From Sphaerobacter thermophilus DSM 20745 (GTDB lineage: Bacteria; Chloroflexota; Chloroflexia; Thermomicrobiales; Thermomicrobiaceae), in NCBI RefSeq assembly GCF_000024985.1, contig NC_013523.1, forward strand, positions 1,798,001-1,862,000: a stretch of 64,000 bases of DNA, given 5' to 3'. Both the position numbers and the translations under genes were made by a program. Of this stretch, positions 1 to 64,000 are shown one piece after another (the stretch's first letter is position 1; each line of letters begins with the position of its first letter). The notes under the pieces are model-generated. The model did no database searches. It was not told where the DNA came from and worked only from the letters and a program-made list of their open reading frames with translations.

Positions 1-418
<418 letters not shown>

Positions 419-424
419 GGTCGC

Positions 425-451
425 TTAGCACTCGCAAGCGTCGAGTGCTAA
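425..451. promoter_or_regulatory. CIRCE operator (HrcA-binding site)
   Basis: TTAGCACTC (425-433), a 9-nt spacer, then GAGTGCTAA (443-451): an exact match to the CIRCE consensus. HrcA binds this inverted repeat and represses class I heat-shock genes. It lies between dnaJ (minus strand) and the phosphoribosyltransferase (plus strand). Its closeness to the dnaJ -35 box makes dnaJ the obvious target. Confidence 0.95.
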
Positions 452-544
452 GGAACGGACACGGATCCTCGCGCGGAGCCGTGGTATTCTTCGCGGAAAC
501 GGGCGCGGGGTGGCGCGCAGGGGTCTGACCGGCGGGAGGCAACG

Positions 545-1012
545 GTGGAGATCGGGGTCGAGCGGCGCATTCTCTCCTGGCAGGAGATCGCGGACCTGGT
601 GCAGGTGCTGGCTGAGAAGCTTCCGACGGACTACGACGCGCTCCTGGCGATCACCCGTGGCGGCATGATCCCGGCCTGCCTCCTCTCCGAGCAGATGGAC
701 ATGCGGAACATCATGGTCGCCGCCGTGCAGTTCTACACCACCGTGGGCGAAACCCTGGACGAACCGCGCTTTTTCCAGTTCCCCCACGCCGAACTGCTCA
801 AGGGCCAGCGCATCCTGGTGGTCGACGACGTGTGGGACAGCGGCCGAACCGTCGTCGCCGTCCGCGACCGCATCCGCGCCGCCGGCGGGCACCCGGAGGT
901 GGCCGTGCTCCACTTCAAGCCGACCCGCTCGCACTTCCCGGGCGACGCCCCCGACTACTTTGCCGCTGAAACCGACGAGTGGATCGTCTACCCCTGGGAG
1001 CCGGAGGAATAG
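545..1012 (+). CDS. Phosphoribosyltransferase (purine salvage type)
   Basis: A 155-aa protein with the type I phosphoribosyltransferase fold. The PRPP-binding motif is ILVVDDVWDSGRTV (about residues 95-108), and an upstream loop LLAITRGGMIPA (about 36-47) matches the pyrophosphate-binding loop of Gpt/Hpt-type enzymes. Such enzymes join a purine base to PRPP in the cytoplasm. The exact base (hypoxanthine, xanthine or guanine) cannot be read from sequence alone. The GTG start at 545 is preceded by GGGAGG at good spacing. It is a single gene facing away from dnaJ; the adjacent CIRCE may also influence it. Confidence 0.85.
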   Translation: MEIGVERRILSWQEIADLVQVLAEKLPTDYDALLAITRGGMIPACLLSEQMDMRNIMVAAVQFYTTVGETLDEPRFFQFPHAELLKGQRILVVDDVWDSGRTVVAVRDRIRAAGGHPEVAVLHFKPTRSHFPGDAPDYFAAETDEWIVYPWEPEE

Positions 1013-1042
1013 GGCGGACGGCACTCACGACGCGCGCGTCGA

Positions 1043-1741
1043 TCATCCGGACCGGGCAGCGTCACCACCGGCGCGGAGCCACCCTGCCCCGTCAAGCCAC
1101 GGGAGCACCGCATCGAGCGAGGTGAGGATCGCATCAGCCCGGTCGAGCCCGGGCAGGTCGGCCGTCATCGCGTTCGGCACCGCGAGACACCGCATGCCCG
1201 CTTCCTTGGCCGCGGCCACGCCGTTGGGTGCGTCTTCCAGCGCCACGCACGCCGCGGGCGGGAGCCCCAACCCCGCGGCGGCCGCCAGGTAGATGTCCGG
1301 CGCCGGCTTCCCGGCGGAGACTTGCTCGCCGGTAACTTCAAACGCGAACGCGCCCTCCAGCTCCAGTGCGGCCAGAGCGACGTCGACGTAGCGCCGGTGG
1401 CCGGAGGTCGCCAGCGCCAGCGGCACACCCCGCGCCTGAAGCGCCGCCACCAGCTCTCGCGCCCCGGGCATCGGGTGGAGCCGGCCTGGCAGCGCCGCGA
1501 AGAAGTGCGCGTCCCGCCGTGCCATGACCTCCTCGACGGTCAGGGGCAGGCCCAGCCGATCGCGCACCAGCCGGGCACTGTCCATCAGGCGCAGCCCGAA
1601 CATCTCCGCCAGCAGCGCGTCGTCGAGGGTGTGGCCCAGTTCAGCCAGGAAGGCTTCCCAGGCGGCGATCTGCACCGGCTCACTATCGACCAGCAGGCCG
1701 TCGAGGTCGAAGACGACGGCTCGAACCTGTGCTCCGCTCAT
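1043..1741 (-). CDS. HAD-superfamily hydrolase, beta-phosphoglucomutase/phosphatase-like
   Basis: A 232-aa protein with all four HAD motifs. These are VFDLDGLLVDSEP (nucleophile Asp and acid/base Asp, near residue 10), LATSGHRRYV (motif II Ser), SAGKPAPDIY (motif III Lys) and ALEDAPNG (motif IV Glu-Asp). The helical cap between motifs I and II fits the subfamily that includes beta-phosphoglucomutase and sugar-phosphate phosphatases. Cytoplasmic; substrate unknown. Its ATG overlaps the stop of the ADP-ribosylglycohydrolase homologue upstream (ATGA at 1738-1741), so the two are translationally coupled. Confidence 0.88.
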   Translation of the reverse strand: MSGAQVRAVVFDLDGLLVDSEPVQIAAWEAFLAELGHTLDDALLAEMFGLRLMDSARLVRDRLGLPLTVEEVMARRDAHFFAALPGRLHPMPGARELVAALQARGVPLALATSGHRRYVDVALAALELEGAFAFEVTGEQVSAGKPAPDIYLAAAAGLGLPPAACVALEDAPNGVAAAKEAGMRCLAVPNAMTADLPGLDRADAILTSLDAVLPWLDGAGWLRAGGDAARSG

Positions 1742-2757
1742 AGGCCGCGGTGGATCTGGAAGAAGCGTCCGGCGCGGAGCTGCGCCGCCCGATAGAGGCT
1801 CGGCCCGGCCACCAGGATGTATGCCCGGCCGGCCAGGCCTTCGACGAAGGGTTCCGGAATCGCGGTCGCACCGAGGTGGACCCCGGCCAGCGCCCCGGTC
1901 ATCGCGCCGATCGTCGCTGTATCACCGCCCGCGTTGATCGCGGTGAGTACCGCCGCGGCGAAGTCGTCGGGGTGGACGACGAAGGCGTAGAGCGCCGCCG
2001 CAACCGATCCAGCGACCGAGCCGTCGGTCCCAATGCGCCGCAAGTGGGCCAGGTCCTGCTCCCGGTCCCCGCCGTTCCGCGCGAGGGCTTCCGCCAGGCG
2101 CAGGCGCTTGGCGACGTCGTCCTCGTCGATGAAGGCGGCAACCTCCGGGATCAGCACGTCCGGCGGGATGTGCTCTGCCGCCAGGAGCCAGATGGCGTAC
2201 GCCATCGCCAGCGCACCGTTCAGCGCCTCCGGGTGGCTGCGGGTAATCAGGCCGGCGCGCAGGACCTCGCGCGTGAAGACCTCTGCATTCAGCCGCCCGA
2301 GCGCGTGCATCAACGCCACCGGCGCGATCTGCGGAGCGATGGTCGCGTCCGGCGGTCCGTCACCGACCACCCCCTCCTGGAACTGGTCGGTCTCCTCCAT
2401 GCGCTCGATCGCACTCAAGGTCAAGGGATCCAGGAACCGGCGGCTCTCTCCCCGGGCGAGGAGCATCAGCCGGCGGCCGACCGCCTCGGGGTCGACGAAG
2501 CCCCCTGCGGAGATGAGCGCCTCCACATGGCAGAGCGCGACCTCGGTGGCATCGGTGAACTCACCCGCGGGCACGGTCTCCGTCTCGCCCTCGATCCGCG
2601 GCAGGTAGCCGTCGATCCACCCATATCGAGCGGCGATCTCTTCCCGACTCCAACCCTCGACCGGCATCCCGAGGGCATCGCCGATCCCCAGGCCGAGGAG
2701 ACAGCCGAGGAACCGGTCCTTTGTCGACACCCGCGCGGTGGACTGCTCCACGCTCAC
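1738..2757 (-). CDS. ADP-ribosylglycohydrolase (DraG/ARH) family protein with altered metal site
   Basis: A 339-aa protein. The family signature LGLGIGDALGMPVEG is near the N-terminus and NAGGDTATIGAMTGALAGV near the C-terminus. ARH/DraG enzymes remove ADP-ribose from proteins using a two-metal site held by a T-D-D-T motif and a G-G-D-x-D-T motif. Here these read FTDATEV and GGDTATIGA, so the second Asp of each is Ala. Activity may be lost or changed. The start is taken as the GTG at 2757, with GAGAGGTGG just upstream. An in-frame ATG at 2796 has no ribosome site. It shares ATGA with the HAD hydrolase. Confidence 0.85.
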   Translation of the reverse strand: MSVEQSTARVSTKDRFLGCLLGLGIGDALGMPVEGWSREEIAARYGWIDGYLPRIEGETETVPAGEFTDATEVALCHVEALISAGGFVDPEAVGRRLMLLARGESRRFLDPLTLSAIERMEETDQFQEGVVGDGPPDATIAPQIAPVALMHALGRLNAEVFTREVLRAGLITRSHPEALNGALAMAYAIWLLAAEHIPPDVLIPEVAAFIDEDDVAKRLRLAEALARNGGDREQDLAHLRRIGTDGSVAGSVAAALYAFVVHPDDFAAAVLTAINAGGDTATIGAMTGALAGVHLGATAIPEPFVEGLAGRAYILVAGPSLYRAAQLRAGRFFQIHRGL

Positions 2758-2996
2758 CCGATCGCCACCTCTCTCCCATGCGGGACGCGCCCGCACTCAA
2801 CCGCCGCGATTAAAGCACGTCCGCCCATCACGCCACAGCACACCCGCGACATGGCGTGCTCCGTGCGGGGATCTGTGGGGTGGCGGCAAGGCGACAGGCG
2901 GCAGGCGGTGCGACTTGCACCGGTCCCAGCGATCCCGGATACTGCCGTTGGCAACCAACCCGGCGGCCTGCCGCCGGAGAGGGAAGGACGACGCGC

Positions 2997-3356
2997 ATGA
3001 ATATCCTCAACGCACTGGAGCGTATTCGCGAGCTTCTCGAGGCGAACCAGGCGCGGCCGGAGACGCTGCGCCTGATCGACACGATCGAAAAGACGGCCTC
3101 CCAGCCAGGCGCCGATCGCGCGCAGGTCCGCTCGCTGCTCGAACTCGTCCGGCGCCTCATGCGCACACCGGTCGCGAACAGCAACATCGGCGTGTACGAC
3201 GACCTGGCACTCCTCGAAGAGCAACTCGCCACCGCAGCCGCCGAGGCCGCGGCTCGGCGCGAGGCCGAGGAGAGCCGGCCGATGCCGAAGCCCAAGAAGT
3301 ACTACAAGCAGTTGCGGGAGCGCGAAGCCCGCAAACGAGCAGCGGAGGACGAGTAG
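2997..3356 (+). CDS. Hypothetical protein, helical, Lys/Arg-rich tail
   Basis: A 119-aa protein with no family I recognise. It starts MNILNALERIRELLEANQ, continues as mostly helical charged sequence, has an Ala/Glu-rich coiled-coil-like stretch (about residues 70-92) and ends in a basic tail (KPKKYYKQLREREARKRAAE). No signal peptide or membrane segment. GGAAGG lies 5-10 nt before the ATG at 2997. It lies about 200 bp upstream of the NYN protein on the same strand, so they could be co-transcribed. The basic C-terminus could contact nucleic acid, but this is speculation. Confidence 0.7.
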   Translation: MNILNALERIRELLEANQARPETLRLIDTIEKTASQPGADRAQVRSLLELVRRLMRTPVANSNIGVYDDLALLEEQLATAAAEAAARREAEESRPMPKPKKYYKQLREREARKRAAEDE

Positions 3357-3559
3357 CCCCGGGAGGCGCAGAGGAGCATCGCCCGTGGATTTGTTGCCGT
3401 CCAGGCGAATTTCCCTTCCTTGGCCGATGCCAGCACCCCTGCCCGTGGCCCGCCCGGACCGCATCCACTTCACCCAAGATCGATCTGGTCCCACCAGCAC
3501 GAGCGGTAGTGCCCGTTTGGGCCAGCAGCCAATACGACGTTACCCAACCGACATGATGG

Positions 3560-4177
3560 ATGGACAAGCCTATGTGTCGACCCGATCAATTCGACAAGGT
3601 TGCTGTGTTCTTCGACATGTCCAACCTCTACTTCGCCGCACGAGACTTAGGCATCAAGATCGACTACACACGGCTGCTCGATTTCATCGTCGGGGGACGG
3701 CGCCTCCACCGTGCCTACGCCTACATGGCTGTGGCGCCGGACGACAACACGGCCGTCCCATTTCTCACCTGGCTGCGGCGCAACGGCTTTCGCGTCATCA
3801 CCAAGACGCTCCGGCGCTACAGTGACGGCACCAGCAAGGGCGACCTGGACATGGAACTGGCGGTCGATCTTCTCTCCCAGGCGCCCTACATCGATGTGGC
3901 CGTCATCGTGAGCGGCGACGGCGACTTCACCTACCTGGTCGACCGGGCCCAGCGTCTGGGACTGCGGGTCGAGATCGCGTCCACGCCGCGCTATACTGCG
4001 ACGGACTTGATGGAGATCGCCGACCGCTACATCGACCTGGAGGCCAACCTGCACGTCTTCGCGCTGGAGCGCGCGACACAGGCTCCGAGTCTCCCGACCA
4101 TGCCGTCCGAGGGGGTATCCCGGGCGGCACACGATCCGTCGCAGGAGGACCGCAACGGCCGGCCGGATGAACTCTGA
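3560..4177 (+). CDS. NYN domain protein (LabA/DUF88-like predicted RNase)
   Basis: A 205-aa protein. Residues about 12-150 form a NYN (PIN-like) domain with the expected acidic residues: VAVFFDMSNLYFAARD, SKGDLDMELAVDLL and VIVSGDGDFTYLVDRA. PIN/NYN proteins are usually metal-dependent ribonucleases, although LabA-type members have regulatory roles. The C-terminal 40 residues are low complexity. ATG 3560 is the first start; ATG 3572 is an alternative with GGATGG upstream. The C-terminus is followed directly by the M20 peptidase. The RNA target is unknown. Confidence 0.82.
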   Translation: MDKPMCRPDQFDKVAVFFDMSNLYFAARDLGIKIDYTRLLDFIVGGRRLHRAYAYMAVAPDDNTAVPFLTWLRRNGFRVITKTLRRYSDGTSKGDLDMELAVDLLSQAPYIDVAVIVSGDGDFTYLVDRAQRLGLRVEIASTPRYTATDLMEIADRYIDLEANLHVFALERATQAPSLPTMPSEGVSRAAHDPSQEDRNGRPDEL

Positions 4178-4238
4178 GCCACAGGCCGCAGACCGGGTCG
4201 GATGTGGGGACAGGATCAGTCAAGGGAGAGGAAGGACA

Positions 4239-5375
4239 ATGACGCTGGTCGAGGCGATGCACGAGCGGCGCGAGCACCTGCTCGCGACCGTGGGCGAGGT
4301 GGTCCGCCGTGAGTCCCCAAGCACCGACAAGGCGGCGGTCGACGCGCTGGCCGCCTACCTCCAGGAGCAGTGCCGGGCGCTCGGTGCGGAGGTGGAGGTA
4401 CACCCCCAGCGCGAGTACGGCGACCTGACCGTAACCCGCTGGGGCGGCACGGGCAGCGCCGACGAAAAGCCCCTGCTGGTCATGACCCACATCGACACGG
4501 TCTGGCCGCTTGGGACCATCGACCGCAAGCCCTTCAGCGTGGAGGGCGACATCGCGCGCGGCCCCGGCATCTTCGACATGAAGGCCAGCGTCGCCATGAT
4601 GCTGGAGGCTATTCGCCTCATCCGCGAGCGCGATCTGCCGCACCGTCCGATCCAGTGGCTCATCAACACCGAGGAGGAGGTCGGCAGCCCCGTCTCCCGC
4701 CCGCTGATCGAGGAACTGGCCCGGGATAGCGCCTACGTCCTCTGTCTTGAGCCGCCGATCCCGCCGGAAGGGAAGCTCAAGACCTTCCGCAAGGGCGTCG
4801 GGATGTTCACCATGCGCATCACCGGCCGAGCCGCCCACGCCGGCGCCGACCCGGAGAAGGGCGCGAGCGCCATCCAGGAACTCGCCAACCAGATCCTCTA
4901 CCTGCACAGCCTGAGCGATCTGGACCTGGGGACCACCGTCAACGTCGGGGTGGTCCACGGCGGCACGCGACCGAACGTCATCGCGGCCGAGGCGGTTGCC
5001 GAGATCGACCTCCGCGTGTCGAGCCAGGCCGAGGCCGAGCGCGTCGTGGCCGCCATCCTCGAGACCCGCCCGCGTCATCCCGGGACGAGCGTCACGGTCG
5101 AAGGCGGCCTAAACCGGCCTCCGATGGAGCGGACCCCCACAATCGTCGCCGCATTCGAGCGCGCGCGAGAGATCGGCGCTTCCCTCGGGCTCGACCTGCA
5201 AGAGGGGGGCACCGGCGGAGCCAGCGACGGCAACTTTACCGCAGCGCTGGGCGTGCCGACCATCGACGGGCTCGGTTGCCCGGGCGACGGCGGCCACGCC
5301 GAGCACGAACACATCAGCGTTACCGGGCTCGTCGAGCGGGCGGCCCTGCTCACCGGCCTTCTGACGGAGCTGTGA
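4239..5375 (+). CDS. M20-family metallopeptidase (carboxypeptidase G2/ArgE-like)
   Basis: A 378-aa protein. Zinc-ligand motifs are visible: MTHIDTVWP (HxD), GIFDMKASV (bridging Asp) and NTEEEVGSP (catalytic/ligand Glu pair). A C-terminal His lies in GGHAEHEHISV. The dimerisation domain begins around GVGMFTMRITGRAAHAG. These enzymes cleave amide bonds to release C-terminal amino acids or acyl groups, in the cytoplasm unless exported; no signal peptide is seen. The ATG at 4239 has GGGAGAGGAAGG upstream. A class III aminotransferase starts 32 nt downstream, suggesting an operon for amino-acid or peptide catabolism. Confidence 0.88.
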   Translation: MTLVEAMHERREHLLATVGEVVRRESPSTDKAAVDALAAYLQEQCRALGAEVEVHPQREYGDLTVTRWGGTGSADEKPLLVMTHIDTVWPLGTIDRKPFSVEGDIARGPGIFDMKASVAMMLEAIRLIRERDLPHRPIQWLINTEEEVGSPVSRPLIEELARDSAYVLCLEPPIPPEGKLKTFRKGVGMFTMRITGRAAHAGADPEKGASAIQELANQILYLHSLSDLDLGTTVNVGVVHGGTRPNVIAAEAVAEIDLRVSSQAEAERVVAAILETRPRHPGTSVTVEGGLNRPPMERTPTIVAAFERAREIGASLGLDLQEGGTGGASDGNFTAALGVPTIDGLGCPGDGGHAEHEHISVTGLVERAALLTGLLTEL

Positions 5376-5407
5376 CCGGCCTGATTGTTCAGTAGCGAGA
5401 GGAGAAA

Positions 5408-6691
5408 ATGATGCCAGGTCACGACCTCGACCCGTCTGCATTGATCCCTAAGGTTCTGTCGCGGTACTCACCGGTCGTGGTGGACCACGCCGAGGGGATC
5501 TACGTGTGGGATATTCACGGCGAGCGGTGGACCGACTTCACGTCCGGCATCGCCGTAACCAACACCGGTCACTGCCATCCGCGCGTGGTGGCCGCGATCC
5601 GGGAGCAGGCCGGAAAGATCATCCACGCCCAGGCGAACATCCTGGCCCACGAGCCGATGATGCGCCTGGCTCAGCTCATCACCGAGACCATGCCGCCGTC
5701 GCTGAACCAGGTGTTTTTCAGCAACTCGGGCGCAGAGGCCATCGAGGGCGCCATCAAGCTGGCGAAGATCGCCACCCGCCGTCCGGCGATCATCTCCTTC
5801 CGTGGCGCGTTCCACGGGCGCACGCACCTCGCCATGGCCCTGACGTCTTCGCGGGCCAAGGTGCGCGCGCACTACGAACCGCTCGTCCCGTCCATCTACC
5901 GCGCGCCCTATCCCAACCCGTTCCGCAATCCCTACAACCTCCCGCCCGACAAGGCCGAGGACGCCTACTTCGCCGATCTGGAGGCGCTGTTCGAGACCGA
6001 GGTCCTGCCGGATGACGTCGCCGCCATCATCATCGAGCCGATGCTCGGTGAGGGCGGCTACGTGGTCGCACCGAAGGGCTTCATGCAGCGGCTACGCCGG
6101 CTGTGCGACGAGCACGGCATCCTGCTCATCGCCGACGAGATCCAGACCGGCGTCGGCCGCTCCGGCACGATGTGGGCCTTCGAGCAGTTCGGCATCGTCC
6201 CCGACATCGTGACGGTGGCGAAGGGGATTGCCTCCGGCCTTCCGCTCAGCGCCGTGGTCGCCTCCCGCGATCTGATGGACCGCTGGGCTCCGGGCGCGCA
6301 CGGCGGCACCTACGGCGGCAACGCGGTTGCCTGCGCCGCCGGTGTGGCCACCTTCGAGGTCATGCGGGACGAGGATCTGCCGGGCAACGCCGCCCGTATC
6401 GGCCAGTTCCTGATGAGCCAGCTCCGCGAGATGCAGAGCGAGTTCCCGGTCATCGGGGATGTGCGCGGTATGGGACTGATGATCGGCGTCGAGTTCGTCA
6501 AGCCCAACGGGGCGCCGAACGGTGCCGCCGCCCAGGAGGTCATTCGCCGCGCCCAGGAGCGCCGCACCCTCCTCATCAGCGCCGGGACGAGCGACCAGGT
6601 CATCCGCGTCATCCCGCCGCTGGTCATCAACCAGCAGCAGGCGGAGGAGTTCCTGGACGTCTTCGCCGACGCGGTCAAGGGCGTCAGCTAG
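5408..6691 (+). CDS. gabT: Class III PLP aminotransferase (4-aminobutyrate type)
   Basis: A 427-aa enzyme of the ornithine/GABA aminotransferase group. Seen: FFSNSGAEAIEGAIKLAK (PLP phosphate binding), LIADEIQTGVGRSG (Asp contacting the pyridine N), VTVAKGIASGLP (Schiff-base Lys) and GTYGGNAVACAAG. It moves an omega-amino group from GABA or a similar amine to 2-oxoglutarate; the exact amine is inferred. It starts at ATG 5408 (a second ATG follows), with GAGAGGAG just upstream. It is probably in an operon with the M20 peptidase, and two hairpins follow the stop. Confidence 0.87.
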   Translation: MMPGHDLDPSALIPKVLSRYSPVVVDHAEGIYVWDIHGERWTDFTSGIAVTNTGHCHPRVVAAIREQAGKIIHAQANILAHEPMMRLAQLITETMPPSLNQVFFSNSGAEAIEGAIKLAKIATRRPAIISFRGAFHGRTHLAMALTSSRAKVRAHYEPLVPSIYRAPYPNPFRNPYNLPPDKAEDAYFADLEALFETEVLPDDVAAIIIEPMLGEGGYVVAPKGFMQRLRRLCDEHGILLIADEIQTGVGRSGTMWAFEQFGIVPDIVTVAKGIASGLPLSAVVASRDLMDRWAPGAHGGTYGGNAVACAAGVATFEVMRDEDLPGNAARIGQFLMSQLREMQSEFPVIGDVRGMGLMIGVEFVKPNGAPNGAAAQEVIRRAQERRTLLISAGTSDQVIRVIPPLVINQQQAEEFLDVFADAVKGVS

Positions 6692-6714
6692 CGCGTGCGG
6701 GAATCCGGACGTCA

Positions 6715-6750
6715 GCCGCCGACTCCTCCCTAGCGCGAAGAGTCGGCGGC
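6715..6750 (+). terminator. Hairpin after gabT
   Basis: An 11-bp perfect stem, GCCGCCGACTC (6715-6725) with GAGTCGGCGGC (6740-6750), around a 14-nt loop, 23 bp after the gabT stop. No T-run, so it may be an mRNA 3'-end stabiliser rather than the actual terminator. Confidence 0.45.
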
Positions 6751-6818
6751 AACCGGTCCGGCCGCAAAGACGAAATACCTTGTACGGGCTATCGCGCGTC
6801 CCGCAGGGATGGACACAG

Positions 6819-6856
6819 AACCCCGCCCGTGGCGTTATCCGCCACGGGCGGGGTTT
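6819..6856 (+). terminator. Rho-independent terminator, possibly bidirectional
   Basis: A 16-bp perfect stem (6819-6834 with 6840-6855), GC-rich with A-T closing pairs, a 5-nt loop and a short T-run. It sits between gabT (plus) and the convergent membrane protein at 6923 (minus) and could serve both. Confidence 0.8.
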
Positions 6857-6922
6857 CATACGCGGGAACGTGGGAGACAACGACGCCTTCGCGAAGAATA
6901 GGGCTTCCCGGTAGCGGGAAGG

Positions 6923-7795
6923 CTACGCCGTCTCACCGCGGCGGTCTTCGACCATCCGCCGCACGCGCTGGTACACGCCGGTCACCGCCCGGCGCACGCG
7001 CTCCCGCTGCTGCTGGTTCAGCACGCCGAAGTACACCACCGCACTCAGCGCACCGGCCCAGAAGAGGATCAACGCGGACTCGGTCGTCGCCGACACGACA
7101 CTCGCGCCGGCCCGCTGGACCGCCGCTCCACTACGCTGCCGCATGCTCGGCTTTCGCCCCCGCTGCGACGGGCGGCGGCGCGACTCGATCACGCCACCCA
7201 GTCGGTCGCCCAGTTGCTGTGCTGCCGCGGTGGCCGACCCGGCCACCAGCCCGGCGAGCGCCGCGGCCCGCGTCCCGACCTGCGGCAGGTACTCCTCTGC
7301 CGACTCACTCAACTCGGCGGCCCGCTCCCGTGCGGCGGCCAGGATCTCCTCCGCCTCCGCGACAGCTTCCTGGGCCAGGGTGCGCGCGGCCGGTTGCACG
7401 TCGGTGCGGAGGCGTACTGTCCCCTCCTCGCGGAGCCGCTCGGCCGCCCGCAACGCCCGCTGCGTGGCCTCTCGGGTGAGCGGCGGGAGGTCCGTCCGTG
7501 CCGCAGCCACCAGCGGTTCCACCCGCCGCGCCAGCTCACGGCGCATCGCCTCCCGATCGGAGGACCCCACCGTCGCTTTCGCCTGCTCAAGCGCAGTCCG
7601 CGCCGTCTCCGCTACCGAGCGGACACGCGGATCTTCCATGAGCGCGGCCATAGACGGGATCGTAGCTACTGGTTTCGGCTCGGGACGCCGACGCCGGAGC
7701 ATGGCGGCAACCAGGCTCCCCACCCCTGCCGCTGCCGCAGCCGACACCGCGACGACCGCACCAATTGCCAGTGGATCAGGTTCGCGTTGCCTCAT
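6923..7795 (-). CDS. Unknown protein: two membrane segments joined by a long helical Ala/Arg/Glu domain
   Basis: A 290-aa protein with no recognised family. An N-terminal hydrophobic segment (about residues 10-32) is followed by RRRRPEPKP. Then come about 170 residues of Ala/Glu/Arg-rich helix with repeats resembling apolipoprotein or coiled-coil proteins (TARTALEQAKATVGS, EAVAEAEEILAAARER). A second hydrophobic segment lies near the C-terminus (ALILFWAGALSAVVYFGVL), then a basic tail. GGAGG lies 8 nt before ATG 7795. It is divergent from mnmG. The plan suggests a membrane-anchored structural protein, but this is inference. Confidence 0.72.
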   Translation of the reverse strand: MRQREPDPLAIGAVVAVSAAAAAGVGSLVAAMLRRRRPEPKPVATIPSMAALMEDPRVRSVAETARTALEQAKATVGSSDREAMRRELARRVEPLVAAARTDLPPLTREATQRALRAAERLREEGTVRLRTDVQPAARTLAQEAVAEAEEILAAARERAAELSESAEEYLPQVGTRAAALAGLVAGSATAAAQQLGDRLGGVIESRRRPSQRGRKPSMRQRSGAAVQRAGASVVSATTESALILFWAGALSAVVYFGVLNQQQRERVRRAVTGVYQRVRRMVEDRRGETA

Positions 7796-7969
7796 TGGTG
7801 TACCTCCACTCCCTTCGGTCTCCCGCCGCGATGGGAAGTCGTTCCGTGCCAGCCGTGTGGCCGACGTGGTACGCCAATCCCAGTGCCCCGAATGGGCAGC
7901 CGCGGCGGTGACGACCGCCGCTGCGACCGCAAGAAGCGTGCGCGGCCCGCGAATTAGCACCAACGTCGA

Positions 7970-7998
7970 TTGCCAGCGACCGGGCGGAACCCTATACT
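7970..7998 (+). promoter_or_regulatory. mnmG promoter, leaderless type
   Basis: TTGCCA (7970-7975) and TATACT (7993-7998), spacer 17 bp. The -10 box ends 11 nt before the mnmG ATG (8010), so the transcript would have about 0-6 nt of leader, and no Shine-Dalgarno is present. Confidence 0.75.
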
Positions 7999-8009
7999 TC
8001 GCTCGCATT

Positions 8010-10001
8010 ATGAGCGTATACACTGAGCAGTTTGATGTCATCGTCATTGGAGCCGGCCACGCGGGCTGTGAAGCCGCGCTCGCCTCGGCGCGTGCGGGTT
8101 GCACGACCCTGGTCCTGACACCGAACCTCGACCGGATCGGCTTCATGCCGTGCAACCCGTCAATCGGCGGCCCCGCGAAGGGCCATCTTGTGCGTGAGGT
8201 CGATGCCCTCGGGGGCGAGATGGGACGCGCCATCGACCGCACCGCCATCCAGATCCGCATGCTCAACACGAGCAAGGGCCCGGCCGTCCAGGCTCCTCGG
8301 GCACAAGCCGACAAGATGCTCTACCCGATGGCGATGAAGGAGGCGCTGGAGCGCCAGCCGCGACTCACCCTGCGGCAGGAGGCCGTCACCGATATCGAAC
8401 TGGTCACGGCCGGGGGGCGCCACCGGGTCCAGGCCGTTCGCACGGACGCCGGGAACCGCTACCTCGCGGGCGCGGTCGTCGTGACCGCCGGCACCTTCCT
8501 CCGCGGCCGCATGATCGCGGGAGAATGGCGCGCGGCGGGCGGCCGGGCCGGTGATCCAGCGGCCACCGCCCTCTCCGCCTCACTGAGCGATCTCGGCATC
8601 CGCCTTCGCCGGCTCAAGACCGGCACGCCACCCCGCATCGACGCGCGCAGCATCGACTTCAGCAAGGCGGAGGTACAGACCGGGAGCGATCGGCCGCTCT
8701 GGTTCAGCTTCGACGGTGCCCAGGGACGGATCGAGCGGCTGGAGTTGCCGCCCCTGCCGATCTACCCCGGCATCACCGACGGCTGGCGGGTACAGATGCC
8801 CTGCTACTTGATCCACACCAACCCCGCCACCCACGACATCATCGCGGCCAACATCGACCGCGCACCGATGTTCAACGGCACCATCCAGGCGGTCGGCACG
8901 CGCTACTGCCCCTCGATCGAGGACAAGATCGTGCGCTTCCGCGACAAGCCGTCGCACGGCCTCTTCCTGGAGCCGGAGGGCTGGCGGACGACCGAGGTCT
9001 ACGTCCAGGGTGCCAACACCAGTCTGCCCCAGGACGTCCAGCTCGCGTTCCTGCGGACGATCCCGGCCCTGGCGGAGGCGACCATCACCCGCTACGGCTA
9101 CGCCGTCGAGTACGACGCGATCGACTCGTCCGAACTGACCCGCACCCTGGCCGCGCGGCGCGTCGACGGACTCTTCTTCGCCGGGCAGGTCTGCGGCACC
9201 TCCGGTTACGAGGAGGCAGCGGGTCAGGGAATCGTGGCCGGCTTGAACGCCGCCTGCTTCACCCAGGGCGCGGAACCGCTCGTGCTCCGGCGCGACCAGA
9301 GCTACATCGGCGTGATGATCGACGACCTGACCACCCAAGAGTTCGTCGAGCCGTATCGTATGCTCACCTCGCGTGCCGAGCACCGACTGCTCCTGCGCTG
9401 TGACAACGCCGAGGCTCGCCTGTCGGACATCGCCTATCGCTTCGGCCTGATCTCGCGGGAGCGCTGGGAGGCCGTGCAGGCGGAAAGCCGCATCATCACG
9501 GAGACTCTGGCGCGGCTCGCCGCCCACCACCTCTCGATGAATCCGCGCACGGCGGAGGCTCTGGAGCGAGCCGGATTGCCGCCGCTGGCGCGGAACCAGA
9601 CCGCGCTCGACTACTTGCGGCGGCCGGAGGTGCGCTACGAGGCACTGGCGAGCGTCCTGGAGGCGCTCGGCGCCGACAGCCTGTCCGTGCCATCCCGGCT
9701 GGCCGAGCGGATCGAGGTTGAGGCGCGGTACGAGGCGTATATCGAAAAGGAACTCGCGCGCGTCGAGCGGATACGCCACCTGGAGGAACGACCAATCCCC
9801 GACGGGATCGATTACACGGCGCTGGCGGGACTGCGTAACGAGGCGCGGGAGAAGCTGGCGCGCTTCCGCCCGGCAACGCTGGGTCAGGCCAGTCGCATCG
9901 CCGGCGTGACGCCCGGCGACGTGGCGGTGCTGATGGTGCACCTCGAACGGGGCGCGGCGAGCATCGAGGAGCGACCCGCGGTCGTCCCGCGGCAGCGCTA
10001 G
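8010..10001 (+). CDS. mnmG: tRNA uridine 5-carboxymethylaminomethyl modification enzyme MnmG (GidA)
   Basis: A 663-aa protein, close to the usual 620-650. The N-terminal FAD dinucleotide motif is VIVIGAGHAGCEAALASARAG. The GidA signatures GPAKGHLVREVDALGGEMG and CGTSGYEEAAGQGIVAGLNA are present. With MnmE it makes the wobble-uridine modification in several tRNAs, in the cytoplasm. No mnmE is adjacent. The start is ATG 8010, where homology begins. A promoter lies directly upstream and no ribosome site is visible, implying a leaderless mRNA. Confidence 0.96.
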   Translation: MSVYTEQFDVIVIGAGHAGCEAALASARAGCTTLVLTPNLDRIGFMPCNPSIGGPAKGHLVREVDALGGEMGRAIDRTAIQIRMLNTSKGPAVQAPRAQADKMLYPMAMKEALERQPRLTLRQEAVTDIELVTAGGRHRVQAVRTDAGNRYLAGAVVVTAGTFLRGRMIAGEWRAAGGRAGDPAATALSASLSDLGIRLRRLKTGTPPRIDARSIDFSKAEVQTGSDRPLWFSFDGAQGRIERLELPPLPIYPGITDGWRVQMPCYLIHTNPATHDIIAANIDRAPMFNGTIQAVGTRYCPSIEDKIVRFRDKPSHGLFLEPEGWRTTEVYVQGANTSLPQDVQLAFLRTIPALAEATITRYGYAVEYDAIDSSELTRTLAARRVDGLFFAGQVCGTSGYEEAAGQGIVAGLNAACFTQGAEPLVLRRDQSYIGVMIDDLTTQEFVEPYRMLTSRAEHRLLLRCDNAEARLSDIAYRFGLISRERWEAVQAESRIITETLARLAAHHLSMNPRTAEALERAGLPPLARNQTALDYLRRPEVRYEALASVLEALGADSLSVPSRLAERIEVEARYEAYIEKELARVERIRHLEERPIPDGIDYTALAGLRNEAREKLARFRPATLGQASRIAGVTPGDVAVLMVHLERGAASIEERPAVVPRQR

Positions 10002-10022
10002 CGAGAGCACAGGGACACCTGC

Positions 10023-10754
10023 ATGCGCATTCTGATCATCTCAGACGTCCACGCTAACCTCGTCGCGCTCGAGGCGGTACTCAGCGACGCCGGGCGGGTG
10101 GACGACATCTGGTCCCTGGGCGACATCGTCGGCTATGGTCCGCGGCCGCGCGAGTGCGTGGAGCTGGTACGGGTGCTCGCGCCCAACATCAGCGTCATCG
10201 GCAACCACGACTGGGCGTGCATCGGGCGCCTGTCCCTGGACGAGTTCAATCCCGTCGCGCGCTTCGCCAGCTACTGGACCACCATGCAACTCCAGGCCGA
10301 ACACCTCCAGTACCTGGAGTCGCTCCCCAACCGCATGATCGACGGCGACTGGACGGTCGTGCACGGCAGCCCGCGGCATCCCATCTGGGAGTACATCTAC
10401 AACGCCCGCATCGCCGCATTGAACTTCCCCGCATTCGATACGCCGCTCTGCTTCGTCGGGCACACGCATGTGCCGCTCTATATCCGGGAAGACGAGGCCC
10501 TGTCCAACGTCGCCCCGCACCACCCCAACGACGGCGAGGTCCTCGATGTCTCCAGCGGCCGCTACATCATCAACCCCGGCGCCGTCGGGCAGCCGCGCGA
10601 CGGCGACCCCCGCGCGTCGTACGCCATCTTCGAACCCGACGCCCAGCGCGTGACCTTCCACCGCGTCGAATACCGGATCGCCGACACGCAGGCGCAGATG
10701 CGCGAGGCCGGCTTGCCTGAGTCGCTTGTCACACGCCTCGCAGCGGGGGTATAA
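10023..10754 (+). CDS. Calcineurin-like metallophosphoesterase
   Basis: A 243-aa protein with the complete metal-binding set: IISDVHANLVAL (DxH), SLGDIVGYGP (GD), VIGNHDWA (GNHD), VVHGSP (H) and FVGHTHVP (GHTH). The C-terminal motif INPGAVGQPRDGDPRASYAIF is typical of the YfcE/diadenosine-tetraphosphatase-like bacterial group. Cytoplasmic phosphodiesterase or phosphatase of unknown substrate. It starts at ATG 10023, 21 nt after the mnmG stop, so it is likely in the same transcript. Confidence 0.87.
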   Translation: MRILIISDVHANLVALEAVLSDAGRVDDIWSLGDIVGYGPRPRECVELVRVLAPNISVIGNHDWACIGRLSLDEFNPVARFASYWTTMQLQAEHLQYLESLPNRMIDGDWTVVHGSPRHPIWEYIYNARIAALNFPAFDTPLCFVGHTHVPLYIREDEALSNVAPHHPNDGEVLDVSSGRYIINPGAVGQPRDGDPRASYAIFEPDAQRVTFHRVEYRIADTQAQMREAGLPESLVTRLAAGV

Positions 10755-10793
10755 GCCATGCGTCGAGGTATTGCCTTGCCGCCGTCGTCCGCG

Positions 10794-10822
10794 TTGCGCG
10801 GCGCCGTGTCGTGGGGCATACT
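10794..10822 (+). promoter_or_regulatory. Possible promoter of the uspA-trkA cluster
   Basis: TTGCGC (10794-10799) and CATACT (10817-10822) with a 17-bp spacer. It would give a leader of roughly 60 nt before the universal stress protein gene. Each box has mismatches. Confidence 0.4.
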
Positions 10823-10869
10823 ACCGGTTCACGGCGGCTCAAACACGGCCGGCGCGGTGTTGACTGGTA

Positions 10870-11340
10870 TTGTGGAGGGTACTCACCCTGGATCGCACCG
10901 TGGTCGTCCCTGTTGATGGGGGACCCGCTGACTTTCCCAGCATCGATCTGGCCTCGGCTCTCTCAAACCGAACCGGCCGCATCCATTTGATCCTGGTGTA
11001 CGTCGTGGAAGTGCCTCAACGTTTCCCGCTCGACGCCGACCTCCCGGAACTGATCGCGATCGGCGAGGAGGTTCTGCAGCGGGCGGAGGACCACGCGCGG
11101 GAACGCGGGGGCCACCCGTGGGCAAGCGTGACCACGACCTTGCTCCAGGCCCGGCTGGCAGCGGCGGCGATCGTGGACGAGGCCATCGAGCGGGGCGCCG
11201 ACACGATCATTCTCGGAACGACCAACCAGCGCCGCTACGGCGAATTGACACAGGGGGACGTGGCACCCTACGTTCTCGACAATGCCCCGTGCGATGTCAT
11301 CCTGCTGCGCATAGCCGGGGAGATTGGGGAGGCACGATGA
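10870..11340 (+). CDS. Universal stress protein (UspA family)
   Basis: About 150-156 aa. The N-terminal strand RTVVVPVDGGPADFPSIDLA and the C-terminal motif DTIILGTTNQRRYGELTQGDVAPYVL (nucleotide-binding region of the Usp fold; close to G-x2-G-x9-G-S/T) are followed by CDVILLRI. The role of such proteins is usually stress signalling or ATP sensing. The start is uncertain: TTG 10870 lacks a ribosome site, whereas CTG 10888 lies 8 nt after GGAGGG and would give the usual short N-terminus. The stop overlaps the ATG of the next TrkA-N gene, linking it to potassium-uptake regulation. Confidence 0.78.
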   Translation: MWRVLTLDRTVVVPVDGGPADFPSIDLASALSNRTGRIHLILVYVVEVPQRFPLDADLPELIAIGEEVLQRAEDHARERGGHPWASVTTTLLQARLAAAAIVDEAIERGADTIILGTTNQRRYGELTQGDVAPYVLDNAPCDVILLRIAGEIGEAR

Positions 11341-11756
11341 GAATCCTCATCGTCGGCTGTGGGCGCGTCGGCTGGCGCCTGGCGTCCGACTTCACGGCTC
11401 AGGGACACGACGTCGTGGTGGTCGACATCAAGCCGCATGCGTTTCGGCAGCTACCCGAGGAGTTCCCCGGGCGCGTGATCGTCGGCACCGGCATCGATGA
11501 GGACGTTTTGCGCTCGGCCGGAATCGAGCACGCGGACGTGTTCGTCGCCGTCACCAACGACGACAACACCAACATCATGGCCGCCCAGATCGCCCAGAAG
11601 ATCTACCATGTCCCCCGCGTGGTGCTGCGGGTCTATGACCCCGTGCGGGCGGAGATCTTCCGCGACCTCGGGCTCACAGTGGTCTGCCCGACGACGACCG
11701 TCGCCGGTCTGATCGAGGAGCAGGTCCTGGCGGGCGCGGCGTCGCCACAGGGCTAG
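11337..11756 (+). CDS. TrkA-N (RCK_N) domain protein, single domain
   Basis: A 139-aa protein made of one Rossmann-type RCK_N domain. The NAD-binding motif is VGCGRVGWRLA at residues 6-16, and a downstream acidic residue in VVVVDIK binds the ribose. Such domains gate Trk/Ktr potassium channels. It lacks the RCK_C domain found in its neighbour (11791-12447), so the two may form a split regulator pair for a channel encoded elsewhere. The ATG (11337) overlaps the stop of the UspA-like gene. Confidence 0.88.
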   Translation: MRILIVGCGRVGWRLASDFTAQGHDVVVVDIKPHAFRQLPEEFPGRVIVGTGIDEDVLRSAGIEHADVFVAVTNDDNTNIMAAQIAQKIYHVPRVVLRVYDPVRAEIFRDLGLTVVCPTTTVAGLIEEQVLAGAASPQG

Positions 11757-11790
11757 CGCGGGGAGCGCAGGCAGGCACAGGAGCGACACC

Positions 11791-12447
11791 ATGTACATCA
11801 TCGTCGTCGGGGGCGGGAAGGTCGGCTACTACCTCACAAAGACCCTGGTCCACGAGGGGTACGAGGTCTTCCTGATCGAGAAGAACCCGATCAAGTGCCA
11901 GATCTACGCCGAGCGCTTCGGTGCCGTCGTCATGCAGGGGGACGGCGCCGAGGCCGCGATCCTGGAAGCCGCTGGGGCGGGTCGCGCCGATGTCGTCATC
12001 GCCGTCACCGGTGACGACGAGGACAACCTCGTCATCTGCCAGATGGCCAAGGAGCGCTTCGGCGTCGCGCGGGTCATCGCCCGGGTCAACAACCCCAAGA
12101 ACGAGGAGCTGTTCCGCAAGCTGGGCATCGACGTGACCGTGAGCCAGACCAACGTCATCCTCAGCATCATCGAGCAGCAGATCCCGGAGCGCCCGTTTGT
12201 CCATCTCCTCGCGCTGCGCCACGCCGACCTCGCCATCGTCGAAGCCAAAGTGTCCGACGACTCACCGGTGGTCAATCAGCCGATCGAGCGCATCCAGTTC
12301 CCGCCGGAGGTCAACGTCACGGCAGTCCTCCGCGCTGGGGACCTGATCATCCCCACCGGACAGACCGTGATCCGCGCCGGCGACGAGATCATCGCCGTCA
12401 CGAAACGCGAGCGCGAAGAGGAACTCCGGCACCTCTTGGTGGACTGA
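11791..12447 (+). CDS. trkA: TrkA/KtrA-type potassium uptake regulator (RCK_N + RCK_C)
   Basis: A 218-aa protein. The RCK_N domain (residues 1-135) has VVGGGKVGYYLTKTL and a following LIEKNP. The RCK_C domain (about 140-218) has VSDDSPVVNQPIERIQFPPEV and a final AGDEIIAV. This is the typical 2-domain KtrA/TrkA length. It is a cytoplasmic regulator that binds NAD(H)/ATP and opens a membrane K+ channel. No trkH/ktrB is in the window. It starts 34 nt after the single-domain paralogue, with GGAGCG upstream. A palindromic repeat element follows. Confidence 0.9.
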   Translation: MYIIVVGGGKVGYYLTKTLVHEGYEVFLIEKNPIKCQIYAERFGAVVMQGDGAEAAILEAAGAGRADVVIAVTGDDEDNLVICQMAKERFGVARVIARVNNPKNEELFRKLGIDVTVSQTNVILSIIEQQIPERPFVHLLALRHADLAIVEAKVSDDSPVVNQPIERIQFPPEVNVTAVLRAGDLIIPTGQTVIRAGDEIIAVTKREREEELRHLLVD

Positions 12448-12470
12448 GATACTGGCCGAACAGTCGGTCT

Positions 12471-12618
12471 GCGCCCGGGGTAAACCCCGGGCTGAATCTG
12501 TCGGTAAGCCCACTTGGCCACACGGGGGCGGAGCCGATTCGGCAGCCCAGGAGACGCGCTGCCCCAGCCCCTTCAGTGGGCTTTTCCTACTCAGCCCGGC
12601 GGCTTTAGCCCCGGGCAC
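12471..12618. repeat. Interspersed palindromic element, family A (copy 1)
   Basis: About 148 bp with imperfect terminal inverted repeats. The left end CGCCCGGGGTAAACCCCGGG and the right end, read in reverse, GTGCCCGGGGCTAAAGCCGC are followed on both sides by GGGCTGA and a GCCCACT segment. It contains no gene and lies between trkA and the convergent hxlR gene. A second copy of the family is at 63528-63703. It resembles a MITE or large REP-like structure. Confidence 0.7.
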
Positions 12619-12700
12619 GTGCCACCGCACGGGATCCGCACCGGGCAAGCGCCGCCACGTGAGCCCCTCTGAGGCACCCCACCAGCCACGGGTCCGGGGG

Positions 12701-13462
12701 CTACGGCTGCTCCGGCACCGCCGGGCCCGCATCGGGCGATGCCAGCGCCGCCCAGGCTATGCCGGGGTCGAGGAGGTGATCGATCTCGCCCGGACGACCA
12801 TAGCGGGTGAACTGCGTGACGCCGAGCCAGTCCGGGAACTGCCGCACCAGCGGGCGCGGCCCGTCCACCTGGAGGCGGCCCGAGCGCATCGCCGCCCGCG
12901 GTTCAAGCTCCCCGAGGATGATGGCGGCTAGCGTCGGTGCGTCCGCGGTCACCCACAAGTCGACCGAGAACCCTTCATCGCGGAAGCACAACTCGACCCC
13001 CGTCCGCCGCAGGATCAGCCACCAGGCGTGCAGAGGGTCATCACGCAGGTCCACCCGGACCACAACCGTCTCCGCGGGGAGCCGCTCGACCCGGATATAC
13101 CGGTGCAGGAACCACAGCACCGACGGGGGATCCAGATCCTCGGCACGCAGCCGCCCCAGCGCCCAGCGATAGCCCCAGCCTCCGAGGAGTTCGACAACCG
13201 TCCCGAGTTCACGCCCGGCCGGGGTCAGGTGGTACTCGAAGCCGTGCCCATCCCGCGCCGGCCGGCGCTCGATGATCCCCTCCCGCTCCAGCGACCGCAG
13301 CCGCGTCGCCAGCAGGCTCTGTGAGATGCGCGGGATGCCCCGCTGGATCTCGGCGAACCGGTGGCTGCCGCAGAGCATCTCGCGCAGGATGAGCGGCGTC
13401 CAGCGCTCGGCGAAGATCTCAGCCCCCTTGGCGATCGGGCAGAACTGGCGGTAGCGCGTCAT
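12701..13462 (-). CDS. HxlR-family transcriptional regulator with C-terminal sterol-carrier-like domain
   Basis: A 253-aa protein. Residues about 8-100 are a winged-helix HxlR domain (CPIAKGAEIFAERWTPLILR, then RISQSLLATRLRSLEREGII), including the early Cys that can sense redox or quinones in the family. HxlR proteins are usually about 110-130 aa; the additional 130 residues (VDLWVTADAPTLAAIILGEL) resemble an SCP2-like small-molecule-binding domain. It is divergent from an FAD-linked oxidase, with an inverted repeat in the intergenic region, so it probably controls that gene and itself. Confidence 0.85.
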   Translation of the reverse strand: MTRYRQFCPIAKGAEIFAERWTPLILREMLCGSHRFAEIQRGIPRISQSLLATRLRSLEREGIIERRPARDGHGFEYHLTPAGRELGTVVELLGGWGYRWALGRLRAEDLDPPSVLWFLHRYIRVERLPAETVVVRVDLRDDPLHAWWLILRRTGVELCFRDEGFSVDLWVTADAPTLAAIILGELEPRAAMRSGRLQVDGPRPLVRQFPDWLGVTQFTRYGRPGEIDHLLDPGIAWAALASPDAGPAVPEQP

Positions 13463-13523
13463 CGCGGGACCCCTCTCCCACCGCTGGCGTCACTCCAGAA
13501 ATCATACTAGCGACCGCCATAGT

Positions 13524-13544
13524 CTACTGCTATCACCACAGTAG
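13524..13544. promoter_or_regulatory. Candidate operator between hxlR and the oxidase
   Basis: A 6-bp perfect inverted repeat CTACTG (13524-13529) / CAGTAG (13539-13544) with a 9-bp spacer, in the 119-bp gap between the divergent genes. The centre-to-centre spacing is plausible for a dimeric winged-helix regulator. Confidence 0.4.
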
Positions 13545-13581
13545 TGGCAATGATCTTACGCACATAGAAAGAGACGGGGCT

Positions 13582-15012
13582 ATGGCGACGAAACGTGCGA
13601 CAACTGCGGCTGCGATGCCGGTACCGACCACACCGGCTGCGAGCGCTCCCTGGAATACCCTGCAGGACCAGCTCAGGGGCGAGGTGCTGCTGCCCTCTAC
13701 TCCCGGCTTCGATGCGGCGCGCGCCCTCTGGAACGCCATGATCGACAAGAGACCGGCCGCTATCGCGCGCTGCACCGGCGTGGCCGACGTGCTCGCCGCG
13801 CTGCGCTTCGCCCGCGAGCGGGATATCCCGCTGGCCGTGCGTGCCGGCGGGCACAACGTCGCAGGTACGGCCCTGCGGGACGACGGCCTGGTGCTGGATC
13901 TCTCTCGCATGAAGGGAATCCGTGTCGATCCCGCGGCGCGAACGGTTCGCCTGCAACCCGGCATCCTCAACGGGGATCTCGACCACGAGACTCAGGCATT
14001 CGGCCTCGCCGTCACCAGCGGGATCGCGTCGACTACCGGCGTTTCGGGCCTCACCCTCGGCGGCGGCATCGGCTGGCTCATGCGCGCCTTTGGGCTCACA
14101 TGCGACAACCTCCGCACTGCCGATGTCGTCACCGCCGACGGTGCCTTCATCACGGCCAGCGAGGAGGAACATCCTGATCTCTTCTGGGCGCTCCGGGGTG
14201 GCGGCGGGAACTTCGGGGTCGTGACCTCGTTCACGTTCGCTCTCCAACCGCTCGGCCCGACCGTCCTCGCGGGAGCGATCGTCTTCCCCGCCAGCGCGGC
14301 GGGCGAGGTGCTGCGTTTCTACCGCGACTACATCGAGGAAGCACCAGATGCCCTCGGGACGATCGTGCTGCTCCGACACGCGCCGGAGTCCCCGTGGATT
14401 CCGTCCGAGCACTGGCGCAAGCCGGTGGTCGCCATCCTCGCATGCTACGCAGGTAACATCGCCGAGGGAACAGAGGTACTCAAGCCGCTCAAGGCGTTCG
14501 GGTCGCCGATCGCCGATATCATCCAGCCAAAGCCCTACACGCTCCACCAGCGGATGTTCGACGCCTCGGCACCGCCGGGTTTGCGCTACTACTGGAAGTC
14601 GCACTACCTCAGCGGGTTGAGCGACGACGCGATCGACACCCTGCTCGCACGCGCGTGGCGCACCTCATCGCTCCGCTCCTACACCGTCGTTGCCCGGGTG
14701 GGTGGGGCGGTCAGCCGGGTGGCCGAGTCGGCGACGGCCTTTGCCCACCGCGACGCCCAGCACGTGCTGAACATCAACGGTGTCTGGACCGACCCAGCGG
14801 AAGACGCGGAGCACATCGAGTGGACGCGGGACATGTTCACGGTGATGGAGCCCTTCTCCACCGGCGGGGTCTACGTGAACTTCCTGGGGAACGAGGGTGA
14901 GGAACGCGTGCGCGCCGCCTACGGCACGAACTACGACCGGTTGGTTGAGGTCAAGCGGCGCTATGACCCCGACAACGTGTTCAACATGAACCAGAACATC
15001 GTGCCGGGCTAG
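13582..15012 (+). CDS. FAD-linked oxidase of the berberine-bridge (BBE) type
   Basis: A 476-aa protein. The FAD-binding domain has AVRAGGHNVAGTALRDDG, where the His is the expected covalent flavin site. The second cysteine anchor seen in bicovalent enzymes is absent (TGVSGLTLGGGIGWL), so attachment is likely by His only, as in 6-hydroxynicotine oxidase. The C-terminal BBE motif is FNMNQNIVPG. Such enzymes oxidise alcohols, amines or sugars with O2. No signal peptide is obvious. It is divergent from the HxlR gene, its likely regulator. Confidence 0.88.
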   Translation: MATKRATTAAAMPVPTTPAASAPWNTLQDQLRGEVLLPSTPGFDAARALWNAMIDKRPAAIARCTGVADVLAALRFARERDIPLAVRAGGHNVAGTALRDDGLVLDLSRMKGIRVDPAARTVRLQPGILNGDLDHETQAFGLAVTSGIASTTGVSGLTLGGGIGWLMRAFGLTCDNLRTADVVTADGAFITASEEEHPDLFWALRGGGGNFGVVTSFTFALQPLGPTVLAGAIVFPASAAGEVLRFYRDYIEEAPDALGTIVLLRHAPESPWIPSEHWRKPVVAILACYAGNIAEGTEVLKPLKAFGSPIADIIQPKPYTLHQRMFDASAPPGLRYYWKSHYLSGLSDDAIDTLLARAWRTSSLRSYTVVARVGGAVSRVAESATAFAHRDAQHVLNINGVWTDPAEDAEHIEWTRDMFTVMEPFSTGGVYVNFLGNEGEERVRAAYGTNYDRLVEVKRRYDPDNVFNMNQNIVPG

Positions 15013-15089
15013 CGCCGGGTGAGCCATCGCAGGGGGACCGACTGGGCGGCCCGCGTCCGCTTGAAGCGCGGCGCGGGCCGCCACGTCAC

Positions 15090-16385
15090 CTAGGGATAGA
15101 TCCCGCGGACGCGGGTGAACTCGGCCACGCGCTGGATCGCCCGGACCAGGGCGGCAGTGCGCAGCGGTACGTGGTACTGCTCGGCCGCCTCGTGGATCGC
15201 CATGAACGACTCGATCATGATGCGCTGCAGGCGGCTGTTCACCTCGTCCTCGGTCCAGCTAAACGACTGCAGAGCCTGGACCCACTCGAAGTAGGACACG
15301 GTCACCCCGCCCGCATTCGCATAAATGTCGGGGAGCACGATGATGCCGCGGTCGTAGAGAATCCGGTCGGCGTCGGGGGTCGTCGGACCGTTCGCCGCCT
15401 CGGCGATCAGGCGAGCCTTGATGCGCGGCGCGTTCTCCTCGGTGATCTGCTCCTCGAGTGCGGCCGGAACGAGGATGTCGCAATCCAGTTCCAGCAGCTC
15501 CTCGTTCGTGACGTTCTCGGCCTCGGGGAAGTCGACGATGGTCTGCATCTGGCGCTTGTAGGCCAGCACCGAGGGGATATCTAGGCCATTGGGGTTGTAG
15601 ATCCCGCCGTGCGAGTCGCTCACGCCGATGACCCGACACCCGATGCTGTGCAGGATCTGGGCAACCGTGGAGCCGACGTTGCCGAACCCCTGGACGACCA
15701 CCCGCTGTGAGGGCAGGTCGATATCGTAGGTTCGACAGGCCTGCTCGATGGCGAACACGCAGCCGCGGCCGGTCGCCTCCAACCGTCCAGCCGAACCGCC
15801 GAGCAATAGCGGCTTACCGGTCACCACCGCCGGGACCGCGACGCCGCCATGGTGCATGCTGTAGGTATCAAGGATCCAGGCCATGACCTGGGGATTGGTA
15901 TTGACGTCCGGAGCCGGGATATCGCTGTGCGGCCCGAGCAGCATCGAGATCTCGGTCGTATAGCGCCGGGTCAGATTCTGGAGCTCGTTCTGCGACAGCA
16001 CCTTCGGGTTGACCCGGACGCCGCCCTTGGCACCCCCGTAAGGGAGCCCGACCACGGCGCACTTCCAGGTCATCCACATTGCGAGGGCCTTGACCTCGTC
16101 GAGCGTGACGTCCGGATGATACCGGATTCCGCCTTTGGACGGTCCCGGTGCGATGCTGTGCTGAACGCGATAGCCGGTGAAGACCTGGACGGTGCCGTCG
16201 TCCATTTCCACCGGGAAGTTAACCGCAAGCTCCCGCTTACAAACGCTGAGGATGCGCCGCATGTCGTCATCCAGCCCGATGACATCCGCGGCCGTGTTGA
16301 ACTGCTCAACCGCGATGTCATACAGGCTGGGAGCGGGCTGGTCGTGTGCGGGACTGTCGACTAGCACCTTCGTCCCTCCGTCCAT
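15090..16385 (-). CDS. gdhA: Glutamate dehydrogenase (Glu/Leu/Phe/Val family)
   Basis: A 431-aa protein of normal hexameric GDH length. It has PSKGGIRYHPDV, the catalytic-Lys motif LPYGGAKGGVRVNPK, the substrate motif DIPAPDVNTNPQ and the NAD(P) motif GFGNVGSTVAQ. It interconverts glutamate and 2-oxoglutarate plus ammonium in the cytoplasm. The cofactor (NAD or NADP) cannot be called with confidence. It is a single gene, convergent with the oxidase. The first Met at 16385 lies just upstream of the homologous region. Confidence 0.94.
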   Translation of the reverse strand: MDGGTKVLVDSPAHDQPAPSLYDIAVEQFNTAADVIGLDDDMRRILSVCKRELAVNFPVEMDDGTVQVFTGYRVQHSIAPGPSKGGIRYHPDVTLDEVKALAMWMTWKCAVVGLPYGGAKGGVRVNPKVLSQNELQNLTRRYTTEISMLLGPHSDIPAPDVNTNPQVMAWILDTYSMHHGGVAVPAVVTGKPLLLGGSAGRLEATGRGCVFAIEQACRTYDIDLPSQRVVVQGFGNVGSTVAQILHSIGCRVIGVSDSHGGIYNPNGLDIPSVLAYKRQMQTIVDFPEAENVTNEELLELDCDILVPAALEEQITEENAPRIKARLIAEAANGPTTPDADRILYDRGIIVLPDIYANAGGVTVSYFEWVQALQSFSWTEDEVNSRLQRIMIESFMAIHEAAEQYHVPLRTAALVRAIQRVAEFTRVRGIYP

Positions 16386-16446
16386 CTGTCACGGCCTGGC
16401 ACCGCACGCGACCTGCCGCCGGACCCACCGTCAGACCGGATCATCA

Positions 16447-16513
16447 TCATCCCGAGCGGAGGTGAAGGACCGGACCCCGCTTCCGATGCTCCTTCGCTAC
16501 GCCCGAGATGACG
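16447..16513. repeat. Interspersed inverted-repeat element, family B (copy 1)
   Basis: Arms of about 22 bp. ATCATCCCGAGCGGAGGTGA at the left matches, with mismatches, the reverse of the right end (GTCATCTCGGGCGTAGCGAA). It lies in the 306-bp gap between gdhA and gatB. The remaining sequence of that gap holds only the gatB terminator. A decayed relative is at about 37018-37085. Confidence 0.55.
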
Positions 16514-16661
16514 ATGGCTCGATCCGTCCTACGTCCCCACCCTTTGATGCTGGCGGGCCGGCGATACGCCTCCCGCCAGCGCGACCGGTCTGCGCGGTCC
16601 CTCCAGTTGCGTCGAGGCGGGCATCTGCCCGCACCGTCTCCGATTATCCGATTAGTAGAAA

Positions 16662-16687
16662 GAGGCCGGGAGTACCCGGCCTCTGTG
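16662..16687 (-). terminator. gatB terminator
   Basis: A 9-bp perfect stem GAGGCCGGG / CCCGGCCTC with a 4-nt loop, 8 bp after the gatB stop. In the leftward direction it is followed by TTTCT. Confidence 0.75.
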
Positions 16688-16691
16688 AACC

Positions 16692-18149
16692 TCACCCCTC
16701 ATCCTCGAGAGCCTGCTCAAGAAGCTGCCTGGCTACCGCCGGATTGGCGGTGCCGCGCATGTGGCGCATGACCTGGCCGAGCAGGAACCCAATAGCCGCT
16801 TTCTTCCCCTTGCGGTAATCCGCCACCGCGGCCGGGTTCTCGGCCAGCACGGTCTTCACCACCTCGGCCAACTGAGCGGCATCGCTCACCTGGGCCAGCC
16901 CGCGCTCCTCCACGATCGCGTCCGGGTCCCGTCCGGTCTCGTGGACGGCCGCGAGCACCTCTTTGGCCGACCGCATGGTGATGGTGCCGTCTGTGACCAG
17001 CGTAATCAGCCGGCGCAACTGCTGCGGCGAGACGTTGATCTCGTCGATAGCCAGGTCCTGGTCGCGCATCAACGCGAAGATCTCGCCGGTGATCCAGTTG
17101 GCCGCGTCCCGCGCCAGAGCCTGGTTCCCGTCGACGACGGACTCAAAATAGTCAGCGACGGCGCGCTCCTCGGTCAGTAGCGCCGCGTCGCTCTCGGAGA
17201 GCCCGTACTGCGCGGCGAAGCGCGCCCGCCGCGCCGCCGGCAATTCCGGCATCCGCGCGCGGATCCCGGCGACATCTTCCTCGGTCAGGTAGAGCGGTGG
17301 CAGGTCGGGCTCGGGAAAGTAGCGGTAGTCCTCGGCGAACTCCTTGGTCCGCTGGGACACCGTGATGCCCTGGTCATCGAGCCAGCCCCGCGTCTCCTGG
17401 ACCAGCGTCTCGCCGTTCCGGAGGGCCGCACGCTGCCGCTCGATCTCGTAGTGCAGCGCCCGCTCGACCGCCCGGAAGCTGTTCATGTTCTTGATCTCGA
17501 CCTTGGGGCCGACGACGGTGCCATCGGTGCTGCGCTGCGAGATGTTGGCATCGCAGCGGAAGGCGCCCTCCTCCATGTTCCCGGTCGACACCCCAAGGTA
17601 GCGGAGAACCTGGCGCAGCGCGACCAGGAAGCTGCGGGCCTCCTCCGGCGAGCGGAGGTCCGGCTCGGTGACGATCTCGATCAGCGGCACCCCGGAGCGG
17701 TTGGCGTCGACCAGGCTGTAGCTCCGCCCGTTGCTCGCCCGGTGCACCAGTCGTGCCGTGTCCTCTTCGAGGTGTACACGGCGAATCCCGACCCGCCCTG
17801 TGCCGTTGGCCGTCGGGAACTCAAAGACGCCGTTGACGCACAACGGCAGGTCGTACTGCGAGATCTGGTACCCCTTCATCAGATCGGGGTACATGTAGTT
17901 TTTCCGGTCGAACTTGCTGTAGGAAGGAATCGAGCAGCCGAGCGACAGGCCGGCCATGATGGTGTAGGCCACCGCTTCGCGGTTGATGACCGGGAGTGCG
18001 CCCGGGAGCCCGAGACACACCGGACAAACATGTGTATTCGGCTCGGCCGTCTGGTACGCCGCCGAGCACCCACAGAACATCTTGGACCGGGTCAGAAGCT
18101 GCGCGTGAACCTCTAACCCGATGATGGTCTCAAATTCCACCTGGATCAC
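16692..18149 (-). CDS. gatB: Asp-tRNA(Asn)/Glu-tRNA(Gln) amidotransferase subunit B
   Basis: A 485-aa protein of standard GatB length. It starts with [23 protein letters not shown] and has the [15 protein letters not shown] zinc/cysteine motif and the [21 protein letters not shown] region. The helical/YqeY tail ends near the C-terminus ([14 protein letters not shown]). With GatA and GatC it converts Glu-tRNA(Gln) and/or Asp-tRNA(Asn) to the amidated forms. gatA and gatC are not adjacent, so they must be elsewhere. A TATAAT -10 box lies 39 bp upstream. Confidence 0.96.
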
Positions 18150-18187
18150 CCCGCCCTGTTTGCGGTCCTGGGGACCACACCGGCGCG

Positions 18188-18214
18188 ATTATAACACGGC
18201 CAATTCCACGGCAA
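18188..18214 (-). promoter_or_regulatory. gatB promoter
   Basis: Leftward TATAAT (18188-18193), a perfect -10 box, with TTGCCG (18209-18214) upstream at a short 15-bp spacer. Predicted leader about 30 nt. Confidence 0.55.
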
Positions 18215-18381
18215 CGCGGCCCCCGATGTCAAACGCCACGCTCCCGTCTGGCGCCGCATTGGAGCGCAGACACGCGCGTCTGAGCACATCGGAGAGGCGC
18301 CCGCGTCGCCTCCGCGCGACGCTCGCGGGGGGCAGACGCCAGCACGCTGCCAGCGCCCGTTGCTCGGGTGGATCGACGGGC

Positions 18382-19605
18382 TCAGGGGCTGAGTGCGAGG
18401 AACGGGCTCGGGTCGACTGGCGTGCCGTTGACGCGGATTTCGTAGTGGACGTGAGCGCCGGTGGACCGGCCGGTGTTGCCGGATAGCGCGACAACCTGTC
18501 CCCGCTCGACGCGCTCTCCTGGGCTGACCAGAACAGAGGAGTTGTGCCCGTAGTAGGTGCTGATGCCGTTGCCGTGGTCGATGACCACCAGACTGCCATA
18601 GGCACCGGACCAGCCGGCGATCCGCACGACTCCGGCGCCGGTTGCGAGAACTGGCGTCCCCTGCGGCACTGCGAAGTCGATGCCCGTGTGCATCTCGGAC
18701 GCAGCCTCGCCGTCGGCACTCCCAAAGGGATTCCCACGGACGCCGAAGCCCGAGGTGATCGGGCCGGACACCGGCTGGCCGCGCGGCACATCGGGAGAGA
18801 AGGCAACCACGGACGGGGCGATCCCCGCGCTCAAGACGCCGCTCTGCTCCACCGCCGCGAGCCGCGCTCGCGCCCGCGTGTCGATCTCGTCGAGGACGGC
18901 GTGCAACGCCTGAACCCGCTGCTGGGCGTACTCGATGCGGGCGCGGGCCGCGTCACCCGGATCACTCGGCAGATTGGCCGGCACCGCGGGCCCCCCCGAT
19001 GCGTCATCTCCAGCGGGAAGGCCCACGAGTTGACGCATCCGCGCGGCGAGATTCTCGACAGTGTCGATCTGCTCCTCCAGCGCCGCGATCCGGCTCTCCA
19101 GGTCCTGCACCTCCTGGACGCGCGCCTGCTCGGCCGCCTGCAGGGCAGCCTGAGTCTCCGACAGCTCCGCCGACTGCTCTCGCGACAGGTGGAACAGCAT
19201 GCTGCTGTCTCGCTCGGCCTGCTCCAGGTCGGCGATCAACGCGGAGAGCTGAGCCTTCAGCGCCGCGGCTTCGGCCGCCGCGGCCGCAGCGCCAGCGTCG
19301 GGCACCGGCGTCACCGGCGACGGCTCGCTCACCCGGGCGGCCACGTCGGGCGTGTAGGCCGTATCCCGGCTCGTGGCATAGACCAGGAGGCCCGTCGTGC
19401 CGACCATGCCCATCAGGAGGACGGCCAGCAACCAGGAGGGCACCACCGTGGGCGCACGCAACCACTGGAGCGCTGCGGCAACAAGACCGGCAGACGGCGT
19501 TCTTTGCGCACGCGACAGTCGCCCCGCTTCCGCCGGTGAGGGCGGCGACAGCGGCCGGAATACGGTTGTGGCACGCGGCACGTACGCCGGATCATTCACG
19601 ACCAT
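18382..19605 (-). CDS. Membrane-anchored M23 peptidase with coiled coil
   Basis: A 407-aa protein. It has a cytoplasmic basic N-terminus, one membrane segment (WLLAVLLMGMVGTTGLLVYA, about residues 55-75), a long coiled coil (about 110-230; rich in LEQAERDSS, LESRIAALEEQ) and a C-terminal LytM/M23 domain. The zinc motifs are HTGIDFAVPQGTPV (HxxxD) and GAHVHYEIRV (HxH), so it looks catalytically intact. It probably cleaves or regulates peptidoglycan cleavage outside the membrane, like NlpD/EnvC-type proteins. The start at ATG 19605 lies 6 nt after a -10 box. It is divergent from nuoG. Confidence 0.88.
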   Translation of the reverse strand: MVVNDPAYVPRATTVFRPLSPPSPAEAGRLSRAQRTPSAGLVAAALQWLRAPTVVPSWLLAVLLMGMVGTTGLLVYATSRDTAYTPDVAARVSEPSPVTPVPDAGAAAAAAEAAALKAQLSALIADLEQAERDSSMLFHLSREQSAELSETQAALQAAEQARVQEVQDLESRIAALEEQIDTVENLAARMRQLVGLPAGDDASGGPAVPANLPSDPGDAARARIEYAQQRVQALHAVLDEIDTRARARLAAVEQSGVLSAGIAPSVVAFSPDVPRGQPVSGPITSGFGVRGNPFGSADGEAASEMHTGIDFAVPQGTPVLATGAGVVRIAGWSGAYGSLVVIDHGNGISTYYGHNSSVLVSPGERVERGQVVALSGNTGRSTGAHVHYEIRVNGTPVDPSPFLALSP

Positions 19606-19611
19606 GACTTG

Positions 19612-19640
19612 ACAATACGAAGCGCGCAACTTGTGAACAA
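19612..19640 (-). promoter_or_regulatory. Leaderless-type promoter of the M23 peptidase gene
   Basis: Leftward TTGTTC (19635-19640) and TATTGT (19612-19617) with a 17-bp spacer. Six nucleotides separate the -10 box from the ATG at 19605, so transcription should begin at or beside the start codon. The rest of the 347-bp gap to nuoG shows only a weak plus-strand -10-like TAAGAT near 19796. Confidence 0.6.
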
Positions 19641-19952
19641 TGGTACACAGGTACCGGCTGGCGCACGGCTGAAAGGCTTTCGCGCCGAGACGCGCGTCCC
19701 GCTCTGTCCCGGACTCCTGGGCTAACCGCCGGGCCGCACACGTTCGTGGCTCGTATTGCAACACCGAGATTGTGAAAGGTTGCGCGTTCCTATGGTAAGA
19801 TCTGGCTGCCGCTGGCCCGGACAATGCGGTCGCAGAGTATACGCGGCCGCACCGGTCCCGACCGGTGACCGGTACGGCGGCACCGCGCGACCGGACCCAG
19901 TCCGAGGCCGCGGCTTCGGGGGACTGGGCAGCGAGGAGGCGAGACCAACGCC

Positions 19953-22349
19953 GTGGTCGTGAAGTCTGAAGCGAAACTAGTCACCCTGAAGATCAACGAT
20001 CAGGAAGTCACCGTCCCGGAGGGCACCACGATCCTCCAGGCGTGTCAGACGGCGGGCATTGAGGTGCCCAACCTCTGTTACCAGCCGCTCCTGCGACCCT
20101 GGGGTTCCTGCCGTATCTGTACGGTGGAGGTCCTGGGCAGGCGTGGGGGACTCGTCGAGTCGTGCGCGGCACAGGTCCGTGAGGGCATGGAGGTCCGCAC
20201 CCACTCGCCCGAGGTCCTGAAGTCCCGCCAGTTCATCCTCCAGATGTATTTGATCGACCACGCACTCGACTGCCCCACCTGCGACAAGTCGGGTGAGTGC
20301 TACCTCCAGGACAACACTTATCTGCACAACGTCCACCTGAACCCGTATCGCCGCCCGAAGCTGGCCAAGCCGTACACGCACCTGAGCGACGTCATCGACT
20401 ACAAGTGGGACCGCTGCATCATGTGCGCGCGGTGTACCCGCGTCTGCGACGAGGTCATCGGCGTGACGGCGATCGGCGTCCTCAACCGGGGGCTGGAGGC
20501 CGAGATCGGGCCTGCCTACGGCACCGACCTGCGCGAGGGCACCTGCACCTCCTGCGGCATGTGCATCGCCGTCTGCCCGGTCGGCGCGTTGACCGACCGC
20601 CGCTTCGGAATGCACCCGTGGGAGCTGGATGCGACGGAGACGATCTGCGGGTTCTGCGACGTCGGCTGTACCCTGAACGTCGAGCACAGCCGGGGGATCG
20701 TCCGGCGGGTGACCCACCTGTGGGACCGCGGCGTGAACCACGGCTACACCTGCGAGCGGGGTAAGTGGGGCTACGCACAGGTCCAGCACCCGGACCGGCT
20801 CGAGACCGCCTACATCCGCCAGGGCGATGAATTCGTTGCCGCCGACCTGGACGACGCCCTCGACCGGGTAGCGGATGCCTTCCGCCGCTATCAGGGCGAC
20901 CAGTTCGCCGCGCTCGCGTCGCCTGAGAACACCAACGAAGAGAACTACCTGCTGCAGCAGTTCACTCGTGCCGTGATGGGCACCAACAACATCGACCGCC
21001 TGCGCCACCGGGGACAGAGCGGGGTCAGCCAGGCGCTGCGCGACTCCTTCGGTCGCCCGGCGAGCACCAACTCGATGCAGGAGGCATTCACCGACACCCA
21101 GTGCATGCTGGTCGTCGGCCCCAACATCGGAGAGACCGCTCCGGTCGGGAGCTACTGGCTCTACTGGTCGCGGAACTACCGTGAGGCGAAGACCGTCGTC
21201 GTCAGCCACGACCACTTCCCGCTCTGCGACCGCGCCGAGGTCTGGATCAAGCCGCCACGGGGTGCCGAGGCCAGGGTAATCGACGCCATGGCGCGCATCA
21301 TCCTCGACGCCGGGTTGGCACGCCCGGCCGAGAGTGCCAGCGCCGGGTTCGAGGCCTGGCGCGCGAGCCTGGCCCAGGTGGATCCGGAGCAGGTCGCCGC
21401 GGAGGTCGGCATCGACGTCGCCACGCTCCGCCGCGCGGCGATTCTCTACGCCACGGGCGGGGTCGGCGAGGTGGACGGCCGCGATCTGGCGGACTATCCG
21501 GCCAGCGCGATTTACCAGACGCTCGGCACCGACCGCGGCGCGGACGCCCACCCGGCTGCCGTGGCACTCAACAACCTGGCCCTGTTGACCGGCAACGTCG
21601 GCCGCGCCGGTGGCGGCGTGATCGCCTTCCGAGGGTCGGCCAACTTCCAGGGCGCGACCGACATGGGATGCGAGGCGGGCTACTTCCCCGGCTACCAGCC
21701 GGTCGACGACCCGGAGATCCGCCGGAAGTTCGAGGCGGCCTGGCTCCCGCGATGGAACGACGCGGCCGTGCCGCAGAACGGCTTCAAGCCGCTGCGTGAG
21801 CTCCCGGCCACGCCGGGCCTGGATCTCGACGGGATGATCGCCGCGATCGAGGCCGGCCAGATCAAGGCGATGTACATCGCGGCATCGAGCCACGAGTACA
21901 GCCCAGGGATCGACGAGCGGTTGCTGGCGGTTCTGCCGAAGCTGGAGTTCCTGGTCGTCGAGGACAGCTTCCCGAGCGATCTGGCGAAGCTCGCGCACGT
22001 GGTGTTGCCGGGTGCAATGTTCCTGGAGAAGGACGGCTCCTACACCAACGCGGATCGCACCATCCAGCGGCTACGCTACACCGTCGCCCCACCCGGCGAC
22101 GCCCAGCCGAGCTGGTGGTTCCTGCAGGAGATCGCCGAACGGCTCGGCTACAACCTGACCTACCGGCACCCGTCCTTCGTGCTCGAGGAGATCGCCCAGC
22201 TCACACCGATCTACCGCGGCGTGTCGCTGCCCCGGCTGGAGCGTGGCCCGCTCCAGTGGCCGGTGCAGCCCTTCGGTGCGGAGCAGTCGGTTTTCTTGGA
22301 ACTTGGGGACGGGTTGGCGCCCGAGGCGGTCCGCTTCGTCGCGGACTAA
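19953..22349 (+). CDS. nuoG: NADH-quinone oxidoreductase subunit G (NuoG-like)
   Basis: A 798-aa iron-sulfur protein. In order: [2Fe-2S] domain (CYQPLLRPWGSCRICTVEV ... ESCAAQ), His-Cys cluster motif HALDCPTCDKSGEC, two [4Fe-4S] motifs (CIMCARCTRVCDEV and CTSCGMCIAVCPVGA), then a molybdopterin-oxidoreductase-like domain with its own cluster (CGFCDVGC ... TC). At the position where formate dehydrogenases carry the Mo-binding Cys/Sec there is RLRHRGQSGVSQ, and the usual C-terminal Mo-cofactor domain is missing. It is therefore NuoG-like, not an active FDH. The GTG 19953 start follows GAGGAGG. nuoI comes next. Confidence 0.88.
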   Translation: MVVKSEAKLVTLKINDQEVTVPEGTTILQACQTAGIEVPNLCYQPLLRPWGSCRICTVEVLGRRGGLVESCAAQVREGMEVRTHSPEVLKSRQFILQMYLIDHALDCPTCDKSGECYLQDNTYLHNVHLNPYRRPKLAKPYTHLSDVIDYKWDRCIMCARCTRVCDEVIGVTAIGVLNRGLEAEIGPAYGTDLREGTCTSCGMCIAVCPVGALTDRRFGMHPWELDATETICGFCDVGCTLNVEHSRGIVRRVTHLWDRGVNHGYTCERGKWGYAQVQHPDRLETAYIRQGDEFVAADLDDALDRVADAFRRYQGDQFAALASPENTNEENYLLQQFTRAVMGTNNIDRLRHRGQSGVSQALRDSFGRPASTNSMQEAFTDTQCMLVVGPNIGETAPVGSYWLYWSRNYREAKTVVVSHDHFPLCDRAEVWIKPPRGAEARVIDAMARIILDAGLARPAESASAGFEAWRASLAQVDPEQVAAEVGIDVATLRRAAILYATGGVGEVDGRDLADYPASAIYQTLGTDRGADAHPAAVALNNLALLTGNVGRAGGGVIAFRGSANFQGATDMGCEAGYFPGYQPVDDPEIRRKFEAAWLPRWNDAAVPQNGFKPLRELPATPGLDLDGMIAAIEAGQIKAMYIAASSHEYSPGIDERLLAVLPKLEFLVVEDSFPSDLAKLAHVVLPGAMFLEKDGSYTNADRTIQRLRYTVAPPGDAQPSWWFLQEIAERLGYNLTYRHPSFVLEEIAQLTPIYRGVSLPRLERGPLQWPVQPFGAEQSVFLELGDGLAPEAVRFVAD

Positions 22350-22404
22350 GCGACAACCGGCAGCGCGCGGCGCGGCCGCGGGCAGGAAGAGGATCGGCAT
22401 CGCG

Positions 22405-22851
22405 ATGCTCGACGAAGTCAAAGGCTTTTGGGTCACCTTCCGGCGACTGTTCACGCCGAACGTGACCATCCAGTACCCCGAAGAGAAGCGGCAGATGGCA
22501 CCGCGCTTCCGCGGGCTGCCGTCGCTCCGCGCCGACCCGGAGACGGGCGAGCCGCTCTGCGTCGCCTGCGGCCTGTGTGCCCGGATCTGTCCGACGAGCT
22601 GCCTGGAGATGACCGTTGTCCCGTCCGAAGAGGGCGACCGCGAGCTGGCCGAGTTCATTTTGCGCTCCGGCCGGTGCCTCTTCTGCGGGATGTGCGCACA
22701 GGTGTGCCCGGTCGACGCGATCACCATGAGCGGCGAGTACGAGCTCGCCACCCTGCAGCGGGACGGTCTGATCTACACCAAGACCGAGCTGGCCGCCATC
22801 GGCGCCCAGAACCTCGGCTGGTGGGACGCTGACACACAGGACGCACGGTAA
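22405..22851 (+). CDS. nuoI: NADH-quinone oxidoreductase subunit I (NuoI-like ferredoxin)
   Basis: A 148-aa protein with two [4Fe-4S] motifs, CVACGLCARICPTSC and CLFCGMCAQVCPVDA, and the NuoI-type N-terminus (GFWVTFRRLFTPNVTIQYPEE, with FRGLP before the first cluster). It passes electrons between NuoG-side clusters and the membrane arm of complex I. It starts at ATG 22405, 55 bp after nuoG, with GGAAGAGG upstream. No other nuo genes follow, so this pair is split from the rest of complex I. Confidence 0.9.
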   Translation: MLDEVKGFWVTFRRLFTPNVTIQYPEEKRQMAPRFRGLPSLRADPETGEPLCVACGLCARICPTSCLEMTVVPSEEGDRELAEFILRSGRCLFCGMCAQVCPVDAITMSGEYELATLQRDGLIYTKTELAAIGAQNLGWWDADTQDAR

Positions 22852-22885
22852 CCGTCCGGTTCAGCACAGCACGGAACGCTCAATC

Positions 22886-22915
22886 ACCGCCGGCCACGTT
22901 CTGGCCGGCGGTTTT
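22886..22915 (+). terminator. Rho-independent terminator of nuoG-nuoI
   Basis: A 10-bp stem ACCGCCGGCC / GGCCGGCGGT with a 7-nt loop followed by TTTT. The remaining 250 bp before the aldehyde dehydrogenase gene hold no clear feature. Confidence 0.85.
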
Positions 22916-23165
22916 CGCCTGTCAGAACGCACGGTGCATCAAGCCGCGTGGCCAGCCACGGGTCTGAGAGCGGGTTCCCGGCGGCGGGCCAGCGAGCCGG
23001 ATCATGACCACCCGTGCAGAACCCCGTCGCCTAAGTCGTTTCGGTATCATCCTGAGCGCGTTGACCCGCCCTGGACCGGGGCATATCATCGCAGGCATGA
23101 GGTGCGCCGGGGGCGGCTGTGGCCGCGCACGCATCCCGGCTACCTGCGCGATGGGAGGGCAAGCG

Positions 23166-24602
23166 ATGGCCAAGGAATATCGTTTCTATTGCGCCGGCGA
23201 GTGGCGCTCCTCCGACCAGCCACTCGAGGTGATCAACCCGTACAACGGCGAGGTGGTAGGCACCACATCCTTCGCCACCGATCAGGACCTGGAGGATGCC
23301 ATCACCGCCGCCGAGCGCGCCTTTGAAGAGACCAGACGGCTCCAAAGCTACGAGCGCGCAGCCATCCTGGAGCGGCTCGCCGATGGGCTGGAAGCGCGCC
23401 AGGAGGAGTTCGCCCGCCTGTTGGCGCAGGAGGCCGGCAAGCCGATCCGCGACGCGCGCACCGAGGTCGCCCGCGGTGTCTTCACGCTGCGGACGGCCGT
23501 CGAGGAGGCCAAGCGCATCGGCGGCGAGCTGATCCCGCTCGACTGGATGGCCAGCTCTCAGGGTCGCTTCGGTGTGACCCGCCGCTTCCCGATCGGCCCG
23601 ATCGCCGGCATCTCGCCGTTCAACTTCCCGCTGAACCTCGCCCTGCACAAGGTGGCTCCGGCGATCGCCTCCGGGAACACGATCGTCCTCAAGCCGCCCA
23701 CGCACGACCCGCTGACCATGCTCACCTTCGCCGAGTTGATCGACGAGGCCGGGCTTCCCAAGGGCGCGGTCAGCATCATGCCGATGGACCGTACGGTCGG
23801 CGATCGGCTGGTTACCGACCCCCGCTTCAAGATGCTATCCTTCACCGGCTCCCCGGCCGTCGGCTGGGACATGAAGTCCCGGGCCGGCAAGAAGAAGGTC
23901 GTGTTGGAGCTGGGTGGCAACGCGGGTGTCGTCGTCGACAAGGACGCGAACCTGCCGCTGGCGATCTCGCGGGTGCGGGTGGGGGCGTTCGCCTACGCCG
24001 GGCAGGTCTGCATCGCGGTTCAGCGGGTTTACATCCACCGCTCGCGCTACGACGAGTTCGTGGAGAAGTTCGTGGCCGCGGTCAAGGAGATCAAGATCGG
24101 CGACCCGCTGGACGAGGCGACCGAACTGGGCCCGATGATCGACGAGAAGGCCGCCGCGCGCACTGAGGACTGGGTCAACACCGCCGTCTCCGAAGGCGCG
24201 CGCGTCCTGATCGGTGGCAAGGCCGAGGGTCGCTTCTTCCAACCGACGGTGTTGGTCGATGTCCCGCCGACGAGCTTCGTCTGCTCCCGCGAGGCGTTCG
24301 CGCCGCTGGTGAACCTCTTCCCGTTCGACGACTTCGAAGAGGCGCTGGCGGCGGTCAACGACTCCGAGTACGGGCTGCAGGCCGGCGTGTTCACCAACCG
24401 GCTGGAGCACGCGCTCCGTGCCTGGGAGGTGCTGGAGGTCGGCGGCGTGGTCATCAACGACATCCCGACCTACCGAATCGACCATATGCCGTACGGTGGC
24501 GTGAAGGACTCCGGACTGAGCCGCGAGGGTCTGCGCTACGCGATCGAGGACATGACGGAACCGCGGCTGATGGTCATCAATCGGGTACCGGACGAGGAAT
24601 AG
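23166..24602 (+). CDS. NAD(P)-dependent aldehyde dehydrogenase
   Basis: A 478-aa member of the ALDH superfamily. Seen: ISPFNFPLNLALHKVAPA (cofactor pocket), FTGSPAVGWDM, VLELGGNAGVVV (general-base Glu) and YAGQVCIAVQRVYIH (catalytic Cys). The C-terminus has PYGGVKDSGLSREG. It oxidises an aldehyde to the acid; the particular substrate is not evident. The ATG at 23166 is chosen because homology starts there (MAKEYRFYCAGEW). An earlier in-frame start at 23004 adds an unlikely Gly/Arg-rich leader. A strong hairpin follows. Confidence 0.92.
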   Translation: MAKEYRFYCAGEWRSSDQPLEVINPYNGEVVGTTSFATDQDLEDAITAAERAFEETRRLQSYERAAILERLADGLEARQEEFARLLAQEAGKPIRDARTEVARGVFTLRTAVEEAKRIGGELIPLDWMASSQGRFGVTRRFPIGPIAGISPFNFPLNLALHKVAPAIASGNTIVLKPPTHDPLTMLTFAELIDEAGLPKGAVSIMPMDRTVGDRLVTDPRFKMLSFTGSPAVGWDMKSRAGKKKVVLELGGNAGVVVDKDANLPLAISRVRVGAFAYAGQVCIAVQRVYIHRSRYDEFVEKFVAAVKEIKIGDPLDEATELGPMIDEKAAARTEDWVNTAVSEGARVLIGGKAEGRFFQPTVLVDVPPTSFVCSREAFAPLVNLFPFDDFEEALAAVNDSEYGLQAGVFTNRLEHALRAWEVLEVGGVVINDIPTYRIDHMPYGGVKDSGLSREGLRYAIEDMTEPRLMVINRVPDEE

Positions 24603-24608
24603 CGGCCT

Positions 24609-24644
24609 GTCGGGCCCGGTCGAACACAAACGACCGGGCCCGAC
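24609..24644 (+). terminator. Terminator hairpin after the aldehyde dehydrogenase gene
   Basis: A 14-bp perfect stem GTCGGGCCCGGTCG / CGACCGGGCCCGAC with an 8-nt loop (aacacaaa), 7 bp after the stop. No T-run. Confidence 0.65.
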
Positions 24645-24716
24645 GCCGTGGCACACTGCGCGCGAAGACATGCCGCCGGGCAAGCTTGAGCGCAGGCGGC
24701 GAGGAGCATCACCAGT

Positions 24717-26072
24717 ATGGAGACAAAAACCCGGAACCGCGCGGCTCTCATCGCCGCGACGGGCGTGCCGTTGGCTTTGCTCGCGGCGCGCCGCCGCCGT
24801 GCTCCGCATCGGGCACAGGCCACAGGCGACCGACGTGCATCAGTCGTGGTCGCCGGGGCGGGCTTCGGCGGCATCGCGGTCCTGAACGCGCTGCGGAATG
24901 CGGGGCTGGACGGAGCCGACATCCTGCTGATCGACCAGCACAACTACCATCTCTTTACCCCGCTGCTGTACCAGGTCGCCACCGGGTCGGTGGACGACCA
25001 GCATATCGCCTACCCCCTGCGCCCGTTCTGCGCGGGGGTCCCGGCCGAGTTCCTCTGCACGACGATTCGCGGGGTGAATCTGGTCGACCAGGTCGTGGAG
25101 ACCGACGCCGGGCGAATCCGCTATGACTACCTCGTCCTGGCCCTCGGCAGCCAGACGAACTACTTCGGCATGCACGAGGTAGAACGCGAGGCGCTCGGAC
25201 TCAAGACCATCCCCGCCGCCAGCTCGATCCGAGCACGCATCATCGACTCCGTTGAGCGCGCTGCCGTGGCATCCGACCCGGAGGAGCGCCGCTGGCTCCT
25301 CACCTTCGCCGTCGTTGGCGCTGGTGCCACCGGCGTGGAACTGGTCGCCTCGCTCGACGACCTGTTACGAAACAACCTGCTGCCCTACTACCCCAGCCTC
25401 CGCGGGGAGGAGCCACGCATCGTCCTGATCGAGGCGATGGACACGATCCTTCCGGGCACCACACCCAGGATGCGCGCCATTGCCGAGCGGCGACTCAAAG
25501 ACCTGGGCATTGATATCCGGCTCAAGACCGCCGTCGCCGGTGTGCGCAACGGTGCCCTGGTCACCCGGGCGGGCGACGAGATCGCCGCCGCGACGCTCAT
25601 CTGGACGGCAGGCATCCGGCCCAATCCGGTCGCCGCGTCGCTACCCGTTGAGAAGAGCCGCGACGGCCGGATCGTCGTCGACGAGTACCTGCGCATCCCG
25701 AGCGCGCCCAACGTCTTCGCACTTGGCGACAACGCCTTCGTCCCGGACCAGAACAGCGGCGCCCCGCTGCCGGCGAACGCCTCCGTCGCCGTCCGGGAAG
25801 GGGCAGCCGTGGGCCGCAACCTGGTGCGGCTCCTGACCGGCCACCCACTCGAGCCCTTCGTCTTCCGTTCGCCGGGCGAGATGATCGCCCTCGGGCGTGG
25901 CCACGCGGCGGCCACCATCGGCCCGGTAGCGTTCGGCGGCCTGCCGGCATGGCTCGTCTGGCGTGTCTTCCACCTGTCGCAGATCATGGGTGTGCGCAGC
26001 CGGGTCGGCGTCACGCTCGACTGGACCGCCGCTCTGCTCTCCCGGCGCTACATCGCCAACACGGAGGTGTGA
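24717..26072 (+). CDS. Type II NADH dehydrogenase-like FAD/NAD(P) oxidoreductase
   Basis: A 451-aa protein. It begins with a short positively charged stretch and a hydrophobic segment (ALIAATGVPLALLAARRRR), a probable membrane anchor. It then has the FAD motif VVVAGAGFGGIAVLNALR, an NAD motif FAVVGAGATGVELVASL and the second FAD motif NVFALGDNAFV. The C-terminal helix (VFHLSQIMGVRSRVGVTLDW) resembles the membrane-contacting end of NDH-2. It probably passes electrons from NADH to quinone without pumping protons. ATG 24717. Confidence 0.85.
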   Translation: METKTRNRAALIAATGVPLALLAARRRRAPHRAQATGDRRASVVVAGAGFGGIAVLNALRNAGLDGADILLIDQHNYHLFTPLLYQVATGSVDDQHIAYPLRPFCAGVPAEFLCTTIRGVNLVDQVVETDAGRIRYDYLVLALGSQTNYFGMHEVEREALGLKTIPAASSIRARIIDSVERAAVASDPEERRWLLTFAVVGAGATGVELVASLDDLLRNNLLPYYPSLRGEEPRIVLIEAMDTILPGTTPRMRAIAERRLKDLGIDIRLKTAVAGVRNGALVTRAGDEIAAATLIWTAGIRPNPVAASLPVEKSRDGRIVVDEYLRIPSAPNVFALGDNAFVPDQNSGAPLPANASVAVREGAAVGRNLVRLLTGHPLEPFVFRSPGEMIALGRGHAAATIGPVAFGGLPAWLVWRVFHLSQIMGVRSRVGVTLDWTAALLSRRYIANTEV

Positions 26073-26077
26073 GGGCT

Positions 26078-26172
26078 GTTGCGTGTTGCGTGTTGCGTAC
26101 TCCGTAGTACGTAACCGGCTACTGGGCTGCTCCCATGGCATCACGGAACACGCAACACGGAACACGCAGTAC
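26078..26172. repeat. Composite palindrome built of GTGTTGCGT-type heptamers
   Basis: The left arm has three tandem GTTGCGT units (26078-26098). The right arm has CACGGAACACGCAACACGG and ACACGCAGTAC, an imperfect reverse complement. It lies between the NDH-2-like gene and the convergent broken methyltransferase gene and could form a long hairpin at both 3' ends. Compare 56925-57015. Confidence 0.55.
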
Positions 26173-26177
26173 ACTTT

Positions 26178-26942
26178 CTACCCCTTCCGCGCCCCGAGCA
26201 CGAGGATCGCCGGGATGACCGACAGGCGACGGACGGTGGCATCCGGGAAACGCTCGGCGAACGCGTCGTCGGGGTAGGCCTCATCGAGCGCATCGATCAG
26301 CAGCCCATTCGCCGTCAACTGGTGGGCGTACCAGGAGAGCGGGCGATGGTAGTTCATTGTCGGAGCGGGCTGCCCGCTCTTGGCGATGGTGGACGCCGCG
26401 AAGGGCTCTCGATACCGCCAGACCCGCACCGAGATCCATTGTTCGTCGGTCACGTCCTGCTCGATCAGCCAGCTTTACCCTTCCGGGATCTGGAAGCAGG
26501 GGTGGAACAGCGTCGCCACGAAGCGCCCACCCGGCCGGAGGAGGCGGGCCACTTCCCGGATCGCGCCCTCGGCGTTCTCGATGTCCATCAGGACCATGCT
26601 GGCGGTGATGCGATCGAAGCTCGCGTCGGCCAGGTCCGGTAGGTGGGCTGCATCGCCGACGAGGTACCGCACCCCACGCGGTCGCGCCGCCTCCCGCTGG
26701 CGCGCCAGCTCAATCAGGCGCGCGGAGACGTCTACTCCGGTGACCCGAGCGCCCAGGTCGGCCAGCGCTCGGCTGGTTGCGCCGTTGGCACATCCCAGAT
26801 CAAGCACATCCAGGCCGGACACATCGCCCAGCACCCGCAGCAGCGCCGGCCGGACCAGCAGCCGGTGAAAGTCGTCACCCTCCTCTCCAACCTGCTCATC
26901 CCAGAAGTCCGCGATCGACTCGAAGCTCCCGCCGTTCGTCAT
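26178..26942 (-). pseudogene. SAM-dependent methyltransferase interrupted by an in-frame TAA
   Basis: The first 155 residues (to 26475) give a class I methyltransferase: LDVLDLGCANGATSRAL (SAM motif I), VTGVDVS, VGDAAHLPDLADASFDRI and LLRPGGRFVATLFHPCF. Then TAA at 26475-26477 interrupts, and the same frame continues with SWLIEQDVTDEQW to RPLSWYAHQLTANGLLIDAL and ends at 26178. That is the normal C-terminal third of this family. The read-through protein would be about 253 aa. TAA is not a known recoding signal in bacteria, so a nonsense mutation or a sequence error is likely. It starts 3 bp after nfo. Confidence 0.78.
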
Positions 26943-26945
26943 GCG

Positions 26946-27812
26946 CTACTCCTCCGGACGCGGCGCGCCGACCAGGCTTCGCAGTCTCGCCAGGTTCTCC
27001 GCGTCCTCATGCAGATCGTCACTCTTGGGCGTTTCCAGCAGCCCCGGCAGGCCCTCCAGCCGCGGGTCGTTCACGACGTTGTGGAACCCCGCAAGCCCGA
27101 TCATCCCGGCCCCGATGTGGTCGTGGCGATCGACGCGTGAGCCGAGTTCGCGCTTGGAGTCGTTCAGGTGGAGCGCCCGCAGGTTCGCCAGCCCCAGGAT
27201 GCGATCGAACGCGTCCATCGTCTCGGCGTACCCCTCAGGCGTGCGCAGCTCGTAGCCCGCGGCGAAGGCATGGCAGGTGTCAAAGCAGTAGCCGACACGC
27301 TCCGGCTCTGCCACGCGATCGACGATGGCCCGGAGCTGCTCGAAGCGGTAGCCGAGCGCGGATCCCTGCCCCGCCGTGATCTCCAGCAGCGTCATCACCC
27401 GGTAGCCCGGCAAGTCGATATGGATCCGATTGAGCGCATCGGCCACGCGCTGGATGCCGAAATCCTCGCCCGCGCCGGTGTGCGACCCGGGGTGCGTCAC
27501 AAGATAGGGCACACCCAGCAGTTCACAGCGCTCCAACTCGACCCGGAAGGCGTCGATCGACTTTTCCCACAGCGCATCGTCGGGCGAGGCGAGGTTGATC
27601 AGATACGAGTCGTGCGCCACCACCGCGCGGATGCCCGCTTCCTCCTGCCGCTGCTGGAACCGCTCCACCTGCTCCGGGGGGATCGGCTTGGCGTTCCACT
27701 GGTTGTTGTTCTTGGTGAAGATCTGCACGGCGTCGCAGTCGACCTTCTCGGCACGGTCGATCGCCTTGTCGACTCCACCCGCGATCGACATATGCGCCCC
27801 GAAGAGCAGCAT
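26946..27812 (-). CDS. nfo: Endonuclease IV (AP endonuclease)
   Basis: About 288 aa, a TIM-barrel zinc enzyme. It starts LLFGAHMSIAGGVDKAI, and zinc-ligand motifs are visible: HPGSHTGAGE, LLEITAGQG, CFDTCHAFAAGYE, LHLNDSK, RHDHIGAGMIG and LLETPKSD. It cuts the backbone 5' to abasic sites during base excision repair. The start is taken at ATG 27812 with GGAG 6 nt upstream; earlier in-frame ATGs (27824, 27839) are possible. It is the middle gene of a minus-strand set with the ArsC/Spx-like selenoprotein gene upstream and the broken methyltransferase downstream. Confidence 0.94.
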   Translation of the reverse strand: MLLFGAHMSIAGGVDKAIDRAEKVDCDAVQIFTKNNNQWNAKPIPPEQVERFQQRQEEAGIRAVVAHDSYLINLASPDDALWEKSIDAFRVELERCELLGVPYLVTHPGSHTGAGEDFGIQRVADALNRIHIDLPGYRVMTLLEITAGQGSALGYRFEQLRAIVDRVAEPERVGYCFDTCHAFAAGYELRTPEGYAETMDAFDRILGLANLRALHLNDSKRELGSRVDRHDHIGAGMIGLAGFHNVVNDPRLEGLPGLLETPKSDDLHEDAENLARLRSLVGAPRPEE

Positions 27813-27861
27813 GCTCCGCTCCATCTCTCCGCTACACATGCGCCGTCATCGATCCGCGGCG

Positions 27862-28233
27862 CTATCCCGTCTCTCCAGTTCCGAACAGCGCGTCCATCCG
27901 CTTCCGGTCGAACCCGAGGGCGCTCCCCTCGGGCGTCAGCAGCAGCGGGCGCCGCAACAGCGTCGGCTCTGCGACCATCAGGTCCAACAGCTCGTCGTCC
28001 GACACCTCGCGCTCGGCGAGTCCCAGTTCCCGGTAGGCTCGGCTGCGCTTCGACAGCGCCTCGCGGGGCGTCAAACCCGCTCGCCGCAGTACGTCGGCCA
28101 ACTCCTCGCGCGTGAAGCGCTCCTTGAAGTAGTCGCGCCGCACGTACTCGACCCCTCGCTGCTCAAGATACTCCTGAGCCTTGCGACAGCTCGTTCACGT
28201 CGGATGGACGTAGATCTCGACGTCGTTCGCCAC
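27862..28233 (-). CDS. ArsC/Spx-like thioredoxin-fold protein, predicted selenoprotein (UGA at residue 13)
   Basis: Reading TGA at 28195-28197 as selenocysteine gives a 123-aa protein that is collinear with the whole ArsC/Spx/YffB family. It has EIYVHPT-U-TSCRKAQEYLEQ (U13xxC16 in place of CxxC), then SKRSRAYRELGL and the conserved EPTLLRRPLLL. The GTG start at 28233 follows GGAAGGGGG at 8 nt. The first Cys of this motif is the redox-active residue in relatives, exactly where Sec is expected. A SECIS-like hairpin lies 15 nt downstream (28161-28179). Ignoring the recoding leaves only an N-terminally cut product from 28143. Function: thiol/selenol oxidoreductase, arsenate reductase or RNA-polymerase regulator. 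The alternative is a TGC/TGT-to-TGA nonsense mutation. Confidence 0.8.
28161..28179 (-). promoter_or_regulatory. Bacterial SECIS-like hairpin
   Basis: Within the coding sequence, on the minus strand, GCTCAGG pairs with TCTTGAGC-side bases to give 7 bp (one G-U) closing a loop AGTAT. The stem starts 15 nt and the loop 22 nt after the UGA, and a G is within the first two loop bases. These match the known spacing and loop rule for bacterial SECIS elements read by SelB. Confidence 0.6.
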
Positions 28234-28409
28234 CTGCCCGACCCCCTTCCGTCAGGTTCCATCCCATGCCCGACATGGTAACAGCCCAGCGCCGCCCGCG
28301 CCCGGCCCGTCAGCGCTGGCTCGGGCCACTCCGGCCGAGTCCAGCCACCACCACTACCTGATTTGCTGCCACCCGGTGTACACTCGGCGCCGAGGAGAGG
28401 AGGAGCGGC

Positions 28410-29261
28410 TTGCGAATCCTCGTGACCGGCGGAACGGGGCAGGTGGGACGCGCCCTGCAGCGGCTCGCACCTCCCGGGTACAGCATCGTCGCGCCCGGCT
28501 CCGACCGCTGCGACGTGACTGACTTCGATGCCTTCATCCGCTTGGTAGCAGATGAGCAGCCCGACGTGATCGTGCATGCGGGCGCCATGACCGACGTGGA
28601 TGGCTGCGAGCGCGACCCGGAGCGCGCCTTCCGAATCAACGCCACCGGCACCCAGCACGTCGCCGCCGCTGCGCAGCAGTTCGGCGCAGCCCTTGTCTAC
28701 CTCTCAACCAACTACGTCTTCGACGGTGAGGCCGCCGAGCCCTACCACGAGTTCGCTGAGCGGCGGCCGATCAACGTCTACGGTCGCTCCAAGCTCGCGG
28801 GCGAGGAGGCCGTCCGGGCGATCGCCCCGCGCCACTATATCGTCCGCACGGCGATGGTCTACGACGAGACGGGCCGGAACTTCGTCAACACGATGTTGCG
28901 GGCCGCCGCCGAGCGCCCCTCGCTCACCGTCGTCGCCGACCAGCGGGGCAACCCGACGTACGCCGGCGACCTCGCCGCCGGGATCTACCGCCTGATCGAG
29001 CAGCCCGCCTACGGCACCTACCACCTCGTGAACGAGGGCAGCGCCTCCTGGTACGAGTGGGCGACCGAGATCTTCCGCCTCGCCGAGATCGAGACGCGGG
29101 TCGAGCCGATCCCAGCCGCGGAGTGGCACCGCGCGGCCCGTCCCCCCGCCAACGGCGTCCTCGCCAATACCGCCGCGGCGGCGCTCGGCATCACCCTTCC
29201 GCCGTGGCAGGACGCCCTCGCGCGCTGTCTCGCCCGGCGAGCGGCGCTCCAGCCGGCATGA
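28410..29261 (+). CDS. rfbD: dTDP-4-dehydrorhamnose reductase (RmlD/RfbD)
   Basis: A 283-aa short-chain-dehydrogenase-fold protein. N-terminal NAD(P) motif RILVTGGTGQVGRAL; family motif HAGAMTDVDGCERDPERAFRIN; catalytic YGRSKLAGE (Tyr-x3-Lys); STNYVFDG. It makes the last step of dTDP-L-rhamnose synthesis. The TTG start at 28410 is supported by GGAGAGGAGGAG just upstream. The stop overlaps the ATG of a family 2 glycosyltransferase (ATGA), so the pair probably makes and uses a surface sugar. rmlA, rmlB and rmlC are not adjacent. Confidence 0.9.
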   Translation: MRILVTGGTGQVGRALQRLAPPGYSIVAPGSDRCDVTDFDAFIRLVADEQPDVIVHAGAMTDVDGCERDPERAFRINATGTQHVAAAAQQFGAALVYLSTNYVFDGEAAEPYHEFAERRPINVYGRSKLAGEEAVRAIAPRHYIVRTAMVYDETGRNFVNTMLRAAAERPSLTVVADQRGNPTYAGDLAAGIYRLIEQPAYGTYHLVNEGSASWYEWATEIFRLAEIETRVEPIPAAEWHRAARPPANGVLANTAAAALGITLPPWQDALARCLARRAALQPA

Positions 29262-30220
29262 CCACCCCACGCGTCGACATCATCATCCCGACCTACAACG
29301 GCCGTGACCATCTGGCGGTCTGCCTGCCCGCTCTCGCCCGCCAGACGTACCGCGACTTCCACGTCGTCGTCGTGGACGACGCCTCCACCGACGACACAGT
29401 CGACCTCGTCCGCAGCCTCATGCCGGAGGCGACGCTGCTGCGACTCCCGAGGAACAGCGGGCTGGCCGTGGCGATCAACCGCGCCCTGGCCAGCACCCGC
29501 GGGGAGTTGGTCGCCTTCCTCAACAACGACACCGAGCCGGAGCCGGGCTGGCTCGCGGCCCTGGTCGCCGCGCTCGACCGCCACCCCGACGCCGCGGCCG
29601 TTGCCAGCAAGCTGCGCCTGTTCGACCGGCGCGACGTGCTCCACTCCGCGGGTGACACCTACTCCCGGCGCGGCGTGCCGAACAGCCGCGGCGTTTGGGA
29701 AGTGGATCGTGGTCAGTACGACCGCGAGGAGGAGGTCTTCAGCGCCTGCGGCGGCGCGGCACTCTACCGGCGGAGTGCGCTGGAGGCCGTGGCCGCCATC
29801 GACGGCCACGTGCTCGACCCCGACTTCTTCATGTACTGTGAGGACGTCGATCTCTCCTGGCGATTGCGCCTGCTCGGCTACCGGATCATCTTCGCGCCGG
29901 ACGCCGTCGTCTACCACCGGCTCTCGGCCACCGGCGGCGGGCCGCTGGCGTCGTATTATGTCGCGCGCAACACGTTGGCGGTGCTCGTCAAGGACGTGCC
30001 CGGACCGATCCTGCGGCGGAACCTCCCGCGCATCGCCGCCCAGCAGACCCGACTGCTCCTCGGCACCCTCCCCCACCTCCGCGAGCCGGCCGCGCGGGCC
30101 CGCCTCCGCGGGCTCCTGGCCGCCCCGGTACTCTGGCCCCGCATGCTCACGAAGCGCCGCCGCATCCAATCCGCCCGCCGCGTTCCCGTTGACGCGATCG
30201 AGCGCCTGCTCACGGACTAG
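29258..30220 (+). CDS. Family 2 glycosyltransferase (rhamnosyltransferase-like)
   Basis: A 320-aa GT-A protein. It starts VDIIIPTYNGRDHLAVCL and has VVVDDASTDDTVDL, the NNDTEPEPGW metal-binding region and MYCEDVDLSWRLRLLGYRI, which is typical of the WbbL-like rhamnosyltransferase group. It transfers a sugar from a nucleotide donor to a cell-surface glycan at the inner side of the membrane. The ATG overlaps the rfbD stop, so dTDP-rhamnose is a reasonable donor (inference). Confidence 0.9.
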   Translation: MTTPRVDIIIPTYNGRDHLAVCLPALARQTYRDFHVVVVDDASTDDTVDLVRSLMPEATLLRLPRNSGLAVAINRALASTRGELVAFLNNDTEPEPGWLAALVAALDRHPDAAAVASKLRLFDRRDVLHSAGDTYSRRGVPNSRGVWEVDRGQYDREEEVFSACGGAALYRRSALEAVAAIDGHVLDPDFFMYCEDVDLSWRLRLLGYRIIFAPDAVVYHRLSATGGGPLASYYVARNTLAVLVKDVPGPILRRNLPRIAAQQTRLLLGTLPHLREPAARARLRGLLAAPVLWPRMLTKRRRIQSARRVPVDAIERLLTD

Positions 30221-30252
30221 GCGCGTCCGCCACCGCACATCTCGGGGTCGGG

Positions 30253-31056
30253 TCAGACAAACGTCCCCGATGCTGGTTCGTCCGGAATGGAGCTCCCGAT
30301 GAGGGCGAGCACCCAGATGATCGCGCCGACGACAATGACGATCCACTCGACTGGATGGACACGCGGCGTGATGGTCCGGTCGGGGAGACTCTGGAAGTAG
30401 GTGTTCAGGCCACGCTGCCCGTGGACGACCATCCCGGCAGCGCACGCAGTTGCGACGAGCGCGAGCGGCACCCAGACGACGGCAGGGATATCCTCACGGA
30501 CGATCCGATTCAGCACCCCGAAGAGCACCACGAGGACGACCATCACACCCGGGCGGAGACGAAGGCTGGCACCGGTGGCAGTGAGCATCGTGTTGATCGT
30601 AGCGTAGTGGGCGTGGACCCGAAACAGGCCGTAGATCGGGACAATTAGCGAGACGGCGTGCCAGAACGGGTGCATCCCCTCGTCGCGGAGCTCGCGCTTC
30701 ATCTCGGCCCAACTCGCGCCGATCCACCAGAGCAAATAGAGCCCGAGGGTGCACACGCTGAGAGTCGCCACCGCCCAGAGCGGTCGCTGGCGCTGGGACT
30801 CGGGCGGAGCAGCGGCCAACACCCCTCCGACGTCTGGCACGCCCCACGCAGCGGGTCGAGGCGGCGCAGCGACCGAGCCGGTGCGTGTTGTGAGAGGAGC
30901 CGCCGACGCCGCCGAGCTTGACTCAGCGAACCCCGGTACGCCCCCATTCGCGACAGGCGTGTCTGCCGGGTACGCCGCCCCGCACGCATAGCAGAAACGG
31001 TCTTCGGCCGCGCGGCGCGGCGCGCCACAGGCTGCGCAGTACCGAACCGTGACCAC
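30253..31056 (-). CDS. DUF4234 membrane protein with N-terminal zinc ribbon
   Basis: A 267-aa protein. The N-terminal zinc-ribbon-like pair of CxxC motifs is YCAACGAPRRAAEDRFCYACG. A Pro/Ala linker follows, then a DUF4234 region beginning LSVCTLGLYLLWWIGASWAEMKRE and four predicted membrane segments to the C-terminus. Function unknown; the ribbon should face the cytoplasm. It ends 32 bp from the convergent glycosyltransferase. Confidence 0.8.
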   Translation of the reverse strand: MVTVRYCAACGAPRRAAEDRFCYACGAAYPADTPVANGGVPGFAESSSAASAAPLTTRTGSVAAPPRPAAWGVPDVGGVLAAAPPESQRQRPLWAVATLSVCTLGLYLLWWIGASWAEMKRELRDEGMHPFWHAVSLIVPIYGLFRVHAHYATINTMLTATGASLRLRPGVMVVLVVLFGVLNRIVREDIPAVVWVPLALVATACAAGMVVHGQRGLNTYFQSLPDRTITPRVHPVEWIVIVVGAIIWVLALIGSSIPDEPASGTFV

Positions 31057-31242
31057 TGGTCCCCTCCTCCCCTACTTGCAGTGCTCGCCCTCTGAGGATC
31101 ATTACAAGTTGGCGAGAACGCAGTGATTCCCGTTGCGGCGAGATGTCGCATCCTGGGTTGAACATGGACGCCGGGCGAAGCGTATCAGATGCACCAGTGA
31201 CCTGCACGCACCGTCGCGGGGAAGAAGCACGGCAGACACGGT

Positions 31243-31268
31243 CGAGGGCACGGCCAGCCGTGCCCTCG
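31243..31268 (-). terminator. Hairpin after the isocitrate dehydrogenase gene
   Basis: An 11-bp perfect stem CGAGGGCACGG / CCGTGCCCTCG with a 4-nt loop, 32 bp beyond the stop. No T-run on the minus strand. Confidence 0.55.
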
Positions 31269-31300
31269 CCTGTTCTTCCTCGGCTACGAGAATCGCTGCG

Positions 31301-32383
31301 CTAGCGGTTCAGCTCGGCGATGATGGCGTCGGTCATCTCGGTGGTGCTGGCCGCCTTGGTGCGGTCGCGGTCGGGCCGCAGGTCGTAGGTCACATGCTTG
31401 CCCTCGGCAATGACGGTCGCCACTGCCCGGTCGACCGCCTCGGCCGCCTCCATCTCCCCGATGTGGCGGAGCAGCATGACGCCACTGAGCAGCATGGCAA
31501 CGGGGTTGGCAACGTTCTGCCCGGCGTAGGACGGGGCGCTGCCGTGGATCGCCTCGAACACCGCGGCCTTATCCCCGATGTTCGCGCTCGGCGCGACGCC
31601 CAACCCGCCGATCATCCCGGCAGTCAGGTCGCTCAGGATGTCGCCGTACAGGTTCGGCATGACCAGCACGTCGTACAGCTCCGGCTTCTGCACGAGCTGC
31701 ATGCACATGTTGTCGACAATGCGGTCGTTGAACTCGATACTGGGGTAGTCCTTGGCCACCTCCTGCGCCACCCGCAGGAAGAGGCCGTCGGTGAACTTCA
31801 TGATGTTGGCCTTGTGTACGGCCGTGACCAGCCGCCGGCCGTTCTTGACCGCGTAGTCGAAGGCGAAGCGCACGATCCGCTCGGAGTTCTCCGGGGTGAT
31901 CGCCTTGATCGAGATCGCCGCGTTCTCGGCCACCGGCTTCTCGCTGCGCTGGTTGATCGCCGCGATGACCTCCTTGGCCTCGGGCGTCCCGGTGTCGAAC
32001 TCGACCCCGGCGTAGAGGTCCTCCATGTTCTCGCGGACCACAACCAGGTCGACATCCTCGTATGGGCTCTGCACACCCTTGTAGGTGCGTGCGGGGCGCA
32101 GGTTCACGTAGAGGTCGAGCATGTGCCGGAGCGCCACGTTGACGCTGCGGAAGCCGCCGCCGACCGGGGTCGTGAGCGGGCCCTTCAGTGCGAGACCGTT
32201 GCGCCGAATCGACTCGATCACCGAGTCGGGCAGGACGTCACCGTACTTCTCCAGGGCGGTCATCCCTGCTTCCTGGACGTCCCACTCGAACGGCACGCCG
32301 GTAGCCTCGAGGACGCGGCGCGCGGCCGACGACACTTCCGGCCCGATGCCGTCCCCCGGAATAAACGTGACCTGATATGCCAT
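31301..32383 (-). CDS. NAD-type isocitrate/isopropylmalate dehydrogenase family (likely isocitrate dehydrogenase)
   Basis: A 360-aa beta-decarboxylating dehydrogenase. It starts YQVTFIPGDGIGPEV and has LRPARTYKGVQSPYEDVDLV, VRENMEDLYAGVEF, KANIMKFTDGLF, NLYGDILSDLTAGMIGGLG and IHGSAPSYAGQNVANP. The ENMEDLYAGVE loop fits the NAD-dependent IDH group better than LeuB; homoisocitrate dehydrogenase remains possible. TCA cycle, cytoplasm. The start is ATG 32383 with GTGGAAG upstream. Confidence 0.87.
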   Translation of the reverse strand: MAYQVTFIPGDGIGPEVSSAARRVLEATGVPFEWDVQEAGMTALEKYGDVLPDSVIESIRRNGLALKGPLTTPVGGGFRSVNVALRHMLDLYVNLRPARTYKGVQSPYEDVDLVVVRENMEDLYAGVEFDTGTPEAKEVIAAINQRSEKPVAENAAISIKAITPENSERIVRFAFDYAVKNGRRLVTAVHKANIMKFTDGLFLRVAQEVAKDYPSIEFNDRIVDNMCMQLVQKPELYDVLVMPNLYGDILSDLTAGMIGGLGVAPSANIGDKAAVFEAIHGSAPSYAGQNVANPVAMLLSGVMLLRHIGEMEAAEAVDRAVATVIAEGKHVTYDLRPDRDRTKAASTTEMTDAIIAELNR

Positions 32384-32542
32384 CGGCTGCTTCCACTCCT
32401 CTACTTCGTCACCAGCCGTCCCCAACCAGCCCCGCATTCTAGGCTGGGTCAAGAACGGGTGTCAAACAGTGCGGACCTGACAGACGCCCACCAGGTACGT
32501 ACAATGCCGGGGACGAGCCGGCCCAGCGACGGAGGGGGACCC

Positions 32543-33793
32543 GTGCGGAGCCTGCGTGAGCGTCTCGCCGCCCTGCAACCCAGCCCGGCGCGCCCAGCCC
32601 GCCCAAGACCGGCGGGCGTACCGATCGATGCCGTCGTGCCCGGGCGCTATCTTCCCGGCCCGGTCGGTGAGGTCTTCGTCGCCGAGTGGGCCCGTGAGGA
32701 GGACGACGTACGCCGCCTGCTGGAGCACGCCCCGCTGGCGCCGTCGCTCTTCGTGCCCGGCGCGCCAACCGTTCATCCGGAAGAGATCGTGTTCCTCGAC
32801 ACCGAGACGACGGGGCTGGCGGGCGGAGCCGGCACCCACGTCTTCCTGGTCGGGCTCGGCCACTTCGAGGCCGGACGGTTGGTGGTGCGGCAGTTCTTCA
32901 TGCGCGGGCCAAGCGAGGAGCCGGCCCTGCTCGACGCGCTGCGCGAGGCGTTGGCGCCCTTCCGTATGCTGGTGAGCTTCAACGGGCGCGCCTTCGACTG
33001 GCCGCTGATCGAGGGGCGTTTCATCATCCACGGCTACCGCCCGCGCTTCGACTTCGCCCACCTCGACATCCTTCACCCCGCCCGGCGCGTCTGGCGCCAC
33101 CGGCTGGCGAGCTGCACGCTCAGCAACCTGGAGGCCTCCCTCTTCGGCGTCCGTCGATCCGAGGACGTGCCGGGCTGGCTAATCCCACAGATGTACTTCG
33201 ACTACCTCCGCGACGGCGACGCCCGCCGCCTGCGACCCGTCTTCGCCCACAACCACGAGGACATCGCCACGCTGGTGCGCCTGACCGACCTGCTGATCCG
33301 CGCCACGGCCGCGCCGGAGTCGGTGCTGGACCACCCGGCCGACCGCGCCGGGCTTGCCCTGCTGCTCCTGAACCGGGGCGAGCTGATGCGGGGAATCGAC
33401 CTCCTGGCCGACGCACTGGAGGACGCCGACCAGATCGACCCGGCGCTCCGCCGCCGCGCCGAGGTCGAGCTGAGCCGCTGGCTGAAGCGACTCGACCGGA
33501 CACCTGAAGCCGTCCCGCTCTGGCGCAAGATGTGCGACCGAGCCGCGCGGCGTCGTCCGCTCGACCTCTACCCGTTCGAGGAGCTGGCCAAGTACTACGA
33601 GCATCAAGCCCGCGACCTCGTGGCGGCCGAGGCCGTCGTCGAGCGGGCGCTTCGGCTCCTCGACCTGCACGGGGAGTATCATGGCAGGAGCAGCCTGCTC
33701 CACCGCCTGGAGCGCATCCGGCGGAAGCAGGCGCGCGCCCGGGCACGGGTCCGGCCGCGCGAAACCGGCCCGACCGCCGGGCCGGTTGGGTAG
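32543..33793 (+). CDS. YprB-like 3'-5' exonuclease-fold protein with TPR-like C-terminus
   Basis: A 416-aa protein. Residues about 85-255 are an RNase H-like (DnaQ-type) domain with acidic motifs IVFLDTETTGLAGGAG (DxE), LVSFNGRAFDWPLIEGRF (D) and HNHEDIATLVRLTDLL (HxxxD). The C-terminal 160 residues are helical repeats resembling TPR. YprB-type proteins are predicted nucleases without a well-defined substrate. The GTG start at 32543 follows GGAGGGGG. It lies 25 bp upstream of gpmI on the same strand. Confidence 0.85.
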   Translation: MRSLRERLAALQPSPARPARPRPAGVPIDAVVPGRYLPGPVGEVFVAEWAREEDDVRRLLEHAPLAPSLFVPGAPTVHPEEIVFLDTETTGLAGGAGTHVFLVGLGHFEAGRLVVRQFFMRGPSEEPALLDALREALAPFRMLVSFNGRAFDWPLIEGRFIIHGYRPRFDFAHLDILHPARRVWRHRLASCTLSNLEASLFGVRRSEDVPGWLIPQMYFDYLRDGDARRLRPVFAHNHEDIATLVRLTDLLIRATAAPESVLDHPADRAGLALLLLNRGELMRGIDLLADALEDADQIDPALRRRAEVELSRWLKRLDRTPEAVPLWRKMCDRAARRRPLDLYPFEELAKYYEHQARDLVAAEAVVERALRLLDLHGEYHGRSSLLHRLERIRRKQARARARVRPRETGPTAGPVG

Positions 33794-33818
33794 AGAGTGA
33801 CAGCGAGTGGAGGGTGGA

Positions 33819-35378
33819 ATGGCGTACCGGCCGGTCGTGCTGGTAATCCTGGACGGCTGGGCGAACGGGCCGGACTTTCCCGGCAATGCGGTGCGAGCCG
33901 CGCGAACCCCGGTGATGGACCGCCTCACCGCGGTCTACCCCACGACCGAACTGCGATGCTCAGGACGCGACGTCGGGCTCCCCGATGGGCAGATGGGCAA
34001 CTCAGAGGTCGGCCATCTCAACCTCGGCGCGGGCTTCGTCGTCTACCAGTGGATCACCCGCATCGACGCCGCGATCGAGGACGGGAGCCTCTACGCGAAC
34101 CCGGCCCTGCTCGGAGCCATCGAGCACGCCCGCCAGCGCGGCAGCAAGCTCCACCTCATGGGGTTGGTCAGTGACGGTGGCGTTCACAGCCACCAGCGCC
34201 ACCTCTACGCGCTACTCGACCTGGCGCACCGCCACGGCCTGGAGCAAGTTTTCATCCACGTCTTCACCGACGGGCGCGACACCCCGCCCGACTCGGGCGC
34301 CGGTTTCGTCCAGCAACTGCTCGACGAGGCCGCTCGAATCGGCACCGGTCGGGTCGCCACCATCAGCGGGCGCTACTACGCCATGGACCGTGACAAGCGC
34401 TGGGACCGGACCCAAAAGGCTTACCAGGCCATCGTCTCCGGCACCGGTGTGCCCCGCTACGATCCGGTGGAGGCCATCCGCGCCTCGTACGACGCCGGGG
34501 TAACCGACGAGTTCATCGTGCCGGTGGTGCTCATGGATGAGGGGCGCCCGGTCGCCACGCTGGACGACGGCGACGCCGTCATCTTTTTCAACTTCCGAGC
34601 CGACCGCGCCCGCCAGTTGACCCAGGCCATTACCGACCCCGGCTTCACCGGCTTTGCCCGCGACAAGATCCCTCAGGACCTCTACTTCGTGACCATGACC
34701 GAGTACGAGCGAGACTTCGACCTCCCGATCGCCTTCCCGCCCCAGGACGTGGTTCGCCCACTCGCGCGCGTCATCTCCGATGCCGGCCTGCGGCAGTACC
34801 ACACCGCGGAGACCGAGAAGTACGCCCACGTGACGTACTTCTTCAACGGGGGCCGGGAGGAGCCGTTCCCGGGTGAGGACCGCGTGCTCATCCCGTCGCC
34901 CAAAGTCGCGACCTACGACCTGCAACCCGAGATGAGCGCGCTGCCGCTGACGGATGCCACGCTCGAGGCGATCGAGAGCGACCAGTACGACTTCATCATC
35001 ATCAACTACGCCAATCCCGACATGGTGGGGCATACCGGGAGCTTCGAGGCCGCGGTCAAGGCCGTCGAGACCGTCGACGGCTGCGTTGGGCGTCTCGTCG
35101 AGGCCACTCTCGCCCGGGGCGGCGTCGCGTTGGTAACCGCGGACCACGGCAACGCCGACGAGATGCTGATCCCCGGCACGCAGGAGGTCTGGACCGCGCA
35201 CACCACGAATCCGGTGCCGTTCGTGCTCGTCGCCCCGGACGACTCGCCGTTGCGCACGGCGAGCCTGCGCACGGGCGGGCGGCTGGCCGACGTCGCGCCG
35301 ACCGTGCTGGACGTGATGGGGATCCCGCAGCCGGAAGAGATGACCGGCCGCTCGCTCATCCTCCGGCCAGGGAAGTGA
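33819..35378 (+). CDS. gpmI: 2,3-bisphosphoglycerate-independent phosphoglycerate mutase
   Basis: A 519-aa two-domain enzyme of typical length. VLVILDGWANG and PDGQMGNSEVGHLNLGAG hold the catalytic Ser (GNSEVGH) and metal ligands. It continues with VHSHQRHLYALL, FTDGRDTPPDSG, YADMVGHTGS-like NYANPDMVGHTGSFEAA and VTADHGNADEM. It interconverts 3- and 2-phosphoglycerate in glycolysis and needs Mn2+. ATG 33819 follows GGAGGGTGG. Enolase, the next enzyme of the pathway, is encoded 4 kb away on the other strand. Confidence 0.96.
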   Translation: MAYRPVVLVILDGWANGPDFPGNAVRAARTPVMDRLTAVYPTTELRCSGRDVGLPDGQMGNSEVGHLNLGAGFVVYQWITRIDAAIEDGSLYANPALLGAIEHARQRGSKLHLMGLVSDGGVHSHQRHLYALLDLAHRHGLEQVFIHVFTDGRDTPPDSGAGFVQQLLDEAARIGTGRVATISGRYYAMDRDKRWDRTQKAYQAIVSGTGVPRYDPVEAIRASYDAGVTDEFIVPVVLMDEGRPVATLDDGDAVIFFNFRADRARQLTQAITDPGFTGFARDKIPQDLYFVTMTEYERDFDLPIAFPPQDVVRPLARVISDAGLRQYHTAETEKYAHVTYFFNGGREEPFPGEDRVLIPSPKVATYDLQPEMSALPLTDATLEAIESDQYDFIIINYANPDMVGHTGSFEAAVKAVETVDGCVGRLVEATLARGGVALVTADHGNADEMLIPGTQEVWTAHTTNPVPFVLVAPDDSPLRTASLRTGGRLADVAPTVLDVMGIPQPEEMTGRSLILRPGK

Positions 35379-35410
35379 TCCTCCGCCGACCTGCCCGATC
35401 CCCGGCCCAC

Positions 35411-35438
35411 TGGACCTTTCTGTATAAGGGCTTATGAT
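35411..35438 (+). promoter_or_regulatory. Possible promoter of the class III aminotransferase gene
   Basis: TGGACC (35411-35416) and TATGAT (35433-35438) with a 16-bp spacer, in the gap after gpmI. The leader would be about 100 nt. Confidence 0.4.
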
Positions 35439-35545
35439 GGGGCCACAGGGCCAGGCGGGCAGGGCAGCCGCCGGCCGACGACGCCGGACTGAGTGGGCCG
35501 GGCTGCGTCCGACCCCCGGCTCGTCCATCACGGAAGGGAGATGCC

Positions 35546-36904
35546 GTGGTTAGGGACTTCGTAGACATGGAGACCGAGGAGCGCGTCCGGCGTTACGACC
35601 GCGCGCACGTGTTCCACTCCTGGTCGGCACAGGGCAAGATCGATCCGCTCCCGATCGCGGGCGGGCGGGGCTGCGAGTTCTGGGACTTCGAGGGCAAGCG
35701 CTACCTCGACTTCGCGTCCCAGTTGGTCTACACCAACCTCGGCCACCAGCACCCGAAGGTCGTCGCCGCGATCAAGGAGCAGGCAGAGCGCCTCTGCGTC
35801 ATCCAGCCGGCCTTCGCCTCCCAGCCGACCGCGGAACTGGCGCACGCCATCGCCGAGCTGGCTCCGGGCGACCTTGAGATGGTGTTCTTCACCAACGGCG
35901 GTGCCGAGGCGAACGAGAACGCGATCCGCCTGGCACGGATGTACACCGGCCGGCACAAGATCCTGGCGGCGTACCGCTCCTACCATGGCGCCACCCACGG
36001 CGCGATCACGATAACCGGTGACCCGCGCCGCTGGGCTTCGGAGCCGGCCATCAGCGGTGTCGTCCACTTCTGCGGCCCCTACACCTACCGCTCCTCCTTC
36101 TTCTCCAAGGATGAGAAGGAAGAGTGCGAGCGGGCGCTGGCTCACCTGGAAGAGATCATCCAGTACGAAGGGGCGCACACCATCGCCGGGATCATCCTGG
36201 AGACGATCGTGGGCACCAACGGCATCCTGGTGCCACCCGAGGGCTATCTCCAGGGCGTCCGGGAGATCTGTGACAAGCACGGGATCGTGATGATCCTGGA
36301 CGAGGTCATGACCGGCTTCGGCCGCACCGGGTACTGGTTCGGCTGCGAGGGCTTCGGCGTCACCCCGGACCTGATGACCTGCGCCAAGGGCATCACCAGC
36401 GGCGCGGTCCCGCTGGGCGCCGTCGTGATCTCGCGCAAGATCGCCGATGCCTTCCAGGACCGGGTCTTCTACGGCGGCCTGACCTACTCCGGCCACCCGC
36501 TGGCCTGCGCCGCGGGGCTGGCGGCAGTCACGGCGATGAAGGAGGAGGGCGTCGTCGAGAACGCCAAGATGATCGGTGACGAGGTCCTCGGCCCCGGCCT
36601 GCGGGAGTTGATGGACAAGCACCCCTCGGTCGGCGACGTGCGCGGCCGCGGCTGCTTCTGGGGCATCGAACTGGTCAAGAACCGCGAGACGCGGGAGATG
36701 CTCGTCCCGTTCAACGCCTCGGGGGCAGAAATGGGACCGGTCGGGGAGTTGGGCCATGCGGCGATGAACCGGGGGCTTTCGCTGATGATCCACTGGAACG
36801 TCATCATGATCGCCCCGCCGCTCATCATCACGCCCGAGGAGGCCCAGCGCGGCCTCGCCATCCTCGACGAGGTGCTGGAGATCACCGACCGGGCAGTCAG
36901 TTAG
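35546..36904 (+). CDS. Class III PLP aminotransferase (taurine/beta-alanine-pyruvate type)
   Basis: A 452-aa enzyme. Seen: FFTNGGAEANENAIRLAR, RSYHGATHGAITITGDPRRW, MILDEVMTGFGRTGYW, MTCAKGITSGAVPLGAV (Schiff-base Lys) and GGLTYSGHPLACAAG. The HGAT/GDPRRW features fit the taurine-pyruvate and beta-alanine-pyruvate aminotransferase group rather than GABA-T. The amino donor is not certain. GTG 35546 follows GGAAGGGAG. It is monocistronic, between its own promoter candidate and two hairpins. Confidence 0.87.
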   Translation: MVRDFVDMETEERVRRYDRAHVFHSWSAQGKIDPLPIAGGRGCEFWDFEGKRYLDFASQLVYTNLGHQHPKVVAAIKEQAERLCVIQPAFASQPTAELAHAIAELAPGDLEMVFFTNGGAEANENAIRLARMYTGRHKILAAYRSYHGATHGAITITGDPRRWASEPAISGVVHFCGPYTYRSSFFSKDEKEECERALAHLEEIIQYEGAHTIAGIILETIVGTNGILVPPEGYLQGVREICDKHGIVMILDEVMTGFGRTGYWFGCEGFGVTPDLMTCAKGITSGAVPLGAVVISRKIADAFQDRVFYGGLTYSGHPLACAAGLAAVTAMKEEGVVENAKMIGDEVLGPGLRELMDKHPSVGDVRGRGCFWGIELVKNRETREMLVPFNASGAEMGPVGELGHAAMNRGLSLMIHWNVIMIAPPLIITPEEAQRGLAILDEVLEITDRAVS

Positions 36905-36914
36905 TCATGTCAGC

Positions 36915-36942
36915 ACCAGGGGCGACGCGCGTAGCCCCTGGT
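36915..36942 (+). terminator. Hairpin after the aminotransferase gene
   Basis: A 9-bp stem ACCAGGGGC / GCCCCTGGT with a 10-nt loop, 10 bp past the stop. It is followed by a stronger hairpin at 36959. Confidence 0.5.
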
Positions 36943-36958
36943 AGCCGGTTGCAAGGAA

Positions 36959-36990
36959 GCGCGGGCGTCGGTGCACGACGCCCGCGCTCT
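36959..36990 (+). terminator. Strong terminator-like hairpin
   Basis: A 12-bp perfect stem GCGCGGGCGTCG / CGACGCCCGCGC with a 5-nt loop, followed by TCTTCGTC. It is the main termination candidate in the 394-bp gap 36905-37298. Confidence 0.65.
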
Positions 36991-37017
36991 TCGTCATCGC
37001 ATGCCGGCGGTCGCTTC

Positions 37018-37085
37018 CTGTCATGCGGAGCGACGCGACGGATCTCGCGTCGGATCGACAAGGCACCGGAGAGGTTCTTCGACTT
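37018..37085. repeat. Decayed copy of interspersed element family B
   Basis: CTGTCATGCGGAGCGACGCG followed by GGATCTCGCGTCGG resembles the family whose better copy is at 16447-16513 (GTCATCCCGAGCG-AGCGAAGGA). The second arm is poorly preserved. It lies between the hairpins and the hsp20 promoter. Confidence 0.35.
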
Positions 37086-37191
37086 CGCCGGGGACGGCTA
37101 ACCGCCCCCGGTTTCGCTCAGCATAGCAGCGAACTGGCGCCGCGGCACCGTGAACCTGCTCACCTTTTGTGACTCCTTGTACTGCAAAGTC

Positions 37192-37220
37192 TTGACACAG
37201 AGCGACTAATGATGTATTAA
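37192..37220 (+). promoter_or_regulatory. hsp20 promoter
   Basis: TTGACA (perfect, 37192-37197), a 17-bp spacer, TATTAA (37215-37220). Upstream (37171-37191) lies an imperfect inverted repeat GACT-cc-TTG ... CAA-AGTC that touches the -35 box and could be an operator. No CIRCE is present. Confidence 0.7.
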
Positions 37221-37298
37221 CTGAGGTGGATAGCGGCCGATGGCCGGCCGCAGAGCAAACGGCAGGTTGGACAACACGGATCAGGAGGTGAGGTGCAC

Positions 37299-37778
37299 AT
37301 GATGGTGCGCTGGAGCCCGATGATCGAGGTCGCTCGACTGTTCAACGAGGTTGATCGCCTGCTCGACGAAGTGACCGGCACCATGATGAACCGGAACGGG
37401 CTGACGTCGGTGACGACGATCCGCCCGGCGGTGGATCTGTATGACAACGGCGACGCGCTTGTGCTCAGGGCGCTGGTGCCGGGTGCGCAGCCCGGGTCGC
37501 TGGACGTGCAAATCGAGCAGAACACGGTGCGCATCAAGGGTCGCTTCGGTGCTGAGGTTGACGAGGACGAGGCCAAGGGGTGGACCTGGTACCGGCGGGA
37601 GATCGGCAGCGGTGAGTTCTCCCACAGCATGACCCTGCCGGTGCCCGTGGACGCCGAGCGCGCTGAGGCGGCGTACAACGACGGAATCTTGACCCTGACG
37701 ATGCCCAAGGCGGAGCACGCTCGGGCGCGGAAGATCGAGGTCCGCACGCCGAAGGCGCTCGCCAGCAGCCTCAACTAG
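37299..37778 (+). CDS. hsp20: Small heat-shock protein, Hsp20/alpha-crystallin family
   Basis: A 159-aa protein. The N-terminal arm (MMVRWSPMIEVARLFNEVDR) precedes an alpha-crystallin domain from about residue 45 (RPAVDLYDNGDALVLRALVPG) to 145, ending with GILTLTMPKAE, the usual conserved end. It holds unfolding proteins in an ATP-independent way in the cytoplasm. AGGAGGTGAG upstream supports ATG 37299 (an in-frame GTG at 37293 is possible). It has its own strong promoter and shares a bidirectional terminator with eno. Confidence 0.93.
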   Translation: MMVRWSPMIEVARLFNEVDRLLDEVTGTMMNRNGLTSVTTIRPAVDLYDNGDALVLRALVPGAQPGSLDVQIEQNTVRIKGRFGAEVDEDEAKGWTWYRREIGSGEFSHSMTLPVPVDAERAEAAYNDGILTLTMPKAEHARARKIEVRTPKALASSLN

Positions 37779-37799
37779 TACCGGCCGACTACGCAGGCG

Positions 37800-37834
37800 A
37801 AAAAACCCGCCCGGGTGATCCGGGCGGGTTTGTG
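37800..37834. terminator. Bidirectional terminator between hsp20 and eno
   Basis: A 12-bp perfect stem AAACCCGCCCGG / CCGGGCGGGTTT (37803-37831), loop 5 nt. Leftwards it is followed by a T-run of six for eno; rightwards by TTT for hsp20. Confidence 0.9.
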
Positions 37835-37852
37835 TGTTCTCGTGCGCGGAGG

Positions 37853-39160
<1,308 letters not shown>

Positions 39161-39200
39161 TCACCCTTTCCCTACGTCCGCGCCGCAGGTCAACGGCCGC

Positions 39201-39206
39201 ATTATA
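39201..39206 (-). promoter_or_regulatory. eno promoter -10 box
   Basis: Leftward TATAAT (39201-39206). No good -35 box at 15-19 bp is evident. Confidence 0.45.
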
Positions 39207-39307
39207 GCCGTCCAGGAGCCGCCACCGGTCTCAAGCCAGACCCGATGGCAAGGGTCGCCGGGGGACTCCGAGCTTAACATCGGCGCCGTTGCTCAATACA
39301 CTGGGAT

Positions 39308-39330
39308 GAACGTACATAGAACGCACGTTC
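39308..39330. promoter_or_regulatory. Inverted repeat upstream of the VOC gene
   Basis: GAACGT (39308-39313) and ACGTTC (39325-39330) separated by 11 bp, with a further GAACG between them. A candidate operator for the VOC protein gene or eno; no regulator gene is adjacent. Confidence 0.3.
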
Positions 39331-39403
39331 GCAATAGCTGGCAACGGCGGCGATCTCCGTCTCAGCCAGACGCCGTGAGCGACCATTGAGAGGAGTGAGC
39401 CGC

Positions 39404-39808
39404 ATGTTCCGTGCACCCGAAGTCAACTTCTACGTGCAGGACGTCGAGGCCTGCACGCGCTTCTACTCCGAGCACTTCGGCTTCACGGAGGCGTACCGCA
39501 CCCCGGTGAACGGCACACCGGACCACGTCGAACTCCGGCTCGACGGCTTCACCCTGGGACTCTCCTCGATCGAGGCCGCACGCCGCGCTCACGGCCTCCC
39601 CGCGGAGCCGGGTGGCCCACCGCGCGGCGAGATCATCCTCTGGACCGATGACGTGGATCGCGTCTACGCCGAGCTGATGGACAAGGGCGTCCGCTCCGTC
39701 AGCGAGCCGCACGACTTCATCGGCCGCCTTCACGGCGCCTGGGTCGCCGACCAGGACGGGAACCACGTGCACATCGTGCAGGAGATCGCATCCGGGGTGC
39801 TGGCGTAG
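39404..39808 (+). CDS. VOC-family protein (glyoxalase/bleomycin-resistance-like)
   Basis: A 134-aa protein with two beta-alpha-beta3 modules. Seen: VNFYVQDVEACTRFYSEHFGF, DHVELRLDGFTLGL, IILWTDDVDRVYAELMDKG, WVADQDGNHVHIVQEI. Metal-binding residues of glyoxalase I are only partly evident (H in DHVEL; late VHIVQE). Such proteins can be isomerases, dioxygenases or resistance proteins, and the function here is unassigned. GAGAGGAGTGAG precedes ATG 39404. Confidence 0.83.
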   Translation: MFRAPEVNFYVQDVEACTRFYSEHFGFTEAYRTPVNGTPDHVELRLDGFTLGLSSIEAARRAHGLPAEPGGPPRGEIILWTDDVDRVYAELMDKGVRSVSEPHDFIGRLHGAWVADQDGNHVHIVQEIASGVLA

Positions 39809-39833
39809 GCTCCGTGAGGCGAGGGCTCGCCGG

Positions 39834-39863
39834 TTGCCCGCCCTCGTCCCGCGTCGCTATACT
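39834..39863 (+). promoter_or_regulatory. Promoter of the T-box-pheST operon
   Basis: TTGCCC (39834-39839) and TATACT (39858-39863), spacer 18 bp. Transcription would start near 39870, right before the T-box stem I. Confidence 0.65.
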
Positions 39864-39869
39864 TCTCGG

Positions 39870-40165
39870 CAACAATCAACCATGGCAACGGCGACGATGG
39901 AGAGGAGTACCCGCGTCGACGCCGGCAGGGAGGGGAAGCCGTAGACTGGAAGCTTCCCTCGGGAGAAGCGCGGGGAAGTTCGCTCCGGAGCCGAGCGGGG
40001 AACGGTGGACCCACGGGTGCACCCAGTAGTCGCCTCTGGCTGCTCCCCATTATCGGAGCAGGTGCTGCCGCCGCGGGCGGCGCGCCACTGAGATCGCCGG
40101 CGCTGCCGGTGAAACAGGGTGGTACCGCGTGGAGACCCCTCGCCCCTGGGCGACGGGGTTTTTTT
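39870..40165 (+). promoter_or_regulatory. T-box leader (tRNA-Phe sensing) of pheST
   Basis: The diagnostic T-box sequence AGGGTGGTACCGCG is at 40116-40129; its TGGT would pair with the ACCA end of tRNA-Phe. Stem I features: GATGGAGAGGAGTAC (39896-39910), an apical helix GGGAAGC / GCTTCCC near 39932-39955, and a plausible specifier in GGGGAAGTTCGCTCC, where TTC (39979-39981) is a Phe codon. The terminator hairpin follows directly. Uncharged tRNA-Phe should stabilise the antiterminator and switch pheST on. It fills almost all of the 391-bp gap between the VOC gene and pheS. Confidence 0.92.
40135..40165 (+). terminator. Regulated terminator of the T-box leader
   Basis: A stem ACCCC-(bulge)-TCGCCC / GGGCGACGGGGT followed by TTTTTTT. 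Its 5' arm overlaps the region needed for the competing T-box antiterminator. Confidence 0.9.
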
Positions 40166-40199
40166 CTTGCCGCAGGCAGCCACGGGGGGAGGTTGAGCG

Positions 40200-41243
40200 G
40201 TGAACGACGAGTTGGAGCAAATTCGTCAGCGAGCGGAGCAGGATCTGGCTGCTGCATGCGACAGTCAGGCGCTGGCGGCGTGGTACGCGCAGTACCTGGG
40301 CCGCAAGGGTGAGGTGACCTCGCTCACCCGCCGCCTCGGCGCGCTGCCGCCTGAGGAGCGCCCGGCCTTCGGTCAGGCCGTCAACGCACTGAAAACCACG
40401 TTGCAGGGGTCCTTCGACCGGCGGCAGGAAGAGGTGCGCCGTGCCGAGCTCACCCAGCGCCTCGAGGCCGAGGCGGTCGACATCACCCTGCCCGGTCGCG
40501 CCCCGGACATAGGCACACTGCATCCGGTGACCCAGATGATCCGCGAGGTGACCGACATCTTCGCCCACCTCGGATTCCAGACGGTCGAGGGCCCGGAAGT
40601 CGAGGACGCCTACTACGCCTTCGATGCGCTCAACATCCCGAAGGAGCACCCGGCGCGCGACGTGTGGGACACGATCTTCATCCACAGTGAATCCCGCGAG
40701 ATCGTGCTGCGCCCCCACACCTCTCCGATGCAGATCCGGACCATGGAGCAGTCCACCCCGCCGGTGCGGGTTGTCGTGCCCGGCCGCTGCTACCGGTACG
40801 AGGCGCTCGACGCCACCCACGAGTGGCATTTCCACCAGATCGAGGGACTGGCCGTCGACGAGCGCATCACCATGAGCGACCTGAAGGGTGTCCTGGCCGA
40901 GTTCGCGCGCCAGATCTTCGGGCGCGAGCGCAAGGTCCGCTTCCGCTGCGATTACTTCCCCTTCGTCGAGCCCGGCGTCGACTTCGCCATCGACTGCATG
41001 GTGTGCAAGGGCGTGGGCTGCCGGGTGTGCAAGGGCACCGGCTGGATCGAGATCCTGGGCGCCGGGATGGTCCACCCCAACCTGCTCATCAACGTTGGCT
41101 ACGACCCGTCCCGCTACACCGGCTTCGCCTTCGGCATGGGCGTCGAGCGACTGGTGATGCTCAAGTACGGAGTCCAGGACATCCGCGCGTTCTACCAGGG
41201 CGATGTTCGATTCCTGGCGCAGTTCAACCGCGCGGCCGCGTGA
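40200..41243 (+). CDS. pheS: Phenylalanyl-tRNA synthetase alpha subunit
   Basis: A 347-aa class II synthetase subunit. The N-terminal coiled coil (residues 1-90) binds tRNA. Motif 2 is VVVPGRCYRYEALDATHEWHFHQ, and the C-terminal motif 3 is FAFGMGVERLVMLKYG. A Cys-rich loop CMVCKGVGCRVCKGTGW occurs in a subset of bacterial PheS proteins. It charges tRNA-Phe together with PheT as an alpha2-beta2 enzyme. The GTG start at 40200 follows GGGGGGAGG, just after the T-box terminator. Confidence 0.97.
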   Translation: MNDELEQIRQRAEQDLAAACDSQALAAWYAQYLGRKGEVTSLTRRLGALPPEERPAFGQAVNALKTTLQGSFDRRQEEVRRAELTQRLEAEAVDITLPGRAPDIGTLHPVTQMIREVTDIFAHLGFQTVEGPEVEDAYYAFDALNIPKEHPARDVWDTIFIHSESREIVLRPHTSPMQIRTMEQSTPPVRVVVPGRCYRYEALDATHEWHFHQIEGLAVDERITMSDLKGVLAEFARQIFGRERKVRFRCDYFPFVEPGVDFAIDCMVCKGVGCRVCKGTGWIEILGAGMVHPNLLINVGYDPSRYTGFAFGMGVERLVMLKYGVQDIRAFYQGDVRFLAQFNRAAA

Positions 41244-41273
41244 GGCACGGGTCGAGAGGGGGGTGATGAGCGC

Positions 41274-43730
41274 ATGAAGGTTCCTGTCCGTTGGCTGAAG
41301 GAGCTGGTCCCGAACGACCTGCCGCCGTCCGAGATCGCCCAGCGCCTCACCATGGCCGGTCTCGAAGCCGAGGCGGTCACCGAGATCGGTGGCACCTGGG
41401 ACCGCATCTACGTCGGTGTGGTGGAGCGGGTGGAGCCGCACCCGAACGCCGACCGACTGGTGCTGGCGACGGTCAATGCCGGCGAGCACCACCTGACGGT
41501 CGTCACCGGCGCGCCCAACATCCGGGAAGGCCAGAAGGTTCCCCTGGCGCTCGCTGGCGCCCGGCTGATCGACGGCTACTCTGAAGAGTTCCGGATGTTC
41601 ACCCTCAAGCCGAGCACCATCCGCGGTGTCCGCTCCGAGGGCATGGTTTGCTCGGAGAAGGAGCTGGGCCTTTCGGACGAGCACGAGGGCATCCTGGTTC
41701 TGGATCCTGATGCTCCGGTCGGGGTACCGCTCCGGGACTATCTGGGCGAGTCGGTCATCGAGTTTGAGATCACGCCGAACCTGGTGCACGCCTTCTCCAT
41801 GGTGGGGATCGCCCGGGAACTGGGCGCCTTGATCGACGCCCCGGTACGACTCCCGGAGCTGGCTGACCTTGAGGCGGTGCCGCGCGACCCCGGGCTGGTG
41901 ATCGTGGAGGCGCCGGACCTGTGCCCGCGCTACGTCGGTGTCGTCATCGAGAACGTCCGGGTCGAGCCGTCGCCCGAATGGCTGCAGCGGCGACTGGCGG
42001 CTGCGGGCGTCCGGCCGATCTCAAACATCGTCGACATCACCAACTACGTGATGCTGGAGTGGGGACAGCCGCTCCACGCCTTCGACCGGCGTTTCCTCCA
42101 CGAGGGTCGCATCGTCGTGCGCCGGGCGCGTCCGGGCGAGCGGATCGAGACGCTTGACCACGTCGATCGCGAGCTGACGCCCGACATGCTGGTGATCGCC
42201 GACGCCGACCGGGCGGTGGCTATCGCCGGGGTGATGGGCGGCCTCGAATCCGAGATCCGCGACGACACCACCACGATCCTGCTGGAGGCGGCCAACTTCA
42301 ACATGCTCAACATCCGCCACACAGCGCGGGCCCAGCGGCTGCGGACCGAAGCCTCGGCCCGCTTCGAGCGCGGGCTCGACCCGAATCTGGTCTGGACCGC
42401 CACTCAGCGCGCGGTGGCGCTCATCCTCCAGCTCAATCCCGAGGCCCGCGTTACCGTAATGGCCGACGCGTACGCCGAGCCGCGCCATCCGAAGACCGTC
42501 GTCATGCCGCGCAACGAGATCCCGCGACTGCTGGGGATCGACTACCCGGACGAGGTGGTCCTCGACGTGCTGGGCCGTTTGGAGCTCCAGCCGGAGATCC
42601 GCGATGTCGACGGCGTCCGCTCCGTCGTCGTGCAGGTGCCGACCTACCGGAGCGACATCAATATCCCGGCCGATGTGGTCGAAGAGGTCGCGCGCATCGT
42701 CGGCTACGAGTCGCTGCCGGAGACGCTCCCCTGGGGCCAGACGCCGCACGTCACCCGCGACCCGATGCGGCGCCTGATCGCCGACACCCAGGATCTCCTG
42801 GTCGCCGCCGGGATGACCGAGATCATCACCTACCCGATGGTGAGTGAGGACGACCTGCGAGCGCTCGTCCCGGGAGCCGAAGCCGCGCCCGACCGCTATG
42901 GCTTCTTCCCGCGGCCGGAGCTCGATCTGGTGACGGCGCGCAACCCGCTGCGCTCCGAGTGGACGATGATGCGGCCAACGCTGCTGCCAGCCTGGCTCAA
43001 GAACGTGGCTGAGAACCTGAAGCACTCCGCCGGCGTCGCCGTCTTCGAAACCGGGCGGGTGTACCTGCCGCGCGGGCTGGACGAGTTGCCCGACGAGCGC
43101 CCCACGCTGTGCCTCGGCTTCGCCGGGGAGCGCAACGCAGCAGACCTCTATCACCAGGCCCGGCCGGTGGACTACTTCGACGTGAAGGGCGTCGTCGATG
43201 CGCTCCTCCCCCGCCTGGGCGCGGTCGACATCGCCGTGCGGCCGATCACGCACCCGAGCCTGCACCCCGGACGTGCCGCCGAGATCACGGTCAAGGGCGA
43301 GCCGGTTGGCATCATCGGAGAGGTTCACCCGGTGGTGGCGGAGCAGTTCGGCATCCCGGCAGGACAGCGCGTTGCGGTGGCGGAGATCGACCTGAAGGCG
43401 CTCTTCGACACGGGCCTCAGCGACGTGGAGCTCCGCCCGGTATCGCGCTACCAGCAGGTGGAGCAGGACTTCGCCGTGGTGGTCGAGGAGGCTGTCCCGG
43501 CCGATGCGGTGGAGGCAGCGCTCCGCGCCGGTGCCGGCCCGCTGGCGACCTCAGTGCGCCTGTTCGACATCTACCGCGGTCCAGCGATCGATGCGGGCAA
43601 GAAGAGCCTCGCCTACCGGGTGACCCTCTCCGCCCCTGACCGGGAACTCTCGGAGAACGAGATCCAGCGCATCCGGGGCCGCATCGAGCGCCAGCTCGCA
43701 CGCCAGGTCTCCGGCACCCTTCGGGCCTAG
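41274..43730 (+). CDS. pheT: Phenylalanyl-tRNA synthetase beta subunit
   Basis: An 818-aa protein of full length. Order: N-terminal B1 and an EMAP-type tRNA-binding domain (VVERVEPHPNADRLVLATVN), B3/B4 editing domain (ISNIVDITNYVMLEWGQPLHAFD), B5 DNA-binding-fold domain (GIDYPDEVVLDVLGRLEL), core catalytic-like domain, and C-terminal ferredoxin-fold anticodon-binding domain (RYQQVEQDFAVVVEEAVP). ATG 41274, 31 bp after pheS. Controlled by the T-box upstream of pheS. Confidence 0.97.
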   Translation: MKVPVRWLKELVPNDLPPSEIAQRLTMAGLEAEAVTEIGGTWDRIYVGVVERVEPHPNADRLVLATVNAGEHHLTVVTGAPNIREGQKVPLALAGARLIDGYSEEFRMFTLKPSTIRGVRSEGMVCSEKELGLSDEHEGILVLDPDAPVGVPLRDYLGESVIEFEITPNLVHAFSMVGIARELGALIDAPVRLPELADLEAVPRDPGLVIVEAPDLCPRYVGVVIENVRVEPSPEWLQRRLAAAGVRPISNIVDITNYVMLEWGQPLHAFDRRFLHEGRIVVRRARPGERIETLDHVDRELTPDMLVIADADRAVAIAGVMGGLESEIRDDTTTILLEAANFNMLNIRHTARAQRLRTEASARFERGLDPNLVWTATQRAVALILQLNPEARVTVMADAYAEPRHPKTVVMPRNEIPRLLGIDYPDEVVLDVLGRLELQPEIRDVDGVRSVVVQVPTYRSDINIPADVVEEVARIVGYESLPETLPWGQTPHVTRDPMRRLIADTQDLLVAAGMTEIITYPMVSEDDLRALVPGAEAAPDRYGFFPRPELDLVTARNPLRSEWTMMRPTLLPAWLKNVAENLKHSAGVAVFETGRVYLPRGLDELPDERPTLCLGFAGERNAADLYHQARPVDYFDVKGVVDALLPRLGAVDIAVRPITHPSLHPGRAAEITVKGEPVGIIGEVHPVVAEQFGIPAGQRVAVAEIDLKALFDTGLSDVELRPVSRYQQVEQDFAVVVEEAVPADAVEAALRAGAGPLATSVRLFDIYRGPAIDAGKKSLAYRVTLSAPDRELSENEIQRIRGRIERQLARQVSGTLRA

Positions 43731-43773
43731 CGACTCACGCTTGTCGGCCGGAGCCGATACACGTGCGCACTCC

Positions 43774-43823
43774 GTGCGTCCGCCGCCCAGACCTTCGGGC
43801 CGCAAGGGCGGCGGACGCACTCT
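43774..43823 (+). terminator. pheST terminator
   Basis: A 15-bp perfect stem (43774-43788 with 43806-43820; arm GTGCGTCCGCCGCCC), 17-nt loop, followed by TCTT, 44 bp after the pheT stop. Confidence 0.75.
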
Positions 43824-43904
43824 TATGACATCCGTCCCAATTCCGTGAGGTGCAGCGCAGCGGCAACGCGGATGCGGCGCGCGGCGCAGTGCAGGAATTC
43901 GTCG

Positions 43905-43949
43905 TCCCCCCTTCTCGCCTTGTGGGAGAGGGGGTAGCGTGAGGGGGAC
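43905..43949. repeat. Interspersed CTC/GAG-rich repeat, family C (copy 1)
   Basis: TCCCCCCTTCTCGCC...GTGGGAGAGGGGGTAGCGTGAGGGGGA: a short palindrome-like unit ending in GTGAGGGGGA. The same ending is in 56946-57000. It lies in the gap 43731-44051, whose other content is the pheST terminator. Confidence 0.5.
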
Positions 43950-44051
43950 CTGCGCTCCCGGCTACGCAGCGCCCCAATACAAGGCTGGTCGTTGCGCGTG
44001 GAGCGCGCTTGCCGGCGATAACACGGCTTAGCTACGGGCGCCGCGCCAACC

Positions 44052-44225
44052 CTAAGACCTGCCGCCGAACAGCACCGCCAGACCCAGGCCGATCAGCAAG
44101 ATCGGCCAGACGTAGACGACGCGGAAGTCGATCGTTCCCAGGCGGTCGAGCAGGAACAGCCCGCCTAGCACCATAAAGACCAGGCCGCTGATCACCGCGC
44201 CCCGGTCGACACCCTGCTCCGTCAT
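44052..44225 (-). CDS. Small two-helix membrane protein (LiaI/LiaF-TM-like)
   Basis: A 57-aa protein starting MTEQGVDRGAVISGLVFMVL, with two hydrophobic helices (GLVFMVLGGLFLLDRLG and VVYVWPILLIGLGLAVLFGG). The repeated G-L-x-L/W-P-x-L-L-I-G-L-G pattern is that of the LiaF/LiaI transmembrane family. Its ATG overlaps the stop of the LiaF-like gene (ATGA), so it is the third gene of the pspC operon. Probably a membrane partner in envelope-stress sensing (inference). Confidence 0.78.
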   Translation of the reverse strand: MTEQGVDRGAVISGLVFMVLGGLFLLDRLGTIDFRVVYVWPILLIGLGLAVLFGGRS

Positions 44226-44851
44226 CGGCTCACCTCGATGTTCCCGACACCCACGCTCAGGTCGAGCAGCAGGCGCCGCGATGCGGTGTCGTACCCCTCC
44301 GACTCATAGGTTTCGTCGACATTCGCACCCGAGAAGCGGCGCTCCATGACATCGGCGTTGCCCGCACCGATCTGGATGGTGGCCCGCACAGCCACGTCAT
44401 CCGGGACCCGCACGACCAGATCCCCGATCCCTACGCTCGCGGCGATGCGCGTCTCGCCGGCATCAAAGGTCACCTGGCCCAGGTCAATCGTCTGCTTCCC
44501 CACCGTCAGCGCGTACTCGCTGCGCAGTTCGGTCGCGGTGCTCGGGGTAACGGTGCGGTCGCCGACACCGCCGCTGAAGTTGATTGGGGTGATGGAGGTC
44601 AGCACCAGCGCCAGGGTCAGCACGACGCCGAGGAACACCAGCCCGCCGTGGTCCCGGCCGCGGGCCGTCGCTACCAACGCCGCGCCGACGAGGATCAGCG
44701 CCGAGGGCAGGAGCAAATCCCAGGAGAGGTCGAACACGCCGATCGACCGGAGCAGCCAGACCAGGCCGGCCACAACGAGGAGCAGTCCAAGGGCAATCTG
44801 GCCCGCTGAGGGGCCGCCGCTGTGGCGGCGCTCGCGCGTTTCGACGGTCAT
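44222..44851 (-). CDS. LiaF-like membrane protein (cell-wall stress response family)
   Basis: A 209-aa protein. Two to three membrane segments (IALGLLLVVAGLVWLLRSIG, LLLPSALILVGAALVA, GLVFLGVVLTLALVLTSI) are followed by a C-terminal beta-rich domain of about 100 residues (RIAASVGIGDLVVRVPDDVAVRA). This is the DUF4097/LiaF-C type adhesin-like fold: a repeated beta-strand pattern with VGIGDL and VGVGNIEV motifs. In Firmicutes LiaF modulates a two-component system; none is adjacent here. The start is ATG 44851, which overlaps the pspC stop. Confidence 0.82.
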   Translation of the reverse strand: MTVETRERRHSGGPSAGQIALGLLLVVAGLVWLLRSIGVFDLSWDLLLPSALILVGAALVATARGRDHGGLVFLGVVLTLALVLTSITPINFSGGVGDRTVTPSTATELRSEYALTVGKQTIDLGQVTFDAGETRIAASVGIGDLVVRVPDDVAVRATIQIGAGNADVMERRFSGANVDETYESEGYDTASRRLLLDLSVGVGNIEVSR

Positions 44852-45306
44852 CGCTGCATCCCCCGGAAGATCACCGCCGCGCCGATGGCGATCAGCATGA
44901 GCGCCCAGACCACGGTTGAGTCGAACCACGGAAGAATCCGCTCGAACAGGATGATGGCGCCGAGCGCGATCAGGACGCCGCCCACGATGACGCGCGCCGT
45001 CTCGGCGTTCGAGGACGGTGCCGCGGCCAGCGGCTCATCAGCATCCGCCTCCGGGATCACGATCCACGACACGAAGTACAGCAGGATGCCGGCGCCGCCT
45101 GCGAACACCAGCGCCGCAAAGGCGAGGCGGAGCAAGATGGGATCGATGCCGAGGTAGTGGCCCAGGCCGCCACAGACACCGGCGACGACGCGGTCGGTGC
45201 GGCTGCGACGCAGCAGCCGTTGATGGCCCGCTCCAAGCCCGTCCGGTTGGCCGGAAGCGTACGCGTCTCGTTCCTCCACGGGCTCATCTCGATGCTGCGC
45301 TGACAT
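44848..45306 (-). CDS. pspC: PspC-domain membrane protein
   Basis: A 152-aa protein. Residues about 32-92 form a PspC domain: RLLRRSRTDRVVAGVCGGLGHYLGIDPILLRLAF, then AGILLYFVSWIVIPE. Two further hydrophobic segments (RVIVGGVLIALGAIILFERIL, ALMLIAIGAAVIF) follow. PspC proteins sense or respond to envelope stress at the membrane. First gene of a three-gene overlapping operon with liaF- and liaI-like genes. Confidence 0.9.
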   Translation of the reverse strand: MSAQHRDEPVEERDAYASGQPDGLGAGHQRLLRRSRTDRVVAGVCGGLGHYLGIDPILLRLAFAALVFAGGAGILLYFVSWIVIPEADADEPLAAAPSSNAETARVIVGGVLIALGAIILFERILPWFDSTVVWALMLIAIGAAVIFRGMQR

Positions 45307-45554
45307 AGCATCTCCTCTCGCGGCAATCGAGCCTCAATGAGACGGTACACGACTCTGCATCGCAGACGCATCGATTGACGCCGCGCAGTACAACACATGC
45401 GTCACAATCGTTCCGCGCGCGGCAGCCACCGCATCCTTCATTCCGAGATTCGCCAATTCGCGAAGAATGGGCGCCGCTCTCCTGGACAGGGAGCGACCCG
45501 TCCGACCGGTCCAGGTCGTGTGATAGACTCGACCAGCGGAATTCCCGCGGCACC

Positions 45555-45584
45555 CCGCGGCCGGAATGTCGCGCCCGGCCGCGG
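45555..45584 (+). other. Hairpin in the his leader
   Basis: A 10-bp perfect stem CCGCGGCCGG / CCGGCCGCGG with a 10-nt loop, 31 bp before hisZ. A -10-like TAGACT is at 45524-45529. No T-run and no His-codon-rich leader peptide, so classical attenuation is not supported. The remaining sequence of the 308-bp gap 45307-45614 shows nothing else clear. Confidence 0.4.
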
Positions 45585-45614
45585 CGCCGCGCCGAGCGAG
45601 TGAGGCAGCAGCCA

Positions 45615-47102
45615 TTGAACGACCCACGCCCCTCTCCCCGCGCCAGCCAGGCTGCGATCGAGCGCCTGCGCGGCATGGTCGATGTCGACCCCAGCCGGTA
45701 CCAGGCTCGTCGCCTGGCGCTGGAGCGCGTCCTTGAGACCTTCGACCGGCATGGCTACCGGCCGATCGAGACGCCGGTCGTTGAGCCGACCGAGCTCTTC
45801 CTCCGCAAGTCCGGCGGCGAGCGAGTCGCGCAGATGTACGCGTTCCACTACCGCGACCGCGAGATCGCCCTGCGCCCGGAGCACACCGCTTCCGTGCTTC
45901 GCATGTACGCCGACAGCATGCAGGGCGAGCCGCTGCCGCTCCGCCTCAGCTACGCCGGCCCGGTCTTCCGCTACGAGAAGCCGCAGGCGGGACGAACCCG
46001 CCAGTTCACCGAGGTGGGCTGTGAGCTGTTGGGAGCGGAGGGTCCCGTCGCCGACGCCGAAGTGATCCACCTGGCGCTGGAGGGGCTTCGGGCCGTCGGG
46101 GTCGAGGGCCGCCTCGTCCTGGGGCACATCGGCATCGTGCTCGACTTCCTCAACCGCCTGCCGCTGCGGCAGCGTGCGCGCGACTGGCTCGTCTGGAGCA
46201 TGGAGCGGCTCCGCAAGGGCCAGGAGGTTGATCTGGAGACGGCCCTGGCCGGGCTGGTGGCAGGCGACCCGCTCGCCAGCATCTTCACCGAGATGAGCGA
46301 TACCCTGCACGACATCCCCCCGGACCGGCTCGAAGACTGGGTCCTGGCCATCCTGCGGGAGGTGGGTGTCCAGGTGCAGGGGGGCACCCGGACGCCGGAG
46401 GAGATCGTCGCCGGGTTGATCGCCAAGATGAACCGGCAGAGCGACGCCGGCGACGTGCGCCGCGCCTTCGACTTCGTGCGCGAGCTGGCGGCGATTCAAG
46501 GCCCGCCGGGCGATGTCATCCCGGCGGTACGCGCCCTCACCCGAAGACACGGTTTGCACGACGAGCCAATCGCGCGCTTGGAGGAAGTGCTCGACCTGCT
46601 CGCCGCCTACGGTCACGCCGTCGATACCATTGAGCTGAGCCTTGGCCTCGGCCGGGGGCTCCACTACTACACCGGCATGCTGTTCGAGATCTATGCGCCG
46701 GGCCGCCCCGGACTCCAGCTCTGCGGCGGCGGGCGCTACGACGACCTGGCGCAGATGCTCGGGACACGCCAGCCACTCCCCGCCTGTGGCTTCTCCTACG
46801 GCCTGGAGCGCGTTGTCGAGGTGGCCGGGATCACCGTCGAGCCTCCCGCGCCCGAGGTGCTGGTGGTCCCCAACAGCAGCGCCGCGAGCGCTGCCGCAAT
46901 CCGCCTGAGCGAGCGGCTCCGTGCCGAGGGACGGCGAGTCGAGATCGACGTCCGCGGCCGGTCGGTGCACGCCAGCCGCAAGTACGCGCTGCGGCGGGGC
47001 ATCGCGGAGGTGATGGTGGTCGACGAGGCGGGCGGCGTGACGGTAGAGCCGGTGGCCCGGCGCGAGGATGCGGTCGCGGCGACGGAGGGGAACGATGACT
47101 GA
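45615..47102 (+). CDS. hisZ: ATP phosphoribosyltransferase regulatory subunit (HisZ), HisRS-like
   Basis: A 495-aa class II synthetase-like protein. Motif 2 region FRYEKPQAGRTRQFTEVGCELLG and the histidine-binding region LGRGLHYYTGMLFEIY resemble HisRS. The C-terminal part (EVLVVPNSSAASAAAIRLSERLR) is an anticodon-binding-like domain, which many HisZ lack. Its position directly before hisG (8-bp overlap) and hisD favours HisZ over a true histidyl-tRNA synthetase. It would activate HisG and sense histidine. The TTG start (45615) is preceded by GAGG at long distance; GTG 45600 is an alternative. Confidence 0.8.
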   Translation: MNDPRPSPRASQAAIERLRGMVDVDPSRYQARRLALERVLETFDRHGYRPIETPVVEPTELFLRKSGGERVAQMYAFHYRDREIALRPEHTASVLRMYADSMQGEPLPLRLSYAGPVFRYEKPQAGRTRQFTEVGCELLGAEGPVADAEVIHLALEGLRAVGVEGRLVLGHIGIVLDFLNRLPLRQRARDWLVWSMERLRKGQEVDLETALAGLVAGDPLASIFTEMSDTLHDIPPDRLEDWVLAILREVGVQVQGGTRTPEEIVAGLIAKMNRQSDAGDVRRAFDFVRELAAIQGPPGDVIPAVRALTRRHGLHDEPIARLEEVLDLLAAYGHAVDTIELSLGLGRGLHYYTGMLFEIYAPGRPGLQLCGGGRYDDLAQMLGTRQPLPACGFSYGLERVVEVAGITVEPPAPEVLVVPNSSAASAAAIRLSERLRAEGRRVEIDVRGRSVHASRKYALRRGIAEVMVVDEAGGVTVEPVARREDAVAATEGNDD

Positions 47103-48120
47103 GCCGCTGCGCCTCGCCCTCAGCTCCAAGGGCGCCTACGAGGAAGCCACCATGCGCTTCCTGGAGCGTGCCGGGCTCTCCGTCTGGCGGCCGAACCCGC
47201 GGCAGTACGTCGGGCGCATCAGCGGTCTGCCCAACGTCGAGGTGCTGTTCCAGCGCACGGAGGACATCGTCCACAAGGTCGTCGACGGCAGCGCCGATCT
47301 GGGCATCACCGGCTACGACCTGGTTGCCGAGCACGGCGGCGACGCGCCCAACCTGCACGTCGTGATCGAGGATCTGGGGTTCCGCCGCTGCGAGCTGGTC
47401 CTGGCCGTGCCCGAGGGCTGGCTCGATATCACCACCGTGGCTGACCTAGCCGACCTCTCGGTCGACCTGCGCCGTACGGGTCGCACCCTGCGCGTGGCGA
47501 CCAAGTTCCCCAACCTCACGCGCGACTTCCTCTACCGCCACGGCGTCAACTACTTCTCACTCGTCGACGCCCACGGTGCGCTCGAAGCCGCCCCGACCCT
47601 TGGCTACGCCGACATCATCGCCGACCTGAGCGAGACCGGCGTGACCCTGCGCGACAACCGCCTCCGCGTGCTTGACGGTGGGGTTATCCTGCGCGCCCAG
47701 GCCTGCCTGATCGCCTCGCGACGGACGCTGCGCGACCAGCCGGCCAAGCTCGAAGCGGCCCGAACCATCATCGAGCTGAGCGAGGCACGCCTGCGGACGC
47801 GCCAGTTTCGCCTGATCACCGCCAACGTGCAGGGCGAGTCGGCCGAAGCGGTCGCCCAGCACGTCATCAGCCAGATGGAGACGGCGGGCGAGCAGGGGCC
47901 GACGATCGCCGACATCTACCCCAAGCACGGCACCGTCGACGGCGGCCCGCGCTGGTTCGGCGTCACGATTATCGTGCCGGCCCACCTGCTGCTGCCGGCA
48001 GTGGACCACCTGCGCCGCGCCGGCAGCAGCGGCATCACCGTCACCTCGCCCGACTACGTGTTCGACGCCTGCTCGCCGGCATATGAGCGACTGCTGCGTT
48101 CCCTGGAGGAGTGTCGATGA
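47095..48120 (+). CDS. hisG: ATP phosphoribosyltransferase HisG, long form
   Basis: A 341-aa protein. The catalytic domain has LRLALSSKGAYEEATMRFLE, FQRTEDIVHKVVDGSADLGITGYD and RTLRVATKFPNLTRDFL. After about residue 230 there is a C-terminal domain ending WFGVTIIVPAHLLLPAVDHLRRAG, comparable to the ACT-like regulatory domain of long HisG. It makes the first step of histidine synthesis (ATP + PRPP). Long HisG normally needs no HisZ, yet hisZ precedes it. The ATG overlaps hisZ, and the stop overlaps the hisD ATG. Confidence 0.92.
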   Translation: MTEPLRLALSSKGAYEEATMRFLERAGLSVWRPNPRQYVGRISGLPNVEVLFQRTEDIVHKVVDGSADLGITGYDLVAEHGGDAPNLHVVIEDLGFRRCELVLAVPEGWLDITTVADLADLSVDLRRTGRTLRVATKFPNLTRDFLYRHGVNYFSLVDAHGALEAAPTLGYADIIADLSETGVTLRDNRLRVLDGGVILRAQACLIASRRTLRDQPAKLEAARTIIELSEARLRTRQFRLITANVQGESAEAVAQHVISQMETAGEQGPTIADIYPKHGTVDGGPRWFGVTIIVPAHLLLPAVDHLRRAGSSGITVTSPDYVFDACSPAYERLLRSLEECR

Positions 48121-49460
48121 CCAGCACCGTCACCGTCCGCGTCCTGCACGACCCGGCCGCCGCGCGGGAGTTCCTGCTGCGACGGCGTCGCCTGGAGGCG
48201 ACCGAGCTTCCGGAGCGGGTGCGGGCCGGGATCCGCTCCATCTTCGGCGCGGACCTTACCGCGGGGGAGGTGGTGGACCGGATCATCGCCGACGTCCGCC
48301 AGGAGGGGGACGCAGCCCTGCGCCGCTACACGCGCCTCCTCGACGGCGCTGAGCTCGACCGGCTGGAGGTCGCGCCGGAGGAGATCGCTGCGGCGACCGC
48401 TGAAGTACCGTCGGACGTCTTGGAGGCGCTACGCTTCGCCCGCGACCGGATCGACGCCTTCCACCGCCGCCAGCTCCGCTCCTCCTGGATGCACTTTGAC
48501 GAGGACGGCGCACTCGGGCAGATCATCCGGCCGCTGGAGCGGGTCGGGATCTACACCCCTGGAGGCCGGGCGCCCTACCCGTCCTCGCTGCTGATGTCCG
48601 CCGTGCCGGCCCGTGTGGCGGGCGTCGAGGAGATCATCGTCTGCGCTCCGCCGGAGCGGGACGGCCGCATCTCGCCGTTGATCCTGGCGGCGGCCGACAT
48701 CGCGGGGGTCGATCGGGTCTTCAAGGTCGGTGGGGCGCAGGCTATTGCCGCGATGGCCTACGGTACTGAAAGCGTGCCGCGCGTCGACAAGATCCTCGGC
48801 CCGGGCAACATCTTCGTCGTCTTGGCCAAGCGCCGCGTCTACGGCGAGGTGGATATCGACCAGCTCCCCGGGCCGACCGAGACGCTCCTCATCGCCGACG
48901 AGAGCGCCGACCCGGCGCTGTGCGCTGCCGACCTGCTGGCACAGGCCGAGCACGACCCGCTCGCCAGTCCGATCCTTCTCACGACCTCGGCCCAGCTTGC
49001 CGAGGCTGTCAAACAGGAACTGACCGCCCAGCTCCCGGCGCTGGAGCGGGCCGAGATCGCCGGCGAGGCGCTGGTGAACAACGGGCTCATCGCGGTCGTG
49101 CCCGACCTCCCCACGGCGTTCGACCTGGCGAATGCCTATGCTCCGGAGCACCTCTGCCTGCTCCTGGCCGAGCCCTGGGCGCACCTCGACCGGGTGCGGC
49201 ATGCCGGTGGGGTCTTCCTGGGAGAGTCGTCGCCCGAGGTCCTGGGCGACTACACTGCCGGCCCGAGCCACGTCATGCCGACCGGGCAAACCGCCCGCTT
49301 CTCCTCGCCGATCAACGTCGAGGAGTTCTTGAAGATCATCAGCGTCGTGGGGATCAACCGCGAGGGACTGAAACGTCTCGGTCCCGCGGCAGCCACCCTC
49401 GCCCGTGCTGAGGGCCTCACCGCCCACGCACGCGCCATCGAGCGCCGACTGGGGTCGTAG
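48117..49460 (+). CDS. hisD: Histidinol dehydrogenase
   Basis: A 447-aa enzyme. Seen: VERVGIYTPGG-like RVGIYTPGGRAPYPSSLLM, KVGGAQAIAAMAYGTESVPRVDKILGPGN, IDQLPGPTETLLIAD, AQAEHDPLASPIL, AYAPEHLCLLL and LGDYTAGPSHVMPT. It catalyses the final two oxidations to histidine using Zn2+ and NAD. ATG 48117 follows GGAGGAG (GTG 48111 in frame is less well placed). Last gene of hisZGD; the remaining his genes are not in the window. Its TAG stop is one end of a 26-bp palindrome. Confidence 0.96.
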   Translation: MTSTVTVRVLHDPAAAREFLLRRRRLEATELPERVRAGIRSIFGADLTAGEVVDRIIADVRQEGDAALRRYTRLLDGAELDRLEVAPEEIAAATAEVPSDVLEALRFARDRIDAFHRRQLRSSWMHFDEDGALGQIIRPLERVGIYTPGGRAPYPSSLLMSAVPARVAGVEEIIVCAPPERDGRISPLILAAADIAGVDRVFKVGGAQAIAAMAYGTESVPRVDKILGPGNIFVVLAKRRVYGEVDIDQLPGPTETLLIADESADPALCAADLLAQAEHDPLASPILLTTSAQLAEAVKQELTAQLPALERAEIAGEALVNNGLIAVVPDLPTAFDLANAYAPEHLCLLLAEPWAHLDRVRHAGGVFLGESSPEVLGDYTAGPSHVMPTGQTARFSSPINVEEFLKIISVVGINREGLKRLGPAAATLARAEGLTAHARAIERRLGS

Positions 49461-49483
49461 CGCGACGCGGCCGCGTCGCGCTA
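49458..49483. terminator. 26-bp perfect palindrome joining the hisD and tetR stop codons
   Basis: TAGCGCGACGCGG followed by its exact reverse complement. The first three bases are the hisD stop and the last three, read leftwards, are the tetR stop. It could form a cruciform or a hairpin at both mRNA 3' ends; no T-run. Confidence 0.6.
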
Positions 49484-50131
49484 CCGCGACGATCGCTCCG
49501 AATCCTGGTCCGTATCCGGCACGGCCCCTGTTCGCTCAGTGCCGATGCCGCGCAGGAGCACATCGACCAGCAGCTCGTCCTCGTCCGGCTTCGGCTGTCG
49601 CCTGGTGTGCCCGCGTTGGCCGAGGCCCATGACCATGCCGACAAACATCGCCGTGACCGGCTCCACGTCCATCGGCCGCATCTCCCCGGCTGCGATCGCG
49701 CGCCGGAACAGTCCCTCGAGTGCTGCCTCCGGCGTCGGATGCTCGGTGAAGATCTCCTGCTCGACCTCCGGCGGCAGGTGGCGGTGCACGTCCTCAAGCA
49801 GCGACATCGAGACGGACGTCATCGAGTCGCGCACGAAGCGGGCAATGCTCTGAAGCGTCTCGCGAAGCGGCCGGCCGCTTTCGGCAAGGGCGATGATCCC
49901 GGCCCAGAAGTCGTTGATCGCCCGGCGCGCGACCTCGGCAAACAGGTCCTCCTTGCTGCGGAAGTGGTAGTAGAGGGCGGCCTTGGTGATGCCCACCGCG
50001 TCCGCGATCTCCTGCATTGAGACATCGGCATAGCCCCGAGCGGCGAAGCGCTCGGAGGCTACCTGAAGGATTCGATCCCGAGCCTCGCCACGCGGCGGGG
50101 GCGCCGTCGGTTGCTGTGCACCACTTGACAC
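49481..50131 (-). CDS. TetR-family transcriptional repressor
   Basis: A 216-aa protein. The N-terminal TetR helix-turn-helix is RDRILQVASERFAARGYADV then MQEIADAVGITKAALYYHFRSKEDLFAEV. The C-terminal ligand-binding part is helical. GTG 50131 follows GGAGGAG at 5 nt. It is divergent from a drug-type ABC exporter, and two palindromes cover the shared promoter region, so it most likely represses the exporter and itself. The ligand is unknown. Confidence 0.92.
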   Translation of the reverse strand: MSSGAQQPTAPPPRGEARDRILQVASERFAARGYADVSMQEIADAVGITKAALYYHFRSKEDLFAEVARRAINDFWAGIIALAESGRPLRETLQSIARFVRDSMTSVSMSLLEDVHRHLPPEVEQEIFTEHPTPEAALEGLFRRAIAAGEMRPMDVEPVTAMFVGMVMGLGQRGHTRRQPKPDEDELLVDVLLRGIGTERTGAVPDTDQDSERSSR

Positions 50132-50150
50132 AGGGTCTCCTCCGTGCTAA

Positions 50151-50192
50151 CTTACCGACCGGTAGGTAAGTACTTACCGGTCGGTCAGTAAG
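50151..50192. promoter_or_regulatory. Tandem TetR operators
   Basis: Site 1 CTTACCGACCGGTAGGTAAG (50151-50170, one mismatched pair) and site 2 CTTACCGGTCGGTCAGTAAG (50173-50192, weaker symmetry), centres 22 bp apart, i.e. about two helix turns. They cover the divergent promoter region of tetR and the ABC exporter. Confidence 0.85.
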
Positions 50193-50243
50193 ATTCTAGC
50201 ACGGCCGCACCGGCGCATCGACCTGTGAGAGGAGCCACCGCCT

Positions 50244-51224
50244 ATGGGTGCGCACTCCCCCGCGATCCTCGCCCGCGGCGTCGTCAAGCGCTTCGGGACC
50301 ACGCATGCCCTCGCCGGCCTGGATCTGACCGCTGAGCCGGGAACCATCCTCGGTGTCCTCGGCCCGAATGGCGCCGGTAAGACGACGGCGGTCCGCATCC
50401 TGACCACCCTGCTGCGACCGGATGCCGGTCACGCCCAAGTCGCCGGCTTCGACGTCGTCCGCCAGCCGGATCAGGTCCGCAGCCGGATCGGTCTGGCCGG
50501 TCAGTACGCCACCGTCGACGAGCTCCTCTCCGGTCGCGAGAACCTCGTCATGATTGGGCGGCTCTTCCACCTGCCGCGCAACGAGGCGCGGCGGCGGGCC
50601 GACGCGCTGCTCGAGCGATTCGGCCTGACCGACGTTGCCGACCGCCCGGTCAAGACCTACTCCGGCGGCATGCGCCGGCGGCTCGACCTCGCGGCGAGCC
50701 TGGTCACCGAGCCGCAGATCCTCTTCCTGGATGAGCCGACCACCGGTCTCGATCCCCGCAGCCGGCTAACGCTGTGGGAGGTCATCCGCGAGCAGACCGC
50801 GCGCGGCGCCACGGTGCTGCTCACCACGCAGTACCTCGACGAGGCCGACCAGCTCGCCGACACCATCGTCGTGATCGACCACGGGCGGGTCATCGCCTCG
50901 GGGACCGCCGACGAGCTCAAGGATCAGGTCGGCGGCGACCGCCTCGACGTGACCGTTGCGGCGGAGAGCGATCTCGACGGCGTGGTCCGCGCACTGGAGC
51001 GACACGCCACCGGTCCCGCCCGAGTCGACGTCGCGCAGCGACAGGTCAGCGTGCCGATCCGCAACGCTCCCGGGCTGCTCGCCGCCGTGGTGCGCGACCT
51101 CGATGCCCGGAACGTGCGCCCGCTCGACTTCCGCCTGCGACGGCCCACCCTGGACGACGTCTTCCTGGCTCTGACCAGCGCCCCGGCTGAGCCGGCAGGG
51201 GGCGAATGCGAGGAGGCCGCATGA
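50244..51224 (+). CDS. ABC exporter ATP-binding protein (DrrA type)
   Basis: A 326-aa protein. Walker A LGPNGAGKTTAV, signature YSGGMRRRLDLA, Walker B LFLDEPTTGLDP, switch His in VLLTTQYLDEAD. The C-terminal extension of about 90 residues (DRLDVTVAAESDLDG ... DFRLRRPTLDDVFLALT) is the DrrA-type domain. It powers export of drugs or lipids with the permease encoded next. Its stop overlaps the permease ATG. Controlled by the adjacent TetR. Confidence 0.93.
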   Translation: MGAHSPAILARGVVKRFGTTHALAGLDLTAEPGTILGVLGPNGAGKTTAVRILTTLLRPDAGHAQVAGFDVVRQPDQVRSRIGLAGQYATVDELLSGRENLVMIGRLFHLPRNEARRRADALLERFGLTDVADRPVKTYSGGMRRRLDLAASLVTEPQILFLDEPTTGLDPRSRLTLWEVIREQTARGATVLLTTQYLDEADQLADTIVVIDHGRVIASGTADELKDQVGGDRLDVTVAAESDLDGVVRALERHATGPARVDVAQRQVSVPIRNAPGLLAAVVRDLDARNVRPLDFRLRRPTLDDVFLALTSAPAEPAGGECEEAA

Positions 51225-52033
51225 GCACCTCAGCGATAACCCTCGATGCCGTCCCTGTGTATCGACGGCTGTATTGGGCACTCGTTGACGCCCTGGTCGT
51301 CACCCGGCGGCATCTCCTGCACATCCCCCAGCAGCACGAGCAGTGGATCTCCGCCACCGTGCAGCCAATCATCTTCGTGCTGCTGTTCCGCTACGTCTTC
51401 GGCGGCGCGATCCAGACGCCGGAAGCGTCCTACATCAACTTCCTGATGGCCGGGATCTTCGTCCAGTCGGTCGTCATGGAGGGGATGACCGGCGGCATCG
51501 GCCTCGCCCACGACCTGAAGCGCGGCATCATCGACCGCTTCCGCACCCTGCCGATGGCACCCTCCGCGGTGCTGACCGGCCCAATCGTGGCGGACACACT
51601 GCGCAACCTGTTCGTCATCGGGGTGATGCTCGTGCTAGGGCTTGCGGTTGGCTTCCGGCCGCAGGCGAGCGCGCTCGCGTGGTGCGGGGCCATCGGCCTC
51701 CTCGTGGCCACCAGTTTCGCGGTCTCATGGGTCGGCTCGGTCGTGGCGCTGCTCGTTCGGGACCCGGAGGCCGTGCAGGTCATGAGCTTCGTCGTGATGA
51801 TGCCGCTCGCCTTCGCCAGCAGCGCCTTCGTGCCGGTGGAGACGATGCCGGGGTGGCTCCAGCCGATCGTGCGCCATCAGCCGGTGACCGTCATCGTCGA
51901 CACGGTCCGTGGCCTGTTACTCGGCCAATCGACCGGAGCTGCGCCGTGGCAGGCCCTGGCCTGGTGTGCAGCGATCGTCGCCGTCTGTGCGCCGCTGTCG
52001 GTCGTGCTCTACCGCCGCCTGTCCCGCGCCTAG
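51221..52033 (+). CDS. ABC-2 type permease (DrrB type)
   Basis: A 270-aa membrane protein with six hydrophobic segments, beginning after about 45 residues (ISATVQPIIFVLLFRYVFGG). The ABC-2 motif region is DLKRGIIDRFRTLPMAPSAV, and FVPVETMPGWLQPIVRHQPVT is the common late motif of DrrB-like permeases. It forms the channel for the DrrA-type ATPase. ATG 51221 overlaps the upstream stop. Confidence 0.92.
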   Translation: MSTSAITLDAVPVYRRLYWALVDALVVTRRHLLHIPQQHEQWISATVQPIIFVLLFRYVFGGAIQTPEASYINFLMAGIFVQSVVMEGMTGGIGLAHDLKRGIIDRFRTLPMAPSAVLTGPIVADTLRNLFVIGVMLVLGLAVGFRPQASALAWCGAIGLLVATSFAVSWVGSVVALLVRDPEAVQVMSFVVMMPLAFASSAFVPVETMPGWLQPIVRHQPVTVIVDTVRGLLLGQSTGAAPWQALAWCAAIVAVCAPLSVVLYRRLSRA

Positions 52034-52041
52034 GAAGCCGA

Positions 52042-52078
52042 ACGCCGACCTTGTTGGATCCCGGCCAGGTCGGCGTCT
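52042..52078. terminator. Terminator hairpin between the ABC permease gene and ruvA
   Basis: A 10-bp perfect stem ACGCCGACCT / AGGTCGGCGT with a 15-nt loop between two convergent genes; weak T-content on both sides. Confidence 0.6.
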
Positions 52079-52094
52079 ACCCATACCTATCCGT

Positions 52095-52676
52095 TCAGTG
52101 ACGGGCGAGCGTCTGCAGCGCGGCGTAGACCCGTTCTTCAACGGTCTGCCCCTCGTGGCGCTCGATGCGAGCCAGGGCGTCGCGAGCCTCGGGTGCGGTG
52201 TAGCCGAGGGCCATGAGGGCCTCCATCGCCTCGGCGTCGGCCGCAGCGAGGGCCGGCGCTTGCGCGCCGGCCGGAGCGGGCAGCTTGCCGCGGAGCTCCA
52301 GGATGATCCTGCTGGCGGTCTTCTTGCCGATGCCCGGCACCCGGCTGAGCGCGGCGATGTCCTCCGACTCGATGACCCGGTGCACTTCCTCCGGCCGGGC
52401 ACTCGAGAGAATGTTGAGCGCAACCCGTGGCCCGACACCGGTCACGCTCGTGAGCAACTCGAAGAGCTGCAACTCCTCCGGCGTGCTGAAGCCGTAGAGC
52501 GTGATGTCGTCCTCGCGCACGCGCAGGTGCGTGTACAGCTCGGCGTGGTCGCCAACCTCGCCGAGGTCATCGACGGTCGTCTGCGAGGTAAGCACCCGGA
52601 TAATAAGCCCGTGGAGATCGATGAGCACGATCCCCGGGTACTTGGCGTGGATCGGCCCCCGAACACCGCTGATCAT
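52095..52676 (-). CDS. ruvA: Holliday junction DNA helicase subunit RuvA
   Basis: A 193-aa protein of standard length. Domain I OB-fold (MISGVRGPIHAKYPGIVLID, YTHLRVREDDITLYGF), domain II with two helix-hairpin-helix motifs (LLTSVTGVGPRVALNIL and LSRVPGIGKKTASRIILELRGKL), and domain III that binds RuvB (ALMALGYTAPEARDAL). Binds four-way junctions in recombination. Its ATG overlaps the stop of the amidohydrolase gene upstream. ruvB and ruvC are not adjacent. Confidence 0.96.
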   Translation of the reverse strand: MISGVRGPIHAKYPGIVLIDLHGLIIRVLTSQTTVDDLGEVGDHAELYTHLRVREDDITLYGFSTPEELQLFELLTSVTGVGPRVALNILSSARPEEVHRVIESEDIAALSRVPGIGKKTASRIILELRGKLPAPAGAQAPALAAADAEAMEALMALGYTAPEARDALARIERHEGQTVEERVYAALQTLARH

Positions 52677-53530
52677 CGCGCGTCCCCGCCGGGAAGGTTG
52701 TAAACACGGATCGCATTGCCACCGAGCACGGGGCCCACCTCCTCCTCGCGCAGGTTCGCGTCGCGCACACGCCGCAGGAAGCGATCCTGCCGCAGCACCG
52801 GATAGTCCGACGCCATCAGGACGCGCTCCGGGCCGACAATATCCAACACCGCCCGGAAGACCTCGAAGCGGTACAGGTAGGTCAACGCGGCCGAGTCGTA
52901 CGCCACGTTGCGCGCGATCGACGCGACCTCCGGCATCAACTCGTAGAAGGGCAGCCCGCCGCCCCAGTGCGCCGCAACGACCCGCAGGTCGGGGTACGCC
53001 GCCAGGAAGTGGACGAACTTCTCGGGCGTCGCCGTGCCCTTGCCGGGGTAGACGTGCCCCACCGGCTCGCTGACGTGGAACATCACCGGCCGGTCGTGCT
53101 GCAAGCAGGCATCGACCAGCGCGGCCAGCGGCTCCGGCTCGCGGAAGTCAAAGCCCTGCGCGTCGGCGTTCAACTCCCCGATCCCGACAGCGCCGAGCGC
53201 GAAGCAGCGAGCGGCCTCGTCGGCCGCGTCCGGCGCGGATGGCACGACCGTCGCCAGCCAGCTCAACCGGTCGGGGTAGGTCGTGGCCGCCTCCGCCATG
53301 TAGTCGTTGTGCATCCGGCAGAGGGCCGGGTCGCGCCACGGGAACCCGGCGATGATGGAGCGGTCGATCCCCGCGGCGTCCATGCTGGCGATCAGGTCTT
53401 CGGCAGTCACCAGCGCGGCACGCGGGTTCGTGTAGAGGTGTTCGAACCAGGGGTCACGCGCCACATACGCCGCTCGGTCCCGGCAGATCTCCGGGGCGAA
53501 GACGTGCGTATGCGCGTCGACGACCAACAT
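52673..53530 (-). CDS. Amidohydrolase (Amidohydro_2 family)
   Basis: A 285-aa TIM-barrel protein. The metal-binding start VVDAHTHVFAP, a mid His in PVMFHVSEPVGHVYPG, VVAAHWGGGLPF (His) and the late Asp in VLMASDYPVL give a full set for this decarboxylase/hydrolase family. The substrate is unknown; relatives act on carboxylated aromatics or lactones. Overlaps ruvA by ATGA, so they are co-translated, although no functional link is obvious. Confidence 0.86.
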   Translation of the reverse strand: MLVVDAHTHVFAPEICRDRAAYVARDPWFEHLYTNPRAALVTAEDLIASMDAAGIDRSIIAGFPWRDPALCRMHNDYMAEAATTYPDRLSWLATVVPSAPDAADEAARCFALGAVGIGELNADAQGFDFREPEPLAALVDACLQHDRPVMFHVSEPVGHVYPGKGTATPEKFVHFLAAYPDLRVVAAHWGGGLPFYELMPEVASIARNVAYDSAALTYLYRFEVFRAVLDIVGPERVLMASDYPVLRQDRFLRRVRDANLREEEVGPVLGGNAIRVYNLPGGDAR

Positions 53531-53581
53531 CGACGGCCACTCCCGTGCTCGCGGTATCCCCGGAGGCGAGGGCCTGAACGC

Positions 53582-54478
53582 CTAGGCCCCGCCACCCATG
53601 AACAGGATGACCGCCACAATGGCGATGAAGACGAGGAGGCCGATCAGCACCAGCACCGGGACCAGCAGCGCGCCGCGCCCGCCGGCCTCTACCTCCACCG
53701 GCTGCGGCTCCAGCGTCGCACCGGCCGGCATCATCCAGGCGACCACCGCGCTGACGTTGTCGTTGGAAGAACGGGCTAGTGCGGTCTGGACGAGCTCCCG
53801 CGCGGCCTGCTCGGGCGGCGAGCTAAGCACGATGCGGGTGAGATCCTCCTCGTCGACGTAGTCGTGGACGCCGTCGGTGGTCAGGACCAATCGGTCGTCC
53901 GCCAGCAAGCGGATCTCGAAGATGTCCACATCGACTCGCGGCCGGTGTCCGAGCGCCCGGGTGATGATGTTGCGGTGCTGGCTCTCGCGTGCCTCCTGCT
54001 CGGTCATCGCTCCGGCCGCGACCTGCTCCGCCACCAGGGAGTGGTCCCGCGTCACCTGCGTCGCCCGGTTCGCCCGGATCAGGTAGGCACGGCTGTCGCC
54101 CACGTTGCCGATCGTCAGGTCATTCCCCCGGATGACCGCGGCGACCAGCGTCGTGCCCATCATGTTGTCGTCGCCGTTGGCCGAGCCGTTCTGGTAGATT
54201 AGCTCGTTGGCGTGGCGAAAAGCCTGCTTCAGACGCAGCGGGACCTCGGTCGGGCCGATCTCAGACCCATAGTAGTCCTCGCGCAACGTATCAACTGCGA
54301 TCTGTGCCGCGACTTCGCCCCGCTGGTAGCCACCCATGCCGTCGGCGACGGCCAGGAGCACCCCGTGGCTCTGGGCCAATTCCCCTTCCGGATCGGCGAC
54401 GAAGACGCTGTCCTCGTTTTCCTCCCGGACGGTCCCGGTGTCGGTCGCAGCACCGACCGCCACCCGCATCTCATCCAC
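53582..54478 (-). CDS. PP2C-type Ser/Thr protein phosphatase with C-terminal membrane anchor
   Basis: A 298-aa protein. Residues about 5-240 form a PP2C domain with metal Asp motifs: TGTVREENEDSVFVAD, AVADGMGGYQRGEVAA, IGNVGDSRAYLI, LVLTTDGVHDYV and SSNDNVSAVV. A C-terminal membrane helix (LLVPVLVLIGLLVFIAIVAVILF) fixes it to the inner face of the membrane. It reverses Hanks-type kinase phosphorylation; no kinase gene is adjacent. The start at 54478 is close to the homologous region; ATG at residue 4 is an alternative. Confidence 0.92.
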   Translation of the reverse strand: MDEMRVAVGAATDTGTVREENEDSVFVADPEGELAQSHGVLLAVADGMGGYQRGEVAAQIAVDTLREDYYGSEIGPTEVPLRLKQAFRHANELIYQNGSANGDDNMMGTTLVAAVIRGNDLTIGNVGDSRAYLIRANRATQVTRDHSLVAEQVAAGAMTEQEARESQHRNIITRALGHRPRVDVDIFEIRLLADDRLVLTTDGVHDYVDEEDLTRIVLSSPPEQAARELVQTALARSSNDNVSAVVAWMMPAGATLEPQPVEVEAGGRGALLVPVLVLIGLLVFIAIVAVILFMGGGA

Positions 54479-54661
54479 GTAATCGCGCCCTTACCCTCGG
54501 TACCGTTCTATTCCCCCGGAACGGCGAACATCCCCCGGTTCTGGCTGCGAAATCGTAGCACAGCGGAGCGCCTCTGGCCACGCTCGCCGATCCGCGTCCG
54601 TTCATGCACCTGTGTTACGATTGCCCTGTTTCGACCGTGCCCGGGATGGAGACACGAACAC

Positions 54662-55378
54662 ATGCGACTGGTCCCACTGCTCCGACTCCTGCCGGTACTC
54701 CTCGTGGCGGGTCTCTTGCTCGCCTGCGGTGGGTCCGACGAGGAACCGACCCCGACCCCCTCGCCTCAGGGCCTCATCGACGCTGCCGCGAACCGCTTCA
54801 ACGAGCTCGATACGGCCCACTACACGCTCACGATCGACGGGGATGTCTACCTCGACGCCCAGGGTATGCTCGCCCTGCGCGGCGCTGAGGGTGACCTCCA
54901 GCGCCCCGACCGCGCCACCGCCAAGGCCGACATCGGCTTCGCCGGCACGACCCTCTCGGTGAACGTAGTCGCCCTGGGCCAGGAGCAGTACATGACCAAC
55001 TTCCTGACCGGCCGGTGGGAACGCGCCCCCGAAGATCTGGACTACAACCCGGCGGTGGTGTTCGACTCCGAGCGCGGTATCCCGGGCGTCCTCCGTGAGA
55101 CGCGCGACGTGACCCTGGTCGGTGAGGAGAGCCTGGACGGCACTGCGGCCTACCACCTGCGGGGTGTCGTCCCGCAAGCCTCGGTCGCGCCGATGACCGG
55201 GAACGCCTTCCAGGGCGACCCGATCGAATTCGACCTGTGGATCGGCCGCGACACATCCGACATTCTCAAGGTTGTGCTCCACGACACGGCCGCCGCGCAG
55301 GGAGCGACACCGGCGACATGGACCCTCGTACTGAGCAGGCACAACGAGCCGGTCACCATCGAGAAGCCGGCGACCTAG
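54662..55378 (+). CDS. LprG/LppX-like lipoprotein
   Basis: A 238-aa protein with a lipoprotein signal peptide (RLVPLLRLLPVLLVAGLLLAC, lipobox LLAC with Cys at about 21), a Gly/Ser/Pro linker, and a beta-rich domain from about residue 40 (ANRFNELDTAHYTLTIDGDV ... ATAKADIGFAGTTLSVNVVALG ... LWIGRDTSDILKVVLHDT). This matches the LppX_LprAFG family, whose mycobacterial member LprG carries acylated lipids across the envelope. The gene overlaps a DHA2-type MFS transporter, just as lprG neighbours P55. Family call is by pattern, so moderate. Confidence 0.78.
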   Translation: MRLVPLLRLLPVLLVAGLLLACGGSDEEPTPTPSPQGLIDAAANRFNELDTAHYTLTIDGDVYLDAQGMLALRGAEGDLQRPDRATAKADIGFAGTTLSVNVVALGQEQYMTNFLTGRWERAPEDLDYNPAVVFDSERGIPGVLRETRDVTLVGEESLDGTAAYHLRGVVPQASVAPMTGNAFQGDPIEFDLWIGRDTSDILKVVLHDTAAAQGATPATWTLVLSRHNEPVTIEKPAT

Positions 55379-56916
55379 CACCCGCGGCCGCCGCCGGGCA
55401 GAGCCCGGCGCGGCTGCTCGTGCCGGTCCTGATCATCGTCGTCGTCGCCGCCCTGGACCTGACGGTCATTGCCCCGATCCTCCCTGCAGTCCTGGTCGAC
55501 CTGCGCGTCAACACCGCTGAGGCCGACCGCTACGTGTGGATCGTCAGCGGTTACCTGCTGGCCTATACCCTCACGATCCCGTTGATGGGGAGACTCTCCG
55601 ACATCGTCGGCCGGCGCGCGACCTTCCTGGCGGCGCTAGGCGTCTTCCTGGCCGGCTCGGCGGCCTGCGCCGCAGCCGATACACTCCCCGCCATCGTCGC
55701 CGCACGGGTCGTCCAGGGCTTCGGCGGGGGCGCCATGGTACCGGTCGCGATGGCGGTGGTCGGCGACCTGCTGCCTCCGGCTCGGCGAGCAGGCGCGCTT
55801 GGCATCGTCGCCGCGGCCGACACACTCGGCTGGGTCCTCGGGCCGCTTTGGGGAGCGGCCATCGAACAGCTCACCGGCGACTGGCGCTGGATCTTCCTCC
55901 TGAATCTGCCGATCGGCCTCGCGGCCGGCGCGGTCCTGGTGTTGCGCTGGCGCGACGCACCGCTGGGTGGACGCCAGCGTATGGCACTCGACCTTCCCGG
56001 CGCGCTGCTTCTAGCAATCGGCCTCCTGGGGTTGAGCCTGGGACTCTCTGTTGGTGCCGAGCCGATGCCGGGTGGCGGCAGCCGGGCACTCGGAGCGGCG
56101 CCGAACCCGCTGGCAGCCTACCGTCTGCCTCTGGTCGTCGTCGGCGTCGTCGCACTCGCACTACTGGTCGTGGTCGAGCGGCGGGCCCGGGATCCGCTCA
56201 TCCCCCTCGGCATCTTCCGTGAGCGTCTCTTCGCCGCCGCCAACGGGACAAACTTCCTGATCGGCGCGGCGCTGATGGTGGCGATGGTGAACGTCCCGCT
56301 GCTCACCGCGCTCCTGGTCGAGGAGGCCCGCGTGAGCATCGTCAGCGCGGAGCTGCTGGGCGCCTTCTCGCTCGCGATGGGTGTGGGTGCCCTGGTGGGC
56401 GGGCGCGTCGCGGAACGGTTCGGCTACGTCGGGGTGACGCTCGCGGGCCTGCTCATCGCGGCGGCCGGATTCTGGCGCATGAGCGGGTGGGGCAACACGC
56501 TGGAGATGAGGCGGATGGGCCTCGACCTCGCCGTCACCGGGGTCGGTGTGGGATTGGTCATCGCGCCCATCGCCGCGGCGGCCATCAACGCCGCGCGCCG
56601 GTCCGACCTCGGCATCGCCTCGGGCCTGGTCATCGTCATGCGCCTGCTCGGCATGACGCTGGGCATCTCCGCCTTGACCGCCTGGGGCGTCAGCCGCCTA
56701 AACGAGGCGTTGACCAACTTGCCCCCGGTCGTCCAGCAGCCGGGCGAGTCGCTGGCCGACTACCTGGCGCGACAGCAGGAAGTGGCCGTGCAGCAGGCCA
56801 TCCCGGCGACCATCGACGTGATTCGCGACACCTTCGGCGCCGCGGCTCTCATCTGCCTGCTCGCCATCCTCCCCGCGCTCTTCCTCTCCCGGCGCGGGCG
56901 CCGGGAGCGAGAGTGA
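55318..56916 (+). CDS. MFS transporter, DHA2 (EmrB/QacA) type, P55-like
   Basis: A 532-aa protein with about 14 membrane segments. It has the DHA2 markers LDLTVIAPILPAVLVDL (motif D1) and YVWIVSGYLLAYTLTIPLMG and the loop motif GRLSDIVGRRATFL. It is a proton-coupled exporter. The ATG at 55318 lies 61 nt inside the lipoprotein gene in another frame, giving a long overlap. A GTG at 55418, at the first helix, is the only shorter option and lacks a ribosome site. The pairing with an LprG-like lipoprotein suggests lipid export (inference). Confidence 0.87.
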   Translation: MDPRTEQAQRAGHHREAGDLAPAAAAGQSPARLLVPVLIIVVVAALDLTVIAPILPAVLVDLRVNTAEADRYVWIVSGYLLAYTLTIPLMGRLSDIVGRRATFLAALGVFLAGSAACAAADTLPAIVAARVVQGFGGGAMVPVAMAVVGDLLPPARRAGALGIVAAADTLGWVLGPLWGAAIEQLTGDWRWIFLLNLPIGLAAGAVLVLRWRDAPLGGRQRMALDLPGALLLAIGLLGLSLGLSVGAEPMPGGGSRALGAAPNPLAAYRLPLVVVGVVALALLVVVERRARDPLIPLGIFRERLFAAANGTNFLIGAALMVAMVNVPLLTALLVEEARVSIVSAELLGAFSLAMGVGALVGGRVAERFGYVGVTLAGLLIAAAGFWRMSGWGNTLEMRRMGLDLAVTGVGVGLVIAPIAAAAINAARRSDLGIASGLVIVMRLLGMTLGISALTAWGVSRLNEALTNLPPVVQQPGESLADYLARQQEVAVQQAIPATIDVIRDTFGAAALICLLAILPALFLSRRGRRERE

Positions 56917-56924
56917 TACGCCAT

Positions 56925-57015
56925 GCGTGATGCGTCATGCGTCAAGCTCCCCTCTCCCCTGGTGGGCTCCGTCCGAGAGGGGCCGGGGGTGAGGGGGACG
57001 CATGACGCATCACGC
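56925..57015. repeat. Composite palindrome (19-bp perfect arms) enclosing a family C repeat
   Basis: Left arm GCGTGATGCGTCATGCGTC (56925-56943) and right arm its exact complement (56997-57015). Inside is a second stem CCCCTCTC / GAGAGGGG and the GTGAGGGGGA ending also seen at 43905-43949. It fills the gap between convergent genes and overlaps the rpe stop, so it may act as a bidirectional terminator. Confidence 0.7.
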
Positions 57016-57699
57016 CTCCCCCAGCGCCTCGCGCAGCAACGCCATCGCCTCCGCTACGGACCGCTCGGGAGTGAAGACAGCCGACCCGGCGACGATGATG
57101 TCCGCCCCGGCGTCCACAACGCGCCGGATATTGCTTGCCTTGATCCCCCCGTCCACCTGGATGACCGCCCGAGCGCCGCGCTCATCGATCATGCGGCGCA
57201 GCCGTTCGATCTTCCCCAGCGATGTCGGGATGAACGTCTGGCCACCGAAGCCCGGGTTGACGCTCATCACCAGAACGAGATCGACGAACGGGAGGATCTC
57301 CTCGATCGCCGCGAGCGGCGTCGCCGGGTTCAAGGCCACTCCGGCCTGGGCGCCGGCCTCCCGGATGCGCTGCACCGTGCGATGCAGGTGCACGCTGGCC
57401 TCGACATGCACCGTCACGATCTGTGCACCGGCCGCAATGAACTGGTCCACGTACCGCTCCGGTTCGACGATCATCAGGTGCACGTCCACCGGTAGGTGCG
57501 TCACGTCAGCCACCGCCTCGACGACCGGGATCCCGATAGTGATGTTCGGCACGAAGCGACCGTCCATCACGTCCAGGTGGACGTAGTCCGCCCCCGCGGC
57601 CTCGATCGCGGCGACCGCGTCCGCCAAACGTACCAGATCGGCCGTCAGCACCGACGGTGCGATCGCGACTCTGCGCCCCGCCCGCTGCTCCACCGTCAT
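57010..57699 (-). CDS. rpe: Ribulose-phosphate 3-epimerase
   Basis: A 229-aa TIM-barrel protein. Seen: AIAPSVLTADLVRLADAVAA, YVHLDVMDGRFVPNITIG (metal His/Asp), VDVHLMIVEPERYV, VLVMSVNPGFGGQTFIPTSL and VIQVDGGIKASNIRRVVDAGADIIVAGSAVF. It interconverts ribulose-5-P and xylulose-5-P in the pentose phosphate pathway. The ATG at 57699 is a little upstream of the homologous start. The stop lies inside the palindrome at 56925-57015. Confidence 0.95.
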   Translation of the reverse strand: MTVEQRAGRRVAIAPSVLTADLVRLADAVAAIEAAGADYVHLDVMDGRFVPNITIGIPVVEAVADVTHLPVDVHLMIVEPERYVDQFIAAGAQIVTVHVEASVHLHRTVQRIREAGAQAGVALNPATPLAAIEEILPFVDLVLVMSVNPGFGGQTFIPTSLGKIERLRRMIDERGARAVIQVDGGIKASNIRRVVDAGADIIVAGSAVFTPERSVAEAMALLREALGEA

Positions 57700-57876
57700 C
57701 GTCGCTCATTCCCTCCCGCGTTCAGCCCGCTCGACCGCCTGTCTCGGGGATTGTACCGGCGAAGCGGGCACGCCATGGTCCGGGCAGGTTTACCGCCGGT
57801 TCGGTAGACTTTCTTCGCGGTCCCTTGGGGACGCCGCAGCATCGCTGTGTTGCTCCAGTAGAGGCCACTGCGTAGC

Positions 57877-58845
57877 GTGAACTGGCTCGACTTCGTCATC
57901 GTCCTGATCGTACTCTTTGGCGCCGCGGTCGGCGTGCGCCGGGGCTTCTTCCGGGGCGCACTCGACGTGGTCCTGGTCGTCGTCGGCCTGCTTGCCGGGG
58001 CGGTGGGCTACCGAGCCGCCAGCGGCCTCCTCGAACGCCTCATCGGTGAGCACGGCATCGTCCTCAACGTGGCGGGCTTTGCCCTCGTCGCGCTCGTCGT
58101 CCAGGGCATCCTCTCCGCGATCGCGGGGATCACGCTCGGCCCGATCATCGGCGTCGTCCGCGCCATTCCGCCGATCCGCTGGGCCGACGAGATGCTGGGA
58201 CTGATCCCCGGAGCCATCAAGGGGCTGGTCGTAGCCACCTTGCTGGTGCTGTTGGCGACGCTACTGTCGTTGGGACCGATCACCGAGACAGGGTTGGAGC
58301 GCTCACACCTGGCGTCGCCGCTGGTCGCCCGTTCAGCCCGCGTGCTGGCCTGGGCGCAGAGCCGTACCGGGCTCAACCTGGCCGACTTTACCGTCATCAC
58401 CGAGCCGACGGGCGAGGCGGGCGTCCGGCTCCCCTTCCGCGTCACGCAGGGACTGACGGTAAGCCCGTCCGACGAGGACGAGATGCTGGCCCTGCTGAAC
58501 GCGGAGCGCGTAGCGGAGGGCCTGCCGCCGCTGGAGAGTGACCCGGCGCTGCAGGAAGTGGCACGGGCGCACTCGAGCGAGATGTTCTCGCTCGGCTATT
58601 TCGCTCACGAATCGCCGGTATCCGGGGCCCCTGCCGACCGCCTCCAGGCCGCCGGGATTCCGTTCACAGTAGCCGGAGAGAACCTCGCCTACGCGCCGAC
58701 CGTTGCGATCGCCCACCGGGGCCTGATGCAGAGTCCCGGTCACCGCGCCAACATCCTGTCACCGGAGTACACGCGGGTCGGCATCGGCGTGGTCAGCGCG
58801 CCAACCGGTGGCAAGATGTTCACCCAGGTATTCGCGGCAGGCTGA
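57877..58845 (+). CDS. CvpA-family membrane protein fused to a CAP/SCP domain
   Basis: A 322-aa protein. Residues 1-135 give four membrane segments of the CvpA (colicin V production) type: WLDFVIVLIVLFGAAVGVRRGFFRG, LDVVLVVVGLLAG, VLNVAGFALVALVVQGIL and GAIKGLVVATLLVLLATLL. After a linker of about 65 residues comes a C-terminal CAP/SCP domain (NAERVAEGLPPLESDPALQEVARAHSSEM ... FAHESPVSG ... AGENLAY ... SPGHRANILSPEYTRVGIGV) that should lie outside the cell. A CvpA-CAP fusion suggests an envelope role; activity is unknown. GTG 57877 follows AGAGG. Confidence 0.85.
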   Translation: MNWLDFVIVLIVLFGAAVGVRRGFFRGALDVVLVVVGLLAGAVGYRAASGLLERLIGEHGIVLNVAGFALVALVVQGILSAIAGITLGPIIGVVRAIPPIRWADEMLGLIPGAIKGLVVATLLVLLATLLSLGPITETGLERSHLASPLVARSARVLAWAQSRTGLNLADFTVITEPTGEAGVRLPFRVTQGLTVSPSDEDEMLALLNAERVAEGLPPLESDPALQEVARAHSSEMFSLGYFAHESPVSGAPADRLQAAGIPFTVAGENLAYAPTVAIAHRGLMQSPGHRANILSPEYTRVGIGVVSAPTGGKMFTQVFAAG

Positions 58846-58897
58846 CAAAACTGTCACGCCGGACACGCGGCATACAGCTCGCTTACAATAATCGGAG

Positions 58898-58928
58898 GCC
58901 GTCCCCGGACTGGGAAGACGGGGACGGC
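58898..58928 (+). other. Hairpin in the leader of the sugar nucleotidyltransferase gene
   Basis: A 10-bp stem GCCGTCCCCG / CGGGGACGGC with an 11-nt loop, ending 36 bp before the ATG at 58965. TACAAT just upstream (58884-58889) could be a -10 box. No T-run. It may be a terminator of the CvpA-CAP gene or a leader structure. Confidence 0.4.
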
Positions 58929-58964
58929 ATAGCCATGTGCAGGTGATGAGGGAGGGCGGAGCCG

Positions 58965-59978
58965 ATGAACATCATTATCCCTGTCGCGGGTTTGGGCACG
59001 CGGCTACGTCCGCAGACGTGGAGCAAGCCGAAGCCACTGGTTAGTGTGGCGGGCAAACCAGTGCTCGGCCACGTGTTGGATCGCCTCCTCGCGCTGCCGA
59101 TCGACAAGGTGGTTTTCGTCACCGGCTATCTCGGCGACCAAATCGAGGACTACGTTCGCCAGAACTACCGCTTCGATGCAACCTTCGTCGAGCAGAAGGA
59201 ACAGTTGGGCCAGTCCCACGCGATCATCCAGGCGCGGGGTGAGGTGACCGGTCCCACCCTCGTCGTCTTCCCGGACATGCTGTTTGAGGCGGACCTGGAT
59301 CAGATCTCCGGGCTCACGGCAGACGGGGCGCTCTTCGTCAAGGAAGTCGACGACCCGCGCCGTTTCGGCGTGATCGAGGTCGAGAACGGGCGAATCACGC
59401 GGCTGGTGGAGAAGCCGGAGACCATGGTTTCCAACCTCGCGATCGTGGGGATCTACTACTTCCGCGCCGTCGAGGATCTCTTCGACGCGATCGACTACCA
59501 GATGGCCCACAACATCCAGACGAAGGGCGAGTACTTCCTGGCCGACGCCATCCAGCACATGATCGACCAGGGGACGCACTTCACCTACCTGCCGGTCACT
59601 GTCTGGGAGGACTGCGGCAACCCGAAGGCGCTGCTGAACACCAACCGCTATCTGTTGGCGCGCTTGGGCAACCATGTTCCCGACATCCCGGGCGCGGTCA
59701 TCGTCCCCCCGGTGGTGATCGACCCGACGGCAACGATCCGCAACGCTGTCATCGGGCCCTACGCCAGCATTGGCGCCCGGGTCACGATCGACAACTCGAT
59801 CGTGACCGACTCGATCGTGGATGAGGGCGCCGAGATCGAAACGGTGATGCTGACCCGCTCCATCGTCGGGCGCGACGCCTTCGTCCGCGGTTACTTCATG
59901 CAGGTGAACGTCGGCGACTCGTCCGACATCACTCTGGCCGGGGGCAACCACACCGAGGGAGCGCAGCCGCGTGACTGA
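58965..59978 (+). CDS. Sugar-phosphate nucleotidyltransferase (RmlA/GlmU-N-like)
   Basis: A 337-aa protein. The nucleotidyltransferase domain (residues 1-230) begins NIIIPVAGLGTRLRPQTWSKPKPLVSVAGKP and has VFPDMLFEADL (metal Asp) and RRFGVIEVENGRITRLVEKPE. A left-handed beta-helix begins about residue 245 (VVIDPTATIRNAVIGPYASIGARVTI). It makes a nucleotide-sugar from sugar-1-P and NTP; dTDP-glucose or UDP-GlcNAc are candidates. ATG 58965 follows GGAGGGCGGAG-like sequence. The stop overlaps prmA by 8 bp. Confidence 0.88.
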   Translation: MNIIIPVAGLGTRLRPQTWSKPKPLVSVAGKPVLGHVLDRLLALPIDKVVFVTGYLGDQIEDYVRQNYRFDATFVEQKEQLGQSHAIIQARGEVTGPTLVVFPDMLFEADLDQISGLTADGALFVKEVDDPRRFGVIEVENGRITRLVEKPETMVSNLAIVGIYYFRAVEDLFDAIDYQMAHNIQTKGEYFLADAIQHMIDQGTHFTYLPVTVWEDCGNPKALLNTNRYLLARLGNHVPDIPGAVIVPPVVIDPTATIRNAVIGPYASIGARVTIDNSIVTDSIVDEGAEIETVMLTRSIVGRDAFVRGYFMQVNVGDSSDITLAGGNHTEGAQPRD

Positions 59979-60909
59979 CCAGGAGACCACCCCGAACGCC
60001 GGCTGGCTCGAAGTCACGGTCGAAGCCGACGCCGAGTCGGTTGAGGCGGTGGCAGACCTCTTCAGCCGCTACGCCTATAACCAGGGCGTGGTGATCGAAG
60101 AGCCGTTCGTCCAGCAGCCGGACGGCGAGGACCTGGCGGTCGACCCCACCCGCCCGGTCCGCGTGAGCGCTTACCTCCCGCGGGACGAACGGCTCTCGGA
60201 CCACCTCCAGCGCATTGCAGAGGGCCTGTGGCACCTGCGGCAGCTCGGCACCGTGGGCGAGATGCAGACCGCCGAGCGGCCGGAGGAAGACTGGGCCAAC
60301 GCCTGGAAGGAGCACTTCCAGGTCACCCGGATCGGCCGCCGATTCGTCATCCGCCCCTCGTGGCGAGAGTACACACCCGAACCGGACGACCTCGTCATCA
60401 CCCTCGACCCCGGCATGGCGTTCGGCACCGGGTTGCATCCGACCACCGAGTTCTGTCTACGGTGGCTGGAAGAGTTGCCGGTCGAGGGCAAGACCCTGCT
60501 CGACGCGGGGGCGGGATCGGGGATCCTCTCGATCGCCGCGATCGCCCGCGGCGCGGCGCACGTCGACGCTGTGGAGATCGACCCGGTCGCCGTCAAGGCA
60601 CTGCGGCACAACCTGGACCTCAACCAGGTAACGGACCGCGTGCGCGTCATCCAGGGCGACGTGGTCGAGGTCGTGGAGCCCTCTGGGGGGTACGACCTCG
60701 TCCTGGCCAACATCATCTCGAACGTCCTGATCCGAGCAGCACCGACGCTGGCCGGAGCCGCGCGCCCCGGCGCACCGCTCGTGCTGAGCGGCGTCATCAC
60801 CCAGCGCGAGGCGGAGGTCCTGGCCGCGTTCGAGGCCGTGGGCTGCACCCTCCAGGAGCGGCGTGTCGCCGGGGACTGGGTGTCGCTGCTCATGACCCGC
60901 GAGGCGTAG
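59971..60909 (+). CDS. prmA: Ribosomal protein L11 methyltransferase
   Basis: A 312-aa protein. The N-terminal substrate-binding domain is GWLEVTVEADAESVEAVADLF, and the SAM methyltransferase domain has GMAFGTGLHPTTEFCLRWLEEL (PrmA signature), LLDAGAGSGILSIAAI and DLVLANIISNVLI (catalytic NxxxN region). It trimethylates L11. GTG 59971 overlaps the nucleotidyltransferase gene. Followed 3 bp later by rsmE, a common prmA-rsmE arrangement. Confidence 0.95.
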   Translation: MTDQETTPNAGWLEVTVEADAESVEAVADLFSRYAYNQGVVIEEPFVQQPDGEDLAVDPTRPVRVSAYLPRDERLSDHLQRIAEGLWHLRQLGTVGEMQTAERPEEDWANAWKEHFQVTRIGRRFVIRPSWREYTPEPDDLVITLDPGMAFGTGLHPTTEFCLRWLEELPVEGKTLLDAGAGSGILSIAAIARGAAHVDAVEIDPVAVKALRHNLDLNQVTDRVRVIQGDVVEVVEPSGGYDLVLANIISNVLIRAAPTLAGAARPGAPLVLSGVITQREAEVLAAFEAVGCTLQERRVAGDWVSLLMTREA

Positions 60910-60912
60910 CCG

Positions 60913-61662
60913 GTGGCCGGGACGGTCCATCGCTTCTACCTCCCGGCGCCGCTCCCCCCGGGTGAGAGCGTGGCCCTGACCGAGGAGCAAGCCCGGCAGG
61001 CCGCGCGCGTGCTGCGCCTCGCGCCGGGTGCCCCCGTCGTCCTCTTCAACGGCGACGGGCAGGAAGTGCCGGGGACCATCGAGGACTGCGCCCCTCGCAG
61101 GGTGACGGTCCGCCTCGGCGAGCCGCGCGCCGGACGCTCCTGCCCGGTTCCGGCCATCCACGTGGCCCAGGCCCTGATCAAGGCCGACCGGTTCGACTGG
61201 GTGGTGCAGAAGGTGACGGAGCTGGGGGTCGCTCGCATCACGCCCCTGGCGACAAGCAGGACGGTGGTATCATTGCCCGTCGAGCGCGCCCGCCAGCGCC
61301 GCGAGCGCTGGCAGCGGATCGCGGTCGAGGCGGCGGAGCAGAGCGGCCGGGTCACGATCCCGGAGATCGACGAGCCCGCCACGCTTGACGACCTCCTCCC
61401 GCTGATGGCTCGGATTCCCGCGCTGGTCTGTTGGGAGAACGAGGCGATGCCCCTGCACCGGGTGCGGCTGCCAACCGCAGGCCCGCTGCTGGTGGTAATC
61501 GGCCCGGAGGGCGGGTTCACCCGCGAAGAGATCGCCGCCGCCGTCGATGCCGGGGCGCGCACGGTGTCGCTGGGTCCGTTGATCCTGCGGAGCGAGACGG
61601 CCGCGCTGGCCGCCCTCGCCGGGATCTTCACGCTGGCCGCTGCGGCCGCTGACAATCCGTAG
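60913..61662 (+). CDS. rsmE: 16S rRNA (uracil-1498-N3)-methyltransferase
   Basis: A 249-aa SPOUT-class enzyme. N-terminal PUA-like domain (HRFYLPAPLPPGESVAL, QAARVLRLAPGAPVVLFNGDG), then AQALIKADRFDWVVQKVTELGV and the knotted SAM site LVVIGPEGGFTREEIAAA ... VSLGPLILRSETAALAALA. Methylates U1498 of 16S rRNA. GTG 60913 is 3 bp after prmA, so they are co-transcribed. Confidence 0.95.
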   Translation: MAGTVHRFYLPAPLPPGESVALTEEQARQAARVLRLAPGAPVVLFNGDGQEVPGTIEDCAPRRVTVRLGEPRAGRSCPVPAIHVAQALIKADRFDWVVQKVTELGVARITPLATSRTVVSLPVERARQRRERWQRIAVEAAEQSGRVTIPEIDEPATLDDLLPLMARIPALVCWENEAMPLHRVRLPTAGPLLVVIGPEGGFTREEIAAAVDAGARTVSLGPLILRSETAALAALAGIFTLAAAAADNP

Positions 61663-61684
61663 GCTCACGTAGAGGTAGTTGTCC

Positions 61685-63097
61685 ATGATTGCCACCCGAC
61701 GCCGCTTCACCGACGTCCCAGACCAGCCCGGCGCGATCGCTGAGGTGGCGCCCAACTCACTGGCCGCGGAGCTTGGCCTTCAGCCCGGCGACCGTATCGT
61801 CGCCGTCAACGGCCGCGCCCTCCGCGACGCGCTCGACTTCCAGTTCTACGCCGAGGCCGAGGAGGTCACGCTGGAGGTCGTGCGGGGTGAGGAGGTCACC
61901 CTCTACGAGGTCGAGCGCGACAGCGACGAGCCCTGGGGCATCACCTTCGCCGACCCGACGTTCGACGGCATCCACCTCTGTAACAACCAATGCCCCTTCT
62001 GCTTCATCAAGCAGATGCCGAAGGGCATGCGCAAGAGCCTCTACGTCATGGACGACGACTACCGCTACTCGATGCTCTACGGCAACTTCATCACGCTGAC
62101 CAACCTGACCGAGGAGGATTGGCAGCGCATCGAAGAGCAGCGAATCAGCCCGATCAACGTCTCCGTCCACGCTACCAACCCCGAATTGCGGGTCGCGCTG
62201 GTCGGGAACCCGCGCGCGGCCCAGATCATGGAGGACCTGGCACGCCTGGAGCGGATCGGAATCGACTACAACGCCCAGCTCGTCCTCTGCCCCGGCATCA
62301 ACGACGGGCCGGAGATGGACCGCACGATCCGCGACTTGATTTCGCTCGGCCCGCACCTCCTGTCGATCGCCGCGGTGCCCGTGGGCCTGTCCAAGTTCGG
62401 CCAGGAGCGCCAGAGCCGGCGGGTGCGCCTCTCCCGCACCTGCATGCGCTCCCTTCCGGGCGCGCTACTTGACATCCGGCGTTACACCCCGGAGGAGGCC
62501 GAAGGCGTCATCGCACAGGCCGAAGGGTGGCAGGTGCGCTTCCGCCGCGAGCGTGGCCGCACCTTCCTCCAGTTGGGCGACGAGTTCTACCTCATGACCG
62601 GGAAGCCGGTGCCCCCGGCGTCCCACTACGACGGCTTCCCCCAGGTGGAGGACGGGATCGGCATCACCCGCCTCTTCATCGACGACGCCGAGCGCCTGAT
62701 CCGGCGCGGGCGCAAGGCAGCCACCGCCGGCGCGTCCGGCACCATCGCCTGCGGCACGCTGATCGCACCGACAATGCAGAGCCTGGTCGACCGGGTCAAC
62801 GACGCGCTCGACACCCGCCTGCGGGTCGTCCCGATCGTGAACACCTTCTTCGGCGCCGAGATCAACGTCTCCGGCCTCCTGACCGGCGGGCTGGTGCGTG
62901 ACGCCCTCGCTGGCGAGACGGCAACCGACCCGGTCTTCGTCTCCCACCACATGCTCTCGAAGCGTACGAAGACCTTCCTCGACGACCTCCACCTGGAGGA
63001 CCTGAAAGGGGCGCTCGGCCGGCCGGTGTTCGCCGCTGAGTACCTGACCGACGTCGTTCAGCACCTGGCGGCCGCTCGGCCGCGGATCGCCCTATGA
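61685..63097 (+). CDS. PDZ plus radical-SAM-like DUF512 protein
   Basis: A 470-aa protein. The N-terminal PDZ domain (residues 8-65) is GAIAEVAPNSLAAELGLQPGD. A radical-SAM-like cysteine motif CNNQCPFCFI (CxxxCxxC, about residue 100), a TIM-barrel-like core, and a C-terminal DUF512 region (GTIACGTLIAPTMQSLVDRVN, VVPIVNTFFGAEINVSGLLTGG) follow. The family is conserved in many bacteria, with no settled function that I can assign. ATG 61685 (TTG 61679 possible). The stop overlaps the DUF167 gene by ATGA. Confidence 0.87.
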   Translation: MIATRRRFTDVPDQPGAIAEVAPNSLAAELGLQPGDRIVAVNGRALRDALDFQFYAEAEEVTLEVVRGEEVTLYEVERDSDEPWGITFADPTFDGIHLCNNQCPFCFIKQMPKGMRKSLYVMDDDYRYSMLYGNFITLTNLTEEDWQRIEEQRISPINVSVHATNPELRVALVGNPRAAQIMEDLARLERIGIDYNAQLVLCPGINDGPEMDRTIRDLISLGPHLLSIAAVPVGLSKFGQERQSRRVRLSRTCMRSLPGALLDIRRYTPEEAEGVIAQAEGWQVRFRRERGRTFLQLGDEFYLMTGKPVPPASHYDGFPQVEDGIGITRLFIDDAERLIRRGRKAATAGASGTIACGTLIAPTMQSLVDRVNDALDTRLRVVPIVNTFFGAEINVSGLLTGGLVRDALAGETATDPVFVSHHMLSKRTKTFLDDLHLEDLKGALGRPVFAAEYLTDVVQHLAAARPRIAL

Positions 63098-63402
63098 TCG
63101 ACGAGCTGACTCTCCGGCAGACGGCAGACGGCACGCAGGTGACGGTCCGCGTCACTCCCCGCGCCAGCCGCACGCAGGTGGATGGCGTCGCCGACGGCGC
63201 CCTCCGGGTCCGACTCGCCGCCCCGCCGGTCGAAGGCGCCGCCAACCGCGCCCTCACCGAGTTCCTCGCTAACCTCCTGCGCCTGCCAAAGCGCGACGTC
63301 GAACTCGTCGCCGGAGCGCGCGGCCGCCAGAAGACCGTCCTCCTCCGCGGCCTCACCCCCGCCGACGTCAGCGAGCGCCTCACCGCCGCCCTGGAGCGCT
63401 AG
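63094..63402 (+). CDS. DUF167 (YggU) family protein
   Basis: A 102-aa protein. Seen: VTVRVTPRASRTQVDGVADGALRVRLAAPPVEGAANRALTEFLA, then LPKRDVELVAGARGRQKTVLL. This is the complete YggU fold. Function unknown, cytoplasmic. It ends a translationally coupled run (nucleotidyltransferase-prmA-rsmE-DUF512-DUF167). Confidence 0.92.
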   Translation: MIDELTLRQTADGTQVTVRVTPRASRTQVDGVADGALRVRLAAPPVEGAANRALTEFLANLLRLPKRDVELVAGARGRQKTVLLRGLTPADVSERLTAALER

Positions 63403-63422
63403 GGGGCGACAGGCAGAAAAGG

Positions 63423-63535
63423 GGCCACGCGGCGTGGCGCGTGCCCGGGAGATCGGTGGCGTGAGGAGCCTCGCGCCGTAGCGCGTGCACGGGCATCGGT
63501 GGCGTGAAGGATCCCACGCCGTGGCGTGTGCCCGG
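63423..63535. repeat. Tandem repeat, about 44-bp period, 2.6 copies
   Basis: Units share CGCGTGCCCGGG (or GCACGGG) - ATCGGTGGCGTGA(G/A)GGA, with starts at 63441, 63485 and 63528 (44 and 43 bp apart). Each unit has a small palindrome of the CACGCC-GTGGCGTG type. It runs directly into the family A element at 63528. Together they occupy the 406-bp gap 63403-63808. Confidence 0.65.
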
Positions 63536-63703
63536 AGCTAAAGCCGCCGGGCTGACAAGGAAAAGCCGGCTGATGCCGGCTGGGATTCAGCACGGTTCAC
63601 ACCCCGGCATTAGGTTCCGCCGCTCACCACCCGGTCGAATCATCGCCCTCAGCCGGCTTTAGCCGGATTCGCCTTGTGAGCCCGGGCGTTTACTCCCGGG
63701 CAC
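63528..63703. repeat. Interspersed palindromic element, family A (copy 2)
   Basis: About 176 bp with terminal inverted repeats of about 55 bp. The left end GTGCCCGGAGCTAAAGCCGC, then GGGCTGACAAGG and an AGCCGGCTGA segment. The right end in reverse is GTGCCCGGGAGTAAACGCCC, then GGGCTCACAAGG and a CCGGCTAAAGCCGGCTGA segment. The TIR start is shared with copy 1 at 12471-12618. No gene inside. Confidence 0.75.
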
Positions 63704-63808
63704 GAACCGGCCAGTGGACACCCAACACCCAGGTGTAAGCCCAGAGCGCCCCAGCCCCCGTCAGTCAGCGCTGATGGTGTACCTCGGGAATATCCTGGTG
63801 CGCGCCAC

Positions 63809-64000
63809 CTACCGCCTCCCACGCCGAAGCATGACGGCGACGGCGGTCAAGGCGCCGACGATGCCGCCTACGACCCCGGCGAGCCCGTTGGCGACGCGGT
63901 GCGACGGCGGTTCGCCGCTGGTTACCCCGACCGGCGGGGTGTAGTCGCGCAATCGAAGCCAGAGCGCAATCGTCTCCTTCATCGCGCGGAAGACGACACG
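63809..64000 (-). CDS. C-terminal end of a small or partial membrane protein
   Basis: Open to the window edge on the minus strand. The last 57 residues from an internal ATG (63982) are MKETIALWLRLRDYTPPVGV, then a Gly/Ala-rich hydrophobic helix (NGLAGVVGGIVGALTAVAVML) and a basic end RRGRR. No ribosome site precedes that ATG, so the gene probably continues beyond 64000. No family recognised. Confidence 0.5.
   Translation of the reverse strand, partial: RVVFRAMKETIALWLRLRDYTPPVGVTSGEPPSHRVANGLAGVVGGIVGALTAVAVMLRRGRR

Follow-up and report, generated by a model that had tools for sequence, protein, structure and literature searches.

The window that we analysed, a 64-kb stretch of the Sphaerobacter thermophilus DSM 20745 genome (64,000 nt, G000:C1:1798001-1862000), almost certainly carries a genuine selenoprotein gene at 27862..28233 on the minus strand, in which an in-frame UGA at codon 13 would be read as selenocysteine (Sec). 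The predicted product is an ArsC/Spx-like protein of 123 aa. We prefer this reading to a pseudogene or a sequencing error because the TGA recurs at the same codon in relatives, hairpins follow it family-wide, and Sec genes are present in every TGA-bearing genome. UGA 13 would be decoded by SelA, SelB, SelC and SelD, aided by a hairpin just downstream. The genome comprises 3,993,764 bp on two replicons (99.99% complete), and its nearest named relatives in a GTDB contig search are Sphaerobacter MAGs.

On translation, the frame runs for 123 codons from a GTG start at 28233 to a TAG stop at 27862, and its sole internal in-frame stop is the TGA at codon 13 (28195..28197, minus strand), just as a sequence-only reading of this DNA had described. 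The predicted N-terminus is VANDVEIYVHPT-U-TSCRKAQEYL..., and the residues flanking codon 13 are HPT-U-TSC-RKA. The TGA replaces the first active-site Cys, giving UxxC, within a complete ArsC/Spx domain (Pfam ArsC, residues 8-114); this is the catalytic Cys position, that of C10 in Spx and C12 in ArsC, and here too the earlier claim holds. A probable ribosome-binding site, GGAAGGGGG, picked out from the sequence alone, lies 8 nt before the GTG (28242..28250, minus strand).

GTG 28233 is the only ATG, GTG or TTG between the preceding in-frame stop and the TGA. When S. thermophilus was compared with five relatives, 14 to 20 of the 20 codons before this GTG differed non-synonymously, versus 2 to 5 of the 12 after it, and both these 12 codons and the 60 after the TGA showed protein-level conservation far above that of the upstream stretch. 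Since conservation drops just before the GTG and holds on both sides of the TGA, translation should begin at the GTG and read through the TGA. An ordinary ORF caller instead begins the gene at 28143, giving 93 aa with the active site lost, as the sequence-only reading had foreseen; that this shorter, Sec-less protein is the real product, with the upstream conservation arising from another cause, has next to no probability, because it would miss the first strand and both active-site residues while the codons from the GTG to the TGA are conserved as protein.

We found homologues in 26 of 61 genomes of the same order and counted the 24 with a readable active site, setting aside an N-terminally incomplete copy (G027) and a broken one with a TAG (G052). 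At the codon equivalent to 13, 16 of these homologues have TGA and 8 have a Cys codon (6 TGC, 2 TGT), while none has TAA or TAG. The 16 TGA-bearing genomes span nine genera, and their copies are free of frameshifts, TAA and TAG. If the gene were a pseudogene or misread, the TGA would be a nonsense mutation or an erroneous Cys codon; TGC and TGT are each one substitution away from TGA, and eight homologues do have one or the other. However, the TGA stands at the same codon across nine genera, the protein is conserved on both sides of it, and Sec machinery co-occurs, all of which speaks against this rival. The same TGA in 15 other genomes excludes a private error at 28195-28197, and the unrelated stops in close relatives that would have spoken against the sequence-only reading are absent except from the fragmented G052 copy, whose genome lacks Sec genes over the cut-offs. 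On this comparison of homologues, a pseudogene or an error is already refuted, and we leave it only a vanishing probability.

The S. thermophilus genome has all four components for Sec insertion, whose absence would likewise have told against the earlier proposal. Its tRNA-Sec scores 74 bits and is called tRNA-SeC by ARAGORN, with anticodon TCA (UCA), and selB (358.7 bits), selA (527 bits) and selD (380 bits) are all above curated cut-offs. As an observation in its own right, selD (G000:C1:928852-929787, minus strand, outside the window) has one in-frame TGA. An in-frame TGA in selD is a known selenoprotein pattern, and this selD is probably a selenoprotein gene as well.

Across the order, at least one of selA, selB, selD and tRNA-Sec was found over its cut-off in 16 of 16 TGA-bearing genomes, versus no Sec gene over the cut-offs in 6 of 9 Cys-bearing genomes (G056, G049, G026, G034, G055 and G052, the last with the broken copy). 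This concordance gives a Fisher p of 5e-4, with the G052 fragment counted among the Cys forms and relatedness uncorrected. Among the TGA genomes, the strict threshold yielded no tRNA-Sec in G021, G028 or G042, all three of which have selA, and G006 showed no selA over its cut-off; gaps of this kind could be due to draft assemblies or to strict filtering. Three Sec-capable genomes (G031, G033 and G043) carry the Cys form, and thus Sec does not appear to be essential to the function.

Downstream of the TGA, the sequence-only reading had noted a hairpin with a 7-bp stem and a 5-nt loop with G at its second position, starting after 15 nt, and we recover exactly this structure at 28161..28179 on the minus strand. 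It begins at +16 after the TGA and consists of GCTCAGG (28179-28173), the loop AGTAT and CTTGAGC (28167-28161), to which RNAfold adds one A-U pair, making an 8-bp stem with the loop GTA. Taken alone, this hairpin is only suggestive and could still arise by chance: its folding energy does not stand out from that of synonymous shuffles of the S. thermophilus sequence (p 0.16), and about 5% of such shuffles pass a geometric test that requires 6 bp or more of stem, 3-7 nt of loop and a G among the first two loop bases. Because the folding energy of the single hairpin was not significant, we applied this geometric test to the whole family. It was passed by 14 of 16 TGA forms versus 3.5 expected from synonymous shuffles (tail 1.5e-10) and by none of the 8 Cys forms versus 1.3 expected; the shuffles used the codon usage of the window, which approximates that of the other genomes. 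When each genus was represented by a single genome, 8 of 9 TGA forms passed versus 2.0 expected (tail 7e-6). The two TGA forms that fail the simple test are those of G030 and G028. A single stem register for all groups was considered and dropped, as the pairing in Sphaerobacter and genus g4 is offset by one base from that in g2, g5, g7 and g17. This one-base shift between groups, made with different base pairs, indicates that the hairpin is kept while its sequence changes. Rfam and ARAGORN searches of the 64-kb window gave no match; the SECIS element differs from gene to gene, so that an Rfam match is not expected.

Comparison with family models and structures supports an ArsC/Spx thioredoxin-like fold for the predicted protein, with Sec13 and Cys16 as a UxxC redox pair. 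Pfam ArsC (PF03960) matches residues 8-114 with an E-value of 1.6e-19 and 70.4 bits, above the gathering cut-off of 24, and no other gene of this family is found in the S. thermophilus genome. The best NCBIfam model is TIGR01617 (Spx/MgsR), at 86.9 bits against a cut-off of 75.05, while the arsenate reductase model TIGR00014 stays below its cut-off (80.9 versus 106.05), as does NF041106, ArsC_rel_Se_1 (33 bits versus 85). An AlphaFold2 model built from the 24-row alignment has a pLDDT of 88.5, and its matches are near ties among Spx (1z3e; Z 16.9, rmsd 2.4, 118 residues aligned), a putative ArsC-family protein (3gkx; Z 16.7, rmsd 2.0, 117 aligned) and E. coli ArsC (Z about 15.5, rmsd 2.5, 119 aligned). 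Five residues never vary in the 24-homologue alignment (Cys16, Ser61, Arg63, Arg95 and Gly107), and only Sec or Cys occurs at residue 13.

A redox role, either as a reversible switch or as a reductase, is likely on the strength of this motif. Sec13 would be the reactive selenolate, becoming oxidised itself or attacking a disulfide or sulfenic acid of a substrate; Cys16 would resolve it as a selenenylsulfide, and a thioredoxin- or mycoredoxin-like protein would then reduce the pair. With attack by Sec13 and resolution by Cys16, we infer that the protein could work as a fast, reversible redox switch or reductase. The sequence-only reading had offered an oxidoreductase or a transcription-linked sensor. 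A selenol/thiol oxidoreductase or sensor does fit, but the RNA-polymerase contacts of Spx that a direct link to transcription would call for are not conserved.

A true regulator of the Spx/MgsR type would bind the C-terminal domain of the RNA polymerase alpha subunit and use Sec as its redox switch. The ranking of TIGR01617, the place of Spx structures at the top by profile and by fold, an invariant equivalent of Spx R60 and an equivalent of K62 that is mostly Arg or Lys all point towards such a regulator. However, Spx G52 is a contact residue for the alpha C-terminal domain (PMC2801614). Its equivalent here is T55, with Thr or Ser in 19 of 24 homologues and Gly in 0 of 24, and the C-terminal tail of Spx is absent. 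Moreover, in a gapless alignment the S. thermophilus RpoA has Leu opposite Tyr263 of B. subtilis RpoA. Since neither contact residue is kept, a direct Spx-like role in transcription is unlikely.

Less likely still is that the protein is a selenocysteine arsenate reductase, although it belongs to the ArsC family, is the only such protein encoded in the genome, and has a parallel in the UxxS ArsC selenoproteins that occur in marine data (PMC1088965). Its TIGR00014 score is too low, and the neighbouring gene is nfo rather than an ars gene. The three arsenate-binding arginines of plasmid R773 ArsC (R60, R94 and R107) are also largely gone: the equivalent of R60 is an invariant Ser, and the region of R107 has Phe or Asp. 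With only the R94 equivalent present, classical arsenate reduction is improbable. A classical arsenate reductase and an Spx regulator that binds RNA polymerase are both improbable identities for the selenoprotein, and a selenol-based redox protein of another kind remains our preferred reading.

The gene order around the predicted selenoprotein gene offers a lead to its function. By homology and by gene order in relatives, the next gene downstream is nfo, encoding the AP endonuclease endonuclease IV (26946..27839, minus strand), with a likely start at 27812, 49 nt past the selenoprotein stop and on the same strand. The divergent upstream neighbour, which we place outside the system, resembles rfbD (dTDP-4-dehydrorhamnose reductase by homology; 28410..29261, plus strand) and is conserved in families f1 and f2 only. 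Of the 24 homologues whose active site can be read, 22 have nfo as the very next gene in the same orientation, whether they are Sec or Cys forms; G031 and G023 are the exceptions, and G027 was left out of the scoring. The gap ranges from -4 to +329 nt, the largest being that of G002, and mostly does not exceed about 130 nt; in five loci (L012, L028, L029, L032 and L033) the projected nfo start overlaps the arsC end by 1 to 4 nt. The pair also stands in L018, L031 and others, and it spans three families (f1, f2 and f3), with proteins down to 40% identity to the query. Separately, at G052:C349 (L034/L035) the broken homologue, with its TAG and split frame, lies beside an intact nfo.

A pairing shared by Sec and Cys forms across three families and at low identity points to a conserved operon. 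It suggests that the protein may serve DNA repair as a redox partner or sensor. Because the two genes stand together, operon-like, across this order, an oxidative-damage response is the most plausible setting, and co-expression with nfo would bring the protein into use under oxidative DNA damage. There, the selenoprotein would reduce an oxidised partner or sense oxidants for the repair operon. We regard this link to DNA repair, which gene order suggests, as a tentative lead. It is possible, though we would not favour it, that endonuclease IV has in the Sec redox protein a partner of its own, produced together with it, by which the repair of oxidised DNA in Thermomicrobiota is protected, activated or regulated; Sec and Cys would have replaced each other several times in evolution. 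A literature search turned up no work that connects endonuclease IV or Thermomicrobiota with selenoproteins of the Spx or ArsC kind, and such a partnership, if true, would to our knowledge tie a bacterial selenoprotein to base-excision repair for the first time.

Beyond the order, a GTDB-wide contig search with the single protein reached no further than close relatives, apart from remote Cys proteins of the YffB/Spx type. Among 20 more distant Chloroflexota homologues, the majority carry a single TGA within the matched frame; 11 of them entered a tree, 10 as Sec forms and 1 as a Cys form, all at the same site. The nfo gene is found in 0 of these 20 loci within the fetched flanks. A tree of 35 rows requires about five switches between Sec and Cys, whichever direction they took. 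The same-site TGA in divergent ArsC/Spx-like proteins is seen at L072, L075, L076, L078, L081, L082, L084, L085, L088 and L089. None of the eight divergent Chloroflexota proteins that were scanned reaches the NF041106 cut-off, and thus this model misses them. As predicted from these sequences, the Chloroflexota hold several branches of UxxC ArsC/Spx selenoproteins.

Standard annotation would probably render the gene wrongly and lose its active site, as the start lies ahead of a stop codon and the protein goes unrecognised by the existing ArsC selenoprotein model. A corrected annotation would give a cultured aerobic thermophile, along with many of its relatives, one more selenoprotein. Natural Sec and Cys versions of one gene pair within a single order should be useful for asking what selenium contributes. 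The part most worth following is the conserved pairing with endonuclease IV, which gives this uncharacterised family a testable idea, that of a selenol switch tied to the repair of oxidative DNA damage.

Selenoproteins related to this one are already known, a point that the sequence-only reading leaves out, as it does the pairing with nfo. ArsC selenoproteins with UxxS have been reported since 2005 (PMC1088965), and UxxC selenoproteins named 'arsenate reductase 2' and assigned to cd03032 were reported in 2008 from 42 Global Ocean Sampling sequences (PMC2398784). The latter resemble the S. thermophilus protein in being bacterial, in their ArsC/Spx-type domain, in having Sec first in UxxC and in having Cys homologues; they differ in coming from ocean reads, whereas the present branch belongs to Thermomicrobiota, thermophiles included, and is linked to nfo, a comparison made by motif and description only. 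The cd03032 group corresponds to the Spx subfamily. A UxxC arsenate reductase-like family, NF041106, is also listed (PMC13188914). It shares with our protein its relation to ArsC and a UxxC motif with Sec or Cys, but by its own model the S. thermophilus protein falls in another subfamily. R773 ArsC, a glutaredoxin-dependent arsenate reductase, has the same fold, the same position of the catalytic residue and the R94 equivalent; in contrast, the S. thermophilus protein lacks equivalents of R60 and R107, places its resolving Cys within UxxC and scores under the TIGR00014 cut-off. B. subtilis Spx (1z3e) shares the fold, the CxxC position and equivalents of Arg60 and Arg92, and the S. thermophilus protein exceeds the Spx/MgsR cut-off; here, however, Sec stands in place of Cys10, G52 and the C-terminal tail are missing, RpoA is without Tyr263, and the neighbour is nfo. 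The S. thermophilus protein is thus a further branch of the already known UxxC Spx/ArsC selenoproteins, one whose pairing with the gene for a DNA-repair enzyme appears to be previously undescribed.
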